Source: Leptolyngbya sp. FACHB-8 (GTDB lineage Bacteria; Cyanobacteriota; Cyanobacteriia; Elainellales; Elainellaceae). From it: DNA of 57,039 bases. A program made the position numbers and the translations under genes. The stretch is from NCBI RefSeq assembly GCF_014695575.1, contig NZ_JACJOO010000011.1:1-57039 (forward strand). The letters are read 5' to 3'. This document shows, piece after piece, positions 1 through 57,039 of the stretch. The notes beneath the pieces were generated by a model, which saw only the letters and a list, made by a program, of their open reading frames with translations, did no database searches and had not been told where the DNA came from. Positions within the stretch are counted from its first letter, which is position 1. The number at the start of each line of letters is the position of its first letter.

Positions 1-2
1 TG

Positions 3-170
3 TTACTCCAAGTCGGTCGAGATGTTAACCCTCTCAGTCCAGTTACTCATTTACTATCTCAAGCATCATCGGATTCCAGTATTTACTTAAATCATTCTCT
101 ACTGTGCAACGCCAAAATAGAATGGCTTAAGTCTTTTAGCTCATTCCGGAATTACGGTGATGGTAGTTGA
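3..170 (+). other. Open frame truncated by window start; unrecognised
   Basis: A frame open from base 3 runs to a TGA at 168-170, overlapping the first bases of the IS1 transposase gene. A second open frame (bases 1-90, ending TAA) also exists, so coding is not certain. I recognise no family in either. If the first is real it may be the 3' part of a gene reaching in from upstream and cut by the insertion. Nothing else is visible before the transposase. Confidence 0.2.
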
Positions 171-438
171 ACCTATACAATGCCCAAGTTGCAACAGCAC
201 AAACATAGTCAAACATGGCAAGACGGCAGAGGGAAAACAGCGATACAAATGCCGCAATTCGGAATGTGCTCGTCACAACTTTGTTCTGAAGTATTCTTAC
301 CGAGGCTACTTGCCTAGCGTGAAACAACAGATTTGCGAGATGGCACTCAATGGCAGTGGGATTCGCGATACTGCACGAGTGCTCAAGATTAGTCCAACTA
401 CAGTGATTGAAGAATTAAAAAAAAGATCGTCATCTTGA
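157..438 (+). CDS. insA: IS1-family transposase, InsA-like first frame
   Basis: The 93-residue product is the zinc-finger/helix-turn-helix DNA-binding half of an IS1-family transposase. Visible features are a CPSC motif near residues 9-12, a second Cys pair 'CRNSEC' near residues 32-37 and a helix-turn-helix segment 'GIRDTARVLKISPTTVIEEL' near the end. The length matches IS1 InsA (about 91 residues). The start may be GTG at 157 or ATG at 160. The frame ends just after an eight-A run at 417-424, a classic slippery site, so a -1 shift would fuse it to the downstream catalytic frame. In IS1 the InsA product alone represses transposition (family knowledge). Confidence 0.85.
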   Translation: MMVVEPIQCPSCNSTNIVKHGKTAEGKQRYKCRNSECARHNFVLKYSYRGYLPSVKQQICEMALNGSGIRDTARVLKISPTTVIEELKKRSSS

Positions 439-457
439 ACACGTAAATCGTCCCTTA

Positions 458-901
458 TTGGAGCGCCTTAAACCAACCTCTGTAACCGTTGCCAAACACG
501 TTGAGGAGGCCGAAGCTGACGAGATGTGGAGCTTTGTCCGCTCTAAGAAACAGGAGCGTTGGCTCTGGCACGCAATTGATCATCAAAGCGGACAAGTGTT
601 AGCGTATGTGCTAGCCGATCATAAAAACCAAGCATTGGTCGAGTTAAAAGCATTGTTGGAGGGGTTTGGCGTTGGAACTTTTTACACCGATGGATGGGGT
701 GCGTATGCCCATTTGTTGGATCAAGACCAGCACGTTGTTGGCAAGTGGAACACCCAAAAAATTGAGCGCAAACACCTAACGTTACGAACCCGAATTAAGC
801 GATTAGCGCGCAGAACCATTTGCTTCTCCAAATCCGAATGGCTCCATGACATCGTGATCGGACTGTTCATTAATCGTTACGAGTTTGGTCGGGTAGTTTG
901 A
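458..901 (+). CDS. insB: IS1-family transposase, InsB-like catalytic frame
   Basis: This 147-residue frame is the DDE catalytic half of an IS1-family transposase. Diagnostic segments are 'EADEMWSFVRSKKQERWLW' (first Asp of the triad), 'FYTDGWGAY' (second Asp) and 'NTQKIERKHLTLRTRIKRL' with the conserved Glu and an Arg-rich tail. It begins 19 bases after the InsA frame ends, but overlaps it in open frame; translation is expected by -1 slippage at the A8 tract (417-424) rather than from the nominal TTG start. Both frames look intact, so the transposase could be functional. Confidence 0.85.
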   Translation: MERLKPTSVTVAKHVEEAEADEMWSFVRSKKQERWLWHAIDHQSGQVLAYVLADHKNQALVELKALLEGFGVGTFYTDGWGAYAHLLDQDQHVVGKWNTQKIERKHLTLRTRIKRLARRTICFSKSEWLHDIVIGLFINRYEFGRVV

Positions 902-979
902 CCCCATCGATCCCCATGTCTAGAACACTACCCTCCGTTAGAAGGAGCAAAAATCGCCTTGAATCTCAGAACACGGGTT

Positions 980-2563
980 TTAACTGGATGACTGCGACAG
1001 AGCGTATTCCATGGGAAAGATCGCGGATTGATTACGTCCACGCTGTTTAGCGCAGTACAACAGGCGATCGGCCTGGTTGAGCAGAATATCAGGCGATGTC
1101 TCAGGAGCAGGGACAATGCTGGCCATACCCAGACTAATCGTAACGACGTTACTGACAGGAGAGGCGTTATGGGGAATATGCAGTGCTCTGATCGCCTTGT
1201 GGATGCGTTCGGCTACAGCGATCGCCCCACTCCTGGAGGTATTGGGTAACAGCACAACAAACTCCTCGCCACCATAGCGGGCCACGAGGTCGGCTGGGCG
1301 TTTCACTACCTGCTGGGCAGCTTGAGCAACAGCAATGAGGCAGCGATCGCCCTCCTGGTGCCCATAGGAATCGTTATAAAGCTTGAAATGATCAATGTCG
1401 AACAGAAGTAAGGATAGGGGTTGCTCTTCCCGTTGAAGCCGCTGCCATTCGTGTCGTAAATGCTCGTCAAAGCAGCGACGATTCGCAATTTGAGTTAACC
1501 CATCAAGATTTACAAGCTTTTCCAGCAGGCCCTTGGCGTGGTTAAGTTGGTGGTTCATTTCCTGAAGACGGGCTTCGGCCTGCTTCCGTTCTCGCAATTC
1601 GAGCGCTAATTGAGAATACAGATTGGATTGCTGAATGGCAATGGATAGTTGATTGGATAGCCGTTGCAGGAAATCAATTTCCCAATTCTCCCAGGAGCGG
1701 GAGCGATCGCACTGATGCAATTGAATCGCTCCGTTGGGTCTGCCCTGATAGGACGTTCGCACTGCCAGCATTGATTTCAAACCAATCTGCTGGCAAACGG
1801 GAGCCGCCGATTGCAGCAGGGGATCCGCGAAGACATCCGGGGAAACGACGACCTCATCCTGGGCCATCATGGTTTCCGTGTGGGCATTGGTCAGTATCGG
1901 AAACGGTCCCTGCATCAGCGATATTTGGTCTGGGGATAAGTACTCGGCAACCAGGGAAAGCCGTGGCAATGGCACATCAGTAAAGGCATAGATTAAACAG
2001 CGATCGACATTAAAAAGTAAACCGATCTGAGTTGCCGCAGTTTTAAATATTTGCCGACTATCCAGGCTTAGCCGAATATCTTGCGTAATCTGCTTCAATA
2101 GCAACGTGCGCTCATACTGCTGTCGCAATGCTACTTCCGCTTGCTGTTGAGCGCGGGTGGCGGCCTCTGCTGCTCTCTTGGCCTTCAGAATTTCGTCCTC
2201 ATACTGAATACGTTGCCGGATGGGAATTAAAATACAGTCGTTCACAAAATGCCCATCCCGCTCCTGTCGTGCTCCATTCACCAGCATGGGGATATCAACT
2301 CCCTGCCGGGAACGCATAGAAAAATAAATCTCCTCCGCCTTCCCATGTAATTTGAGCAGGGGAAAAAAGTGAGTCTGACAGAAAATGCGGCTGGCGATCG
2401 GCAAAATTAAATCCAGCTTTTTTCCCTGTAATTCATCAGAAGAATAGCCCAGCAAATTCAGCAATGTGGCGTTGGCTGCCCCAATCGTAAAGTCATCTCG
2501 GAAGGACAGGAAGCCACAGGGCGCAGTGTTGAGTAACCCGTCGATTGCCGCTGAATTAGACAC
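980..2563 (-). CDS. PAS-GAF-GGDEF diguanylate cyclase
   Basis: A 527-residue soluble signalling enzyme predicted to make cyclic di-GMP from two GTP. Order: PAS (about 8-120, 'PCGFLSFRDDFTIGAANATL'), a short coiled coil, GAF (about 155-310), a second coiled coil (about 320-350) and GGDEF (about 355-520). The active-site loop is GGEEF at 431-435, a catalytically competent variant. RPAD at 422-425, five residues before it, matches the RxxD product-inhibition site. The gene starts 30 bases after the stop of the RsbQ-like hydrolase and is clearly in its operon. The N-terminal PAS is therefore the likely partner or sensor of that hydrolase, as RsbP is of RsbQ (inference). The IS1 right end sits just downstream of the stop. 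Confidence 0.9.
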   Translation of the reverse strand: MSNSAAIDGLLNTAPCGFLSFRDDFTIGAANATLLNLLGYSSDELQGKKLDLILPIASRIFCQTHFFPLLKLHGKAEEIYFSMRSRQGVDIPMLVNGARQERDGHFVNDCILIPIRQRIQYEDEILKAKRAAEAATRAQQQAEVALRQQYERTLLLKQITQDIRLSLDSRQIFKTAATQIGLLFNVDRCLIYAFTDVPLPRLSLVAEYLSPDQISLMQGPFPILTNAHTETMMAQDEVVVSPDVFADPLLQSAAPVCQQIGLKSMLAVRTSYQGRPNGAIQLHQCDRSRSWENWEIDFLQRLSNQLSIAIQQSNLYSQLALELRERKQAEARLQEMNHQLNHAKGLLEKLVNLDGLTQIANRRCFDEHLRHEWQRLQREEQPLSLLLFDIDHFKLYNDSYGHQEGDRCLIAVAQAAQQVVKRPADLVARYGGEEFVVLLPNTSRSGAIAVAERIHKAIRALHIPHNASPVSNVVTISLGMASIVPAPETSPDILLNQADRLLYCAKQRGRNQSAIFPMEYALSQSSS

Positions 2564-2593
2564 AATTTAATGCATAGTTGTGGGCAAAAAAAC

Positions 2594-3409
2594 TTAAGTG
2601 GTAGGAACAGGAGACAGATAACCCTGAATCGCCTGAATCGTTTCCTTGGGATGGCTCATATGGGGGCAGTGGCCAGTAGCAGCCATGAGCTTGAGTGTAC
2701 TGTTGGGCAAGCAACGGTCCAGATAGTGACCGACCTCGACAGGGGCGATCACATCCTCAGCACATTGCAGAATCAGAGAGGGTATCGTCACTTTGGGCAG
2801 ATCATGCCGATTGTCAGAATAGAAGGTGACTTCAGCAAAACGGCGAGCAATGACAGGGTCAGTTGAGCAAAAGCTAGTCTCTAACTCATGGGTTAGATCG
2901 GGGCGATCGCTATTGTGCATCACCATAGGCGCTAGCATGCTCGCCCAGCCGATATAGTTTTTTTCCATAATGTCGAGCAGTCCTTCAATGTCAGCCCGTT
3001 CAAACCCACCCAAATACTCAGGCAGATGATTGATGTAGCAGGGAGAGGGACTAACCATAATTAACTGCTGAAACAGGGAAGGTGCTTCAATAGAAGCAAG
3101 TAGGCCAACCATACTACTGACGGAATGGCCAACAAAAATAACATCTTCCAGATTTAGCGCCTCACAAATGTCGAGAACGTCCTGGGCATAGCCCTGGAGA
3201 GCGCTATACCGTTCGGTGTTGTAAGCGCTCAGATCAGATTGCCCAGAACCCACATAATCAAATAAAACTAAGCGGTAGTCCTGCTCAAAGGCGGGTGTGA
3301 TAAACCGCCACATATTTTGATCACACCCAAACCCATGGGCGAACAGCATGGTCTGGTGGCCTTTTCCCAAAACGGTCACATTGTTGCGTTGGAGAACGTT
3401 TTGAGTCAT
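2594..3409 (-). CDS. rsbQ: RsbQ-like alpha/beta hydrolase
   Basis: A 271-residue alpha/beta hydrolase of the RsbQ/KAI2/D14 group. The triad falls at Ser96 (in 'GHSVSSMVG'), Asp219 ('AEDVIAP') and His247 ('[10 protein letters not shown]'), the same residue numbers as Bacillus subtilis RsbQ from memory. The oxyanion region '[12 protein letters not shown]' is also typical. RsbQ activates the PAS-bearing phosphatase RsbP in energy stress, probably by handling an unidentified small hydrophobic ligand. Here the co-transcribed downstream gene replaces the phosphatase with PAS-GAF-GGDEF, so the predicted output is cyclic di-GMP. Start: ATG at 3409. Confidence 0.85.
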
Positions 3410-3573
3410 TCATTCACACCAGTGAAAATATACAGGGTTCAAGTTGATTCTAGATGCTTTGCTTAGCCTCCTATGAGGAATATTGCGGGGTGGTTACGTT
3501 TATTCATAGGACTATTTAGGCGGTGGCTGTCCTGTTCGTCGTTGCCTGTTGCGATCGCCCTCGGGCCGTGTCA

Positions 3574-3782
3574 TCAATTAAGCTGGATAAGCGTTGCTGC
3601 CAGGTAGATGATCCCTAAAAAGCTCTCGTTAGACTATCGTAGCGAGTTGGAATCACCCGAACTGCTTCAATTTGACAAAAAAGTTCTCAACCCAGGGGTG
3701 CTCCTTGTAAAGCTCTTGATCGTACTCTCGGGGCTGTTTGTAGCTCTTCTTGGGAGGAATAACAGCCTTTTCGCCTTGTCCT
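3574..3782 (-). pseudogene. IS5-family transposase C-terminal remnant
   Basis: Read on the minus strand this stretch encodes 'KAVIPPKKSYKQPREYDQ' then 'ELYKEHPWVENFFVKLKQF', the C-terminal catalytic region of IS5-family (DDE_Tnp_1) transposases, including the YKxRxxVENFFxxLK signature. A frameshift and stops follow near 3655-3660, and the tail 'GIIYLAATLIQLN' resumes in another frame before a stop at 3574. Only about 70 codons survive and the N-terminal two thirds are absent, so this is a dead fragment. It lies in the spacer between the RsbQ operon and the response-regulator gene. Confidence 0.75.
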
Positions 3783-3965
3783 AACCAGATTAGAGAGGGT
3801 TATAAATAAATCCTGCAAATCCTGCCCAGTCCCAACGAACAAGGGAACAATGGAAACGTTGCCTGCACCCCAAGTTCCATCACTTTGGTGTGGCATAACG
3901 CTGCCGTCCGCAAGGATATCCCCCAACGGGCAGCCGTCCCTCAAGCAAGGCGAGACGGGAAATTC

Positions 3966-5873
3966 ATGAAACTACTGCTCATTGAAGACGATCTAGCCAT
4001 CGGAGAGATTCTCACCAATACCCTTACCCTGCATCACTGGGTCGTCGAGCGGGCAACCGATGGTCAGATGGGATTGGAAATGGCTGCTCAGCAATTTTAT
4101 GACCTGATTCTGCTCGATATTGGGCTACCCAAATTAGACGGACTAACCGTCTGCAAGCGACTTCGCAGGAATGGCTACGAGAACCCCATCCTACTCCTCA
4201 CCGGGCAAGACAGTGTCAGCGCTCAGGTCGCAGGGCTGGACGCCGGAGCCGACGACTACGTCACCAAGCCCTTCGATATCGACGTTCTGCTGGCTCGCGT
4301 ACGGGCGCTCGTTCGCAAAGGAAAATCCACCACCCTTACCTGGGGAACGATTCAACTCGATACTATCAGTGGTGAAGTCACCAGTGAAGGCAAACCCGTA
4401 CGCCTCACCGCCAAAGAATTTAGTCTACTTGAGCTATTTTTGCGTAACCCCCGCCACCTCTACAGCCGTCGGGCCATCCTCGATCGCCTTTGGAATGCTG
4501 CTGATTCCCCTGGCGAAGAAACCGTCAGCACCCACATCAAATGTCTGCGCCAAAAGTTAAAAGCCCTGGGCTCGGCTGACCCCATCGAAACCGTCCATGG
4601 GATAGGTTATCGGCTGCGAGACCCGCAAACCGCTGCGCCTTCCAACCTGCTAGAGTTTCCCACCCTTAAGACTCCTGAGCCCCCCGCCCCTGCTCCCACC
4701 GCAGCCCAGCAGAAGGCCCAGGCCGTTACTTTCAAAGTTTGGAACCAGTTCAAAACTCAGTATCTAGAACAGATTCGGGCTTTAGAAAGTTTAGTAACCA
4801 GCCTGCAACCCCAGGCTGACTCTCCGAGTCAGCAGCAAGCCATCCAACAGCTAGCCCATAAGTTAGTTGGCTCTATGGGCATGTTTGGGTTGATGGAGGC
4901 ATCTCAACAGGCCAAGCAAATTGAACAGTTGATGCAAGGCTCGTCCCTGAATAGCTTACAAATTCAGGAGGCTAGACAACGGGTTGGGGTACTCCGCGAT
5001 ACCATCGAGCAGGCTCAGATGGTTCAACCTCCCAAGGTGCAAGCTCCCAAGCTGCATTCTGCCACATCTCGCCCTACCGCCTCTGGCTATATCTTGATTG
5101 TGGATGATGACCTGCTACTAGCAGAGCGGCTGCGCATCGAGGCGATCGCCTGGGACTTTCAGGTCGAAATTGCCAACGATCTGACAACCGCCCGTGATCT
5201 GATCGCGCAGGCTCCCCCCCGCATCATTCTGTTAGATCTCAACCTGTCAGAGGCAGAAGATGGGCTCACCTTGATACGGGAGCTAGAGCGGCGATCGCCC
5301 CCCATCCCCGTCATTATCATGACCGCGCGGGAAGACCTGAGCGATCGCATTGCAGCGACTCGCCTGGGCGTCAGTGCATTTCTGCGGAAGCCACTACCCG
5401 CCTACGAAATTCTCAAAACCGTTACGGATGTCCTGAGTCGGAAGCCACCCCAAAACCGGGGCGATCGCATCCTTATTGTGGACGACGATCCAGGCTTCCT
5501 GAAATTGCTCTTTAGTCTTTTGGCGGTCGAGGGAGTACATGTCAGTACGTCAAACCAACCCCAGACTTTCTGGCAGGCACTGGCAACCTGTAACCCAGAT
5601 GTCCTGATTCTGGATCTGGAAATGCCAGAATTTAATGGCATTGAACTGTGTCAGGTCGTCCGCGCTGACCCCCAATGGCAGCACCTTAAAATCCTCTTCC
5701 TGTCTTCCCATACTGAAGCCAGAAGAATGGCAGAGGCCTATGCTGCCGGAGCCGATGACTACATCAGCAAATCAATGTCTGGGCCAGAGCTCGTGGCCCA
5801 AATTCTCCACCGATTAAACCGAGCCCCTCGAGCAACAGACCGAAGTAATCCGGGAGCCGTTCCACGGCTTTAG
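3966..5873 (+). CDS. OmpR-type regulator with Hpt and two extra receiver domains
   Basis: About 635 residues from the ATG at 3966, which begins directly with the receiver core 'MKLLLIEDDLAIGEIL'; an upstream in-frame start at 3885 would add 27 unlikely residues. Order: receiver 1 (about 1-118), OmpR winged helix (about 130-225, ending 'ETVHGIGYRLRDP'), a Pro/Ala linker, Hpt domain (about 265-345, phospho-His in 'AHKLVGSMGMFG'), receiver 2 (about 375-490), receiver 3 (about 500-620). Receivers and Hpt on one chain suggest an internal phosphorelay ending in DNA binding. The sensor-kinase gene follows 135 bases downstream with a hairpin between. Confidence 0.9.
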   Translation: MKLLLIEDDLAIGEILTNTLTLHHWVVERATDGQMGLEMAAQQFYDLILLDIGLPKLDGLTVCKRLRRNGYENPILLLTGQDSVSAQVAGLDAGADDYVTKPFDIDVLLARVRALVRKGKSTTLTWGTIQLDTISGEVTSEGKPVRLTAKEFSLLELFLRNPRHLYSRRAILDRLWNAADSPGEETVSTHIKCLRQKLKALGSADPIETVHGIGYRLRDPQTAAPSNLLEFPTLKTPEPPAPAPTAAQQKAQAVTFKVWNQFKTQYLEQIRALESLVTSLQPQADSPSQQQAIQQLAHKLVGSMGMFGLMEASQQAKQIEQLMQGSSLNSLQIQEARQRVGVLRDTIEQAQMVQPPKVQAPKLHSATSRPTASGYILIVDDDLLLAERLRIEAIAWDFQVEIANDLTTARDLIAQAPPRIILLDLNLSEAEDGLTLIRELERRSPPIPVIIMTAREDLSDRIAATRLGVSAFLRKPLPAYEILKTVTDVLSRKPPQNRGDRILIVDDDPGFLKLLFSLLAVEGVHVSTSNQPQTFWQALATCNPDVLILDLEMPEFNGIELCQVVRADPQWQHLKILFLSSHTEARRMAEAYAAGADDYISKSMSGPELVAQILHRLNRAPRATDRSNPGAVPRL

Positions 5874-5881
5874 TATCTAGT

Positions 5882-5920
5882 CAACCTGAAGGGGATAATG
5901 ACCTAAACCCCTTCAGGTTG
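5882..5920 (+). terminator. Hairpin between regulator and kinase genes
   Basis: A perfect 13-bp stem (CAACCTGAAGGGG / CCCCTTCAGGTTG) with a 13-base loop begins 9 bases after the regulator's stop codon. No T-run follows, so it may attenuate or stabilise mRNA rather than fully terminate. Confidence 0.5.
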
Positions 5921-6008
5921 GCCAGATCCGGATTGCGAGCGGACGTCTACCCATCGCATCGTTCACCAATTTCACCTTCTGGATCTCTGCAACACAGGGA
6001 AACGTGCC

Positions 6009-8861
6009 ATGCATTCCACCATGTATCGCCTGTTTCTAAGGTATGGAGTGGCTGTCGCCAGCACAGCGATCGCCCTTTTGCTCACCCTCTGGCTAGAGCC
6101 CTATATGGTGCGTACCGTTGGAGCCTTCTTTTACGGTGCGGTGATCGTCAGCACCTGGTACGGAGGCCGACGACCCGGTATGGTATCCATCCTCCTATCT
6201 GTTCTGGCATTGGACTGGTACGTCATCACACCCCATGATCCGTTTCTTGGGGCAGATGCTAGCAATCTCGTTCCCCTCGGCATTTTTATGCTGATTGCAC
6301 TCACCATTAATTTGCTAGGGGCCAACCTGCGAGCCAGCAAACGCCGAGTAGAACGCCTCAACCGCATGCTTCAACAAGAAAATGCCGAACGGCTCAGCAA
6401 TGCACTGAATGCGGCTCAGATGGGGCTATGGGACTGGGACATGATCAACGGCACTGTAGAGTGGTCACCCGAACATGAGCAACTTTTGGGCTTGGCCCCT
6501 GGAGAATTTGATGGCCAGTATGCCACCTTTGATGCCTGCCTTCACCCCGATGATCGCTCTGGCTTGACCCAGGCAATCACCCATTCTCTAGAACACCGTA
6601 TTGCCTATCACCATGAATTTCGGGTCGTCTGGAAAGATGGCAGCACTCATTGGATTGAAGGGCGAGGGCGCGCTTACTATAACTTTGAGGGGCAGCCCGT
6701 TCGTATGTCGGGCACCATCATGGCTATCGATGCCCGTAAAAAGGCTGAGCTCGCCTTGCAGCAACTCAATGCGGACCTGGAGCAACGGATTTCAGAAAGG
6801 ACAACTGAGCTCTCTCAGGTGAACGATCGCCTGCTAGAAACTATTCTAGAGCAGCAACACACCCAACTACTCTTGCTGGAACAGGCTCAACTGCTAGACC
6901 TAGCCCACGACACAATCCTCACCTGTGACCTCAATTGGGTCATTACCTTCTGGAATGAGGGAGCCGAACGCATGTATGGCTGGACTAAGAAAGAAGCGTT
7001 GGGCAAAGAAACCACAACCCTTCTGAAAACCCAGTTTCCACACCCCCTGGACGAGATCAAAACTGAGTTGTTTGAACGGGGATACTGGGAGGGTGAACTG
7101 GTGCAGTGGGATAAGAGCGATCGCCCCCTATTCGTTGCGAGCCGCTGGGTCGTTCAAAAGGATCTCATGGGAAGACCCATTAAGATTCTCGAAATTACCA
7201 ACGACATCACCGCTCGCAAGGAGGCCGAGCAAGCTCTGCAACGTTACACCCGTGAGATTGAGGATCTCTACAACAACGCTCCTTGCGGCTACCATTCCGT
7301 TGATGCAGAGGGAACCCTGGTTCGGATGAATGATACAGAACTTCGCTGGTTTGGCTATACCCGTGATGAAATCCTATACCAGAAGAAGCTCGTGGATTTG
7401 CTCGCGCCAGAAAGTCGGGCCATCTTCCACGACATTTTTTCCACATTCAAACAGCAGGGTTGGATCAATAACCTGGAACTGGAGGTGATTAACCGCGACG
7501 GCACTACCCGCTGGGTGAATCTCAATGCAACAGCCATTTATGATGCTGACGGTAATTTTGTGACCAGTCGCTCATCCCTCTTCGATGTCAGCGATCGCAA
7601 GCAAGCAGAAGCAGAACGGGAGCAAGTGGCGATCGCTCTCCAGGAAAGCGAAGCAACCTTTCGGCTACTGAGCGAATTCGCCCCGATGGGCATTTTTCTA
7701 TGTGATTCTGAGGGATCCTGTACCTATACCAATCCCCGCTATCAAGCCATTGTGGGGTGTACAGCCGAAGAAGCCCTGGGAAATAGCTGGATCAACTTCG
7801 TTCATCCAGAAGATCGCCCCTGGATACACGACCATTGGAAGCAGCTCGTTAACGATATCCAGGAGGGCATCGTTGAAGACATGCGCTACCAGGATCGCCA
7901 GGGTCGGGTTCGCCATGCGCTGGTACGCACCTCTCCCATCCGGACCACGGATGGAACGGTGATCCACTTTGTCGGTGTGGTCGAGGACATCACAGAGCGG
8001 CACGAAATTGACCAGATGAAGAAAGATTTTATCTCCGTTGTCAGCCATGAGCTCCGCACGCCGCTGACCTCCATTCGTGGCTCCCTAGGGCTGGTGGCTG
8101 GAGGAGTTTATGACCAAAAACCCGAAAAGATGAAAGCCATGATTGATATCGCGGCCCGCCAGAGCGATCGCCTGGTTCGTCTGGTCAACGACATCCTCGA
8201 CCTGCGCCGGCTGGAGTCAGGGCAGACTCTATTTAACCTGAAGCTTCATAACAGTGAGGATTTGATTCAGCAATCGGTGGATGTGATGCGATCGCAAGCT
8301 GGCCAGAATGACATTACCCTGACCATCATTCCTAACACCAACACCGTCTGGGCCGATGCCGACGCCATCCTCCAAACCCTCACCAATCTCCTCAGCAATG
8401 CCATTAAATTCTCCCCTCCCGGTAGCACGGTGTGGCTGAAAGCAGAACCGTTAGAAGCAGGAGAGAAAGAAAGTGACGGATTAAGGGAGTTATGGCGTGA
8501 AAAAGTAACAGAGCGCAGAGGAACGGAACGGTTCCTGAGTCTGGATGAAGCCAGTTCCCTGGGCCTTCTCCCCCCTCGCCCCCCCGCCCCCTCAACCTTC
8601 TACATCCTCTTCTCAATACAAGATCAGGGCCGTGGCATCCCCGCTGATCAACTTGAGAAAATTTTTGGACAATTTCAACAAGTGGATGCCTCCGACTCCC
8701 GCGAAAAGGGCGGCACAGGCCTGGGTCTGGCTATTTGCCGCACTATCGTTGAACAGCATCGGGGTAAGATCTGGGTAGAAAGCGAGCTGGGCAAGGGCAG
8801 CACTTTCTATTTCACCCTTCCCACAACCTCCGATGTTAACCAAGCGTGTTCTGGTGATTGA
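6009..8861 (+). CDS. Membrane multi-PAS sensor histidine kinase
   Basis: A 950-residue kinase. Residues about 10-110 hold three or four membrane helices of the KdpD-like DUF4118 type ('FFYGAVIVSTWYGGRRPG'). Several PAS/PAC units follow (about 130-680), joined by a coiled coil near 240-300. The HisKA H-box is 'FISVVSHELRTPLTSIRGSL', then an N-box 'LTNLLSNAIKFS', G1 'DQGRGIP' and G2 'GGTGLGLAI'. Between the N-box strand and G1 lies an uncommon insertion of about 47 charged then Pro-rich residues, ending in 'LLPPRPPAP'. The stop overlaps the next receiver gene by 29 bases, so the two are translationally coupled. An AGGGAAA ribosome site precedes ATG 6009. The likely partners are the flanking response regulators. 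Confidence 0.9.
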   Translation: MHSTMYRLFLRYGVAVASTAIALLLTLWLEPYMVRTVGAFFYGAVIVSTWYGGRRPGMVSILLSVLALDWYVITPHDPFLGADASNLVPLGIFMLIALTINLLGANLRASKRRVERLNRMLQQENAERLSNALNAAQMGLWDWDMINGTVEWSPEHEQLLGLAPGEFDGQYATFDACLHPDDRSGLTQAITHSLEHRIAYHHEFRVVWKDGSTHWIEGRGRAYYNFEGQPVRMSGTIMAIDARKKAELALQQLNADLEQRISERTTELSQVNDRLLETILEQQHTQLLLLEQAQLLDLAHDTILTCDLNWVITFWNEGAERMYGWTKKEALGKETTTLLKTQFPHPLDEIKTELFERGYWEGELVQWDKSDRPLFVASRWVVQKDLMGRPIKILEITNDITARKEAEQALQRYTREIEDLYNNAPCGYHSVDAEGTLVRMNDTELRWFGYTRDEILYQKKLVDLLAPESRAIFHDIFSTFKQQGWINNLELEVINRDGTTRWVNLNATAIYDADGNFVTSRSSLFDVSDRKQAEAEREQVAIALQESEATFRLLSEFAPMGIFLCDSEGSCTYTNPRYQAIVGCTAEEALGNSWINFVHPEDRPWIHDHWKQLVNDIQEGIVEDMRYQDRQGRVRHALVRTSPIRTTDGTVIHFVGVVEDITERHEIDQMKKDFISVVSHELRTPLTSIRGSLGLVAGGVYDQKPEKMKAMIDIAARQSDRLVRLVNDILDLRRLESGQTLFNLKLHNSEDLIQQSVDVMRSQAGQNDITLTIIPNTNTVWADADAILQTLTNLLSNAIKFSPPGSTVWLKAEPLEAGEKESDGLRELWREKVTERRGTERFLSLDEASSLGLLPPRPPAPSTFYILFSIQDQGRGIPADQLEKIFGQFQQVDASDSREKGGTGLGLAICRTIVEQHRGKIWVESELGKGSTFYFTLPTTSDVNQACSGD

Positions 8862-9213
8862 TGACGAAGCCGATATCCGAGCTATTCTTCAGGGATGTCT
8901 AGAAGATATTGCAGGCTGGGATGTCATAATTGCGGCCTCTGGCGAGCAAGGTATCCAGTTAGCTACAACGAGTCAGCCTGACGGCATTCTAATGGATGTA
9001 TCAATGCCTGGCATGGGCGGTCTTGAAGCCCTACAAAAACTTAAGCAGAACCCAATGACTGGCAATATCCCAGTAGCATTACTAACAGCCAAAGTCCTGA
9101 CGGAGGAACAAGAGCACTTTGCGCATCTCAATATTGCAGGACTAATCATGAAACCCTTTGATCCCATGACCCTGGTGGACCAAGTCATAGAAATCTTTCA
9201 CTGGAATATCTAG
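8833..9213 (+). CDS. Single-domain CheY-like response regulator
   Basis: A 126-residue stand-alone receiver: acidic pair 'VIDDEAD', phospho-acceptor Asp in 'GILMDVSMPGMGG', conserved Thr in 'ALLTAK' and Lys in 'IMKPFDP'. It has no output domain. It starts inside the kinase gene (29-base overlap) and is almost certainly its direct phosphorylation target or a phosphate sink. The next receiver gene (9642-10028) is a diverged sister with the same opening 'KRVLVIDDEAD' and the same closing 'KPFDP' segment. Confidence 0.9.
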   Translation: MLTKRVLVIDDEADIRAILQGCLEDIAGWDVIIAASGEQGIQLATTSQPDGILMDVSMPGMGGLEALQKLKQNPMTGNIPVALLTAKVLTEEQEHFAHLNIAGLIMKPFDPMTLVDQVIEIFHWNI

Positions 9214-9227
9214 CACTCGACGGCTTA

Positions 9228-9325
9228 CAGTGCTTTGCGCTTGAATCAGCCACGGTTGTTTTTGTAAGAACCGCGCTCCGTGTGGCTCTTACAAAAACAA
9301 CCAGATCTTAAGCGCTTTTAAGATG
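9228..9325 (+). repeat. Palindromic element, family C copy 1
   Basis: Left arm resembles AGCGCTTTGCGCTTGAATC; the central hairpin has a 19-bp stem beginning GGTTGTTTTTGTAAGA with one mismatch, and the right arm contains TTAAGCGCTT. Related copies lie at 49192-49292 and, inverted, 54032-54130. It is preceded by TTA. The right outer end is decayed. It fills most of the 428-base spacer between the two receiver genes; I see nothing else there. Confidence 0.75.
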
Positions 9326-9641
9326 ACAAGGAGTGAAGCCCCTATCTGCTCTCCTCGCTCTAAACCATATAGTGACACTTACTTTGAATAAAATTCAAAC
9401 TTCTTAAACTTCAAAAATTCTTCAAATCTCATTTCTACAGTGAAGGAGTGCTGCAGGAGTTAGATATTTTGGTGCCACCAGTATGCTACGTCCGCCATGA
9501 CTAGCACTTTTCGGACATTCCCTAAATATCCCTTGGCTTGAATATTTATCGGTTTCTACACCCCTAATCGCTATCATCATTTCCCGAAAACCAATGATCT
9601 CATCTCTGTATCCCCAATTTGGCCTACAAAACTTTACAAGA

Positions 9642-10028
9642 ATGGCAACTAAACGTGTTTTGGTCATTGATGATGAAGCAGATGTTCGGGCTGTCGTTCA
9701 GGGATGTTTAGAAGATATAGCCGGTTGGAATGTCGTTACAGCAGCTTCAGGCTTTGAAGGATTACAGCGGGTTCTCATCGAGCAACCTGATGCAATTGTG
9801 TTGGATGTCATGATGCCTGGAATGGATGGGTTCGCATTTTTGCAGGCGCTCCATTCTCAAGCACAAGACCGATGCATTCCTGTTATTTTGCTGACTGCGA
9901 AGATAAATTTAGACTACACACCAACGCCTTCGGTACTAAGCATCAAAGGCATTATCTCTAAACCATTTGACCCATTCATCCTAGCTGAGCAGGTCGCTAG
10001 TATCCTGAATTGGCAGATGGAATCCTGA
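9642..10028 (+). CDS. Single-domain CheY-like response regulator (sister copy)
   Basis: About 128 residues from ATG 9642 (MATKRVLVIDDEAD); the nominal upstream start at 9594 would add 16 residues not matched in the sister gene. Phospho-acceptor Asp sits in 'AIVLDVMMPGMDG', Thr in 'ILLTAK' and Lys in 'ISKPFDP'. It is a diverged duplicate of 8833-9213, separated by about 430 bases holding a family C element, and so probably has its own promoter. It may compete for phosphate from the same kinase or serve another one. Confidence 0.88.
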   Translation: MATKRVLVIDDEADVRAVVQGCLEDIAGWNVVTAASGFEGLQRVLIEQPDAIVLDVMMPGMDGFAFLQALHSQAQDRCIPVILLTAKINLDYTPTPSVLSIKGIISKPFDPFILAEQVASILNWQMES

Positions 10029-10090
10029 CGCTTCTTCTATTTCTAAACCTGCACTAACAATTCATTTACCAATGTTAAAACAATACTCTA

Positions 10091-10163
10091 GACAGTTTTT
10101 CTGAAATCCTTGATTTTGCGTGCGCTTCGCGCACGCAAAATCAAGGATTTCAGAAAAACTGTC
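10091..10163 (+). repeat. Perfect 73-base palindrome (family E copy 1)
   Basis: A 35-bp perfect inverted repeat starting GACAGTTTTTCTGAAATC, with a three-base TTC loop at its centre. The flanks carry AATGTTAAAA at 10071-10080 and 10170-10179, so it may be inserted inside an older repeat. A second inverted pair, ACTAATGTTAAAAG with CTTTTAACATTAGT, spans about 10168-10221. Beyond this, I see nothing in the spacer 10222-10678. Confidence 0.85.
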
Positions 10164-10678
10164 CGAACTAATGTTAAAAGAATAGAAATGGATTTGCCTG
10201 TTCCATCCTTTTAACATTAGTGGGATTTATATCAGTTTTGCTTAGCGCCATACCAAGGCTTCTATAAGGACTAACAGGGTTTGTCATAAAACAGTCCCAT
10301 GAAAAATTTAGTTTTGCATATAGAGCACATACATAAAACTAAATCTTTTTTGGAATTTCTGATAAACCCCGAATTTCCGCAGCATTCACCCTGCTGAGTA
10401 AACTAAATTGAGTAAACTAAGAAGTAATAGCTTATGTCATTTGTTAGAGGAATGAGGGCGATCGCTTTCCTAACATGGAATGAACATGCTATCCACAACA
10501 TCCAGAATATTGTCAGTGAAAGACAATAGGCGATTGCCTAAACCGTGCCCATCTATATCACCGTTCCCATCCTTTAGAGAATGTTTGAAATCATCCAAGA
10601 GTTGATTTCGCACAGGTAAGATTCACGGCAAATTAGACTTGCAAGCATCCTTTTAGTCCCTCTCGTTTATCAAGAGCT

Positions 10679-11098
10679 ATGAACTCTTTAATCTCGTTTG
10701 AGCAATTTTCAGACTGGGCAGCTGCTAGACCTGAGCCTCCCTACTTTTTGCTGTTTGCCAGCATGCTCATCATTTTGACATGCTCCCTTCCACTCATCGT
10801 TGCGGTGCGGCATCGGGTAAATTACTGGTCAAAAAACTTTTCTCCTGATACCTTGCCCCGGGGTGGGGGTGTACAAGTTCTGCTGCCCTTCCTTGGAACA
10901 TCTGCAGGATTGTGTATCCTGCTTGCATCTACCATGGAAGTTTTTGGCCTGGCTATACTGCCATCTCTGATTTTCGCCCTTGTATTGACGGTTGTGATCA
11001 GCCAGCTTGCCTGGTCGCAATTAGGCAAACTGCTCAGTCGCCGTCTGGTTCGTTCCTATCTGGATCAGTTTTCTGATTTTCCACGAGTAGGCATTTAA
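10679..11098 (+). CDS. Small membrane protein, unknown function
   Basis: 139 residues with three predicted hydrophobic helices (about 22-42, 70-90, 92-112) and a basic C-terminal tail 'LSRRLVRSYLDQF'. The N-terminus is short and polar and does not look like a cleaved signal. I recognise no family. It stands alone between palindromic elements. ATG 10679 follows a purine-rich stretch. The regular alternation of membrane and charged segments supports a real gene. Confidence 0.6.
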   Translation: MNSLISFEQFSDWAAARPEPPYFLLFASMLIILTCSLPLIVAVRHRVNYWSKNFSPDTLPRGGGVQVLLPFLGTSAGLCILLASTMEVFGLAILPSLIFALVLTVVISQLAWSQLGKLLSRRLVRSYLDQFSDFPRVGI

Positions 11099-11163
11099 CC
11101 GCCTTATGGCGTTTTTCTAAGACCCATTCGAAGAGGGTGATTTTTCGTGCTTAACAGATACTA

Positions 11164-11258
11164 GTAGGCTACGGCCTAAGTTCGTTGCCTATTTTTTGTG
11201 GTGAGGTGCTTCGCACCTCACCACAAAAAATAGGTTGTACACTTCTGCCCCAGCCTAC
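11164..11258 (+). repeat. Palindromic element, family A copy 1 (95 bp)
   Basis: Flanked by TA on both sides. The ends read GTAGGCTACGG and CCCAGCCTAC. The core is a long hairpin of about 23 bp with loop TTC (arm tip GAGGTGC/GCACCTC). Other copies are at 11436, 22914 and 35215. Confidence 0.8.
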
Positions 11259-11435
11259 TAAAGATCAACCTCTTCAATAATTTTGAAAACAGCCTCAGGG
11301 ATACTCAACATAGCGGATATTTTTCGCCCCAAAGACAAGTCGAGTAACAGCAAGAAATCAAGAGGAAGCCACTAAGTCGATCAGTTTGTTAAAAAGAAAA
11401 TGGCGCGATCGCTCAATGCCTTTTAACTATTACTA

Positions 11436-11530
11436 GTGGGCTGCGGCCTAAGTTCGCAACCTATGTTTTTGTGTAGGGTGCTTCGCACCCTACACAAAAA
11501 CATAGGTGATGGATTTCCGCCGCAGCGTAC
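11436..11530 (+). repeat. Palindromic element, family A copy 2 (95 bp)
   Basis: Same family as copy 1, only 177 bases away and in the same orientation. Hairpin arms CCTATGTTTTTGTGTAGGG / CCCTACACAAAAACATAGG, loop TTC. Ends GTGGGCTGCGG and GCAGCGTAC, flanked by TA. Confidence 0.85.
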
Positions 11531-11581
11531 TAGGCACGATTGAAGACAAGAAAATTTATCGAACCCGGACGTATAGTCGCA

Positions 11582-14500
11582 TTAGTTCTCGATTGCCCCT
11601 AACGTTTTCAGAGTGGCTCTCTGAGCCACGGTCAACCCGGTTACGCCTTGAATATTCATCCCTTCGTATAGGCGATCGACCGTTAACGTGTTGATACAAC
11701 GTCCTGACTGCACATCCCAAAGCTTGATGGTGCGATCGTTGCTACCACTGAATAGAATTTGACCGTCGGAACTAAAGATCACCGACCGGACCCAACCGTT
11801 ATGTTCATCCAGGACGTGGAGACAATGCCCCGTTTGCAGATCCCACAGTCGAATGGTTTGATCATCACCGCCACTTGCCAGAAATCGACCATTGGGACAG
11901 ATGGCAACCGTCCAGATAGCTCCAGTATGCCCCTGCAAAACCTTCAAACATTTTCCAGTCTGCCCATCCCATAATCGAACGGTCTGGTCATGACTGCCAC
12001 TTGCCAGCCGGTGACCATTCGGCTCAAATGCCAGTGCGAAAATTGCACCGATATGTCCCTGAAAAACCTTCAGACATTCTCCACTTTGCACATCCCACAA
12101 GCGAATAGTGAGATCAAAACTACCGCTTGCCAACCATTGACCACTGGAGTCGAACGCGATCGCACGAATACCGCTCTCATGTCCGCACAACATATGCAAA
12201 CAGTGATGCGTTTGCACATCCCAAAGCCGCACAGTGCAATCATAACTACTACTTGCCAGAATTTGTCCCGTTGGGCTAAACAGAATGGTCCAGATCGATG
12301 CGTTGTGTGCTGACCATTGATCGAGGTGCCCAGTTTGGATATTCCATAGCGCGATCGACTCATTGTGTCGATTGACCGCGAGTGTTTGGCCGTCAGGACT
12401 AAAACTGACATTGCTGAAGGGTGACATCCGACGAATTGGGTTAGAAAAGGTTTTGTAGGGGTGAAGTTGCGATCGATTGTGATCTCGTTGCACATGCCAC
12501 AACTGAATCGTTTCATCTTGACCACTACTCGCAAGAATTTGGCCATCCGGACTGAGGCTCAGGGAGTGAATGCCACCGGTATAGCCGCGCAGTGTTTTCA
12601 GGTTCTGTCCGCCCGGCAAATTCCACAGCCGCACGGTGTAATCTTTTCCTGTACTAGCCAATAATTGGCTGTCGGCACTGATGGCGAGCCCATAAACATC
12701 ATGCGTATGGCCTTCAAGTACATGAATAGGTTGCCCGTCTGGAACACTCCAAAGGCGCAGCGTACTATCGAGGCTCGCACTGGCTAACCAATGACCATCC
12801 GGGCTAAAAGCAATGTTCCAAACCCAGTCGGTATGTTCCTGCAGTAGCTTGACGCTGGAAGTTATGACATTAGGCTTCGACGCTCGGTTGTGAGGCAGAT
12901 GAGCGTTCCACAGTCGAATCGATCCATCCCGACAGCCGCTGGCGAGGAGTTGACCGTCCGGGCTGTAGCGTACACACTGAACCCCGCTGGTATGCCCTTG
13001 TAAGATACTCAAGCAGTTCCCATTACTCACATCCCAAATCCGAACCGTTGCATCATTACTGCTGCTGGCTAGAGTTTGTTGATTTGGAGCAAAGTGGACA
13101 GAATAAACACTCTGGGTGTGCCCTTCCAAAACACGGAAACACTGCCCCTGCAAGTTCCATAGGCGGACTGTTTTGTCTTCACTACCGCTCGCAAACTGCT
13201 GACCATCAGGACTAAAACTCACTGACCGAACACCACCCGAATGGTCTGTTAGCAGCTGCAAGCATTGCCCACTCTGAACATCCCACAAGCGCACGGAACT
13301 ATCCGTACAGCCGCTGGCTAGCAAAGCACCAGAGGGACTAAAGGCAACTGACCAAACCCAGCCGACATGACCTTCCAAGGTGCCCAGAAGTTGGGTTGTG
13401 GTGACATTCCAGAGATAGATATTACCACTGGAATCGCCCACTGCCATCATCTCACCATCTGGGCTCATGTCGATTGACATGGCAATACTGAACATTTCCG
13501 AAAAGATGGACTTGGCAAACGTAGCATTCTGAAAATTGACCCTGGATAAATCGACTTGCCGTAAGTCGGCTTGTTGCATTACAAGACCAGAAAAATCTGA
13601 GCCACGCAAATCGACTTGAAGCTGCACCAGGAGGTTAATCAGGTTGCCGGCAATGTACCCGGGTTTCTTCCCCTGTTGCGTTAATAGGTGCCTTGCTTGC
13701 GACTCAATTGCTGCCACGCTACCAAAGCAAGACAGCAACCGTTCCATCACCGGTTGAATAATGAGGCGCGTCTGAATCTCTCGAACGTAATCTTTTGCTT
13801 GTACTCGTAATAAAGAATGCGTCTGCCAAACGTTAAGCCGCTGCGTCTCAAATTCGATACAAATTTGTTGTACGAATTGTTCCGTGACATATTCCATCAC
13901 TACGGGTTGTAAGAAGAATAACCCATCATTTTTTTCAAGGAGCGATCGCCGGAGTAATGAGTTGACCAAATTAGGTACATGTTGCTGAGCAGCCAGATCA
14001 ACTACATTCTCTCGAATGTCTGCGATCGAGACTGGCTCCCGATGAATAGCAAACCAGAACAGGATTTTTTGTTCTGCTTCAGATAGGCGATCGAACTGAC
14101 GCTCCAGCACATCGCGAATATCTTCAAATACCGCCAATCCCTGGCTGAGAAAGGGTACTACCTCGCTAATACTGCCGTTAAACAAATCTTGAGTTGCGGC
14201 TGCCACCAGTTTCAGCGCCAGAGGATTGCCACCGTAGTGATGGATTAACGCCTCCCATTCGACTTCTGACCCTGTAAACGCTCCTTTTTGCCGAAAGATG
14301 GCACGTCCGTCATCCGGTGTGAGCCCACTCAGGGGCAGCGATCGCACCAGCGTCTGTGCGCCTTCCATCAGAGCCATCTCGCGTGGCTTTTCTCGACTCG
14401 TCAGTAACAAACAACTCCCATGAGACGCTTCACCAATGGCTCTGAGCAACTGTCCGTAACCTTCATACCCCGATCGCCATTGTCCCACTGGCTCACGCTG

Positions 14501-15220
14501 CAAAATGGTTTCAACGTTATCGAGAATTAATAAACACCGACGCGATCGCAGGTATTGCATCAGTTTGGGAAGCTGCTGAGCAAGCGTCGTGGGAATGATG
14601 GGGTCTTCCCCATAGAGCGGCATAAGAAACTTCAGCAGGCTTGATAGCAGTTCATCTAGCGGGGGCGCATTCGCCAGGGAGCGCCACACGACGATCTCAA
14701 ACTCAGCTTGCATCTGCAGCGCCGCCTTGACGGTGATCGTACTTTTGCCAATGCCGCCAATGCCCAACAGCCCAACGATGCGACAGCGATCAGACACAAC
14801 CCACTGCCATAGTTGCGCCAGTTCTGCCTCACGTCCATAAAATACCGAGGCATCAACCGCCGTGTCCCAGTCCTGTTGAGGATTGCATCGGCTCTCGGTT
14901 TCCTCCGAGGAGGCAGGGGATTTCACGTCTGCCTGCGTTAATTCCAACCCAAACGCTCGGAACAAATACTCTACGGATTGGCGATCGACCCCCAGTTCAC
15001 GTTTGAAGATGCGAGCCAGGGTATTGAGGGAAAGCCCGGTGCGATCGCTGATGTCTTCCTGGGTAAAGTGTTTACCCCAGGTTTCATCGGATTCTGCCTG
15101 CTGTTTTGCCGTCTGAAATTTTTGCCATCCCTGAGGCGATAGGATGACTCCTCGCACTCGCTTAGACGGGGTTGTTCCACGTCTAGATTTTGATGGGTTG
15201 GAATTCATACAGCCACTCAT
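11582..15220 (-). CDS. HTH / NB-ARC / WD40 STAND protein
   Basis: A 1212-residue signal-transduction ATPase. Residues about 25-100 form a helix-turn-helix-like N-terminal module ('[20 protein letters not shown]'). NB-ARC: Walker A 'GIGGIGKST' at 153-161, Walker B 'CLLILDN', then 'LLLTSREK'. A helical region follows, a short pentapeptide-like run ('[20 protein letters not shown]') and 14 WD40 repeats to the C-terminus, enough for two seven-bladed propellers. Such proteins oligomerise after a ligand is sensed by the repeats; roles in cyanobacteria are mostly unknown, and some related STAND proteins act in phage defence. No effector nuclease or protease is visible; output is presumably through the N-terminal module. 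Start ATG 15220 or 15208. Confidence 0.9.
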
Positions 15221-15377
15221 GCAAAGGACAGAACGAACCTTTCCTTAAAGTATCGGGCGTTTCTTGAATACAAGCCTGACGAAGAGCTTCAGCGAACTAG
15301 AAAGACCGGCAAATGATTCCTTTTTGGCCGAAGTATATCAGGTTTCATTGATCCTCGCTATTAACGACCTATCCGAA

Positions 15378-15505
15378 CAGCAATTCCCAGTATGAGAAGG
15401 CCGAGAGTGCGTGCCCGACGGGCACGCACTCTCGGCCTTGAAGCTCGAAAACCGCCCACTAAAGGTGGGCGGTTTTCGAGCTTGATTTCAAAATGAGAAT
15501 TGCTG
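15378..15505 (-). mobile_element. MITE, family D copy 1, with 9-bp target duplication
   Basis: Inverted ends CAGCAATTC / GAATTGCTG enclose two long hairpins (about 15398-15440 and 15442-15484). The 9-mer CTATCCGAA occurs immediately before (15369-15377) and after (15506-15514). The orientation is opposite to the copies at 49368 and 54195. It landed at the edge of another perfect palindrome (15512-15563). Confidence 0.9.
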
Positions 15506-15511
15506 CTATCC

Positions 15512-15563
15512 GAAACCCTAATTCAGGGAAGGTGCGGACGCACCTTCCCTGAATTAGGGTTTC
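15512..15563 (+). repeat. Perfect 25-bp-stem palindrome
   Basis: Stem GAAACCCTAATTCAGGGAAG... paired with its exact complement across a 2-base centre (GA). It lies 120 bases upstream of the first VOC gene and directly abuts MITE D1. No other copy is in the window. A role as an upstream terminator insulating the VOC operon from the divergent STAND gene is possible. Confidence 0.7.
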
Positions 15564-15575
15564 AGTTTCGGACTT

Positions 15576-15682
15576 TAAGTCGCGTTTTAACTCAAAGAAC
15601 TTGAGTGGTGTGGATAGGGCGATCGCAGAAGAATGAAGTTAACCGAGTGGGCCGCAAGCTCACCTAACAAAAGGAGAACAAG
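15576..15682 (+). promoter_or_regulatory. Duplicated upstream region with palindromic operator candidate
   Basis: Bases 15576-15636 match 18440-18500 at about 58 of 61 positions. Both contain the perfect inverted repeat ACTCAA-N5-TTGAGT (15590-15606 here), a GCGATCGC octamer, and later an identical ribosome site AAAAGGAGAACAAG before the start. The same non-coding segment ahead of both VOC genes suggests a common regulator binding the palindrome (inference). Confidence 0.6.
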
Positions 15683-16150
15683 ATGAGCAGCAATCACGTA
15701 AACAGTCAAAATATGAAACTCGAAGTTATGGTATTGCCCGTCTCAGATGTTGATCGTTCCAAGCACTTCTATGAGGCGTTGGGGTGGCGGTTGGATGCTG
15801 ACTTTGTCACTAGTAAGGACTTCCGGGTAGTGCAATTAACCCCTCCTGGCTCCGAAGCCTCGATCATCTTCGGGCAGGGAGTGACGTTAGCCGCACCGGG
15901 TTCCGTTCAGGGGCTGTACCTCATCGTTTACGACATCGAGGCAGCCCGCGCCGAACTCGTTGATCGGGGTGTTGAGGTGAGTGAAGTATTCCACGACATC
16001 GGAGGAGTTTTCCATCACGCCGGAACCGAGGGACGGGTACCAGGCCCCGATCCGAAACGTCGCGACTATGCCTCCTATGCCTCGTTCCGTGATCCAGACG
16101 GCAATGGCTGGGTGCTCCAGGAGTTGAAAACACGGCTTCCCGGACGGTAA
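15683..16150 (+). CDS. VOC-family (glyoxalase/bleomycin-resistance fold) protein
   Basis: 155 residues, one vicinal-oxygen-chelate domain: opening strand 'KLEVMVLPVSDVDRSKHFYE', middle 'LYLIVYDIEAARAELVDRGV', closing 'YASFRDPDGNGWVLQEL'. The terminal Glu of 'LQEL' is the usual metal ligand; the first-strand ligand position is Glu/Val rather than His, so metal use is uncertain. Ends 'TRLPGR', also present in its paralogue at 18548-19234. First gene of an eight-gene co-directional cluster. Strong ribosome site AAAAGGAGAA. Confidence 0.85.
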   Translation: MSSNHVNSQNMKLEVMVLPVSDVDRSKHFYEALGWRLDADFVTSKDFRVVQLTPPGSEASIIFGQGVTLAAPGSVQGLYLIVYDIEAARAELVDRGVEVSEVFHDIGGVFHHAGTEGRVPGPDPKRRDYASYASFRDPDGNGWVLQELKTRLPGR

Positions 16151-16267
16151 CAAGACAAGCACTGAAGAACAAGGAGCCCAAAGTAACAGCTTTTTGCTCC
16201 TTCTAATACCCACCATCCATACAGCAGTCAGCCCACACACTAGACAACATCTAAAACGAGGACACAT

Positions 16268-17134
16268 ATGAAAACGCAGAACGTATGGTTTATTACCGGA
16301 GCCTCCAGAGGTTTTGGGTTGGAAATTGCCAGAGCAGCCCTGGCAGCAGGTGACCAGGTTGTGGCAACGGTTCGCAGCCAGCCCGCACAAGTCACCAATG
16401 CTTTGCACAACGACCCGAATCTGTATGTGGTGCAGATGGATGTCACCCAGGAAGACCAGGTAAAAGTGGCTGTTCAGCAGGGCATTGCCCGTTTTGGTCG
16501 GATTGATGTCTTGGTCAATAATGCTGGCTATGGCATGGTTACAGCGATCGAAGAAGCCACAGATGCCGAAGTTCGCCAACAGTATGACACCAACGTATTT
16601 GGTTTACTAAGCGTGACGCGTGCCGTATTGCCCTACCTGCGCCAGCAAAAGTCTGGACGCATCATCAATATTTCGTCGTTGTTTGGCTACGATGCCATTC
16701 CAGGCTGGGGGTTGTACGGGTCCACTAAGTTTGCCGTCGAAGGCCTCTCGAAAGGGCTGGCAGTCGAGCTGGCACCGCTCGGCATCCATGTCACGGTAGT
16801 CGCTCCCGGTCTTTTTAGTACCGACTTCCTGAGCACGGAATCCTATATTGCCGCAAAAACCATCATTGACGACTACCAGGAAACGGTAGGACAGATGCGG
16901 AGCGGAGCCGATGCGCTACACGGGAACCAACCCGGTGATCCGAAAAAGTTTGCTCAGGTGATTCTTCAAGTCGCCACTACAGACCATCCGCCCGTGCATT
17001 TGCCCGTCGGGAAGGATGCGATCGCCATGTACCAAAACAACGCCGTGAAAGTGGCCCAGGAAATCGAAGCATGGCTACCAGTCACGACCAGTACCGACCA
17101 TGACCAACGTATTACAGCTTCGACCGTAGTTTGA
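16268..17134 (+). CDS. Short-chain dehydrogenase/reductase
   Basis: 288 residues, classical SDR. Cofactor loop 'TGASRGFG' (10-17) favours NADP(H) because of the Arg; 'NNAGYG' near 84-89; catalytic Ser137, Tyr150 and Lys154 ('YGSTK'). The long C-terminal part and 'FWxITGASRGxG' start resemble the oxidoreductase subgroup often annotated as SDR with unknown carbonyl substrate. It sits 117 bases after the VOC gene and 39 before the next SDR. Confidence 0.88.
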   Translation: MKTQNVWFITGASRGFGLEIARAALAAGDQVVATVRSQPAQVTNALHNDPNLYVVQMDVTQEDQVKVAVQQGIARFGRIDVLVNNAGYGMVTAIEEATDAEVRQQYDTNVFGLLSVTRAVLPYLRQQKSGRIINISSLFGYDAIPGWGLYGSTKFAVEGLSKGLAVELAPLGIHVTVVAPGLFSTDFLSTESYIAAKTIIDDYQETVGQMRSGADALHGNQPGDPKKFAQVILQVATTDHPPVHLPVGKDAIAMYQNNAVKVAQEIEAWLPVTTSTDHDQRITASTVV

Positions 17135-17173
17135 CCTGCAACATTCATACATGATTTCTAAAGGAGTTTTACC

Positions 17174-17884
17174 ATGGACATCGAACAAAAAGTTGCTGTG
17201 ATTACCGGCGCATCGCAGGGCATCGGCGCAGCTCTCGTCAAGGCGTACCGCGATCGCAACTACCGAGTCATCGCAATCTCGCGCTCGATCCAGCCCTCAG
17301 ACGATGATGAAATCGTGACAGTATCTGGCGACATCGCGGAGCGAAAAACTGCCGAGCGTGCGATTATCGAGGGTGTGACCCGATTTGGGCGGATTGACAC
17401 GCTCATTAACAACGCTGGCATCTTCATCGCCAAGCCATTTACCGACTACACCGAGGCTGATTACACGGCATACCTGGGCACCAATATCGCTGGATTTTTT
17501 CACATGACGCAACTCGCGATCGCTGAGATGGAAAAGCAGGGCAGCGGTCATATCGTGCAGATTTCAACGAGCCTAGTTGATAACGCGATCGCGGGTGTAC
17601 CGTCTGTGCTTGCGTCCCTAACAAAAGGTGGATTAAATGCTGCAACCCGATCGCTGGCGATCGAGTACGCCAAGCGCGGTATCCGAGCGAATGCGATCGC
17701 GCTGGGTACGATCAAGACGCCGATGCATCCTGCCGAAACCCATGCACAGCTTGATGCTCTGCACCCAATGGGTCGTATGGGCGAGGTCTCCGATGTCGTC
17801 GATGCAGTCCTCTACCTGGAATCAGCCAACTTTGTAACAGGCGAAATCCTTCATGTTGATGGGGGTCAGAGTGCGGGGCACTAA
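17174..17884 (+). CDS. SDR-family protein lacking the catalytic tyrosine
   Basis: 236 residues. Cofactor loop 'TGASQGIG' (11-18) and 'NNAG' (79-82) are intact, and the C-terminal 'ESANFVTGEILHVDGG' is typical of FabG-like SDRs. The catalytic motif reads 'ASLTK' at 147-151: Lys151 is present but the expected Tyr is Ala147. Either the reaction differs, the protein is a binding or partner subunit, or another residue substitutes. A good ribosome site (AAAGGAG) precedes ATG 17174. Confidence 0.85.
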   Translation: MDIEQKVAVITGASQGIGAALVKAYRDRNYRVIAISRSIQPSDDDEIVTVSGDIAERKTAERAIIEGVTRFGRIDTLINNAGIFIAKPFTDYTEADYTAYLGTNIAGFFHMTQLAIAEMEKQGSGHIVQISTSLVDNAIAGVPSVLASLTKGGLNAATRSLAIEYAKRGIRANAIALGTIKTPMHPAETHAQLDALHPMGRMGEVSDVVDAVLYLESANFVTGEILHVDGGQSAGH

Positions 17885-17963
17885 CACCCCCTTGTGAGAC
17901 AACTGACGCTGACGCTCTCAAACAGAATTGCGCGATCATCTAGCCTTCACAGGAACATACACC

Positions 17964-18311
17964 ATGACTCCACTCGAAAAAGGCATGATCTACGAATTAC
18001 GCATTTATCACGCCACGCCCGGACGATTACCTGCCCTACTTTCGCGCTTCGAGCACCACACGCTACAGATTTGGGAAAAGCATGGCATCCGTCAGGCTGG
18101 ATTCTGGACCACGTTAATCGGCGAGAGTAATCAGCGGCTCACCTTCATGCTTGCCTGGAACAGCATGGCTGAACGTGAAGAGCGCTGGGCTGCATTCCTT
18201 GCCGATCCCGAATGGATCGCGATCAGCACCGAAACTGAGAAAGACGGTCAACTTGTGCAGAACATCAGCAACGAGTTGCTGACACCGACCGCCTTTTCCT
18301 CGGTGAAGTGA
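17964..18311 (+). CDS. NIPSNAP-family protein
   Basis: About 115 residues from ATG 17964 (MTPLEKGMIYELRIYH); the longer start at 17928 lacks a ribosome site. 'IYELRIYHATPGRLPALLSR' and 'GFWTTLIGESNQRLTFMLAW' are NIPSNAP hallmarks (dimeric alpha+beta barrel related to Dabb/ABM folds). Bacterial members often sit beside dehydrogenases of aromatic or quinone metabolism, as here; the biochemical role is not established. Confidence 0.85.
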   Translation: MTPLEKGMIYELRIYHATPGRLPALLSRFEHHTLQIWEKHGIRQAGFWTTLIGESNQRLTFMLAWNSMAEREERWAAFLADPEWIAISTETEKDGQLVQNISNELLTPTAFSSVK

Positions 18312-18439
18312 GCGATGGAGCGAGTGACGGAACTCGAAACCGTTGCAGTCAGTGTGCAAACTCCTCTCCCCCGTCACAACAAGCAATACGGACAGACAAC
18401 CTGTAACTCCCGTGAATTCAGCACCCCTGTAAACGCAGC

Positions 18440-18547
18440 TAAGTCACGTTTTAACTCAAAGAACTTGAGTGGTGTGAATCGGGCGATCGCAGAAGAATGA
18501 GAAGTAACGAATCTGAACACCAGATTTACCAACAAAAGGAGAACAAG
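18440..18547 (+). promoter_or_regulatory. Second copy of the duplicated upstream region
   Basis: Bases 18440-18500 repeat 15576-15636. The palindrome ACTCAA-N5-TTGAGT lies at 18454-18470. It sits inside the cluster, so the second VOC gene probably has its own promoter under the same control. Confidence 0.6.
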
Positions 18548-19234
18548 ATGAACAGCAATCCCGTAAACAGTCAAAACATAAAACTCGAAGTTGTGTTGTT
18601 CAATGTTGCCGATGTTGACCGTGCGAAAGCATTCTACGAAAACCTCGGCTGGCGATTTGACATTGACGTGGCGGAGGGCGACTTCCGAGGCGTGCAGATG
18701 ACACCACCCAATTCAGACGCCTCGATCATCTTCGGCAAGGGAGTCACTCCAGCGAATTCTGACACGGCGCACAATCTAGTTCTCGCCGTCGAAGACCTCG
18801 ATGCCGCTCGCGAAGACTTGATCGCTCGTGGTGTCAATGTAAGCGAGATCTTCCATTACGCTGGTGGTCCTTTTAATAATGCTGTGGAGAACCCGCGCGT
18901 CGACGGGCGCGATCCAGAAGGTCGTTCTTACTTCTCATTTGCCTCATTCGAGGATCCAGAGGGGAACGTTTGGCTGCTCCAGGAAATTACAACGCGGCTT
19001 CCCGGCCGAGAATGGAACTCAGCGCCAGCACAAGATACAGACGTTGCAACCCTTGCAAGCCTTCTCCGCGAGACGGCAGAGCACCACGACCCCTACGAGA
19101 AGACTCACGACGAGCATCACTGGTGGGACTGGTACGCGCCCTATTTAAATGCACGTCAGAATGGCAACAGCCCAGAAGAGGCCGCCGCTGCCGCCGACCG
19201 TTATATGGAGGAGGTGTTGTCTGCTTCCAGATAA
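18548..19234 (+). CDS. VOC-family protein with C-terminal helical extension
   Basis: 228 residues from ATG 18548 (MNSNPVNSQNIKLE), matching the paralogue's start; the upstream start at 18497 lies in the duplicated leader. The VOC domain (about 8-150) parallels that of 15683-16150. It is followed by about 75 residues ('YEKTHDEHHWWDWYAPYL...') found on some actinobacterial and cyanobacterial VOC proteins, rich in His, Trp and acidic residues, function unknown. Part of the cluster and probably a tandem duplicate that kept its promoter. Confidence 0.85.
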   Translation: MNSNPVNSQNIKLEVVLFNVADVDRAKAFYENLGWRFDIDVAEGDFRGVQMTPPNSDASIIFGKGVTPANSDTAHNLVLAVEDLDAAREDLIARGVNVSEIFHYAGGPFNNAVENPRVDGRDPEGRSYFSFASFEDPEGNVWLLQEITTRLPGREWNSAPAQDTDVATLASLLRETAEHHDPYEKTHDEHHWWDWYAPYLNARQNGNSPEEAAAAADRYMEEVLSASR

Positions 19235-19331
19235 GGCGGTCAGAGTTGTCACACCCACGTACTCGGTGGGTGTGGCAAAGTGATTCTCTCATTCCACCGT
19301 ACCTATCTGAACACAACAAGGAGGTCAGCCC

Positions 19332-20420
19332 ATGTTTGAAGAAGTCAATCCTAATCGCCGCTCCTTTTTAACAACCACGGTTCAAGCCCTTGCTGCCACT
19401 CAACTCGGCAGACTTGGCTACACTAAACAAGACGCTACACCAGCAATGGCCGAGTTACCGATTGAAGGCGAACTGCCTTCGCTTGTGGGCGCGATCGCAT
19501 GGCTCAACTCGCAGCCATTGACGGTTGACGAGCTGCGTGGAAAAGTTGTGCTCATCAACTTCTGGACGTATACCTGCATCAATTGGCTGCGCCAGCTTCC
19601 TTATGTTCGCGCGTGGGCCGAGAAGTATCAGGATCAAGGACTGGTCGTGATCGGTGTGCACACACCGGAGTTCGAATTCGAGAAGACTCTCGATAACGTC
19701 CGCCGAGCCTCAACGGACATGGAAATTAACTACCCGATCGCCGTGGATAACGATTATGCGGTGTGGCACGCGTTCGGGAATCGTTATTGGCCGGCCCTTT
19801 ATTTTATCGACACGCAAGGACGCATTCGTCATCACCACTTCGGCGAAGGCGAGTACGAGCAATCAGAACAGGCCATTCAACAGCTGTTAGCTGAGTCCGC
19901 AAGCCGCCGCAGTCAGGAAATGGTTGCAGTCGAGGCTCACGGTTTTGAAGCTGCCGCCGATTGGAACAACCTGAAATCGCCTGAAAACTACCTTGGATAT
20001 CAAAGAACTGAAAATTTTGCGTCTCCCAGTGGCGCCGTGTTAAACAAGCGCCATTCCTACACCACCCCCGTACAATTGCAACGTAATCAATGGGCACTTT
20101 CGGGTGATTGGACCATTGGAAGACAAGCCATTGCACTGAACGAGCCCGGTGGACGGATTGTGTACCGCTTTCACGCCCGCGACCTTCATCTTGTTATGGG
20201 GCCAACTGTGTCAGGAACGTCTGTGCGGTTTCGCGTGCTCATAGACGGGCAACCAGCCGTCGCGGCTCACGGACTCGACCTCAATGAACAAGGCGAAGGC
20301 ACCGTTACCGAACAGCGGTTGTATCAATTGATTCGACAGCCCCAGTCCATCACCGATCGCCAATTCGAGATTCAGTTTCTGGATGCCGGGGTAGAGGCTT
20401 TTGCATTCACGTTTGGATGA
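19332..20420 (+). CDS. Exported redoxin-domain (DipZ-like) protein
   Basis: 362 residues. An N-terminal 'NRRSFLTTTVQALAA' looks like a twin-arginine export signal. Residues about 45-180 are a TlpA/DipZ-type thioredoxin fold ('KVVLINFWTYTCINWLRQLP'); the C-terminal 215-360 is the carbohydrate-binding-like domain of DipZ C-termini ('LVMGPTVSGTSVRFRVLIDG'). The redox site reads C82-I-N-W85: the second Cys of CxxC is Trp, so a simple dithiol exchange is not possible and a one-Cys mechanism or another role must be considered. Ribosome site AAGGAGG before ATG 19332. Confidence 0.85.
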   Translation: MFEEVNPNRRSFLTTTVQALAATQLGRLGYTKQDATPAMAELPIEGELPSLVGAIAWLNSQPLTVDELRGKVVLINFWTYTCINWLRQLPYVRAWAEKYQDQGLVVIGVHTPEFEFEKTLDNVRRASTDMEINYPIAVDNDYAVWHAFGNRYWPALYFIDTQGRIRHHHFGEGEYEQSEQAIQQLLAESASRRSQEMVAVEAHGFEAAADWNNLKSPENYLGYQRTENFASPSGAVLNKRHSYTTPVQLQRNQWALSGDWTIGRQAIALNEPGGRIVYRFHARDLHLVMGPTVSGTSVRFRVLIDGQPAVAAHGLDLNEQGEGTVTEQRLYQLIRQPQSITDRQFEIQFLDAGVEAFAFTFG

Positions 20421-20469
20421 TCACACAAACAGATATGTCCTCGACATGAGCGACAAGAAGGTAAATGAT

Positions 20470-21408
20470 ATGACCATGAACTCCACCCATGACAGCCCAA
20501 TCCTCGTGACCGGAGCAGCCGGAGATGTTGGTGCGATCGGTCGTAACCTGACCGCAATGCTGCTCGACAAGGGGCATAAAGTGCGCGCCTTGGTCCGGCG
20601 GGAAGATGAACGCGCTGAAGCTCTACGCGAGCTTGGTGCCGAAGTTGTGCAGGGTGACCTGACGGATCTTGACTCGATGCATCGGGCGATCGCAGGAGTT
20701 GCGCGCATCTATTTCGGCATGTCAGTCTCGCCAGCTTATCTCGAAGCCACGGTCAACGTCGCTGCGGTGGCGAAGCATCATGGGGTCGAGGCTTTCGTGA
20801 ATATGTCCCAGATGACGGTGACGCAGATGAGCATCACCGCGACTACAGACAGCCCACAGCACAAGCTGCACTGGCTTGCAGAACAGGCATTAGCGTGGTC
20901 GGGGCTACCCGTCGTCACAGTGCGACCAACGGTCTTTCTCGAAAGCTTCTTCCTGCGTCTCGCCGCTGCTAGTATTCGGGATAGCAACGAACTGGCACTG
21001 CCGCTGGGCAACAGCAAGACCTCGCCGGTCTCGGCGGTTGATGTAGCGCGTGCTGTTTCTGAGATCCTCGACGACCCTGCCCCGCACATTGGTCATGTGT
21101 ACAATTTGACCGGATTCGAGTCAGCCGATCTAGACGACTACGCCCATGTCTTTTCTGAAGCCCTTGGCCGAACGATTCGCTATCGCGACGTACCGCTCCC
21201 TGAGTGGATTGATGGGCTTCGCGAGTTTGGGGTGCCAACGCACCTCGTCAACCACCTCGCGGTAATGGCCGAACTTCACGCGCAGGGACGGTATGACCGT
21301 ATGACAAACGACCTGTTCAAGCTGACTGGCAAGACACCGACGAGCATGTACGACTTCGTGAAATTACACACCGCTGAATTCACGCGACGTGAAGTCACCA
21401 AACTGTAA
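20470..21408 (+). CDS. NmrA-like NAD(P)-binding protein
   Basis: About 312 residues from ATG 20470, which has an AAGAAGG ribosome site 7 bases upstream; ATG 20446 is an alternative, while the longest start (20401) would overlap the previous gene. Atypical SDR: 'ILVTGAAGDVGAIGRNLTAM' Rossmann loop, 'KVRALVRRED', 'VVQGDLTDLDSMHRAIAGV'. The C-terminus 'YDFVKLHTAEFTR' matches NAD(P)H-binding NmrA/HSCARG-type or azoreductase-like family members. Substrate unknown. Confidence 0.85.
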   Translation: MTMNSTHDSPILVTGAAGDVGAIGRNLTAMLLDKGHKVRALVRREDERAEALRELGAEVVQGDLTDLDSMHRAIAGVARIYFGMSVSPAYLEATVNVAAVAKHHGVEAFVNMSQMTVTQMSITATTDSPQHKLHWLAEQALAWSGLPVVTVRPTVFLESFFLRLAAASIRDSNELALPLGNSKTSPVSAVDVARAVSEILDDPAPHIGHVYNLTGFESADLDDYAHVFSEALGRTIRYRDVPLPEWIDGLREFGVPTHLVNHLAVMAELHAQGRYDRMTNDLFKLTGKTPTSMYDFVKLHTAEFTRREVTKL

Positions 21409-21433
21409 TGACAAACTATCAACCGAGGTAACC

Positions 21434-22810
21434 ATGGAAACAGCAGATGTCATTGTGATTGGAAGTGGTCAGGGTGGAGTCCCACTCGCGGCTGACTTTG
21501 CCAGAGCTGGTAAGAACGTCGTTTTATTTGAGCGCGATGCGTTGGGCGGCAGTTGCATCAACTATGGCTGTACGCCTTCTAAAGCCTTTTTAGCCGCTGC
21601 TCATGCCGCAGGTCGCGCTCGGCAAGCTGCAAAACTCGGCATACACGCGCAGGTTGAAGTCGATTTTCCTGCGGTGATGGAGCGAGTGCAGGGCATTCGC
21701 AGCCAGTTTAACCAGGGCACTAAGGGGCGGTTAGAGAGCGCAGGGGTTAAAATCGTCTACGCTGAAGCTGTTTTCACTGGAGAGCGAACGGTCAGCGGAG
21801 GGGGCGTGACGGTGCAGGCGCCGATCATCGTCATCAACACAGGGACATCCTCTACGATTCCTGAGCTTCCTGGTTTAGCGGGAACGCCTTATCTCACCAA
21901 TCGCAATTTCTTTGATTTGCAACAGCTTCCACCTCGGTTGCTTGTGGTTGGCGGAGGCTATATTGCCCTGGAGTTAGGGCAGGGAATGGCGCGTTTAGGC
22001 AGCCAGACTGAGTTGATTGTGCGGGGCGATCGCCTACTGGCTCAGGAAGAATCTGATGTCAGTGATGTGCTTTTGGATGCATTCAAGCAAGATGGAATTG
22101 GACTGCATTTCAACACGACGGTTCAGCAGGTTGCTTACACGAACGGTGTGTTTACCCTAACGCTGAATAACGGCAAAGTACTGGACGGAGAAGCATTGCT
22201 GGTTGCGACTGGGCGCAAACCCAATACCGGAGCATTAAATACTGCGGTGACAGGCATTGAATTGGATGCACAAGGGTTTATTAAAATCGATGATCAGTTT
22301 CAGACGACTTGCCCTGGAGTTTATGCGATCGGAGATGTTGCCAAGCAACCTGCTTTTACCCATGTCTCATGGGAAGACTATCGTCGATTGAAAGCCATTC
22401 TCTGTGGCGAACAGCGGAGCCGCAACGATCGGGTGTTAGGCTATGCCGTCTACACCGAGCCACAAGTGGGCCGAGTGGGTATGACGTTAGAGCAGGCTGG
22501 GAAACAGGGCATCGCTGCCCGCGAAGTCACCCTACCCATGGCTCATATCGCCCGCAGCATCGAGTGGGGGCATGATCTGGGCTTCTACCGCATGGTTATC
22601 GACACCCAGACGAATTTGATTTTAGGCGCAACGCTGGTTGGATATGAAGCGGCTGAACTCGTGCATGTCTTTTTGTCGCTGATAGAAGCTGGAGCAACAT
22701 GGCAGGTACTCGAACAATCGGTTCACATTCACCCAACTTATGGTGAGGCATTGCCCAGCCTCGCAAGACTACTGGTTGGAGATGATATGCCAACCTGCCC
22801 CAATATATGA
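21434..22810 (+). CDS. FAD-dependent pyridine nucleotide-disulfide oxidoreductase
   Basis: 458 residues from ATG 21434 (good AACCGAGGT site; the 21389 start overlaps the previous gene). FAD loop 'VIVIGSGQGGVPLAADFARA', redox-active Cys41 and Cys46 in 'GGSCINYGCTPSK', NAD(P) loop 'VVGGGYIALELGQGMARLG', second FAD contact 'GVYAIGDVA' and dimer-interface 'HIHPTYGE' with the catalytic His/Glu. This is the mercuric reductase/glutathione reductase/SthA architecture; no N-terminal HMA domain and no Cys pair at the C-terminus, so mercury reduction is unlikely. Last gene of the cluster. Confidence 0.9.
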   Translation: METADVIVIGSGQGGVPLAADFARAGKNVVLFERDALGGSCINYGCTPSKAFLAAAHAAGRARQAAKLGIHAQVEVDFPAVMERVQGIRSQFNQGTKGRLESAGVKIVYAEAVFTGERTVSGGGVTVQAPIIVINTGTSSTIPELPGLAGTPYLTNRNFFDLQQLPPRLLVVGGGYIALELGQGMARLGSQTELIVRGDRLLAQEESDVSDVLLDAFKQDGIGLHFNTTVQQVAYTNGVFTLTLNNGKVLDGEALLVATGRKPNTGALNTAVTGIELDAQGFIKIDDQFQTTCPGVYAIGDVAKQPAFTHVSWEDYRRLKAILCGEQRSRNDRVLGYAVYTEPQVGRVGMTLEQAGKQGIAAREVTLPMAHIARSIEWGHDLGFYRMVIDTQTNLILGATLVGYEAAELVHVFLSLIEAGATWQVLEQSVHIHPTYGEALPSLARLLVGDDMPTCPNI

Positions 22811-22813
22811 GAA

Positions 22814-22875
22814 AGCCTCAACCTGGAACAAAAAACGACGAGTTCTTGAATGTGCTACATTTTTTGTCCTGTACC
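22814..22875 (+). pseudogene. IS4-like transposase C-terminal remnant
   Basis: Reads LNLEQK, then after a frameshift DEFLNVLHFLSCT, the same C-terminal tail (DEFFHVLQFLSCT) as the transposase cut by the window end at 57039. Only about 20 codons survive. Confidence 0.65.
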
Positions 22876-22893
22876 GAGGTACAGGACAAAAAA
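22860..22893 (+). terminator. Perfect 16-bp hairpin after the FAD oxidoreductase gene
   Basis: Stem TTTTTTGTCCTGTACC / GGTACAGGACAAAAAA with a 2-base centre. The left arm is the tail of the IS4-like remnant. It is 50 bases after the stop of 21434-22810 and may end that transcript, although no T-run follows. Confidence 0.5.
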
Positions 22894-22913
22894 TAAAACG
22901 ACCTCCAGAACTA

Positions 22914-23008
22914 GTAGGCTGCGGCCTAAGTTCGCAACCTATGTTTTTGTGTAGGGTGCGAAGCACCCTACACAAAAACATAGGTGATGGATTTCCGCCT
23001 CAGCCTAC
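22914..23008 (+). repeat. Palindromic element, family A copy 3 (95 bp)
   Basis: Nearly identical to copy 2 (11436-11530) but with central loop GAA instead of TTC, i.e. the hairpin is inverted relative to the outer ends. Flanked by TA. Confidence 0.85.
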
Positions 23009-23052
23009 TAGATTCTTTTCCTATATTGAGGTCCTGTATGGAGGACCAAAGC

Positions 23053-23844
23053 TTAAACCAGACTGAGTTGTTGCAAAACGTCTGTTAACACAGTCACCTC
23101 CACCGGTTTGAGTAAATAAAACTTGATACCTAACTCGCATGCTTGTGGTAAATCTCGATTGCCAGAGCCAGTAATACCAATGACAGGTAAGGTCTGTAGT
23201 TCTGGTTGTTGTCTCAGCCATTGTAAGAAATCGAGACCTGACATACCCGGTAATTTCAGATCGAGGATGACAAAGTTAGGCAAAGGATAGCGAGTGCGAT
23301 CGCCATAAGCACCTTCTCCACCCAAATACTCAATTGCATCCTCTGCTCTAGCAACCCGTTGTATCAGAAGGGTTAAATTTAACTGAGAAAATATTCGTTC
23401 CAGGTGAAGTGCATCAAAAGGACTATCTTCTATGACTAACACCGTTCGTGCCAGGGTATTCTGCTGTTGAGATCTTAAAAAAGCTCTCACTCTTGCCAGT
23501 AGTTCGTCAAAATTAATTGGTTTGCGAATGAAGTCGTTCGCACCTAAATCCAGTCCTCGAACTGCATCATCCCGCTCATGGGCTGAGATGAGCAAGATTG
23601 GAAAAAAAGGTAGCGCAGAATTTTGCCGGATCTGCTGGGTTACTTCATAACCGTTCATACCCGGCATCATAATATCGAGCAGAACTAGATCGGGGGGATT
23701 TGCCTCAACCTTGGCTAGAGCAAGACTTCCACTTTCAGCTGTTTCGACGTCATAGCCCTCAGCTTCTAGTAAAGTTTGCAATAAGAGAATATTGTCAGGC
23801 AGGTCGTCAACAACAAGAATGCGAAAACGTTTTTGAGAAGACAC
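23053..23844 (-). CDS. Tandem-receiver (REC-REC) response regulator
   Basis: 263 residues with two receiver domains and no output. First (about 5-125): 'ILVVDDLPDNILLLQTLLEA', phospho-Asp in 'LVLLDIMMPGMNG', 'RKPINFDELLARV'. Second (about 135-260): 'TVLVIEDSPFDALHLERI', Asp in 'FVILDLKLPGMSG', 'LLKPVEVTVLTDVL', of the Rcp1-like type often paired with phytochrome-class kinases. It is the last of three minus-strand signalling genes; a 400-base spacer with a family F element separates it from the kinase gene, so it may have its own promoter. Confidence 0.9.
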   Translation of the reverse strand: MSSQKRFRILVVDDLPDNILLLQTLLEAEGYDVETAESGSLALAKVEANPPDLVLLDIMMPGMNGYEVTQQIRQNSALPFFPILLISAHERDDAVRGLDLGANDFIRKPINFDELLARVRAFLRSQQQNTLARTVLVIEDSPFDALHLERIFSQLNLTLLIQRVARAEDAIEYLGGEGAYGDRTRYPLPNFVILDLKLPGMSGLDFLQWLRQQPELQTLPVIGITGSGNRDLPQACELGIKFYLLKPVEVTVLTDVLQQLSLV

Positions 23845-23978
23845 GGTCAGTTTTTATTAAAGGATTTTGATGCTTCTATAGCACTTTTTATCGTTATTCA
23901 AGCACATCTTAACTCAGGCAAGGCAGCTTTAAGCCGCAATTCAGCCTTTAGTAATATAGCTTACAAGGTTAGCCATTA

Positions 23979-24068
23979 GGGTGCATCCCACTTTTGCCAA
24001 TTTGGAAACCCACTTTTGTAAGTGAAGCGGGCTTTACCCGCTTCACTTACAAAAGTGGGATGCACCCG
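23979..24068 (+). mobile_element. MITE-like element, family F copy 1
   Basis: Ends GGGTGCATCCCACTTTTG and CAAAAGTGGGATGCACCC form an 18-bp perfect inverted repeat; an extra internal copy of CCCACTTTTGT pairs with the right arm in a longer hairpin. GCCATTA occurs at 23972-23978 and 24069-24075, a likely 7-8 bp target duplication. Second copy at 34489. Confidence 0.75.
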
Positions 24069-24244
24069 GCCATTACAGCTATTTTGGAAGCCAGCGCGAA
24101 AACCGCTTGCCTATGCTTTAAAGCTTGATGAAGGGATCGTTTTTCTAGACGTAAAGCGCACGCCACAACAGCTTTTAAAGCCGGCTCTAAAATTCTTCCT
24201 CTATTTGAAATACAAGCATTCATTGATAGCTCAACATTTTTCTC

Positions 24245-25744
24245 TTAGGTTCCTTCCTCTTCAAACACAGGCAGCTCAATCCAAAAACGGCTTCCCTGAC
24301 CGGCTTGAGATTCAACCCCTGATCGCCCACCAATTCGTTCTATGCCACGTTGAACGATCGCCAACCCAATACCCGTGCCCGAATAATCTTCCACTCCATG
24401 TAAGCGCTCAAAAAGACGAAAAATTTGGTCATGGTACTGCGGGGCAATGCCAATACCGTTATCCTCTACCCATAACCGAACGAATCTGTCACGTCGCTCA
24501 TTCCAAATTCGGATACGCGGCTGTACGCCAGAAGCAACAAATTTAACAGCATTTGTGACTAAATTGGCGATCGCCTGTTCTACCGTTGAGTAATGCCCTA
24601 ACACAGTAAACAATGGTTCTTCGACCGTAATTTGAGCTTGCCGGAGTTGGATCTCTAAGTGATTGAGCACATCGTTTACAAGATTGTTTAGATCAACCGG
24701 TTGTAATGCCAACTGGATTCGGCTCAAGCGATTATAAGACAACAAGCCCTGTAGCATTTGCTCTAGTTGGTCAGCGTTTTCTCGAATTCGAACAGCGTAT
24801 TCCTGTCCTGTTACTGCCAATTGATCAGCAAAGTCTTCCAAGAGAATTTGAGCATAACCACGCACGGCTCGTAGGGGCTCCCGCAAGTCATGGGATACCG
24901 AGTATGCGAACGATTCCAAATCGTGATTTGCTTCCTCCAGCTCCTGGGTTCGGCGGCTCACTTCCTGTTCCAGCTGATGGGTGTAACGCTGCCGCTCTTC
25001 CTCCTGAATGGTCTGTAGCCGATTAGCATATTGTTTCAGCTCAGTAATGTCGTCTACTAGCCCGTCAATGACCATCTCCCCGTTGACAGAATTGAGAGCC
25101 TCAGTCAAACGAATCCAGATAGGATTGCCTGTTTTGTCAGCCAATTGTAATTCTCGTTCCCGCTTCTGGTTGAATGCAATCTCTGCCGATTGGGATAAGT
25201 GCTGAGTGAATTGATTGACATATTCATCTGTCAGTGAATCGATTTGCAATAGCTGAAGAAAAGCTGGATTGACTTCAATTAAGCGGCGATTGAGGGTTGC
25301 TCGAAACACACCGATACTCAATTGCTGCAGCAACGATTGAAAACGAACCTCAAGTAAAGCAGCTCTCTGCCTTGCTTCAGCCCGTTCTATAGCCGCTCTC
25401 GCCGCCGCTCGTAGACGAATATAATTCTTTGAAGACTTCAGAATATAGTCGTCCAAGCCTGCCTTCATGGCTTCAACGGCAATTTCTTGACTGGCAGTAT
25501 CTGTAAACATAATCACCGGGCACTCTGGAAACTGCTGTTTTAGCCGGTGCAGTAAGTCCAGACCGTTGCTCCATAGCAATTGATAATCGATAATGGCCAG
25601 GTCAAAGCGATCGCCCGATAGTGCTTGTTCAAACGTCTCTTCATCAAAAATTTCTTGAGCCTGTAGCCCTGAAAACTCTTTCTCGAGTTCTCGAATGATA
25701 AAAAGTCGTTGATTGGCATTGTCGTCAGCTACCAGTATCTGCAT
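24245..25744 (-). CDS. REC-PAS sensor histidine kinase
   Basis: About 500 residues from ATG 25744 (MQILVADDNANQRLF), with an AAGGAAG ribosome site; a TTG eight codons earlier is less likely. Order: receiver (about 1-125; the Asp sits in 'LAIIDYQLLWSNG', without the usual Pro), PAS (about 145-250), coiled coil, HisKA H-box 'FAYSVSHDLREPLRAVRGYA', HATPase with N-box 'ANLVTNAVKF', 'DNGIGIAP' and 'GTGIGLAIV'. This HisKA subtype is shared with bacteriophytochromes. The kinase core is closely paralogous to that of the upstream 1209-residue kinase. Translation is coupled: only 24 bases separate the genes. Confidence 0.9.
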   Translation of the reverse strand: MQILVADDNANQRLFIIRELEKEFSGLQAQEIFDEETFEQALSGDRFDLAIIDYQLLWSNGLDLLHRLKQQFPECPVIMFTDTASQEIAVEAMKAGLDDYILKSSKNYIRLRAAARAAIERAEARQRAALLEVRFQSLLQQLSIGVFRATLNRRLIEVNPAFLQLLQIDSLTDEYVNQFTQHLSQSAEIAFNQKRERELQLADKTGNPIWIRLTEALNSVNGEMVIDGLVDDITELKQYANRLQTIQEEERQRYTHQLEQEVSRRTQELEEANHDLESFAYSVSHDLREPLRAVRGYAQILLEDFADQLAVTGQEYAVRIRENADQLEQMLQGLLSYNRLSRIQLALQPVDLNNLVNDVLNHLEIQLRQAQITVEEPLFTVLGHYSTVEQAIANLVTNAVKFVASGVQPRIRIWNERRDRFVRLWVEDNGIGIAPQYHDQIFRLFERLHGVEDYSGTGIGLAIVQRGIERIGGRSGVESQAGQGSRFWIELPVFEEEGT

Positions 25745-25768
25745 GGGAATGAAACACTTCCTTTCCAA

Positions 25769-28700
25769 CTATGCGGGTGCCTTGCGTAACTCCATCCAAA
25801 AGCGACTGCCCTGATCGGCTTGTGACTCGACCCCCACCCGTCCACCCATCCGTTCGGCTCCCTTGCGCACGATCGCTAGTCCAATCCCCGTGCCCGGATA
25901 GGTTTCGGCACTGTGCAGCCGCTCAAATACCTGAAAAATTTGCTCTTGAAATCTAGGTTCAATCCCAATTCCGTTATCTTCTACCCACAACCGTACCCAC
26001 TCGCCCGTTTCATCAACTCGTTCTTCTGCCCATACGTGAACTTGAGGCTGACGATTCTGTTGGGTAAATTTCAGCGCATTGGTCAGTAAGTTCGTGAGAA
26101 TTTGGCTAAGGGTGATGTAGTGCCCCATAACGTTCGGTAAGGCCGGCTCAACTATGACTTGAGCGTGCTTAGCATGAATATCAGCTTGTAGATGAGTTAT
26201 GACTTCTGCAACTACCGCGTTGAGATTGAGGGCCTGTAATTGAATATCGGCCCGACTAAGACGGCTGTAATCCAGTAGAGCCAAAATCAAGGTGTCCATT
26301 TCTTGAGCCGCTTCAATGATCCGTTGAGCGTACTCCTGTCCATTCTCATCAAGGCAGTCGCTATAGTCCTCCAGTAGAATTGTCCCTAACCCCTCCATTG
26401 AGCGTAGGGGGGCACGGAGGTCATGGGAAACGGAGTAAGCAAATGCCTGCAACGCTTCATTGGCTTCCTGAAGCTCAGCAGTTCGTGCGTCTACCCGTTG
26501 TTCCAGTTCAGAGGCATAGCGTTGCAATTGCTCTCGCAGACGAGCTTGTTGAATCGCAACTGCAAGCTGATTGGCAATCTCCTGGGCGATTATCCGTTCT
26601 TCCGCATTAAAAGCAGCAGGCTCGCTTGCTAACAAGTATAGGTCTCCGAATAACTCCCCCTCCACGAGCAGAGCAACAATCAAAACGCTGCGTGTTCCTT
26701 GACCGAACTGATACTCCAGGATAGGAGGACGCTGGAGCATGGTGCTCAGATCCTCGATGTAGCGAACTGCTTCCCGATAGCGGAAGCCTTCCAAGGATGA
26801 GAATGAGGTAATCGGGATGATGGAACCTGCTGGTGTTGAATCAACCTGCCCTGCTAACACTTGAGCTTCGTTGGTCTCGAAATTGAACAAGACAACCGCC
26901 GCTTGTTGGTAGGCAATTACTTGATTGAGCCGCCGCAGAGCAGAGTGAGCGATCGCCTCAGAAGAGGTTGCCTGTAGGATGGCGCGATCAATTTGCTGTA
27001 AGGTTTCTAACCGTTGAGCCGTGCGGCGAAGTGATTCTTCCACCTGTTTGCGTCGGGTAATATCTACGTTTACGGCAACAGCACTAATAATTTCTCCCAA
27101 CTCGTTACGGATCGGAACGGCAGAATTGAGGATTGTTTTCCGCTGACCATCGAATGTTTCAATATCAACTTCTTCATTGATAACAGTTTCTCCCTGTCCC
27201 ACAACACGCGCCAATGCCCAATCATCAGCAGTCAGCCGCTCTCCCGTCTTGACCCACCACCCCTTATACTCGCCATACTCAGCCACACTCCTGTTGCGAG
27301 GAGCAGATTCACCCCAAATGGCTCGAATGGCAGCATTCAGTTCTAAAACCTCCCCACTCGCATCAGCAATGCCTACACCTACAGGTAGGAGATCCAGAAG
27401 AGTTCTCAGGCGTTTACGCTCTAGTTCATTGGCAATTTTTTCTTGTGTTAACCACTCTTCTGCCTGTTTACGGGCTGTGACATCAAACCGGACTGCCAGA
27501 TGCTGAAAGGGACTACCAGACTCATCCTGAAAAGGAACGATCGTTGTATCAACCCAATAGTAAGTGCCATCCTTAGCGCGGTTCTTGATCTCGCCATGCC
27601 ACACCTCACCTTGGGTAATCGTTGCCCAAAGCCTACGGAAGAATTCTTTCGGATGGTAGCCTGAGTTGATCAGGCGGTGGTTCTGCCCAATCAATTCTTC
27701 TCGGGAAAATTTCGAGATTTGACAAAATTTGTCATTGACCTCAGTGATCGTTCCTTGAGCATCAGTGATAGCTAAAATCGCAGCTTGGTCTAAAGCAAAC
27801 TTGACATCCGACAGATCCTTTAAGGCTTTGCGCAACCTCTCTTCAGATTGCTTGCGTTGGGTAATATCCAAAAACGCACCAATACTGCCTCTCGTTTGTC
27901 CTTGTTCATCCAGTAGGGGAGCAGCATACTCCAACAGTGTGAGAGTGGTACCATCATTCCAAACCACCTCAACCTCATAATCCTGTACTTCAACTCCATC
28001 AGCCGCTGCACGCTGCAGGGGTAGTTCCTCTGGGGGCAGTTCCAGATTATTCTGACAAACTTTGAAGTTGGTCGGGCGTTCGCCTTCCGGCGCACTTAAA
28101 GACGCATTTTCAGTCGGAGCAATGGCTAACATTTGAGCCAGCGTCGAGTTAACCTGAATTTTTTCACACTGGGGATCTTTAGCAATACCAACACCAATCG
28201 GAATCACTTCTAATAAGGTTTGAGACTCTACCAACTGTCGCTGAAGTTCTCGGTTCAGGTTTAGAATTTCTGCCTCCGCTTGTTTTCGTCCTGTAATGTC
28301 GATTGCTGTCACAGCTACCAGCCTTCGGTCATCTAACAAGGGGGAAATCGGAGCAGCATGGAAATCCCATATACGGCTTTCGCCTGTAGAGGTTGTAATA
28401 GTGTACTCTCCCATCGCCTTTCGTTGAGTTAACGGATATTGGGACAAGATTGTGGCTCGTACTTCCTCTTTGCGATCGCCATAAGCTTTTTCCGTCCAAA
28501 TCTCAAGTGTAGGAATGTCTTCGAGGCTATATCCACTAATCTCAGTCCAAGCATGGTTGACCAGCGCTACCTCCCCATCTTCGGTGTGTAGCATGATTGC
28601 AAGAGGAGCATTTAATAAGGCCTGTCGAAAGCGATCTTCACTAGTTTGCAATGCGTTCGCTGCTGTTTTGCGGTCTGTAATATCGCGCATGACCTTTGAA

Positions 28701-29398
28701 AAGCCTTGCAAGTTACCGTGTCTGTCCCGTAAGGCACTCAGTACAATATCTGCCCAGAATAACGACCCATTCTTCCGCCGCCGCCAGCCCTGTTCCTGAT
28801 ATTGACCTTCTGTGGTGGCAATCTCCAGCTTCCGCTCTGCTTGGTCTTGCTCAACGACTTCTGGTGGAAACAACAACGAGAAATGCCGGCCCACAACCTC
28901 AAAGGTGGAGTAACCGCTTACCCGCTCTGCTCCTGCATTCCAGGTTGTAATCTTGCCATCAGTATCCAGCATGAAGATGGCGTAGTCTTGCACACTCTCC
29001 ACGAGTAGTCGATAATTCTCCTCACTTTCCTGTAGGGCTAAGGCTGTTCTCTCAGTTCGTTCTTTGGATGTGATGAGTGCCTGGTTGAGATAGCTAATCA
29101 TCACTCCTTCGGTCAGAAAGATAGCAATCCGTACCCCGTTTTCTATCCCGGTAACACCGAGCGTAAACAGAGGTTGGACAAAGAAGTAGGTACCGACGAG
29201 GGCACTCAAGCCCGTTGCGAATAGCCCTGGCCCTAGCCCCCCATACCAAGCAGCAAACATGACAGGCATGATGAAGACCAATAACGGTGCTTCATAACCA
29301 AGCACTGGCACCAGTAGAAACCGGATGATTAACGCCAGCAAGCTTGCCAGGACAGCCACACTATAGCGAGACAGTAGTATCCGTCTTGCTCCTGACAT
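25769..29398 (-). CDS. Large membrane multi-PAS/GAF sensor histidine kinase
   Basis: 1209 residues. N-terminal DUF4118-type membrane region with three to four helices (about 8-110, 'FAAWYGGLGPGLFATGLSAL'). Five PAS/PAC units follow (about 125-790), each closing with a 'DITxRKQAE'-like linker, then a GAF domain (about 800-960), coiled coil, HisKA 'FAYSVSHDLRAPLRSMEGLG' and HATPase with 'TNLLTNALKF', 'DNGIGIEP' and 'GTGIGLAIV'. It heads the three-gene cluster and probably phosphorylates the receivers encoded downstream. The sensed signals cannot be read from sequence. Confidence 0.92.
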   Translation of the reverse strand: MSGARRILLSRYSVAVLASLLALIIRFLLVPVLGYEAPLLVFIMPVMFAAWYGGLGPGLFATGLSALVGTYFFVQPLFTLGVTGIENGVRIAIFLTEGVMISYLNQALITSKERTERTALALQESEENYRLLVESVQDYAIFMLDTDGKITTWNAGAERVSGYSTFEVVGRHFSLLFPPEVVEQDQAERKLEIATTEGQYQEQGWRRRKNGSLFWADIVLSALRDRHGNLQGFSKVMRDITDRKTAANALQTSEDRFRQALLNAPLAIMLHTEDGEVALVNHAWTEISGYSLEDIPTLEIWTEKAYGDRKEEVRATILSQYPLTQRKAMGEYTITTSTGESRIWDFHAAPISPLLDDRRLVAVTAIDITGRKQAEAEILNLNRELQRQLVESQTLLEVIPIGVGIAKDPQCEKIQVNSTLAQMLAIAPTENASLSAPEGERPTNFKVCQNNLELPPEELPLQRAAADGVEVQDYEVEVVWNDGTTLTLLEYAAPLLDEQGQTRGSIGAFLDITQRKQSEERLRKALKDLSDVKFALDQAAILAITDAQGTITEVNDKFCQISKFSREELIGQNHRLINSGYHPKEFFRRLWATITQGEVWHGEIKNRAKDGTYYWVDTTIVPFQDESGSPFQHLAVRFDVTARKQAEEWLTQEKIANELERKRLRTLLDLLPVGVGIADASGEVLELNAAIRAIWGESAPRNRSVAEYGEYKGWWVKTGERLTADDWALARVVGQGETVINEEVDIETFDGQRKTILNSAVPIRNELGEIISAVAVNVDITRRKQVEESLRRTAQRLETLQQIDRAILQATSSEAIAHSALRRLNQVIAYQQAAVVLFNFETNEAQVLAGQVDSTPAGSIIPITSFSSLEGFRYREAVRYIEDLSTMLQRPPILEYQFGQGTRSVLIVALLVEGELFGDLYLLASEPAAFNAEERIIAQEIANQLAVAIQQARLREQLQRYASELEQRVDARTAELQEANEALQAFAYSVSHDLRAPLRSMEGLGTILLEDYSDCLDENGQEYAQRIIEAAQEMDTLILALLDYSRLSRADIQLQALNLNAVVAEVITHLQADIHAKHAQVIVEPALPNVMGHYITLSQILTNLLTNALKFTQQNRQPQVHVWAEERVDETGEWVRLWVEDNGIGIEPRFQEQIFQVFERLHSAETYPGTGIGLAIVRKGAERMGGRVGVESQADQGSRFWMELRKAPA

Positions 29399-30236
29399 TG
29401 TCTAGCCTCCTCATGCAGTTGAACTGCTTGAGCGATCATTCATTAGCAAATTACTCTCAAGCAAATCTATTGAATGATGGCAATCAGCAGGTTATCGTTA
29501 ACACCTTTTATCCTACTTCCAAGCTTAAGAACTAGCCCTCTAACTGAGTGGAGGTAAGCAGGCTATAACTTTCTGCAGGGTTGTTACTCAATCGTTGAGC
29601 TCCGCAGGTTTAACAAGTTTATGCGAGCGATAATTAAGCTGGGTAAGGGATAACGCTCGCGATCGCCATACTACCCCTCCCCCTTCAGATAAGCCACGGC
29701 TTTTCCAATCGTCCAATAGTGACACTTTTTTAGGAGGGGTAACGTGACAAGCATGTCAGTAGGGTAAGCGCTTCGCAATAAAAACCGCAGTCTAAACTGC
29801 GGTAAGGATACGCGGTAATACTTTTGTGATATAGCTAGTCTGGCAACGCTTTCTCTACAAGACATCAACCTAAAAGCAGAGAATCACCGTCCCAACAAGG
29901 ACATGCATCATGTGAAGCAATACGGGGACAATCAAGGCTCTTTGGGGATGATGCGTTAGATGGCGATCGCCCCTACTAGCCTCACATCGGAACTTTGTAG
30001 TTCTCCAACAAAAAGCCCTCACCCCTTGAAGGCATTTGCTTATTACTACTTGAGCAAGCACAATGATTAATCACTTCATCATCTTGCTGAAATCGTCTCC
30101 CCTCGAAAACTCTAATCCTCTCCAGCTAAACACTGTGCAGTTTTAGGGATACGTGAATTTTTTAGAAAATTTTAGAAGGAGCAACCTGAGTCTGGCAAAC
30201 TTTACGTATCTCCCGTATTTCTCCCTCTGACGAAAC
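29399..30236. other. 838-base spacer, no gene recognised
   Basis: Two minus-strand open frames (about 29671-29868, 29870-30061) have no recognisable composition or ribosome site. A short hairpin ACCGCAGT-CTAA-ACTGCGGT lies at about 29794-29813. The spacer contains a GCGATCGC near 29660 and another near 29960 but no long inverted repeat that I can see. Confidence 0.4.
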
Positions 30237-30647
30237 ATGAAAAGTAGTTACAAAATTGGGTTTGCAGCTATCTGTGGATCAGCAGCAACTCTTGCCCTTT
30301 CACCTATCCCGGCCCATGCTTGGGGGCCAGTGTATGAGTTTGGAAACTGCATAATTGATACCGGAGCTCGTAGAGAAACGTTCGAGTGCTACGTGAGCAC
30401 TGGTGGCGAACCCGATGGCTTCTCTATGAACATCATTCGTGCTGTCAGTAACAATCCAAGTCATGATCCACTAGTCGGAACTTATCGCGCTCGCAACTCC
30501 GGTAGTTCGCAACATGTTACGTTTAACTGGAGTAATGGGACAGAAGAACAAGTGCAAGCCTCAGACTTTAGCAACCCTGAGGACTGGGCATTTTGGACCC
30601 AAGATGGTTGTGGCATCGGCTTCCAGAGATCAACCTTAGAATTGTAA
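30237..30647 (+). CDS. Small secreted protein, unknown function
   Basis: 136 residues with a clear Sec signal peptide: basic start MKSSYK, hydrophobic core to about residue 22 and AHA cleavage site at 26-28. The mature part (about 108 residues) contains three Cys ('FGNC', 'FECY', 'GCGIGF'), many aromatic residues and beta-type patterning, suggesting a compact periplasmic or secreted domain. No family recognised. Monocistronic; followed by a strong hairpin. Confidence 0.7.
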   Translation: MKSSYKIGFAAICGSAATLALSPIPAHAWGPVYEFGNCIIDTGARRETFECYVSTGGEPDGFSMNIIRAVSNNPSHDPLVGTYRARNSGSSQHVTFNWSNGTEEQVQASDFSNPEDWAFWTQDGCGIGFQRSTLEL

Positions 30648-30665
30648 GTGGCTCAACTCAATTAA

Positions 30666-30730
30666 ACATCAAATTTCAAGAAGCTGTGCCACCCGCTTTG
30701 CGAACAACACAGCCTCTTGAAATTTGATGT
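30666..30730 (+). terminator. Bidirectional hairpin between convergent genes
   Basis: Imperfect stem of about 22 bp (ACATCAAATTTCAAGA... with its complement ...TCTTGAAATTTGATGT). It sits 18 bases after the secreted-protein stop and 30 before the stop of the opposing gene. Its inner arm (GGCTGTG-type) resembles the hairpin at 36463-36502. Confidence 0.6.
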
Positions 30731-30760
30731 AGCTCATCAGCTCGGAAAGTGCTGTAAACG

Positions 30761-31195
30761 TTAACCTGCACGAAATACTACCACTCGTACCAAAATTCCT
30801 ATGATCAGGAGCAGATAAGCCAGGAGAATCGAGAACCAAAGGGTGCGCCTCGGTAGCGGTGTAGACCGATGACAACCACGGATACCACCTGCGATACCGC
30901 CCCCAATAGATCCCACTGGAATTAAAACAATCAGCATCGCTAGAACATAAATTCCCGCATAGGCACCTCCATTCACTAACCCAGGTATCGAAAAGAGCGG
31001 GACAAACGCGATCACCAACGTGCCCAAAAACGAACCTAAAATGGCAGGAAATAGGGTAAATTTGATGCGCCGTTTAATGATTCCAATCACTAAACCAATA
31101 ACGCCACCGACCACTAATCCAATACTTAAAGACCAGATAGAAACAGATAAAACCTCAGATAGAACCTGTGCCAAAATATTCATAAAGTAAGACAA
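30761..31195 (-). CDS. Small polytopic membrane protein
   Basis: 144 residues, four hydrophobic helices (about 15-38, 45-68, 75-98, 118-140) rich in Gly, Ile and Val. Glycine-zipper-like stretches ('GLVVGGVIGLVIGIIKRR', 'GGGIAGGIRG') suggest tight helix packing. ATG at 31195 or 31183. No family recognised with confidence. Confidence 0.6.
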   Translation of the reverse strand: MSYFMNILAQVLSEVLSVSIWSLSIGLVVGGVIGLVIGIIKRRIKFTLFPAILGSFLGTLVIAFVPLFSIPGLVNGGAYAGIYVLAMLIVLIPVGSIGGGIAGGIRGCHRSTPLPRRTLWFSILLAYLLLIIGILVRVVVFRAG

Positions 31196-31352
31196 ATGAT
31201 TAGTAAATTATGAATGATTAGAGCTACATACCGCTTAGCTACATCTCAAGCTTTTAGCAACTACAGGCTGAATGACAATCTTTGTATACAAGCGAATCAA
31301 TCGAGATAATGATCTACTGCACGCTCTCAAGCAGCTCACAGGTTCTATATAA

Positions 31353-31382
31353 GCGAGTGGAAGGTGATCACCCTCCACTCGC
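31353..31382 (+). repeat. Hairpin in spacer
   Basis: GCGAGTGGAAGGTGA paired with TCACCCTCCACTCGC, one mismatch. ACAGGTTCT occurs at about 31339 and 31404 on either side as direct repeats. Confidence 0.4.
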
Positions 31383-31487
31383 TCATTCGCTTCCAAGCAA
31401 CTTACAGGTTCTTTTGTTGGTGAGAAGGTAGGGCGATCGCCCCACCTTCCCAGGCGCTTCTAGAAAACACACTTGTTCCTTTCATAT

Positions 31488-31526
31488 TTCACTGGATGGA
31501 ACCGTTGCACAGTTCCATCCAGTGAA
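31488..31526 (-). terminator. Hairpin downstream of the repeat-protein gene
   Basis: Perfect 15-bp stem TTCACTGGATGGAAC / GTTCCATCCAGTGAA, 14 bases after the stop of the minus-strand gene 31540-33246. Confidence 0.6.
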
Positions 31527-31539
31527 AAGCTCACGTCTA

Positions 31540-33246
31540 TCATTTCGCCGAGGAAATCGACTGAGTTGCTTGCAAGGCTTGTTCTAACATCTCAGTCGCT
31601 CTTTCACGATCGGAGGTACCAAATAGCCCCGCGACCCAATCCTGCAACTGTATCACAAGCTGCTGTGTTCCTTGTGCCTCAGCCTGTGGCTGAGCATAAG
31701 CACGAGCGATCGCAATGAATGCCTGTGCTCGATCTGCCGGATTAGCAATTGATTGGGCCGTTTGCAAAGCAGCATCAAACTTCCCCTGCTGCGCAAATCC
31801 CTGCACGACCGAAGGCAGTAGCCACGGGATCTCTTCACTTTGAGCCATTTGTAACGCTTGCTCCGGTTGCCCAGACTGGGCATAGCCCTGCACGATATCT
31901 GATGTAAATCCCTCCAACTGGCCAGTCTGAGCAAGTTGCAGTGCCCGTTCAGGCTGTCCGGCATCGAGATACCCAACTGCCACCTCCGACAAAATGCCTT
32001 TGACCTGCTGTGCCTGGACAAACTGCCATGCCTGATCCGGCTGCTTTTGATCTAAATAGTGTCTGACGATGCCGATCATTGCACCATTACGGTTAGGGTT
32101 GGACTGCGCCAACTCAACTGCTGCTTCTAAATTGCCTGCCGCAGCATAGGCGATCGCAATATCTCCCAATGCCCCCTGCCGCTCGCTAATCGGCGGGATC
32201 TCCTGAACAATCTGCATAGCTCGCTCAAAGTTGCCGATTTTGGCATAGCCAATGGCGACTCGACCCAGCGCATCCGCGTCGGCTTGACCACGCTTAGCAT
32301 CATTGGGACCGATGGCTCTAGCAAACTGGTAAGCCTCTGCCAACGTTGCCACGGCTTTGTCGTCCAAACCCACCTGCTGGTAGAGGAGTGCCGCATCGAC
32401 AAGGTGAATCACTTTATCCAGGGGAAATGGAGCATCAGGGCGGTTACGGATTGTGGGAAGGGTTTGATCCAGAAGGGCGATCGCCCGATCATTTGCGCCC
32501 AACTCCGTAAACTGCCGTGTCGTCCAGAGGATAGCGCTTCCCTGCAATGCAGCCGTTTCAGCCTTCTCGGTATCCAGCGTTGCGGCACTGATGATGGCCT
32601 GTTCGAGTACTGTCTTTGCAGGTTCAGGATGCCCTGCTAGAGCCAGCTTCATGCCCATGCTGTTCAACATTTGTGTTCGGTAATAGGCATCGTCAATCTT
32701 TTGCGCGTTGGCGATCGCTTCCTTCAGTAACCCATCCGCTCGCTGAGATTGTCCTGCATCCAACAAATCCGCTGCAATTTCTGACAGGGCGAGTGGGTCC
32801 CCCATGCCGCTGCCGAGGGCGATCGCTAAATCAAACTGTCCCTCATCGGCAAACTCTCCTGCGCGATACATCAACGATTCCGTCGGAGAGGTGCCGCTGC
32901 CGCTACACCCGCTTGCTGCTTGAGTACGAGCGGATTCCAGTGCCTCTGTAACCCATCGCCTGCCCTCCGCCTCCTGTCCGGCTAACCAATAGCTGCCCGC
33001 TACCCTTGCCAGAGGGATGGCCTTGAAGCAGGGCTGCATGGCCTCTGCTGCCCCCAGCGCCTGTTGGGAAATGGCAACGGCCTGTTGCGAATTACCTAGT
33101 TTTGCGTATTGAAAGGCAATGTCTGACAGTAGTCTGGCTTGCTGATCAGGAGCAGGTAGGGCAACCGCCTGCTTCACGGTGAGAATCCCCAGAACGGGCA
33201 GGGCTGCCAGAAGGAAAAGTTTGGCACAACGCACGTTAGATTTCAT
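31540..33246 (-). CDS. Exported TPR/alpha-solenoid repeat protein
   Basis: 568 residues. N-terminal signal (MKSNVRCAKLFLLAALPVLG, cleavage near AVA-LP, about residue 29) directs export. The mature protein is built from 30-40 residue helical hairpins with TPR-like signatures ('IAFQYAKLGNSQQAVAISQQ', 'AIAYAAAGNLEAAVELAQ', 'IVQGYAQSGQPEQALQMAQ'). It probably serves as a scaffold in the periplasm; no catalytic motif seen. Upstream by 100 bases is a co-directional small membrane-protein gene, possibly one unit. Confidence 0.8.
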   Translation of the reverse strand: MKSNVRCAKLFLLAALPVLGILTVKQAVALPAPDQQARLLSDIAFQYAKLGNSQQAVAISQQALGAAEAMQPCFKAIPLARVAGSYWLAGQEAEGRRWVTEALESARTQAASGCSGSGTSPTESLMYRAGEFADEGQFDLAIALGSGMGDPLALSEIAADLLDAGQSQRADGLLKEAIANAQKIDDAYYRTQMLNSMGMKLALAGHPEPAKTVLEQAIISAATLDTEKAETAALQGSAILWTTRQFTELGANDRAIALLDQTLPTIRNRPDAPFPLDKVIHLVDAALLYQQVGLDDKAVATLAEAYQFARAIGPNDAKRGQADADALGRVAIGYAKIGNFERAMQIVQEIPPISERQGALGDIAIAYAAAGNLEAAVELAQSNPNRNGAMIGIVRHYLDQKQPDQAWQFVQAQQVKGILSEVAVGYLDAGQPERALQLAQTGQLEGFTSDIVQGYAQSGQPEQALQMAQSEEIPWLLPSVVQGFAQQGKFDAALQTAQSIANPADRAQAFIAIARAYAQPQAEAQGTQQLVIQLQDWVAGLFGTSDRERATEMLEQALQATQSISSAK

Positions 33247-33346
33247 AGTGGCTCGATGGGGATAGAGAATTTGAGTAACCGACCGTCACTTAGCAATGCA
33301 CCCCGATCACGAAACTATTTTGCGGTTCGCTTCCCTTGATTCTGAA

Positions 33347-33712
33347 CTAAGCTCGGATCACAGAGAAAACCCGTCGAATCAACCTTTGGAACAGCCATAA
33401 GGTGAGACTGTAAAAGGCAACATTCAGAGTGAATGCCCCAAGATTTGCGTAGGCATAGTCTTCTAGCCCAAGCTTGCCCCAACCAGTTGTAGGTGAACCG
33501 GCCTCCACATCCTGAACAAACGCCAAGGGAAAACCTGCTCTTTGCTCTCCAAACTTGCACTGTCCAGTTTGACAGGGTTGAGCACCAGTGCAGAGCGTTT
33601 CACAATAGGCGGGCTGCTTGTAACGCAGAGAGGCAATCGTCAACCCGACTGCCATCAGAATAGTGAGGGTAATCTTGATTCCTTTATAAGCGAAAGGGCC
33701 GCTGCTTGTCAT
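33347..33712 (-). CDS. Cys-rich small membrane protein, unknown function
   Basis: 121 residues: membrane helix about 10-28, an extracytoplasmic segment with four Cys ('YCETLCTGAQPCQTGQCKFG') and a 'GFPLAFVQD...GSPTTGWG' motif, then a second helix about 92-112 with a basic tail. The Cys spacing implies two disulfides. The GFP/GSPxxGWG pattern recurs in uncharacterised bacterial membrane proteins in my memory, but I cannot assign a function. Confidence 0.65.
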   Translation of the reverse strand: MTSSGPFAYKGIKITLTILMAVGLTIASLRYKQPAYCETLCTGAQPCQTGQCKFGEQRAGFPLAFVQDVEAGSPTTGWGKLGLEDYAYANLGAFTLNVAFYSLTLWLFQRLIRRVFSVIRA

Positions 33713-33993
33713 TAGAGACTGATCAAGGATGTGATCCGGATTATGTTAACTTAGTGCTACGAAACCTAAATGTACCTGGCTCGATCTGAACTTTTAATTA
33801 GTTTTCATCTTGGGCAACCCATTCAAGAAGTTTTGCTGAGCAGCAGACTCAAGTATTGACGACAGTAGAATACATCGGTTCCCATTACATCCTCTCTCCA
33901 GGTACCCTAGCCGCTTTCTCCTGCAGCCATATAAGGTTTGGCCGCTGCAACGCTGATTGCAGGATTATTATCACGTCTTTGGCTGTTAGCTAA

Positions 33994-34094
33994 GGAGATT
34001 TCTGAGAAACAATATCCCCATTATTTGGAAAAAAGGCGCGGCGAAGCCGCGCCTTTTTTCCAAATAATGGGGAAGTTCTTATCTGGAAATCTCC
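33994..34094 (+). mobile_element. MITE, family B copy 1 (101 bp, TAA duplication)
   Basis: Ends GGAGATTTC / GGAAATCTCC flanked on both sides by TAA (33991-33993, 34095-34097). The core hairpin has arms of about 29 bp (CCCCATTATTTGGAAAAAAG... and its complement) with a central GCGAAGC. Its left half (GAGAAACAATATCCCC) is shared with the 43-bp element at 55084. Confidence 0.85.
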
Positions 34095-34181
34095 TAAGAC
34101 TAAGCTGATTTTAGAAAACAGGGATTTGCGCGTGGGGTGTAAATCTCCGTCTTAACTCTTTACTCTCTTCTTCAAAGAATC

Positions 34182-34206
34182 CCTTGGTATTTACCAGGGG
34201 ATTTTG
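34182..34206 (+). terminator. Short hairpin with T-rich tail
   Basis: CCCTTGGT-ATTT-ACCAGGGG followed by ATTTTG. It is orphaned in the 1.2-kb spacer 33713-34889, which otherwise holds only inserted elements. Confidence 0.35.
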
Positions 34207-34488
34207 TTATGTCAATGAGGTGATAGAAGGCATCGACAACAGCCATTGCACTGCTTTCAAACAGCACACGGCCCTTACGTCTCCTGCTCCTCAAGCTGAT
34301 AATCCATCAGTACAAGCCCTCTGGAGCTAGAATCATGCGATCGCCCAAGCCCCACAAAAGAACCATTTCCCCTTGCCGGTACAGCTGAAGCAGTTCTCAC
34401 ACTGCTTCACAGAATGCATAAAATTTGAAGCAGTGGATCAATAGTGTTCACTGTACGGTTGTACAATGCCGTACCTTTTCGCAATAAC

Positions 34489-34578
34489 GGCTACATCCCA
34501 CTTTTACAGATTCGAAAACCCACTTTTGTGAGTGAAGTGGGAGAAGCCTATCTCACCCATAAAAGTGGGATACTGCCA
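34489..34578 (+). mobile_element. MITE-like element, family F copy 2
   Basis: Ends GGCTACATCCCACTTTT / AAAAGTGGGATACTGCC; GCAATAAC flanks it at 34481-34488 and 34579-34586 (8-bp duplication). More decayed inside than copy 1 (23979). Confidence 0.75.
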
Positions 34579-34733
34579 GCAATAACTAAGTCAGTTATTA
34601 TTATTAAATATAAGACTGAAAAGGCTGTGCCATTTGAAATACGAGCAGCCCAACCTTCTCGGCCTGATGTTTAATCGGGCTGAGCTGCTTATCAGAAATT
34701 CATAAGTTTTTATATTGAGGAAATTGCCCTGCC

Positions 34734-34778
34734 AAAGATTGCCTTTTCCCACGTAGAGCGCGCGAAAAGGCAATCTTT
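34734..34778 (+). repeat. Single-copy hairpin
   Basis: Perfect 15-bp stem AAAGATTGCCTTTTC / GAAAAGGCAATCTTT with a 15-base loop. Confidence 0.6.
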
Positions 34779-34812
34779 AAAGCAGACCTGACCACTAAAC
34801 CGCGAAAATCAA

Positions 34813-34859
34813 CTCATGTTTGAAGGTGGGGAGGTCGGTACCCCGCCTTCAAACATGAG
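34813..34859 (+). repeat. Palindromic element, family G copy 1
   Basis: Stem CTCATGTTTGAAGGTGGGG / CCCCGCCTTCAAACATGAG. The following bases CTTAAGCCGCCGA are shared with copy 2 (42515-42573), marking a longer common unit. Confidence 0.7.
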
Positions 34860-34889
34860 CAAGCTTAAGCCGCCGAGTCCTAAAGCAGC

Positions 34890-35096
34890 TCAATTCGTAA
34901 GAGGGCCGCCCTGTTTATATCTAGTCTGCAAATACCCCAGAACGCTATCCAGAGTTCTGTAATCAGTACGATTCTTGGTTTCTAGATTTATCAGGGAATA
35001 TCCTGTTCCGTCCTCCAGAATACCGACTATAAGCCGATAACCGAACTTCTCGGCCGTAACAGAAGCTAAAAAATTTGGATAACTCACTATATGCAC
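34890..35096 (-). CDS. Hypothetical 68-residue protein
   Basis: GTG start at 35096. 'EKFGYRLIVGILEDGTGYSL' and 'DYRTLDSVLGYLQTRYKQGG' have the composition of a small alpha/beta cytoplasmic protein. The ribosome site is poor. No family recognised; no co-directional partner nearby. Confidence 0.45.
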   Translation of the reverse strand: MHIVSYPNFLASVTAEKFGYRLIVGILEDGTGYSLINLETKNRTDYRTLDSVLGYLQTRYKQGGPLTN

Positions 35097-35214
35097 CTAT
35101 CTTTAGAGAGACCTTTCTAGCCAGGGACACTTTATAAATCTATACCTAAAGATAGAGGTAAGGCAATTAAAGGGTTTTTCGTAGGATAAAGCGAATGCAA
35201 TTTATGCATAACTA

Positions 35215-35307
35215 GTACGCTGAGGCGGAAATCCATCACCTATGTTTTGTGTGGGGTGCTTCGCACCCCACACAAAACATAGGTTGCGAACTTAGGCCGC
35301 AGCCTAC
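35215..35307 (-). repeat. Palindromic element, family A copy 4 (93 bp), inverted
   Basis: Reverse orientation relative to copies 1-3: starts GTACGCTGAGGCGG and ends GGCCGCAGCCTAC, flanked by TA. Hairpin arm GTGTGGGGTGC / GCACCCCACAC differs from copy 2 (GTGTAGGGTGC) by a paired change. Confidence 0.85.
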
Positions 35308-35446
35308 TAGCTAGATAGGACTGGCCTTTCCTGCACCACAATTGTGTGCTTCCTCCCACGACAATTCTGCAAAGGGCGATCGCCATGGCTACCAGAAACA
35401 AGGGTTTGGGGGCTACCTCAAGTTAAGAATAGGAAGAAACAGACAG

Positions 35447-35578
35447 TTACATGCTTAGCTTTGCTGCCGCACATACATCTACACTCTGCTTGATATACGC
35501 CATGACTTCGGCCCCATAGGTGATCACAGAAATCAGCGGCAGCACTTCAGTGGGCACCGTTGTGGCAGCAGATCCTAG
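35447..35578 (-). pseudogene. Possible C-terminal gene fragment
   Basis: An open frame reading 'TTVPTEVLPLISVITYGAEV' then 'MAYIKQSVDVCAAAKLSM' ends at 35447. It has only GTG codons as starts and abuts, in another frame, the end of 35575-35862. It may be the displaced C-terminus of that gene after a frameshift, or chance. Confidence 0.3.
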
Positions 35579-35862
35579 GCATGGCGATTACGCCTCAACG
35601 ATAGGTTTAGTACTGCCTCACAGAATTTATAGGCTTGGGAGTTTACCTCGGCTACCCCCTTCCTTACATGAAGCCATTGGGTAATAGAGTTTGGACCGGC
35701 ACTCCTTCTGGCCAGCTCTAAGCATTCCGCGAGCAGCACCTCATCTCCATTTATCAAGCGAACTAAATATTCAGCGTTGTTTTGACCCAAAGTAGAACAA
35801 AGTATCCTCTCTACTGCTTGCCGACCAATTTCCTCATCAGGGTGCACGGCGATCGCCTCCAT
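35575..35862 (-). CDS. Hypothetical 95-residue protein
   Basis: Helical composition ('EEIGRQAVERILCSTLGQNN', 'EVLLAECLELARR', 'SQAYKFCEAVLNLSLRR'). ATG 35862 is followed by a HIP1 octamer in the codons for AIA, as in genuine genes here; AGAAG lies upstream. Not recognised. See the adjacent fragment 35447-35578 for a possible frameshifted tail. Confidence 0.45.
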   Translation of the reverse strand: MEAIAVHPDEEIGRQAVERILCSTLGQNNAEYLVRLINGDEVLLAECLELARRSAGPNSITQWLHVRKGVAEVNSQAYKFCEAVLNLSLRRNRHA

Positions 35863-36754
35863 CCTGTTTTTTCTTCTCTTGCCACTGTTTTTTCTGAGAC
35901 AGCTTTGGCTCTTTTTCCGCCATTAGCACAGCTAAACGGCAAACATAAATTTACTCACCCTCCGATAGTACTGCATTACCGCTATCTCACTGCATTGCTA
36001 GCGGAAGCACAAACTATGTCAGCGCTTGTCAGCAACTTCACTAAATTACGTGAAATTCAGACTGTGACACTCACAGAATCGCAGAAATGTAGCATTCTGA
36101 ATTTCACGTTTAATCACGCTCACCGACTTATTAACGTTACACCCTTACGGAACCAAGGTTACAGGTAACGAAAGGTGCTCTTTCATCAGCGTGAAGACGA
36201 CGACTGCGATCAAGAAGGTTTTAATCAAACCCCGGATTTTGTAGAAGATCCTACAACAGCCTCAGCTTTAGTAATAACAGTGGAAATTGAAACCATAAAG
36301 TATTTAGGCTAACTAGAATCTCTTAATTTATCACAACAAACGGTGAACCATACGCTCACAATTGGTTCCTCAAAAATTCTCATTTTGAAATGAAGCCCTG
36401 GAAACTCATCATGAGAACGGCTATTACTTCGGGTTAAGTGGTTAAAATCGAGCAGGAACCTGAAAGGCTGTGCCACCCGTAACGTTGGTGATACAGCCTT
36501 TTGGGTCTTATGCCTAGTTGAGCTGGGCTACTTAGGGCTTATGGTGTAGTCAATCTAAATGGCATCTATCTGAAGACAGCTATAAGTAAATAAATCTTGC
36601 ATAGATACCTAGTTTATTTCGGGTTTTGGCATCTTAGTTATGTAAGCAAACTTGAGTCTAAAAGTAACTATCTCTGGTTTTCATAAGTAAGCCATTTAAG
36701 TTCCCATGTTCAGTTTTTCGCTTCAATTCAGGACTCGCCCTAAAAAGGTATTGA
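35863..36754. other. 892-base spacer with element relics
   Basis: Contains an inverted repeat at 36048-36109 (ACGTGAAATTCAG / CTGAATTTCACGT), a 17-base relic of the family D left end (AATTCTCATTTTGAAAT, about 36376-36392) and a hairpin at 36463-36502. A plus-strand open frame (35782-36168) overlaps the hypothetical gene and the repeat, and I do not believe it is coding. Confidence 0.5.
36463..36502 (+). terminator. Hairpin with T-rich tail
   Basis: AAAGGCTGTGCCACC / GGTGATACAGCCTTT, followed by TTTGGGTCTT. No gene ends just upstream; it resembles the inner arm of the hairpin at 30666-30730. Confidence 0.4.
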
Positions 36755-39280
36755 GTGCCATTAAACGAAACTGCAACAGAAGTTTTTATACAGTTTGAAA
36801 AATTTATGAGAGACAAAGCGCAAATTCAGCCAGAGGATTGCTTGGCTGGGGGTGGCGAGATGGGAATGCTAATGCGATCTCTGGACTGGTCAAAAACCTT
36901 AGTGGGTCCTGTCAGTACCTGGCCCCAGAGCTTACGAACAGCAGTGAGCATTATGCTGGCATCCCGCTTTCCAATGCTGATTCATTGGGGGCCAGAATAT
37001 GTACAGTTTTATAACGATGGTTTTCGTCCAATCTTAGGGAATAGCAAGCATCCAGGTGCGCTAGGGCAGCCTGCTTATCCATGGTGGGCAGAGATCTGGG
37101 ACGTTCTAGTTCCCATGTTCGATCGCGTCATGGCTGGTGAAGGTACCTGGTATGAGGATCAGGTCGTCTTCCCAAACCGTTACGGCTACACCGAAGAAGC
37201 CTATTTCACCTTCTCCCACAGCCCCATCCGTGATGAGTCAGGGCAGGTTGCGGGAATTTTTCAAGCCGTAACAGAAACCACAGAACGAGTCCTTAACGAA
37301 CGTCGCCTCAAAACACTGCGAGATCTCGCGGCCAGAGCAGTTGAAGCCCAAATGGCAGAGGCAGCCTGTCAAATTGCGGCTGAAACACTGGACGAGAATC
37401 CCAACGATATTCCCTTTGCCCTGTTGTATCTCATTGACCAGGATAGAAATCAAGCAACGTTAGCTGGCACTGTTGGATTAGAACCTGATACACCTGCAAG
37501 CCCGGCGATCGTCCAACTTAATAAAGATTTAGCAACCTATGATTGCTGGTCTATCACTCAGGTTGCATCGACAGGGCAAATGGTACAGGTCGACAACCTG
37601 TTTGAGAAATTTGGTTTATTACCAGGAGGGCTGTGGCCCGAATCCCCATCAACGGCTTTAGTATTACCGGTTGCTCAACCGGGATCGCTCCTACCCACTG
37701 GCCTACTGGTAGCGGGAATTAGCCCTCGGCGAGCACTGAACGATAGCTATCAAAGTTTTTTGACCCTGGTCGCTGGGCAAATAGCGATCGCCATTAGTAA
37801 TACCCGGGCACTGGAGCAAGAACGAAAACGGGCATCTGCACTGGCAGAACTCGATCGCGCCAAAAGTCAGTTTCTGGCAAATATGAGCCACGAGCTGCGA
37901 ACTCCTCTCAATGGCATTTTGGGATATGCTCAAATCCTCAAACGACACAAAACATTAAGCGATTCTCAGAAGAATGGATTGAGCGTTATCAACCAATGCG
38001 GCGAACATTTATTGACTTTAATTAATGATGTTCTCGATATATCCAAAATTGAAGCTCGAAAAATGGAGCTGCATCCGAAAAACTTTCGATTCCCCGAATT
38101 CCTGGAAGGGGTTGCTGATATTTGTCAGATTCGGGCAAAACAGAAGGGAATCGAGCTTATCTATGAAGCTTTAACTCCTCTTCCTTTAAGAATTCGAGCA
38201 GATGAGAAGCGATTACGCCAGATATTGCTCAATCTGCTAGGAAATGCCGTAAAGTTTACCGAAATGGGTAGTGTGACTTTCAAAGTCGGCTGTGTTGGTG
38301 ATTCTCAGTGGATTGTGGATGACCAAACTTCTCTTCCCCTTAAAATTCGTTTTCAGGTAGAAGATACAGGCGTAGGGATCGCACCAGATCAGCTTGAAAA
38401 TATTTTTCTGCCGTTTCAGCAGGCAGAGGGGCAGGACCAGCAGATTGAAGGTACGGGGCTAGGGCTTACGATTACACGCCAACTGATTGAAATGATGGGG
38501 GGAGAAATTCATGTAAAAAGTATTTTGGGGCAGGGAAGCACTTTCTGGTTGGAGTTAGAATTACCCGAAGTAGATTCTGTAGATGAACTGAATAGTTTGA
38601 ATACTCAAGAAATTATCAGCTACGAGGGGCCCACGCGTAGAGTATTAGTCGTAGATGACAAATGGGCGAACCGCGCCGTTCTGATTAATTTGCTAGAACC
38701 GCTCGGATTTGAGGTTGTTGAGGCAGAGAATGGGCAGGAAGGGTTGAACAAAACGCAGCAGTTCAAGCCAGACATCATTTTCATGGATTTAGTCATGCCT
38801 GTGATGGATGGGTTTGAGGCCACTCGTCAGCTTCGGGCCTCGTCTAACTTCAAAGACAACATCATTATTGCTACGTCAGCCAGTGTGTTTGAGTTTGATC
38901 AACAACAAAGCTTGGATGTTGGCTGCGATGACTTTCTACCTAAACCCGTGCGGGAAGCAGATCTCCTCGAACAGTTGCGCACTCACCTGAAGTTGCAATG
39001 GATTTACGAGAAGCAAGGAGGCGAAACTGATTCTGCAATCAGTGCTTCAGAGAATTCACAGATGGCTCCTTCTTCCCTGATAATTCCTTCTGATGCGATC
39101 GCAACTCTACTTGATCTATCTTTGCGGGGCGACCTCAAGGGTATCACTGAGCGCTTAAATCAGCTTGAGCTTTCAAGCCCACAGCTAACTCCCTTCACCC
39201 ATCATTTGCGACAATTAGTAAAAGGTTTCAAGATCAAACAAATCCAAGAGTTTATCAAAGAATATAAAAATGAGCACTGA
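36755..39280 (+). CDS. PAS-GAF hybrid histidine kinase with receiver
   Basis: 841 residues, GTG start at 36755 (MPLNETATEVF). PAS (about 40-185) opens with 'LDWSKTLVGPVSTWPQSL', a widespread sensor-PAS signature; GAF about 190-350; HisKA 'FLANMSHELRTPLNGILGYA'; HATPase with 'LNLLGNAVKFTE', 'DTGVGIAP', 'GTGLGLTI'; receiver about 625-745 with Asp in 'IIFMDLVMPVMDG' and 'LPKPVRE'. The 90-residue C-terminal tail is helical. The stop overlaps the next kinase by 11 bases, so both are coupled. No membrane helix, hence cytosolic sensing. Confidence 0.92.
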   Translation: MPLNETATEVFIQFEKFMRDKAQIQPEDCLAGGGEMGMLMRSLDWSKTLVGPVSTWPQSLRTAVSIMLASRFPMLIHWGPEYVQFYNDGFRPILGNSKHPGALGQPAYPWWAEIWDVLVPMFDRVMAGEGTWYEDQVVFPNRYGYTEEAYFTFSHSPIRDESGQVAGIFQAVTETTERVLNERRLKTLRDLAARAVEAQMAEAACQIAAETLDENPNDIPFALLYLIDQDRNQATLAGTVGLEPDTPASPAIVQLNKDLATYDCWSITQVASTGQMVQVDNLFEKFGLLPGGLWPESPSTALVLPVAQPGSLLPTGLLVAGISPRRALNDSYQSFLTLVAGQIAIAISNTRALEQERKRASALAELDRAKSQFLANMSHELRTPLNGILGYAQILKRHKTLSDSQKNGLSVINQCGEHLLTLINDVLDISKIEARKMELHPKNFRFPEFLEGVADICQIRAKQKGIELIYEALTPLPLRIRADEKRLRQILLNLLGNAVKFTEMGSVTFKVGCVGDSQWIVDDQTSLPLKIRFQVEDTGVGIAPDQLENIFLPFQQAEGQDQQIEGTGLGLTITRQLIEMMGGEIHVKSILGQGSTFWLELELPEVDSVDELNSLNTQEIISYEGPTRRVLVVDDKWANRAVLINLLEPLGFEVVEAENGQEGLNKTQQFKPDIIFMDLVMPVMDGFEATRQLRASSNFKDNIIIATSASVFEFDQQQSLDVGCDDFLPKPVREADLLEQLRTHLKLQWIYEKQGGETDSAISASENSQMAPSSLIIPSDAIATLLDLSLRGDLKGITERLNQLELSSPQLTPFTHHLRQLVKGFKIKQIQEFIKEYKNEH

Positions 39281-41642
39281 TACAGCTGAGCAGGGTGTTA
39301 TTCTCATTGTGGATGATAAACCTGCGAATTTAAGTGTTTTATTTGAGTTTCTTGCAGATGCAGGCTTCCAAATTTTGGTAGCAGAAGATAGCGATGGAGC
39401 AATTGAAACAGCTAAATATGCAGCTCCTGATCTAATTCTGCTAGACATTCTGATGCCAGAAATTGATGGCTTTGAAACCTGCCGCCGTCTGAAACAGGAT
39501 GGGCAAACAAAAGAAATTCCAGTTATCTTTTTAACGGCTCTTAATGAGACGGTTGATAAAGTCAGAGGATTAGAATTGGGAGCCGTTGATTATTTAACAA
39601 AGCCACTTCAGGAAGAAGAAGTTTTAGCTCGCGTTAGGATACATTTAAGTATTCGAAAGTTAACTCGGCAACTACAATCACAAAACTTACAGCTAGAACA
39701 AGAAATTGCTGAACGCAAACAAATTGAAGCTCGTTTACAGCATCAAACAACAGAATTAATCCAACGAGAAGAAGCCTTAAGGGAAACATCACAGAAGCTT
39801 CAGGCAATTGTGCAATCTGCTCCTTTAGCAATTCTGGTACTGGATCCTCAAGGGTACGTAAAAATGTGGAACCGTGCTGCTGAAAAAACATTTGGATGGC
39901 ATGAGTCCGAAGTGTTAGGTTGCCCTTTGCCGATTGTGCAGAAGAATAAGCAAGAGGAGTTCCACTCCCTTCTCCAACAGGGTTTGCAGGGACAGTCATT
40001 AACCCAGGTAGAAGTTCGTCGCCAAAAACGAGATGGAACAGACATTGATATTAGCATTTCAACTGCACCTTTACAGGATACCGATGGTCAGATCAGCGGG
40101 ATCATGGCTGTCCTAATGGATATTACGGAACGCAGACAAACAGAACAAAAAATCCATGAGCAAGCTGCTTTACTAGACATTACGACAGACGCTATTTTCG
40201 TGCGAAATTTAGACAATCAAATTTCGTTCTGGAACAAAGGTGCAGAGCGTTTATACGGGTGGTTGGCAGAAGAAATTCTGGGTAAGAGTGCGAACTGTCT
40301 CTCCTCCAACAAAGATATATCGCAACTAGCCGAAGCTCAGAAGGTAGTAGCGAGGCAGGGCGAATGGCAAGGTAGATTATGGCAACTAACCAAAAATGGT
40401 AGCAAAGTTGTTGTTGAAAGCCGCTGGACATTGGTAAAAGATGAGAATGATCATCCTAAATCGATTTTAGTCGTTAATACGGATGTGACTGAAAAACAAC
40501 AGCTAGAAGCACAGTTTTTGCGGACCCAGCGCATTCAAAGTATTGGAACATTAGCAGGTGGTATTGCTCATGACCTCAACAACCTTTTAACTCCAATTCT
40601 GGCCTCTGTTCAGCTTATGCAAATGCAAAATGGCTTACAGGATGAGAAAAAAGAGCTGTTATTAAAAACAATTGAACAGAACACAAAGCGTGGAGCAGCC
40701 CTTATCAAACAAGTTCTATCGTTTGCTCGAGGGATGGAGGGGCAACGAACGGTTGTTCAAGTAAAACATTTAATTACGGAAATAAAGCAGACGGCTCTGG
40801 AGACATTTCCAAAAACGATAGATATTCAAACGAATGTTATTTCTGACTTATGGACAGTATTTGGAGATGCAACTCAGCTACATCAAGTTCTGCTGAATCT
40901 TTGCATCAATGCAAGTGATGCAATGCCTCGCGGCGGCACGTTAAATATTAAAGCTTGCAATTTACTCGTAGACAACAACTATGCCCGTTTGCACCTTGAT
41001 GCCAAAGTGGGCCCTTACCTGGTTATTGCTGTATCGGATACGGGAACAGGGATTCCTCCAGAAGTGATGGAGCATATTTTTGAGCCATTCTTCACTACTA
41101 AAGAATTTGGTAAAGGAACAGGCTTAGGCTTATCAACTGTCCATATGATTGTGAAAGGCCATGGTGGTTTTGTTGATGTGGCTAGCTCAGTTGGGCAGGG
41201 AACTCGGGTCAAGATTTACTTACCCGCAATTCACGCCATTGAACCTGTGCAATCAGAAGAACCTAAAATTCCGTTGGGTAATGGCGAACTAATTTTAGTT
41301 GTCGATGATGAAGAGGCTATTCGTGAAACCTGCAAAATATCATTAGAAGCCTACAATTACCGTGTTTTGACAGCAAGTGATGGAATGGAAGCGATCGCCC
41401 TCTACAATAAATATCAACATGAGATCCAGTTGGTAGTGATTGATTTAATGATGCCAAAGATGGATGGAAGAGTGACGGTTCCGGCCCTAAGGCGAATTAA
41501 TCGGGATATCAAGATTATTGGAATGAGCGGATTACTTTCCAACAATCACCTACCTGGCTCAGTCAATAGTTATATGAAGGCGTTTTTACCGAAACCAATA
41601 GCTATAACCGAACTCTTACCGAGAATCAGGCAAATACTTTGA
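39270..41642 (+). CDS. REC-PAS-PAS hybrid kinase with C-terminal receiver
   Basis: 790 residues. N-terminal receiver (about 8-125, Asp in 'LILLDILMPEIDG', 'LTKPLQEEEVLARV'), coiled coil, PAS x2 (about 165-410), a HisKA of the NtrB-like kind 'GTLAGGIAHDLNNLLTPILA', HATPase 'DTGTGIPPEVMEHIFEPFFT', then a receiver (about 670-790, Asp in 'LVVIDLMMPKMDG', Lys in 'LPKPIAI'). The receiver-first layout suggests it takes phosphate from the overlapping upstream kinase and relays it. No DNA-binding output is encoded nearby. Confidence 0.92.
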   Translation: MSTDTAEQGVILIVDDKPANLSVLFEFLADAGFQILVAEDSDGAIETAKYAAPDLILLDILMPEIDGFETCRRLKQDGQTKEIPVIFLTALNETVDKVRGLELGAVDYLTKPLQEEEVLARVRIHLSIRKLTRQLQSQNLQLEQEIAERKQIEARLQHQTTELIQREEALRETSQKLQAIVQSAPLAILVLDPQGYVKMWNRAAEKTFGWHESEVLGCPLPIVQKNKQEEFHSLLQQGLQGQSLTQVEVRRQKRDGTDIDISISTAPLQDTDGQISGIMAVLMDITERRQTEQKIHEQAALLDITTDAIFVRNLDNQISFWNKGAERLYGWLAEEILGKSANCLSSNKDISQLAEAQKVVARQGEWQGRLWQLTKNGSKVVVESRWTLVKDENDHPKSILVVNTDVTEKQQLEAQFLRTQRIQSIGTLAGGIAHDLNNLLTPILASVQLMQMQNGLQDEKKELLLKTIEQNTKRGAALIKQVLSFARGMEGQRTVVQVKHLITEIKQTALETFPKTIDIQTNVISDLWTVFGDATQLHQVLLNLCINASDAMPRGGTLNIKACNLLVDNNYARLHLDAKVGPYLVIAVSDTGTGIPPEVMEHIFEPFFTTKEFGKGTGLGLSTVHMIVKGHGGFVDVASSVGQGTRVKIYLPAIHAIEPVQSEEPKIPLGNGELILVVDDEEAIRETCKISLEAYNYRVLTASDGMEAIALYNKYQHEIQLVVIDLMMPKMDGRVTVPALRRINRDIKIIGMSGLLSNNHLPGSVNSYMKAFLPKPIAITELLPRIRQIL

Positions 41643-41726
41643 AGCATTACGATTAATGGAATAGAAAATTTGGTCTTCGGCGCAGGAAGTCTATTGTAAT
41701 GAGATGCGCCCATAAAATGTGAGTTG

Positions 41727-41765
41727 GGTTAGTTTTTCGTGAGCGATGCGCACGAAAAACTAACC
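41727..41765 (+). terminator. Hairpin downstream of the hybrid kinase pair
   Basis: Perfect 15-bp stem GGTTAGTTTTTCGTG / CACGAAAAACTAACC, 85 bases after the kinase stop. Confidence 0.5.
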
Positions 41766-41881
41766 TTAGCGAAATTTTTCTCAGGCTAATCTTCGCGAAC
41801 ACGACTTGATTAGCCTGTCGCTTTAGAACGCAAGGTTTGACCAAAGTGGCCTTCAGCAATCCCGCCTGGGTAAAACCAACT

Positions 41882-42090
41882 TTAGCCATGCCAGCTTTCG
41901 TGAAGCAGAGCCAGCATGGCTTCGAGTTCCGTGTCTTGCTTAGAAAGGTCAAGCTGGGCAAACGTTTCAAAATCCGTTGTGTAGGACCGGGGCGCAAGGA
42001 CTGTCTCCTTAACGGCCTGCTGAAGTACGGCCCATTGATGGTTGGGGATTTCGCCGAAGAATTCACTATATCACTCAAACATCACTTATA
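41882..42090 (-). pseudogene. Degenerate small gene
   Basis: On the minus strand a frame reads MFE, stop, then 'YSEFFGEIPNHQWAVLQQAV', 'KETVLAPRSYTTDFETFAQL', 'DLSKQDTELEAMLALLHESW', HG and a stop at 41882. The stretch is protein-like for about 65 codons but lacks a start codon after the internal TGA. I read it as a gene inactivated by a nonsense mutation; family not identified. The overlapping open frames 41653-42078 and 41837-42091 look like shadows. Confidence 0.4.
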
Positions 42091-42192
42091 AACTTCATAG
42101 CTAACAAGTCATATTACTTTGTGTTCCTCCGTTAGCACCCTTGGCCAAAAAGATAAAAACTGTATTAATGTTCAGTTTGGGCTCAGCCAAAG

Positions 42193-42225
42193 CCCATCGT
42201 TGCGAGTGGCACACGCAACAATGGG
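42193..42225 (+). repeat. Imperfect hairpin upstream of the PCP_red gene
   Basis: CCCATCGTTGCG / CGCAACAATGGG with one mismatch, 50 bases before the start codon; could be regulatory or another element remnant. Confidence 0.35.
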
Positions 42226-42276
42226 TACATTACTGCTATACATTAGAAGCGTTATAACCTAGTACACGCGCTAGCC

Positions 42277-42447
42277 ATGAGCAACTCGATCGCTTGGACA
42301 CCTGACGCTGAAGCACGCTTGAAAGAAATTCCATTTTTTGTGCGACCTGCTGCCCGCAAAAAAATTGAGAAGTTTGCTCAAGAGTCAGGAATTACTCAGA
42401 TTACTGTCGAGGTATACGAGCAAGCCAAACAAAAGTTTGGCAACTAA
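42277..42447 (+). CDS. PCP_red-domain small protein
   Basis: 56 residues beginning MSNSIAWTPDAEARLKEIPF. 'WTPDAEARLKEIPFFVRPAA', 'RKKIEKFAQESGITQIT' and 'VEVYEQAK' match the PCP_red domain (Pfam PF08369), the C-terminal module of light-independent protochlorophyllide reductase ChlB. Stand-alone copies occur in cyanobacteria with no known function; the domain is predicted to pack around a helix-turn-helix-like fold. The gene is monocistronic, ATG 42277, ending TAA 42445-42447. Confidence 0.8.
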   Translation: MSNSIAWTPDAEARLKEIPFFVRPAARKKIEKFAQESGITQITVEVYEQAKQKFGN

Positions 42448-42514
42448 TGAATTAAAGCCAATCATTGTTTTGCTCACCTTATATCCTGTTTCAAAATCTA
42501 GTACAAAGCAGCAA

Positions 42515-42573
42515 TCAGCCCATGTTTGAAGGTGGGGGGTGCTTTGCACCCCCCACCTTCAAACATGGGCTGA
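42515..42573 (+). repeat. Palindromic element, family G copy 2
   Basis: Perfect 28-bp stem starting TCAGCCCATGTTTGAAGG, loop TTT, then CTTAAGCCGTCGA as in copy 1 (34813). It sits between convergent genes (PCP_red and kinase-like) and could serve as a terminator for both. Confidence 0.8.
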
Positions 42574-42675
42574 CTTAAGCCGTCGATTAATAGAATGCTA
42601 ATCCGTCTTTGTTGAACCCATACAGCCAGTTGTCGTGTTAAGGAATCTTGGAATCCCGAAAAGCTTGACAAGGCA

Positions 42676-43344
42676 TTAAGGTGCTTTGCGATCGCACTTT
42701 CGATAAGGAAGCAACCGCCGAAAGAAACGATACGTCTTGCGTACCATGTTTAGTACTGTATGAGGTACCTTGAGCCTCATAGGAGCCAGGATAGGAAGAT
42801 AGAAACGATAGTAAGCCCATTTCAAGTCATCCCAGGCAGAACAGGGTTCCTGGTTCAGAAAATCTGACACATCCACAACCAAGCCCCTACCTTCGTACAT
42901 CATCACGTTTCGACCATGCACATCATGCCCGTTCAGCCCTCGGCTCTGCGCATAGTCCAATGCCTGATCAATATCCTTAATAACCTGCTTTGGAATACGA
43001 ATTCCTAAGCTGAGACAGTCATACAACGTTATACCCTCTAACCGCTTAAGAATTAAGCAGTTACTTCCCCGGTAAAAGCACTCCGAAAAAGCCGGATGTG
43101 TTCCCAGTCGTCGATAAACTTCCGCCTCTTCGGTTAAACCAGGCCGCCCCGGAGCATAAACCTTAATGACATAATCAGGGAACTCGGGATGCCAGAAAAC
43201 AGCTGCATAATTCCCCATCCCGAGAGCCCGCCACGGAAACGGAACCTTTCGCACAACTACAGGATCGTTGGGATCAACGCTTTCGATGTGTACATGGGGA
43301 AGCAATTGAGCCTCAACCCGTTGAACTAGACTATCTAAGGACAT
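42676..43344 (-). CDS. Small protein-kinase-like protein
   Basis: 222 residues. Compact kinase fold: glycine loop region 'GMGNYAAVFWHPEF', Lys61 in 'DYVIKVYAP', a Glu helix 'EEAEVYRRL', catalytic loop 'HDVHGRNVMM' (His140, Asp141, Asn146) and metal-binding Asp158 in 'VVDVSDF' in place of DFG. No C-terminal lobe activation segment of normal length, so it is closer to APH/RIO/'atypical' kinases than to Hanks kinases. Target unknown. It is followed by a basic C-terminal stretch 'VRKTYRFFRRLLPYRK', suggesting membrane or nucleic-acid contact. Divergent spacer to CrtW side contains two hairpins. Confidence 0.75.
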   Translation of the reverse strand: MSLDSLVQRVEAQLLPHVHIESVDPNDPVVVRKVPFPWRALGMGNYAAVFWHPEFPDYVIKVYAPGRPGLTEEAEVYRRLGTHPAFSECFYRGSNCLILKRLEGITLYDCLSLGIRIPKQVIKDIDQALDYAQSRGLNGHDVHGRNVMMYEGRGLVVDVSDFLNQEPCSAWDDLKWAYYRFYLPILAPMRLKVPHTVLNMVRKTYRFFRRLLPYRKCDRKAP

Positions 43345-43515
43345 AGATAAGCATTGAGCTCGGTTCTATAACAATTTTAAGAGAATAATTCGTATTCCCT
43401 TCGGTGGGTTATTGGCAGAGCCGGGTAGGGATTATATCTTGCGTCTGGATAGAATTAATATCTAAACCCCTTATTTTCCCATGTTGCAACGGGGAAGTAG
43501 GAGGTTCGTTTCTGA

Positions 43516-43572
43516 AATTTGGAAGGGCAATTTTTCTGCTATGAAGTGATAGAAAAATTGCCCTTCCAAATT
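43516..43572 (+). repeat. Perfect 22-bp hairpin
   Basis: AATTTGGAAGGGCAATTTTT... pairs with its complement around a 13-base loop. Single copy in the window. Confidence 0.65.
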
Positions 43573-43607
43573 CTGGTTTTAGCTATCTACAAGATATGAG
43601 CGTATTC

Positions 43608-43648
43608 AAAAGAGGGGGATGAGCATTATATGCTCATCCCCCTCTTTT
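43608..43648 (-). terminator. Rho-independent terminator of crtW
   Basis: Stem AAAAGAGGGGGATGAGCA / TGCTCATCCCCCTCTTTT, loop TTATA, 26 bases after the crtW stop, with a T-run on the minus strand. Symmetrical, so it would work in both directions. Confidence 0.75.
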
Positions 43649-43673
43649 GTTCTACCTAAACACAAAACTGACC

Positions 43674-44480
43674 TTACAGTAGACTCTTATTTCTCAACCG
43701 ATAAACTTGAGGTAGCTGCCACCAGGGAATATTAGGATATTCATGGTGTTCTTGATGATAACCAAAGTGGTAACAGGTGAGAAATGACCAGATAACAGGG
43801 AAGTTTGTGCTCTTGGCTCGGTGAGGGTTAGTGTAGCCCTCATCTGGCTCTCGATGGGTTAGGAAAGTACCGAAATAAAACAACTGAACTGAGCTTAAGA
43901 GAGAGGGAACCACCCAAAATAATGCCAAATTACTATCAGGAATTCCGAGGAAATAGTGAATGCTGTGAAAGAGCACTACCAATGCAATAATTCGACCCCA
44001 ACTCCAATAGTGCTTCATGAATTGGAAATACCAGATAAAGAAGTTTTCACTTCTTCCTTCATGGTAGTCTGGGTCACGTTCTGTGCTGGGATACTTATGG
44101 TGTAACCAATGCTTCTTCAACAATTCCTGATAGGAGAACAGCCCGTAGCACCATACAGCAAGAGTGCCAATCGCATGGTTGATTTTAATATTCGAGGGAT
44201 AAACCACACCATGCATGGCATCATGGGCCGTAATAAACAATCCTGTGTACAGGAATACTTGCCAAACAAAAGCCAAACCAACTATCCAAACGCTGGTCTT
44301 GGAAACATCTATCGATAGGAGGAATAACAAACTGACTAACCACAGGGTTAGGATGGTGCAGGCAACCAATAGCCCTTTCACAGACTGAGTGACTGCTCGT
44401 TGGTTTGGCGATTCCAGTCCCTCCATTTCTAAAGAGGAGGCTTGAATCGGTCTTGATTGAAGGGAACTTAATTTAGTCAC
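43674..44480 (-). CDS. crtW: Beta-carotene ketolase CrtW
   Basis: 268 residues, integral-membrane di-iron enzyme that adds 4-keto groups to beta-carotene (route to echinenone and canthaxanthin). Histidine motifs: H86DAMH90, H124WLHH128, 'FLTHR' with His209 and H238FGYHQEHH246 followed by 'EYPNIPWWQLP', all matching the CrtW family. Four hydrophobic segments (about 38-57, 64-84, 100-118, 165-205). Length is typical. Monocistronic with its own terminator. Ketocarotenoids feed orange carotenoid protein and photoprotection, but no OCP gene is in this window. Confidence 0.92.
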   Translation of the reverse strand: MTKLSSLQSRPIQASSLEMEGLESPNQRAVTQSVKGLLVACTILTLWLVSLLFLLSIDVSKTSVWIVGLAFVWQVFLYTGLFITAHDAMHGVVYPSNIKINHAIGTLAVWCYGLFSYQELLKKHWLHHKYPSTERDPDYHEGRSENFFIWYFQFMKHYWSWGRIIALVVLFHSIHYFLGIPDSNLALFWVVPSLLSSVQLFYFGTFLTHREPDEGYTNPHRAKSTNFPVIWSFLTCYHFGYHQEHHEYPNIPWWQLPQVYRLRNKSLL

Positions 44481-45675
44481 ACCTACTTCTCGCTAACACG
44501 GGGTAATCAATTGAACCTATTGTGAGTTAGGCTTGTCAAACTCTTATCTGTATCCTAGCGATTCAGTTCTGAATCTTTGTCCATCTTTTGTCTAGTTATA
44601 AAGCTACTCGAAGTAGTTATTACCAAAGGATGGTAGCCAGCAAATATAAAAAGTTAAAAAACTAATGCATGTAGAGAAATTTAGTTATTTTTATTAAGAA
44701 AAAGGAGAAAGGTAGCATACTACGTCATCTCTTCCATCTCGTCTTATGATTTCGAGCTTCAAGAATACGGAGTACCAAACCCTATACATGGTCCGCATTT
44801 CGGTAGCAAGTATCACCAAACCAGTTTTTAATCAGCCTTTGTTACGGCAGGATAACAACTACGGTTTATCCTTCTATTCAGTAGCACCGTAATCTGGGTT
44901 TAAGTGCACAAATATTTCTACGTGGCTTATGAAATAATTTTTAAAAAGTGAGGTAAATACAAATTACTCAAGCTTCAAAAACTATTAGATTCGCTGAAAA
45001 ACCAGGTCACCTTCCTATACTTCTTCGGTTTTACCTATTTTTTTTAAGTCCTATAGTATTTGCGAGGCTTATCACTTCAACAGCAAAAGATTTACCTGCT
45101 TATAGCGTTTTTGAAGGTCTTCCAGCTAGGAAATGCTCCGCTCCGTTACCCATTCAACCCTTATTTAATTGAAATAGACCGACCAGTGTAGAAATTAGTC
45201 TTCCTTTACAAGGCATCAGCCATCATACTAACTGACAATACTCACTCCATAAGTTACTGCTTTTTTTGCTTAGGATTCGTCTTACCTAATCAAAAAATCA
45301 TGATAGCGACGCTTCCCATTTCATAAATCACACGAAGAAATGCCGTGAGAGTACACTCCAATAATTTAGCGATTGCTCCTATAGCAGACCTCTACTCCAG
45401 GCATAGAGCTTAATTCACAAAAGTATGAAGTTTTATTAAATCCACTAATTTTACTGAATTATCTTAGGGCGTACGCCGATATGAGTACACAAATTACAGT
45501 TTTGCATTCAAGATAAGCAACAAATCTCTCCGCTAATAAAGATAGAATCTACCCCAGGGGTGTATCATGCGGAATCTGCCTACGAAGTAACAGTATGTTG
45601 ATTGTGATCCCCCTTTAATGGACATCACAATCAATATAACGTTTCTATACGAAGCAGAGTTTGTAACACTTCAAC
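44481..45675. other. 1.2-kb AT-rich spacer, nothing recognised
   Basis: From the crtW start to family B copy 2 there is no convincing open frame on either strand, no long inverted repeat and no tRNA-like fold that I can see. An ORF starting at 45618 runs into the inserted element and is spurious. The stretch is AT-rich and free of GCGATCGC, unlike neighbouring DNA. Confidence 0.5.
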
Positions 45676-45678
45676 TTA

Positions 45679-45779
45679 GGAGATTTCCAGTAATGAAATT
45701 ACCCCCAGAATGTTGGTGCTTTGCCCGCGAAGCGGGCAAAGCACCAACATTCTGGGTAAATTCTTATGCAGAAACCTCC
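45679..45779 (+). mobile_element. MITE, family B copy 2 (101 bp, TTA duplication)
   Basis: Flanked by TTA at 45676-45678 and 45780-45782; ends GGAGATTTCC / GAAACCTCC. Core stem CCCAGAATGTTGGTGCTTTG... and complement, with CCCGCGAAGCGGG at the tip. Near-identical but inverted copy at 54374-54474. It lies 8 bases from the ABC-F stop codon. Confidence 0.9.
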
Positions 45780-45786
45780 TTAAAGG

Positions 45787-47727
45787 TCAATCACCCACAC
45801 GTTCAGCTAATTCCAACCATCGTTCCGTCGAGTCGTCGATCGCCTGACTAAGCGCTGCTAGCTGTTCGGTAAGACGTTGGAGTTCAGTAAAGTCACCCGG
45901 AGGTTTACCATAGAGCAACGTTTCCAACTCCTCCTTTTGGCGCTCCATCTCGGGAATCTTGTGTTCCAGTTCCTCGTATTCCCGCTTTTCCTTATAGGAA
46001 AGCTTACGGGGTTGAGTCGAATTAGCCGTTTTGGCACTGGATTTTGGCTCACTAGGCTCTGTAGAGGAAGACTTCTCTTTTTTGGCAGAAGTTTTCTCAG
46101 CTTTCTCGGCCTCGCTGTCCTGGGCCTGTTTATAGTCCAGGTAAAGGGAGTAATTGCCGGGATACTGGCGAATGTTACCGCCTTCCTCGAAGGCAAAGAC
46201 GGTATCGACCGTGCGATCCAGAAAATAGCGATCGTGCGAGACGACAATCACACAACCATTAAAATCTTCTAAATACTCCTCCAAAACCGATAGTGTTTGT
46301 ACATCCAGATCATTGGTTGGTTCATCCAGAATCAATACATTGGGAGCGCTCATGAGTACACGCAGGAGAAACAAGCGACGCTTCTCTCCACCCGATAGTT
46401 TATGGATCGGTGCATACTGCTGATTGGGAGGAAACAAAAAGCGCTCCAACATCTGGGAAGCCGTAATGATACTTCCATCCGAAGTTTTTACCAGTTCTGC
46501 AATGCTTTTGAGATAGTCAATGACGCGATCATTTTCATTCATCGCGACATCTTCGGAATGTTGGTCGAAATAGCCAATATGGATAGTGGCTCCCAATTCC
46601 ACAGTTCCAGAATCCGGCTGAACCCTGCCTGTAATGATGTCCATCAGGGTAGATTTGCCAACTCCATTGCCACCAATAATACCGATGCGATCGTCTGGAC
46701 TAAAGAGGTAGCTGAAATCCTGGATCAAAATGCGATCGCCATACCCTTTCCGGATATGTTCTAGTTCAATCACCTTCTTACCAATCCGACGGCCCACGGT
46801 GGAAATTTCCACCTTACCCTGCGACTGCTTAAACTCCTGTGCCTGCATATCGCGAATGCGCTCAATGCGTGCCTTTTGTTTGGTGCTGCGAGCTTTAGGG
46901 CCACGCTTCAGCCATTCCAACTCGCGCCGTAATACCCCAGCATGTTTGCGCTGGGTGCTGGCAGCGGAGTCCTCCGATTCTGCCTTTTTCTCTAAGTAAT
47001 AGGCGTAGTTGCCAGAGTAATTGAACAAATCACCCCGGTCGATTTCGAGAATGCGATTCGTAACCCGATCCAGGAAGTAGCGATCGTGAGTAATCAGAAG
47101 CAAGGCTCCTCGAAAGCGGTTGAGGTAGCTTTGCAGCCATTCCACCGAGAGAGCATCCAGGTGGTTGGTTGGCTCATCCATTAGCAGCACATCGGGGTCA
47201 GAGAGAAGAGCGGTGGCGATCGCAATTCGCTTACGATATCCCCCCGACAAATCTCCAACACGGGCCTCAAAATCATCAATGCCCAACCTGCTCAGCACAG
47301 TTTTAGCATTGGTTTCCAGATCCCATGCCCCAGCCGCCTCAATCTTTTGGCTCACGGTAGACAGCCGGGACATCACCGCATCGGCGTCTCCATGACCATG
47401 GGCTAGTTTATCCGAGAGTTCTTCATACTCCCGAATCAGTGCCATCTGTTCGCCACTATCGACAAACACTTGTTCCAGAACGGTATGGTTATCATTCAGA
47501 TCTGGCTGCTGAGGCAGGTAGACAATCTTGGCCCCCTGGTTAATCCAGATATCGCCGCCATCCGTAGGCTCCAACCCGGCAATCATTTTCAGTAGGGTAG
47601 ATTTGCCCGACCCATTGGTGCCAATCAACCCTACCTTATCGCCCTCCTCCAGGCTAAAGGTGGCATCTTTCAGGATCTCCTTGATGCCAAAGTCTTTTTT
47701 GAGCGATCGCACAGAATAAATAGTCAT
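45787..47727 (-). CDS. ABC-F ATPase (Uup/EttA-like)
   Basis: 646 residues, two ABC domains and no membrane part, so not a transporter. First: Walker A 'GTNGSGKST', signature 'LSGGYRKRIAIATALL', Walker B 'VLLMDEPTNHLD'. Second: 'GGNGVGKST', 'LSGGEKRRLFLLRVLM', 'VLILDEPTNDLD'. The linker is charged; the C-terminal about 550-640 is a coiled coil after a Ser/Ala-rich spacer ('SAKKEKSSSTEPSEPKSSAK'), which is the Uup-type arrangement. Family members act on translating ribosomes or DNA. It starts 30 bases after the P450 stop on the same strand, so they may share a transcript. Confidence 0.9.
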   Translation of the reverse strand: MTIYSVRSLKKDFGIKEILKDATFSLEEGDKVGLIGTNGSGKSTLLKMIAGLEPTDGGDIWINQGAKIVYLPQQPDLNDNHTVLEQVFVDSGEQMALIREYEELSDKLAHGHGDADAVMSRLSTVSQKIEAAGAWDLETNAKTVLSRLGIDDFEARVGDLSGGYRKRIAIATALLSDPDVLLMDEPTNHLDALSVEWLQSYLNRFRGALLLITHDRYFLDRVTNRILEIDRGDLFNYSGNYAYYLEKKAESEDSAASTQRKHAGVLRRELEWLKRGPKARSTKQKARIERIRDMQAQEFKQSQGKVEISTVGRRIGKKVIELEHIRKGYGDRILIQDFSYLFSPDDRIGIIGGNGVGKSTLMDIITGRVQPDSGTVELGATIHIGYFDQHSEDVAMNENDRVIDYLKSIAELVKTSDGSIITASQMLERFLFPPNQQYAPIHKLSGGEKRRLFLLRVLMSAPNVLILDEPTNDLDVQTLSVLEEYLEDFNGCVIVVSHDRYFLDRTVDTVFAFEEGGNIRQYPGNYSLYLDYKQAQDSEAEKAEKTSAKKEKSSSTEPSEPKSSAKTANSTQPRKLSYKEKREYEELEHKIPEMERQKEELETLLYGKPPGDFTELQRLTEQLAALSQAIDDSTERWLELAERVGD

Positions 47728-47757
47728 GGGTCACAGGATAGCTTCCAGTCACCTAGT

Positions 47758-49134
47758 CTAACGTTGCCTGGCTCCCAATAGCCGCATCTGCACCCCTCGG
47801 GCTGGAGCCAGAGTTACTCCTCGCCGCCGGGGCACCTCCGGTTCTGAGTCAACCAACTCTAGCTGGTAGTGGGTTAGAACAGTAGCCAGAGCTAACTTCA
47901 ACTCATACAGAGCGAGTGCCTCCCCTACACAGCGACGCGCACCGTTGCCAAAGGGAATGAACTCGAAGGGTGTGTACTTTCGCTCCAAAAAGCGCTCAGG
48001 CCGAAATTCCTTAGGATTAGGGTAGAGGTCCTCCCGTTGCAGGGTGAGGTACATACAGCCCATAAAAATGGTTCCAGCGGGGAACTGGTAGCCCAGCAGT
48101 TCTACAGGTTCCTGGGCCTCTCGGGGGAAGGTGAGCATTGCTACAGGGGTACAACGTAGGGTTTCCTGGCAGACAGCCGTGAGATAGGGAAGCTTGGCGA
48201 TGGTTATGGGATCGGCTCCTGGTTCCAGGCTATTGAGTTCGGCCAGGAGCTTTGCTTGAATCTCGGTTTTGTGGTGGAGCCAATACAACGCCCAAGCCAT
48301 AGCCGTTGCGGTGGTTTCATGGCCCGCAAACAACAACGTCATCAATTCATCACGCAGTTCTTTATCGCTAAGAGGTTGCCCATCCTCATCGCGAGCCGCC
48401 ATCAACAGGGACAGAATATCAGAGCGGTTTTCATCGGGGTTCGCACGACGCTCCTCCAATTCGGCATAGAGGAGATCGGTTAGTTGTTGCCGCAACCTCA
48501 CAAACTGCCCCCAAGGGCTCCAGGCACCCAAATCGAACTGAAGGAACTTGAGAAAGAGTAAAGCCGAAGTTAGGGGCGAAGCAAAATGTTCCGTTGTTTC
48601 AGCCAACACGCTTTTAATTTGTTTCGCGCGATCGCCATCGGAAAGGCCGAACACGGCCTCAAAAATCACTTGTAGCGAAATACCCTGGGTGACTTTTCGA
48701 GCTGAAAAAACGTCTCCAACGTTCAGTTCTTTAAAAGCATCCTGAGTAATGCGGCCGATGAGATCACCGTACACGGCCAATCGCTCCCCATGGAAGGGCG
48801 GCATTAGCAGTTGGCGGTGGCGTTTGTGACGGTCATCACTTAAGGTGATGATTGATTGATCACCCACCAAGGGCTCTAGCAACAGATTGAGTTCGCCGGG
48901 AGCACTGAAGAGTTTGCGATCGTTGGTGAGAATATATTGAATCGCATCAGGATGGCTAACCAGGACGATTTTGTCACCAAACCCTAAACCCGTTCCCACA
49001 AATATGTCGGGAGACAGCTGATGATTGCTCTCTAAATAGCCCACTGGATCAAAAATCCATTGTACCCGTTGCAAAAATACGGGCTTGGACACGGGCTTGA
49101 GGGTTTTTCCGGGGGGGGCTTCGAGGGTTTTCAT
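47758..49134 (-). CDS. Cytochrome P450, CYP120-like
   Basis: 458 residues, soluble P450. I-helix 'AGHETTATAMAWALYWL', ExxR motif 'ETLR', 'PERF' and heme loop 'FGNGARRCVG' with proximal Cys402. Overall features resemble CYP120 of Synechocystis (retinoic acid hydroxylase) as I recall; a carotenoid-derived substrate would suit a genome with CrtW, but that is inference. No redox partner gene nearby. The upstream spacer holds a C-E-D chain of mobile elements, so its promoter may overlap them. Confidence 0.88.
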   Translation of the reverse strand: MKTLEAPPGKTLKPVSKPVFLQRVQWIFDPVGYLESNHQLSPDIFVGTGLGFGDKIVLVSHPDAIQYILTNDRKLFSAPGELNLLLEPLVGDQSIITLSDDRHKRHRQLLMPPFHGERLAVYGDLIGRITQDAFKELNVGDVFSARKVTQGISLQVIFEAVFGLSDGDRAKQIKSVLAETTEHFASPLTSALLFLKFLQFDLGAWSPWGQFVRLRQQLTDLLYAELEERRANPDENRSDILSLLMAARDEDGQPLSDKELRDELMTLLFAGHETTATAMAWALYWLHHKTEIQAKLLAELNSLEPGADPITIAKLPYLTAVCQETLRCTPVAMLTFPREAQEPVELLGYQFPAGTIFMGCMYLTLQREDLYPNPKEFRPERFLERKYTPFEFIPFGNGARRCVGEALALYELKLALATVLTHYQLELVDSEPEVPRRRGVTLAPARGVQMRLLGARQR

Positions 49135-49191
49135 GGCGGTTTAGCTACCTTCTTGAGCACCAACTTGACCCTATCATTACATATTTATTTA

Positions 49192-49292
49192 CAGCGCTTT
49201 GCGCTTGAATCAGCCACAGTTGTTTTTGTGAGAGCCGCGCGGAGCGCAGTTCTCACAAAAACAACCAGATTTTAAGCGCTGGAAAAGCACGA
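49192..49292 (+). repeat. Palindromic element, family C copy 2
   Basis: Starts CAGCGCTTTGCGCTTGAATC after TTA; hairpin GTTGTTTTTGTGAGAGC.. / ..GTTCTCACAAAAACAAC; ends near ...GGAAAAGCACGA followed by TA. 54032-54130 is its inverted counterpart. Confidence 0.8.
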
Positions 49293-49300
49293 TAAGACAA

Positions 49301-49365
49301 GTTTTTCTGATACTCTTGACTCCGTTTGCGCGTTGAACACGCAAAATCAAGGGTTTTGGAAAAAC
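49301..49365 (+). repeat. Decayed palindrome, family E copy 2
   Basis: GTTTTTCTGATACTCTTGA ... TCAAGGGTTTTGGAAAAAC: imperfect inverted repeat, similar to the perfect palindrome at 10091-10163. Its right end is the site where family D copy 2 was inserted. Confidence 0.6.
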
Positions 49366-49367
49366 CT

Positions 49368-49499
49368 CAGCAATTCCAATTTTGAAATCAGGCCCGAAAA
49401 CCGCGCGCCTTTGGCGCGCGGTTTTCGGGCATCAAAGCCAAGAGTTCATGCCCTACGGGTATGAACTCTTGGCTTTGATGCCCATACTGAGAATTGCTG
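49368..49499 (+). mobile_element. MITE, family D copy 2, with 9-bp target duplication
   Basis: Ends CAGCAATTC / GAATTGCTG; the 9-mer GAAAAACCT lies directly before (49359-49367) and after (49500-49508). Hairpin 1 at 49392-49430 (stem GCCCGAAAACCGCGCGCC, loop TTT); hairpin 2 at 49431-49479 (23-bp stem starting ATCAAAGCCAAGAGTTCAT, loop TAC). With the paired ends this folds as a three-way junction. Confidence 0.92.
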
Positions 49500-49521
49500 G
49501 AAAAACCTATCCTGAGTGCGG

Positions 49522-49537
49522 GTCTAGAACACGACCC
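49522..49537 (+). other. Solitary IS1-type right-end relic
   Basis: GTCTAGAACACGACCC matches the IS1 right tip at 918-933 in 15 of 16 bases. No transposase is near it. Confidence 0.5.
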
Positions 49538-49602
49538 GCTATAGTGAAGAATGATCTTCCTGACCGAGAGGGGAACCGTCCCTTACTCCTGTTGTGACGT
49601 CC

Positions 49603-51885
49603 ATGCAAAACCTTGAACAACAACTGGCTCAGGAGCTTTCCCTGCGCCCTGCCCAGATCCAAAACGCCCTGGAGCTCTTTGCAGAAGGGGCCACTGTTCC
49701 CTTCATCGCTCGCTACCGAAAAGAGCGTACGGGGGAGATGAATGAGGTGCAATTGCGAGAACTGGCCGATCGCTACGCCTACCTGACCGAACTGGGAGAG
49801 CGTAAGACGACGATTTTGCAGGCGATCGCGGAGCAGGGCAAACTCACCGATGAGTTAAAAGCCAAAATTGAAGCCTGCACTCAAAAAACCGAGTTAGAAG
49901 ACCTCTACCTGCCCTACCGGCCCAAGCGCCGCACCCGTGCAACCATTGCCCGTGAGAAAGGGCTAGAACCATTGGCAGCGGCCATCAAAGCGGCCAACCG
50001 TCCGAATGCGCCAGCACTATCTCTAGAAGCAGAAGCGGCGAAGTTTCTCTCCGAGCAGGTCAAGACCGCAGAAGAAGCGCTGAAGGGCGCGGCAGATATT
50101 CTGGCAGAGGAAGTAGCTGAGCAGGCACCATACCGAGCATACCTGCGGCAATACTTATTAGAATCTGGCGTGTTTATGTCGCAAATTAAGGCGGCGCATC
50201 CCGAGGGAACAACCAAGTTTGAGATGTACCGCAACTATCAAGCCAAGGTGCAGGCGATCGCTCCCCACAACTTGCTCGCCTTACTGCGTGGGGAAACAGA
50301 AGACATCCTCACTCTCACCCTCAGTTTTGATGAAGAGCAGGTGCTGTATTACCTGGAATCTGAGGTCATTCGCACCAAAACACCAGCGATTAAGCAGTTT
50401 TATCGAGAGATGTTGAAGGATGCCTTCAACCGACTGATGAAAACTTCGCTGATCTCAGCCGTGATGGCGGAGAAGAAAGCCTGGGCGGACGGAGAATCGA
50501 TCAAAACCTTTGAAGCGAATTTGCGGGATCTACTTCTGGCGGCTCCGGCAGGGATGAAGCCGACTCTGGCGCTCGATCCTGGATTTCGTACCGGTTGCAA
50601 GACAGCGGTGATCAGCGAAACGGGAAAGTTTTTGGAATATCAAACTATTTTTCCCCACCAGTCTGCAGCTCAACGGGAGCAGGCTGCCAAAACGGTCAAA
50701 ACGCTGATTGAGAAGTACCAGATTCAACTGATTGCCATTGGTAACGGTACCGCTGGACGTGAAACAGATGCCTTTGTCACGGAAGTTCTGCAAGGGATTG
50801 AACGCCCTCCCATCAAAGTGATGGTGAATGAATCAGGCGCCTCCATTTATTCCGCAAGCTCTGTGGCTTTAGAGGAGTTTCCTGATCTGGATCTGACAGT
50901 GAGAGGTGCTATTAGCATTGGGCGACGGCTGCAAGATCCGCTTGCAGAGCTGGTGAAGATTGACCCCAAATCCATCGGTGTTGGCCAGTACCAGCACGAT
51001 GTCGACCAGAAATTGCTGAAGAAAAAACTGGATGAAACGGTAGAAAGCTGCGTGAACTATGTGGGTGTGGACTTAAACACCGCTTCCAAAGAACTGCTGA
51101 CCTTTGTATCGGGGTTGAGCCCCAGCGTAGCCAGCAACATTGTTGCCTATCGCAATCAAAATGGGGCCTTTCGCGATCGCCGTCATCTCCTCAAAGTGCC
51201 TAAGCTCGGGGCGAAAGCCTTTGAGCAGGCAGCAGGATTTCTGCGCATTCGGGGCGGTAACAACCCGTTAGATAACACAGCGGTACACCCGGAAAGCTAT
51301 GGGGTGGTGGAAGCGATCGCCCGCGACTTGAAGGTGCCCCTGTCCGACATCTCCAAATCCCTTGATCAATTGAAAGCAGTTAATTTGAAGCAATATGTTA
51401 CCGACACCATCGGTGAACCCACATTGCGGGACATTTTTCGGGAGTTGGAGAAGCCAGGACGTGACCCCCGAGCAGAGTTTAAGTATGCCACCTTCAACGA
51501 AGCGGTAAAGGAAATCTCTGATCTTCAGGTTGGAATGCAGCTTGAAGGCATTGTGACCAACGTTGCCAACTTTGGAGCTTTCGTTGATATTGGCGTACAC
51601 CAAGATGGACTGATCCATGTCTCGCAAATGGCTGATCACTTTGTCAGCGATCCGAAGCAGGTTGTCAAGGTAGGTCAGGTCGTCAGCGTGCGTGTTCTAG
51701 AAGTAAATGAAGGGCTCAAGCGAATCAGCCTCTCCATGAAGTCTTCGGATTCTCCACCACCCAATCGGGGCGATCGCCAAAGCAATCCTCGTCCTAGCTC
51801 CAAAGGAAAAGCCCCAGCACCCGAGTCGAAACCCTCCAGCCTGGAAGACTTACAAGCTAAATTTGGTCGCAAACGGCCTAAATAA
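49603..51885 (+). CDS. tex: Tex, S1-domain transcription accessory protein
   Basis: About 760 residues from ATG 49603 (a GTG three codons earlier is possible). Order: Tex helix-rich N-terminus with 'VPFIARYRKERTGEMNEVQL', YqgF/RNaseH-like domain ('LALDPGFRTGCKTAVI'), helix-hairpin-helix pair ('LNTASKELLTFVSGLSPSVA'), and S1 RNA-binding domain ('GIVTNVANFGAFVDIGVHQD') with a basic tail. Normal Tex length. Nucleic-acid-binding factor affecting transcription and RNA turnover. The cupin gene faces it across a terminator-like palindrome. Confidence 0.95.
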   Translation: MQNLEQQLAQELSLRPAQIQNALELFAEGATVPFIARYRKERTGEMNEVQLRELADRYAYLTELGERKTTILQAIAEQGKLTDELKAKIEACTQKTELEDLYLPYRPKRRTRATIAREKGLEPLAAAIKAANRPNAPALSLEAEAAKFLSEQVKTAEEALKGAADILAEEVAEQAPYRAYLRQYLLESGVFMSQIKAAHPEGTTKFEMYRNYQAKVQAIAPHNLLALLRGETEDILTLTLSFDEEQVLYYLESEVIRTKTPAIKQFYREMLKDAFNRLMKTSLISAVMAEKKAWADGESIKTFEANLRDLLLAAPAGMKPTLALDPGFRTGCKTAVISETGKFLEYQTIFPHQSAAQREQAAKTVKTLIEKYQIQLIAIGNGTAGRETDAFVTEVLQGIERPPIKVMVNESGASIYSASSVALEEFPDLDLTVRGAISIGRRLQDPLAELVKIDPKSIGVGQYQHDVDQKLLKKKLDETVESCVNYVGVDLNTASKELLTFVSGLSPSVASNIVAYRNQNGAFRDRRHLLKVPKLGAKAFEQAAGFLRIRGGNNPLDNTAVHPESYGVVEAIARDLKVPLSDISKSLDQLKAVNLKQYVTDTIGEPTLRDIFRELEKPGRDPRAEFKYATFNEAVKEISDLQVGMQLEGIVTNVANFGAFVDIGVHQDGLIHVSQMADHFVSDPKQVVKVGQVVSVRVLEVNEGLKRISLSMKSSDSPPPNRGDRQSNPRPSSKGKAPAPESKPSSLEDLQAKFGRKRPK

Positions 51886-51899
51886 ACGGCTTCAATACT

Positions 51900-51945
51900 C
51901 CAAAATAGAAATTCGCGGCCGTTGTGCCGCGAATTTCTATTTTGG
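51900..51945 (+). terminator. Bidirectional terminator between tex and cupin
   Basis: Perfect 20-bp stem (CCAAAATAGAAATTCGCGGC) with a 6-base loop, 15 bases after the tex stop and 3 bases before the cupin stop, with T/A-rich outer arms. Confidence 0.7.
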
Positions 51946-51947
51946 GG

Positions 51948-52289
51948 TTAAGCGCGATCGCGCCCATGCACTTCGGCGGGAGGCGTCGTCACCTCAACCG
52001 CAGTAAAGGGTTCCAGGATTTTATAGGTGTGGGATGCGCCTTCAGGAACCACCCAGGAGTTGCCGGGTTCCAGCAAAATCATTTGGCCTTCCAAATGCAA
52101 CTCAGCACGGCCATTGATCACATAGCCGATCGCCTCATAAGGACGTTGAGTCATCGGTTTTGCATCGTTGGGTTGCTCATTTTCCCAGAGCCGCATAGAG
52201 AGTTTTTTACTCAGTGCCAAGTGCTTCTGGCCCATCTCACCGATGGGTGCGGTTTCAGATGTCACTTTAATGACCGTCGTATCACTCAT
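51948..52289 (-). CDS. Single-domain cupin
   Basis: 113 residues from ATG 52289 (MSDTTVIKVTSE); the longer start at 52358 adds unlikely residues. Beta-barrel pattern 'YEAIGYVINGRAELHLEGQM', 'ILLEPGNSWVVPEGASHTY' with one conserved His and Glu/Gly positions of the cupin motifs; the first motif lacks the usual HxH. Small cupins of this type are often stress-induced; the ligand is unknown. Confidence 0.8.
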   Translation of the reverse strand: MSDTTVIKVTSETAPIGEMGQKHLALSKKLSMRLWENEQPNDAKPMTQRPYEAIGYVINGRAELHLEGQMILLEPGNSWVVPEGASHTYKILEPFTAVEVTTPPAEVHGRDRA

Positions 52290-52748
52290 AGAACAATACC
52301 TCCAAATGATGTGGATAAAAGAACTTAAAACCTTCTGAGAACAAGGGTTAAACGGCATTCTTGATGCGAAATACCGTTCAGCGCGCTAATACGATTTGAT
52401 AACACCGCATTATTTTCTCTATCCCATACGCATCCTAAGTTGAACATTTTGATCCAACATCTTTCCAATGGCTGACCATCAAAAGCTGTTTACCTTTATC
52501 CAGCCAATTAACCAGCTGGCCCAAATCATTCTCACCCATTTACTTGAGACAGAATCTCAAGCATTTCTTGCGAAAGGATTGATTCTGCTTGTTTCTGGCC
52601 CATGCCAAATCCACACTTCCATAAAAAATGTTTCCACTAAATGATCAGGACAGTTCTTTTTCTGGCGCAGAATCACCGAGTTAATCCGAAATAACGTTGG
52701 CTGTGTCTGGAGTTTCAGAAGTCACTTGTTCCTGTAAGGAAGTCACCT
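52290..52748. other. 459-base spacer between cupin and MIR gene
   Basis: Divergent promoter region. I see one short palindrome CTTGAGA-N5-TCTCAAG at 52543-52561, possibly an operator, and no gene. Confidence 0.4.
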
Positions 52749-53906
52749 ATGCGAGTTCGGATTGAATTTTTGGATGTTACTTGCCGCGACTCTGAAGATG
52801 TTACTGGAGCTGATACCCTTTACATTGTCGGTGGGGCATCTGATGGAGGGCGACAATTACAGCCTGTACTAACCAGTCGGCTGTGGTTACAAGGAGGCCA
52901 AACTCGCCCATTTTTCAATAACAGCAATGTGATTTTTGATGGCGATCTTCCCGTGGGCAGCATGGTTCACTTGGGGTTCAATGCTTATGACGAAGATGCA
53001 TCCAAAGACTGGGCCAAGCATGGTGATTGGATCACCAAACTTGCAGATGGCATTGCAGGAGAAATTGAAAAACTTCCTCGCAATCCCAATCAGCCTCAGC
53101 AAACGGATGGGCCCAACTCAAAAGATCCGGCACAGGTTGCTGCAGCCATTTTGCGGGGCGGAGTACGTGTCATCGGCTTTTTTGCCAACATGGATAAGGA
53201 TGACCCTCTCGGTAGCCATACTGCCGATATTGCCATCGGCAACCCCGGTTGGGAAGTGCGGGAATGGCTTTGTAAGGGCAACCGTCTCGGTGGTTTTCTA
53301 GGGTATTCCACCTGGGATTACAGCATTCGCTACCGTGTTACTCAGCTCAGTGATGGAGTACCCGGAGCGATCGCCACCTACGGCAACACAATTAAACTGC
53401 GCCATCTGGCCAGCGCCCGTACCCTCCACTCCCATGAGCAGACCTATGGCCATCCCGGTAGCTCTCGTCAACAACAGGTCACGGCATTTGAATACGCAGA
53501 TGACAACGATTTATGGGTGATCAAAGGCCCCCACGGACAACCGGAGGATTACAAGCGGGGTCAGGTCGTTCAACATGGCGACATCATTCGACTGGAGCAT
53601 GTTGCGACCCGGCGTAACCTGCACAGCCACGGGGGCATTCCCTCTCCGGTCACTGGGCAGCAGGAAGTCACCTGCTATGGTTACAACGGCATCGGAGATG
53701 ATAATGATAACTGGCGCGTTGAATTGGAAGCTGGCGGCTCTCTGGGATCAAATAAGCGGCTACGATTGATTCACGTCAACACCAACCATGCACTGCATTC
53801 CCACTACGGCTACAGCCACCCCAACTGGACTCAGGGCCAGCAAGAGGTAACAGGCTTCGGTGGCCGGGATGATAATGATTGGTGGTCGCTGTTTGAGATC
53901 CGCTAA
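52749..53906 (+). CDS. MIR-repeat protein
   Basis: 385 residues, no signal peptide. N-terminal about 1-195 is a beta-rich domain of unknown type ('RVRIEFLDVTCRDSEDVTGA', an acidic cluster 'NAYDEDASKDWAKHGDW'). C-terminal about 205-385 has three repeats of the MIR beta-trefoil type: 'IKLRHLASARTLHSHEQ', 'IRLEHVATRRNLHSHGG', 'LRLIHVNTNHALHSHYGY', each followed by 'QQEVTxF/xxGxDDND'. MIR domains occur in eukaryotic protein O-mannosyltransferases and IP3 receptors and are rare in bacteria. Function unknown; sugar binding is possible. Ribosome site AAGGAAG. Confidence 0.82.
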   Translation: MRVRIEFLDVTCRDSEDVTGADTLYIVGGASDGGRQLQPVLTSRLWLQGGQTRPFFNNSNVIFDGDLPVGSMVHLGFNAYDEDASKDWAKHGDWITKLADGIAGEIEKLPRNPNQPQQTDGPNSKDPAQVAAAILRGGVRVIGFFANMDKDDPLGSHTADIAIGNPGWEVREWLCKGNRLGGFLGYSTWDYSIRYRVTQLSDGVPGAIATYGNTIKLRHLASARTLHSHEQTYGHPGSSRQQQVTAFEYADDNDLWVIKGPHGQPEDYKRGQVVQHGDIIRLEHVATRRNLHSHGGIPSPVTGQQEVTCYGYNGIGDDNDNWRVELEAGGSLGSNKRLRLIHVNTNHALHSHYGYSHPNWTQGQQEVTGFGGRDDNDWWSLFEIR

Positions 53907-54031
53907 GTGATGGAAGGGGTAGGCGATCGCCTACCTCCTCTTATACTTACAGTCGAACAAAGGAGAGTGGACACTCAGTGCTCCCTCTCCTTTGTTCTAA
54001 TAAAAATGGCTATTCCCACATCTTGCACTAC

Positions 54032-54130
54032 AGCGCTTTTCAAGCGCTTAAAATCTGGTTGTTTTTGTGAGAGTTGCGCTCAACGCAACTCTCACAAAAA
54101 CAACCGTAGCTGATTCAAGCGCAAAGCGCT
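54032..54130 (-). repeat. Palindromic element, family C copy 3, inverted
   Basis: CAGCGCTTTTCAAGCGC ... GCGCAAAGCGCT, central stem GGTTGTTTTTGTGAGAGTTGC / GCAACTCTCACAAAAACAACC (perfect 21 bp). TA precedes and follows. Confidence 0.85.
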
Positions 54131-54132
54131 AT

Positions 54133-54191
54133 AAAACCCAAAGCCTCATTTTGTGTGCGCTTCGGGCACACAAAATGAGGCTTTGGGTTTT
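54133..54191 (+). repeat. Palindrome, family E-like copy 3
   Basis: Perfect 26-bp stem starting AAAACCCAAAGCCTCATTTT with a 7-base GCTTCGG loop. Occupies the same place relative to C and D elements as copy 2 does at 49301. Its right end holds the target of D3. Confidence 0.75.
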
Positions 54192-54194
54192 GGT

Positions 54195-54323
54195 CAGCAA
54201 TTCTCATTTTGAAATCAGGCCCGAAAACCGCGCGAAGGCGCGCGGTTTTCGGGCATCAAAGCCAAGAGTTCACACCCGTAGGGCGTGAACTCTTGGCTTT
54301 GATGCCCATACTGAGAATTGATG
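54195..54323 (+). mobile_element. MITE, family D copy 3, with 9-bp target duplication
   Basis: Ends CAGCAATTCTCA and TGAGAATTGATG (one substitution); GGTTTTGGT precedes (54186-54194) and follows (54324-54332). Same orientation as copy 2. Confidence 0.92.
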
Positions 54324-54363
54324 GGTTTTGGTACGGTAGAGGTGCAAGAGGAAAGAAACAAGT

Positions 54364-54626
54364 GTGTTTCTTAGGAGGTTTCTGCATAAGAATTTACCCA
54401 GAATGTTAGTGCTTTGCCCGCTTCGCGGGCAAAGCACTAACATTCTGGGGGTAATTTCATTACTGGAAATCTCCTTAAAGTATTGCTAGACGAAAGGGAA
54501 TTGTCGAGCTTGGTGGAATGGAGAGCGATCGCCAACCTCAGCAGCACCATCGTTGAAACCACTATAAAAATGTCCCAGCGGGAGCCCAAATATTTGCCTA
54601 AGAAACAAAAGGCCCACACCCTGTAA
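54364..54626 (+). pseudogene. Possible small ORF interrupted by MITE B3
   Basis: If the family B element and one TTA are removed, a GTG at 54364 (with GAGGAAAG upstream) opens a frame through 'VLLDERELSSLVEWRAIANL' and 'SSTIVETTIKMSQREPKYLP' to a TAA at 54624-54626, about 53 codons with a GCGATCGC in it. Not recognised. The reading is tentative. Confidence 0.25.
54374..54474 (-). mobile_element. MITE, family B copy 3 (101 bp, TTA duplication), inverted
   Basis: Flanked by TTA at 54371-54373 and 54475-54477. The reverse complement matches copy 2 over the whole length except for few sites, including a paired change in the stem (GTTGGTGC there, GTTAGTGC here). Confidence 0.92.
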
Positions 54627-55043
54627 TTGGGCGCAGGCCAGAATGCTAGTACTCTTATTTTTCACGGAAGGCGACGATAAGTCTGTACGGTAGCGTGATG
54701 GCTACACTAAATTTAATAACAACAAAAAATACCAACAGAATCATAGGAGAAAGAATGCTACATAAGGTAATACGGCATTGCGTCAGCCTTTATCACGGTT
54801 ATCGAACCGGATACCATACAGCATTCTTCTAAAAGCTGAGTTCGGCTACACTCGTAATAAAAGCCACAGTCAGCAGGAACTGTGGCATGGGTTGTACTTT
54901 TTTTCATCCTGCCAACTCGTAACTTTAAAGCCCTCTACCAACATAAGGAGGGGATAAGGAATCTTTGGGAGGAAATCAAACTCCAACAAAAAATTGCAGG
55001 CGAGCTGTAGCATTGGTACGCTCTTTAGCTGCGTTTTACGTTG

Positions 55044-55248
55044 ATGGCCTTAGCTGAATGGTTATGTCATGACGAGTCACTAAGGAGACTTCCAAAAAAT
55101 GGGGATATTGTTTCTCAGAAACCTCCTAAGAGTACAGCTTCTACTGGCTCTTCAGGCTCTAACCATCCAGGAGATAGCGCTCATTCATCCTGTAACGATC
55201 GCCAACCAGGATCAGCTCCCTCAAAGTAGAGTCTGGTTACGAAAATAA
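55044..55248 (+). pseudogene. Small gene split by a 43-bp family B element
   Basis: ATG 55044 opens 'MALAEWLCHDESL'. The frame breaks at the inserted element (55084-55126 plus a TAA copy, 46 bases in total, so a frameshift). After removal it continues 'RVQLLLALQALTIQEIALIH', 'PVTIANQDQLPQSRVWLRK' and stops at 55246-55248: 52 codons without interruption. The restored protein is helical and leucine-rich; no family recognised. As it stands the gene is disrupted. Confidence 0.5.
55084..55126 (-). mobile_element. MITE, family B short derivative (43 bp, TAA duplication)
   Basis: GGAGACTTCC ... GAAACCTCC flanked by TAA at 55081-55083 and 55127-55129. Its interior (GGGGATATTGTTTCTC) is the reverse complement of the left half of copy 1 at 33994; the central hairpin is missing. 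Confidence 0.8.
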
Positions 55249-55840
55249 GCTCCAATGAAAAAACCCGCTCTGAATATCAGAACGGGCCGAAGTGGAGAAA
55301 ATCAACCATGAAATCTATAAGGGAGGCAAGGGCGGCTTGTAACTGGCCCGTTGCGTCATCCAAAACTTTCGCTTGGGGAAACTTTGCTTATACTCTCACC
55401 CCATTCCCTAGCGTTCTACAGCAAAATTGCCAAACCTAATAGCCGCGATCGATGGAATAAATCGGGGTACTTACGGTTGAGCGGACACAGCAAGGGTCTT
55501 TAGACCTCTAAAATAACCTTATAACTTATGGGAGTTGCAGGATGTAGAGCATAGTGCAAGATGTGGGGGGTAAAACTCACTACATTTTGCACTATCCGTA
55601 AGTCCTAATATTGTAAGTTGCCGTGGTTTAGCTCAATAGCATATTTCTAAAGTAGAGCTCGGTTATGACTTCGGTTATATCGGAGGACTACCCTAAAAGC
55701 CATACAAATTAGAACGGCGGGAAGAGGCTCACCAGAACGGGATCGGATAATTTTGTATATGAATCAAGTCGCATTTTATACTAGGTTCTTCCCAAAAGAA
55801 CGCTGATCCATCCACGTTTTTCCTAAAGAGCGAGATTACA
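55249..55840. other. 592-base spacer, nothing recognised
   Basis: No convincing open frame or long inverted repeat. A short AACCCGCTCTGA / TCAGAACGGG-type pairing near 55262-55288 could be a weak terminator for the split gene. Confidence 0.35.
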
Positions 55841-56050
55841 GTGATTTCTTCATGGCATAATCCACTTCCATCAAAAGGGTACACAACTCATCAAGTAGTT
55901 GTTTGTTGCTATAAAGACAGATGGGTCCCAATCTTGTTGTACCCACTTACGGATGCAATCGCATTGCGTCAAAAAGCACAAACTTTTGGTAAGGATCTCT
56001 TTATCTGCCCAGTCAGCGGGTTTTCAAGCAAGGAACTTGATTTGCTGTGA
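55841..56050 (+). CDS. Hypothetical 69-residue protein
   Basis: GTG start at 55841. 'TTHQVVVCCYKDRWVPILLY' then 'PLTDAIALRQKAQTFGKDLF' has good coding composition: two beta strands, a helix and a final strand. Two adjacent Cys at 24-25. Not recognised and no obvious ribosome site. Confidence 0.4.
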   Translation: MISSWHNPLPSKGYTTHQVVVCCYKDRWVPILLYPLTDAIALRQKAQTFGKDLFICPVSGFSSKELDLL

Positions 56051-56085
56051 ATCTGTAGATCGGTAGCGGCAAATAGCTCAACTCG

Positions 56086-56158
56086 ATCAAACCTAAAAGC
56101 CATAGTGCTGTGCTTCCCAATAGGTGAAAAGCACGGCATCGTGGTTTTTAGGTTTGAT
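56086..56158 (+). repeat. Imperfect palindrome
   Basis: ATCAAACCTAAAAGCC ... TTTTTAGGTTTGAT with an inner pair GTGCTT/AAGCAC; about 73 bases. Mismatches in the stem indicate decay. Confidence 0.5.
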
Positions 56159-56282
56159 TAACAGGTATGGAATGCGTAATTGTTTCTGGACGTATAGGTT
56201 TATAGGTTTTGTAGAGCGGTGCTGAATTTGGAAATGGGACGCGATCGCCAACACTAGCGCTGCTAGTGTTAGCACCCCAAAA

Positions 56283-56420
56283 ATTGCAGGAAATCCGTAG
56301 CACCCAGTACAAAGTAGTGGCTAAGCAGCCACTTCCACAAAAAATTCTGGATTTTATTCTGTACAGAATCCTAAATAAATAAGCTTTTTAAAGGTCAAAA
56401 ATTTTCAGATTTCCTGCAAT
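56283..56420 (+). mobile_element. Possible decayed MITE
   Basis: Outer ends ATTGCAGGAAATC / GATTTCCTGCAAT form a perfect 13-bp inverted repeat 138 bases apart. The interior includes AGTGGCT-AAGC-AGCCACT and the 12-mer TTCTGTACAGAA. No clear target duplication (CAAAA on both sides is suggestive only). Confidence 0.4.
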
Positions 56421-56664
56421 CAAAAGTTCCCCACATTTGCCATAAGCCCTAAATTTAAGCACTCTGAAGATTTTTGCCACTATTCAGCATCGGTCTTTTC
56501 TGAGAAATTGATTAAGCAATATAATGTTTCAACTTTTTCACTAATAAATGTTGCAGCTGCTTGATCCCGTTGCTAGGGTGTGCAGAGGACTTGAGCGGAT
56601 GCCTTCATCCTGTAAGTTCTCCTGATCTGTACGGAAACGTTAGTTGTAATCATGCTTGCGAACG

Positions 56665-56760
56665 TTATGACCATGGCTGCTCTGCTCGATTTGCATCAAG
56701 CCGCATCCATTCACCCGCGACAATCACGTCATGGCGTTCTTTGCCCAGGACTTGTTTTAG
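56665..56760 (-). pseudogene. Gene fragment, unrecognised
   Basis: A minus-strand frame reads 'LKQVLGKERHDVIVAGEWMR' then 'LDANRAEQPWS' to a stop at 56665, protein-like but without a start. Its 5' side is blocked by a palindrome at 56754-56812. Identity unknown. Confidence 0.3.
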
Positions 56761-56812
56761 AAGTTGTTTCGCGCAAAGCGCACGAAACAACCCTTCTAGC
56801 CAGTTCTAAAAC
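56754..56812 (+). repeat. Nested palindrome
   Basis: Outer GTTTTAGAA / TTCTAAAAC around an inner stem GTTGTTTCG / CGAAACAAC with CGCAAAGCG at the tip. Confidence 0.5.
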
Positions 56813-56926
56813 ATGCCCTAGTGAATGCGATCGCAGTTCCCTTGAGCTACTTGATGCAACGTTCCCTGTTGTTTCGGTCGAGCCTTGTTCAATTGCAAAC
56901 TGCTGTTGAATTCCTATGTGACTCAC

Positions 56927-57039
56927 CTAGGTACAGGACAAAAATTGAAGGACGTGGAAAAACTCATCGATGAATAACTCCAGATTCAGTAGGATTTGAC
57001 GCAGGTGGTCGAAACCATAGCGAAAGATACTCTTGGCTT
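56927..57039 (-). CDS. IS4-like transposase, C-terminal part cut by window end
   Basis: The minus strand from the window edge reads 'AKSIFRYGFDHLRQILLNLE' then 'LFIDEFFHVLQFLSCT' and a TAG at 56927-56929. 'SIFRYGxDxLRxxxLN' and the closing FLSCT are the C-terminus of IS4-family DDE transposases common in cyanobacteria. Only 37 codons are visible, so intactness cannot be judged. Confidence 0.7.
   Translation of the reverse strand, partial: AKSIFRYGFDHLRQILLNLELFIDEFFHVLQFLSCT

Follow-up and report, generated by a model that had tools for sequence, protein, structure and literature searches.

Covarying stems and inverted loops in a double-hairpin MITE family of Leptolyngbya sp. FACHB-8

The 132-bp element at 49368–49499 of the window (the whole stretch of DNA analysed, 57,039 nucleotides of the Leptolyngbya sp. 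FACHB-8 genome) belongs to a MITE family whose hairpin stems change in sequence from copy to copy and stay paired, and whose loops occur in both directions. There is good support for a real and new MITE family whose parent is of a known kind; as an example of mobile DNA in which hairpin arms are repaired and loops inverted, it is unusually clear. In the reading that we consider likely, the MITE was mobilised in trans by a transposase encoded on an ISNCY-type insertion sequence (IS) of 1.42 kb, probably lost here, and its hairpins were recopied at the DNA level; at the level of sequence comparison, the shared ends, the 9-bp duplications and the presence of a full-length IS in relatives are shown. 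Neither stem covariation nor loop inversion figured in the preliminary description of this DNA, and no earlier report of the element, or of loop flipping in a MITE, was recognised among the open-access matches listed. Covarying stems are usually read as strong evidence for selected RNA structure. Here, covariation and loop inversion are found in mobile DNA, in many copies and in several genomes, with little sign of RNA selection, a caution for the inference of RNA structure from repeats. The MITE also offers a natural, replicated data set for bacterial template-switch rates and a good natural assay of hairpin repair, and it ties a high-copy family to a defined parent IS.

Copies, target duplications and insertion sites

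Three copies lie in the window, with the coordinates, the inverted CAGCAATTC ends and the two hairpins that the preliminary description had given them; as it had also claimed, each is flanked by a different, exact 9-bp repeat. The first copy (128 bp, 15378–15505, minus strand, in the opposite orientation to the other two) lies between duplications of CTATCCGAA at 15369–15377 and 15506–15514, the second (49368–49499, plus strand, with ends CAGCAATTCCAA.../CAGCAATTCTCA...) between GAAAAACCT at 49359–49367 on its left and 49500–49508 on its right, and the third (129 bp, 54195–54323, plus strand) between GGTTTTGGT at 54186–54194 and 54324–54332. Three of their six ends match CAGCAATTCTCA exactly, two have one mismatch, and the sixth, on the left of the 49368 copy, has two.

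Folded as single-stranded DNA, each window copy forms a closing stem and two hairpins, with fold z-scores for the three of −14.6, −17.1 and −12.8 (200 shuffles each). Hairpin 1 of the 49368 copy (49392–49430, plus strand) has an 18-bp stem and the loop TTT, and hairpin 2 (49427–49483, plus strand) has 27-nt arms, 96% complementary, around the loop TAC; the two overlap by 4 nt, and hairpin 2 comprises 23 pairs in the DNA fold. Both hairpins of the 54195 copy are on the plus strand, hairpin 1 (54219–54254 in the DNA fold) with a tip 3 nt shorter and hairpin 2 (54251–54307) with the loop GTA, the reverse complement of the TAC of the 49368 copy. In the 15378 copy, hairpin 2 (15397–15439, minus strand) and hairpin 1 (15441–15483 in the DNA fold, minus strand) have stem sequences unlike those of the other two window copies, yet still paired. 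The window also contains 67 GCGATCGC sites against 0.7 expected, an excess which we take to be the HIP1 signature of cyanobacteria.

Genome-wide, in a draft assembly of 6.93 Mb and 95 contigs, CAGCAATTCTCA was found at up to one mismatch 193 + 202 times, against 9 + 10 for the reversed control; subtracting control matches from end matches and halving, (395 − 19)/2, gives about 188 MITE copies. The 117 copies collected first were picked blind to target duplication; among them the 9-bp duplication was exact in 74, within one mismatch in 95 and within two mismatches in 102. An exact flank match of 7, 8 or 11 bp was seen in none of these copies and one of 10 bp in a single copy, and re-pairing of their flanks gave an exact 9-bp match in 0.6% of cases, self-pairings included. 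A larger set of 140 distinct copies, in which the target duplication helped decide between alternative end pairs, had an exact duplication in 88, one within one mismatch in 111 and one within two in 121.

Several MITE copies are inserted into other repeats of the genome, and uninterrupted paralogues of these served as empty sites in place of orthologous ones. Uninterrupted paralogues of the L161 and L194 sites cross the junction without a gap after removal of the element together with one 9-mer; among the matches listed for five such targets, four (L008, L161, L194 and L236) were gap-free, with some junction mismatches, and that of L142 aligned with gaps. Empty-site paralogues of the 49368 copy (L213 and L031) show one small gap. 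At the one orthologous site tried in the congener G001, the downstream part alone aligned, at 75% identity. The earlier claim of real transposition is thus borne out by the 9-bp duplications and the paralogous empty sites, and that of MITE status by elements that are short (128–132 bp) and without coding capacity, with 12-bp terminal inverted repeats and a target duplication of constant length.

MITE insertions avoid genes: 6/58 testable insertion sites fell inside an open frame of at least 150 codons, compared with 67% of 290 random window positions. Five contigs of the assembly (C14, C32, C48, C51 and C73) have a MITE end some 100 bp from their start, so that MITE copies seem to break the assembly. 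Pairs of MITEs only a few bases apart were seen at L146 (1359–1632), where the adjacent elements have one 9-bp spacer in common, and at L019 and L152. In the second copy at L146 the hairpin-2 arms are unmatched, and its right half resembles the neighbouring copy.

A parent insertion sequence in related genomes

The preliminary description had proposed a search for a full-length IS sharing these ends, and one was found in relatives but not in this genome. In one relative (G023) a 1420-bp IS has two ends that match the two differing ends of the MITE; in IS and MITE alike, one end is CATTTTG-type and the other CAGTATGG-type, the IS ends reading CAGCAATTCTCATTTTGG and CAGCAATTCTCAGTATGG. Of five G023 loci with the 1420-bp end pair, four (L090, L106, L241 and L242) have an exact 9-bp duplication and one (L239) has none, and the MITE has its ends in common with an autonomous element. 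A wider search for end pairs at 1.2–1.7 kb, over 29 loci, gave 14 with an exact 9-bp duplication, one (L117) with a single mismatch, two (L240 and L243) without a pair and 12 without a matching duplication, some of these 12 being truncated or chance pairs. The 1.42-kb IS resembles the MITE in its ends and its 9-bp duplication, and differs from it in coding for a 435-aa DDE transposase and in having no double hairpin visible by eye in the sequence read.

This transposase scored 21.6 bits against DDE_Tnp_1 (cut-off 23) and 20.5 bits against NCBIfam IS4_2 (cut-off 152), matched IS701_3 marginally and below cut-off, and had no match up to E 1 among the sequences of solved structures. A Gloeothece homologue (48% identity over 96% of the query) is annotated as an ISNCY family transposase, and the parent IS can be classed as ISNCY-type as annotated through this homology. 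The preliminary description had instead linked the element to IS4 by way of C-terminal transposase remnants in the window. There, no such remnants were found: the seven genome matches to DDE_Tnp_1 (PF01609) all lie on other contigs, with none on the contig of the window (C3), and 19 of 60 window ORFs of at least 100 aa, when scanned, included no transposase among the families listed (for one of them, a WD40 protein, the best 25 of 63 families). As candidate parents the seven DDE_Tnp_1 loci were rejected, none having the MITE ends paired and none, within the stretch examined, having inverted ends with an 8–12-bp duplication. It is thus improbable that the element is an IS4-family MITE, a reading to which the 9-bp duplication and the marginal DDE_Tnp_1 and IS4_2 matches lend something, but against which stand the position of both scores under their curated cut-offs, the ISNCY annotation of the homologue and the lack of inverted ends with duplications at the seven loci. 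An IS4 remnant does not seem to be the parent.

Matches to the transposase were present in 91/291 genomes of the class, and the same search gave none in the FACHB-8 genome itself or in its congener G001. Low-threshold tblastn against the window and loci of its own genome returned nothing below E 1.9, the positives scoring fully. The MITE family appears to be orphaned of its transposase, unless the latter sits in an assembly gap; an autonomous partner in the same genome is not obligatory for MITEs. The ISNCY-type transposase would have acted on the MITE ends, recognising them and placing new copies for the most part in intergenic DNA.

Paired stems and inverted loops

Stem pairing was close to complete in spite of considerable divergence. 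Among copies exactly 132 bp long (95, aligned on fixed centres), 3522/3610 stem cells were Watson–Crick (97.6%); the figure was 95.5% for all 114 copies with best-fitting centres (those of 126–137 bp among the 140 extracted), and 97.3% for 105 of the 114 that were picked for having both stems, a filter which favours pairing. Pairwise, copies differed in 17–18% of cells per arm. When arms were re-dealt among the same 105 copies pairing fell from 97.3% to 82.6%, or to 90.7% within subfamilies. The matched double changes expected of template switching were evident at 24/38 pair positions, with at least two Watson–Crick types each present in at least two copies, and 12 of these involved transversions; one position, for example, was A–T in 45 copies, T–A in 40 and C–G in 15. 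One subfamily with a seemingly swapped hairpin order was merely mis-oriented.

By cell count, G–T mismatches did not exceed A–C (37 versus 50 in 105 copies, p 0.20; 35 versus 43 in 95 copies), whereas counting each kind once gave a slight G–T surplus (22 versus 16); the copies are paralogues with a common history, and cells are not independent events. The lack of a G–T excess by cell count favours pairing at the DNA level rather than in RNA. In four further genomes with the same layout, detailed below, the numbers were small: 12 G–T to 4 A–C in G058, 10 to 19 in G013, 4 to 4 in G025 and 1 to 3 in G012.

Loops, counted with their commonest flanking bases in the 114 copies, were AAA in 20 and TTT in 19, and TTC in 19 and GAA in 12, for hairpin 1; for hairpin 2 they were GTA in 34 and TAC in 24, GTC in 11 and GAC in 6, and TTC and GAA in 10 each. 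These pairs cover 70/114 copies for hairpin 1 and 95/114 for hairpin 2; the other loops were rarer variants, and several of those lacked a reverse-complement partner. Among the 105 filtered copies, a loop whose reverse complement was also present was carried by 97 in hairpin 1 and 99 in hairpin 2. In the 88 copies that could be scored, the directions of the two loops were unassociated (28/25/19/16; Fisher p 1.0). Between copies with an identical 126-nt backbone, hairpin 1 was flipped in 11 pairs, the same in 10 and otherwise in 2, and hairpin 2 flipped in 7, the same in 12 and otherwise in 4; these 23 pairs come from 19 copies in 6 groups, and hence are not independent. Near-loop mismatches would be expected to go with loop direction if both flip together, and the counts (9, 1, 3 and 3; p 0.12) are suggestive at most.

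Stems kept paired by selection on an RNA, be it a terminator or a structured transcript, with loop directions incidental, would account for the stable folds and for the bias of insertion sites outside long open frames. UUCG and UACG are stable RNA tetraloops, and some of the loops would read so in RNA; the 12 to 4 ratio in G058 and the once-per-kind surplus of G–T point the same way, neither strongly. Against this, there is no G–T excess by cell count here, nor any in G013, G025 or G012, the two loop directions are about equally common, and within the window every Rfam family stayed below its gathering score. We regard RNA selection as very improbable.

A further question is whether the flips were made by the assembler, at palindromes or among near-identical copies, from short reads. 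The assembly is a draft of 95 contigs, and flips approach 50:50 at zero divergence. However, hairpin-1 loops beside a perfect run of no more than 19 bp were TTT in 28 copies, AAA in 18, TTC in 21 and GAA in 11, and such runs should be too short to mislead an assembler whose k is at least 21, so that flips are unlikely to have been invented by assembly; flips also occur in two families and four assemblies, and matched stem changes cannot arise in this way. An artefact of this kind is therefore highly improbable, although loop variants of near-identical copies could have been exchanged during draft assembly, exaggerating the randomisation.

The stem and loop patterns fit DNA-level template switching between strands. 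On stalling at a hairpin, a polymerase would move over to the opposite strand, use the complementary arm there as template, copy that arm and the loop, and then return to its original template. A single such event would make the arms match and reverse-complement the loop, and repeated events would let stems drift while staying paired and leave loop direction random. We infer the switching step at the hairpins from its footprint in these alignments, and likewise the event, its rate and its timing, whether in replication or in transposition. In rRNA genes, according to PMC8794818, a template switch yields compensatory changes and inverted loops in one event, both of which the MITE shares; loop inversions are few there (69 ‘loop inversion only’ patterns in its table), whereas loop direction in the MITE is near random. 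Spacer inversion with arm homogenisation, termed reversible in PMC8604942, is described there for yeast genes; in these as in the MITE, short spacers (ttc/gaa included) are inverted between perfect arms, but the yeast cases are ten events in single genes, and the MITE is a multi-copy transposon.

A second high-copy element, with TTAGGAGGTTTC ends unrelated to those of the MITE, occurs in the window at 45693–45765 and at about 54370–54480. It has one 25-bp perfect hairpin with the 3-nt loop TTC or GAA, and 125 candidates were found in the genome. Its loops flip as well, less evenly: the best 40 of the 125 had 24 TTC, 10 GAA and 6 other, in a ranking against a TTC-loop query that is biased to TTC, and with seven of the GAA calls and three of the others deduced from identity columns. 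This family, too, looks like a transposon.

Alternatively, stem matching and loop inversion might belong to transposition, through an intermediate that is folded or undergoes gap repair, and not to ordinary replication. In its favour, loop direction differs even between copies with identical backbones, and mobile copies in five genomes keep the same layout; yet yeast spacers invert between arms of >9 bp without transposition (PMC8604942), and loops also flip in the second family with its unrelated ends, transposon-like though that family is. We hold this version of events to be unlikely, but to deserve some weight.

Relatives, derivatives and neighbouring repeats

A covariance model of the element had matches in 17/60 genomes, its own included, with up to 56 candidates scored per genome. 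Copies were examined from four of them: G012 (29 model rows), G013 (26) and G025 (33), of the same family as the host, and G058 (39), of another family, the rows covering both strands and not being copies. Of 46 loci taken in, four had no end pair and 34 of the remaining 42 passed the length and stem filters, two having been skipped for weak stems; several of the 42 had poor ends, and the target duplication helped choose the end pair. One locus (L348), with 8 end mismatches, is probably no element.

The elements of the four genomes were mostly 126–133 bp (131–133 bp in G013 and G058), with the same ends and two hairpins with 3-nt loops; the fold described at the outset as unusual for a MITE thus recurs in four further genomes. 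The loops lay about 41–44 bp from the ends, save for three G025 copies with right-side distances of 37, 54 and 55. Exact 9-bp duplications flanked 9/18 copies in G058, 5/10 in G025, 3/6 in G012 and 2/8 in G013, and the stems of G058 were quite unlike those of FACHB-8. Reverse-complemented loops, as template switching would leave, were found in three of these genomes as in FACHB-8: AAA 6 and TTT 4, with GTA 6 and TAC 2, in 18 copies from G058; GCA 2 and TGC 2, with TGC 6 and GCA 1, in 7 copies from G025; and CGT 2 and ACG 2 in 7 copies from G013.

There is a slim chance that the two-hairpin layout itself (about 132 bp, with 3-nt loops about 43 bp from the ends) is under selection as a substrate for transposition, perhaps because folding brings its ends together, with recopying coupled to transposition and stem sequence free. 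Were this so, stems could be replaced while the element retained its form from one cyanobacterial family to another. Same-ended MITEs without the double hairpin exist (for example L238, L254, L086 and L094), indicating that mobility itself does not depend on the hairpins.

Further afield, a 22-mer of the left MITE end was found in eight stretches of named genomes. Elements with the same ends are present in Candidatus Competibacter (L068, 143 bp), with two ends and flanks agreeing at 7/9 bases, and in Nostoc, where two stretches (one of them L073, 165 bp) hold elements with two ends and flanks without duplication. Matches in Poseidoniales, Thalassarchaeaceae and Euryarchaeota were set aside, having similar surroundings that look like one shared gene, as were those in Anaerolineae and Methanosarcinales, which had no second end nearby. 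IMG/VR yielded no exact match, and plasmids and phages none at the DNA level.

Double-hairpin elements of fungal mitochondria are mobile and have two hairpins, as does the MITE; we know of no DDE ends or target duplications among them. REPINs, which are paired with RAYT, offer another comparison. They too are short mobile bacterial elements built around palindromes (PMC3116915), from which the MITE differs in its ends of at least 12 bp, its 9-bp duplications and its DDE parent. Nezha, cited in PMC10969869, is likewise an active MITE of cyanobacteria.

Derivatives include a single-hairpin class of 82–84 bp, of which 11 were extracted, 6 with exact duplications and at least one a miscall (L197, inside a longer copy); another (L177) has no clear hairpin. 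L188 is an 89-bp perfect inverted repeat around a 3-nt loop; both its ends are right-type and its duplication is exact, the outcome expected of a fold-back copy. In a 224-bp element (L226), hairpin 1 is split by another hairpin-bearing insert.

A third repeat of the window, with GTTGTTTTTGTGAGAG hairpins (9236–9316, 49188–49283 and 54040–54123), lies near two of the three MITE copies and may be a favoured neighbourhood for the MITE. Six long quasi-palindromes (10058–10196, 11162–11260, 11433–11533, 22911–23011, 33990–34098 and 35209–35313) are 79–84% complementary, all with 3-nt centres and some with sequence in common.
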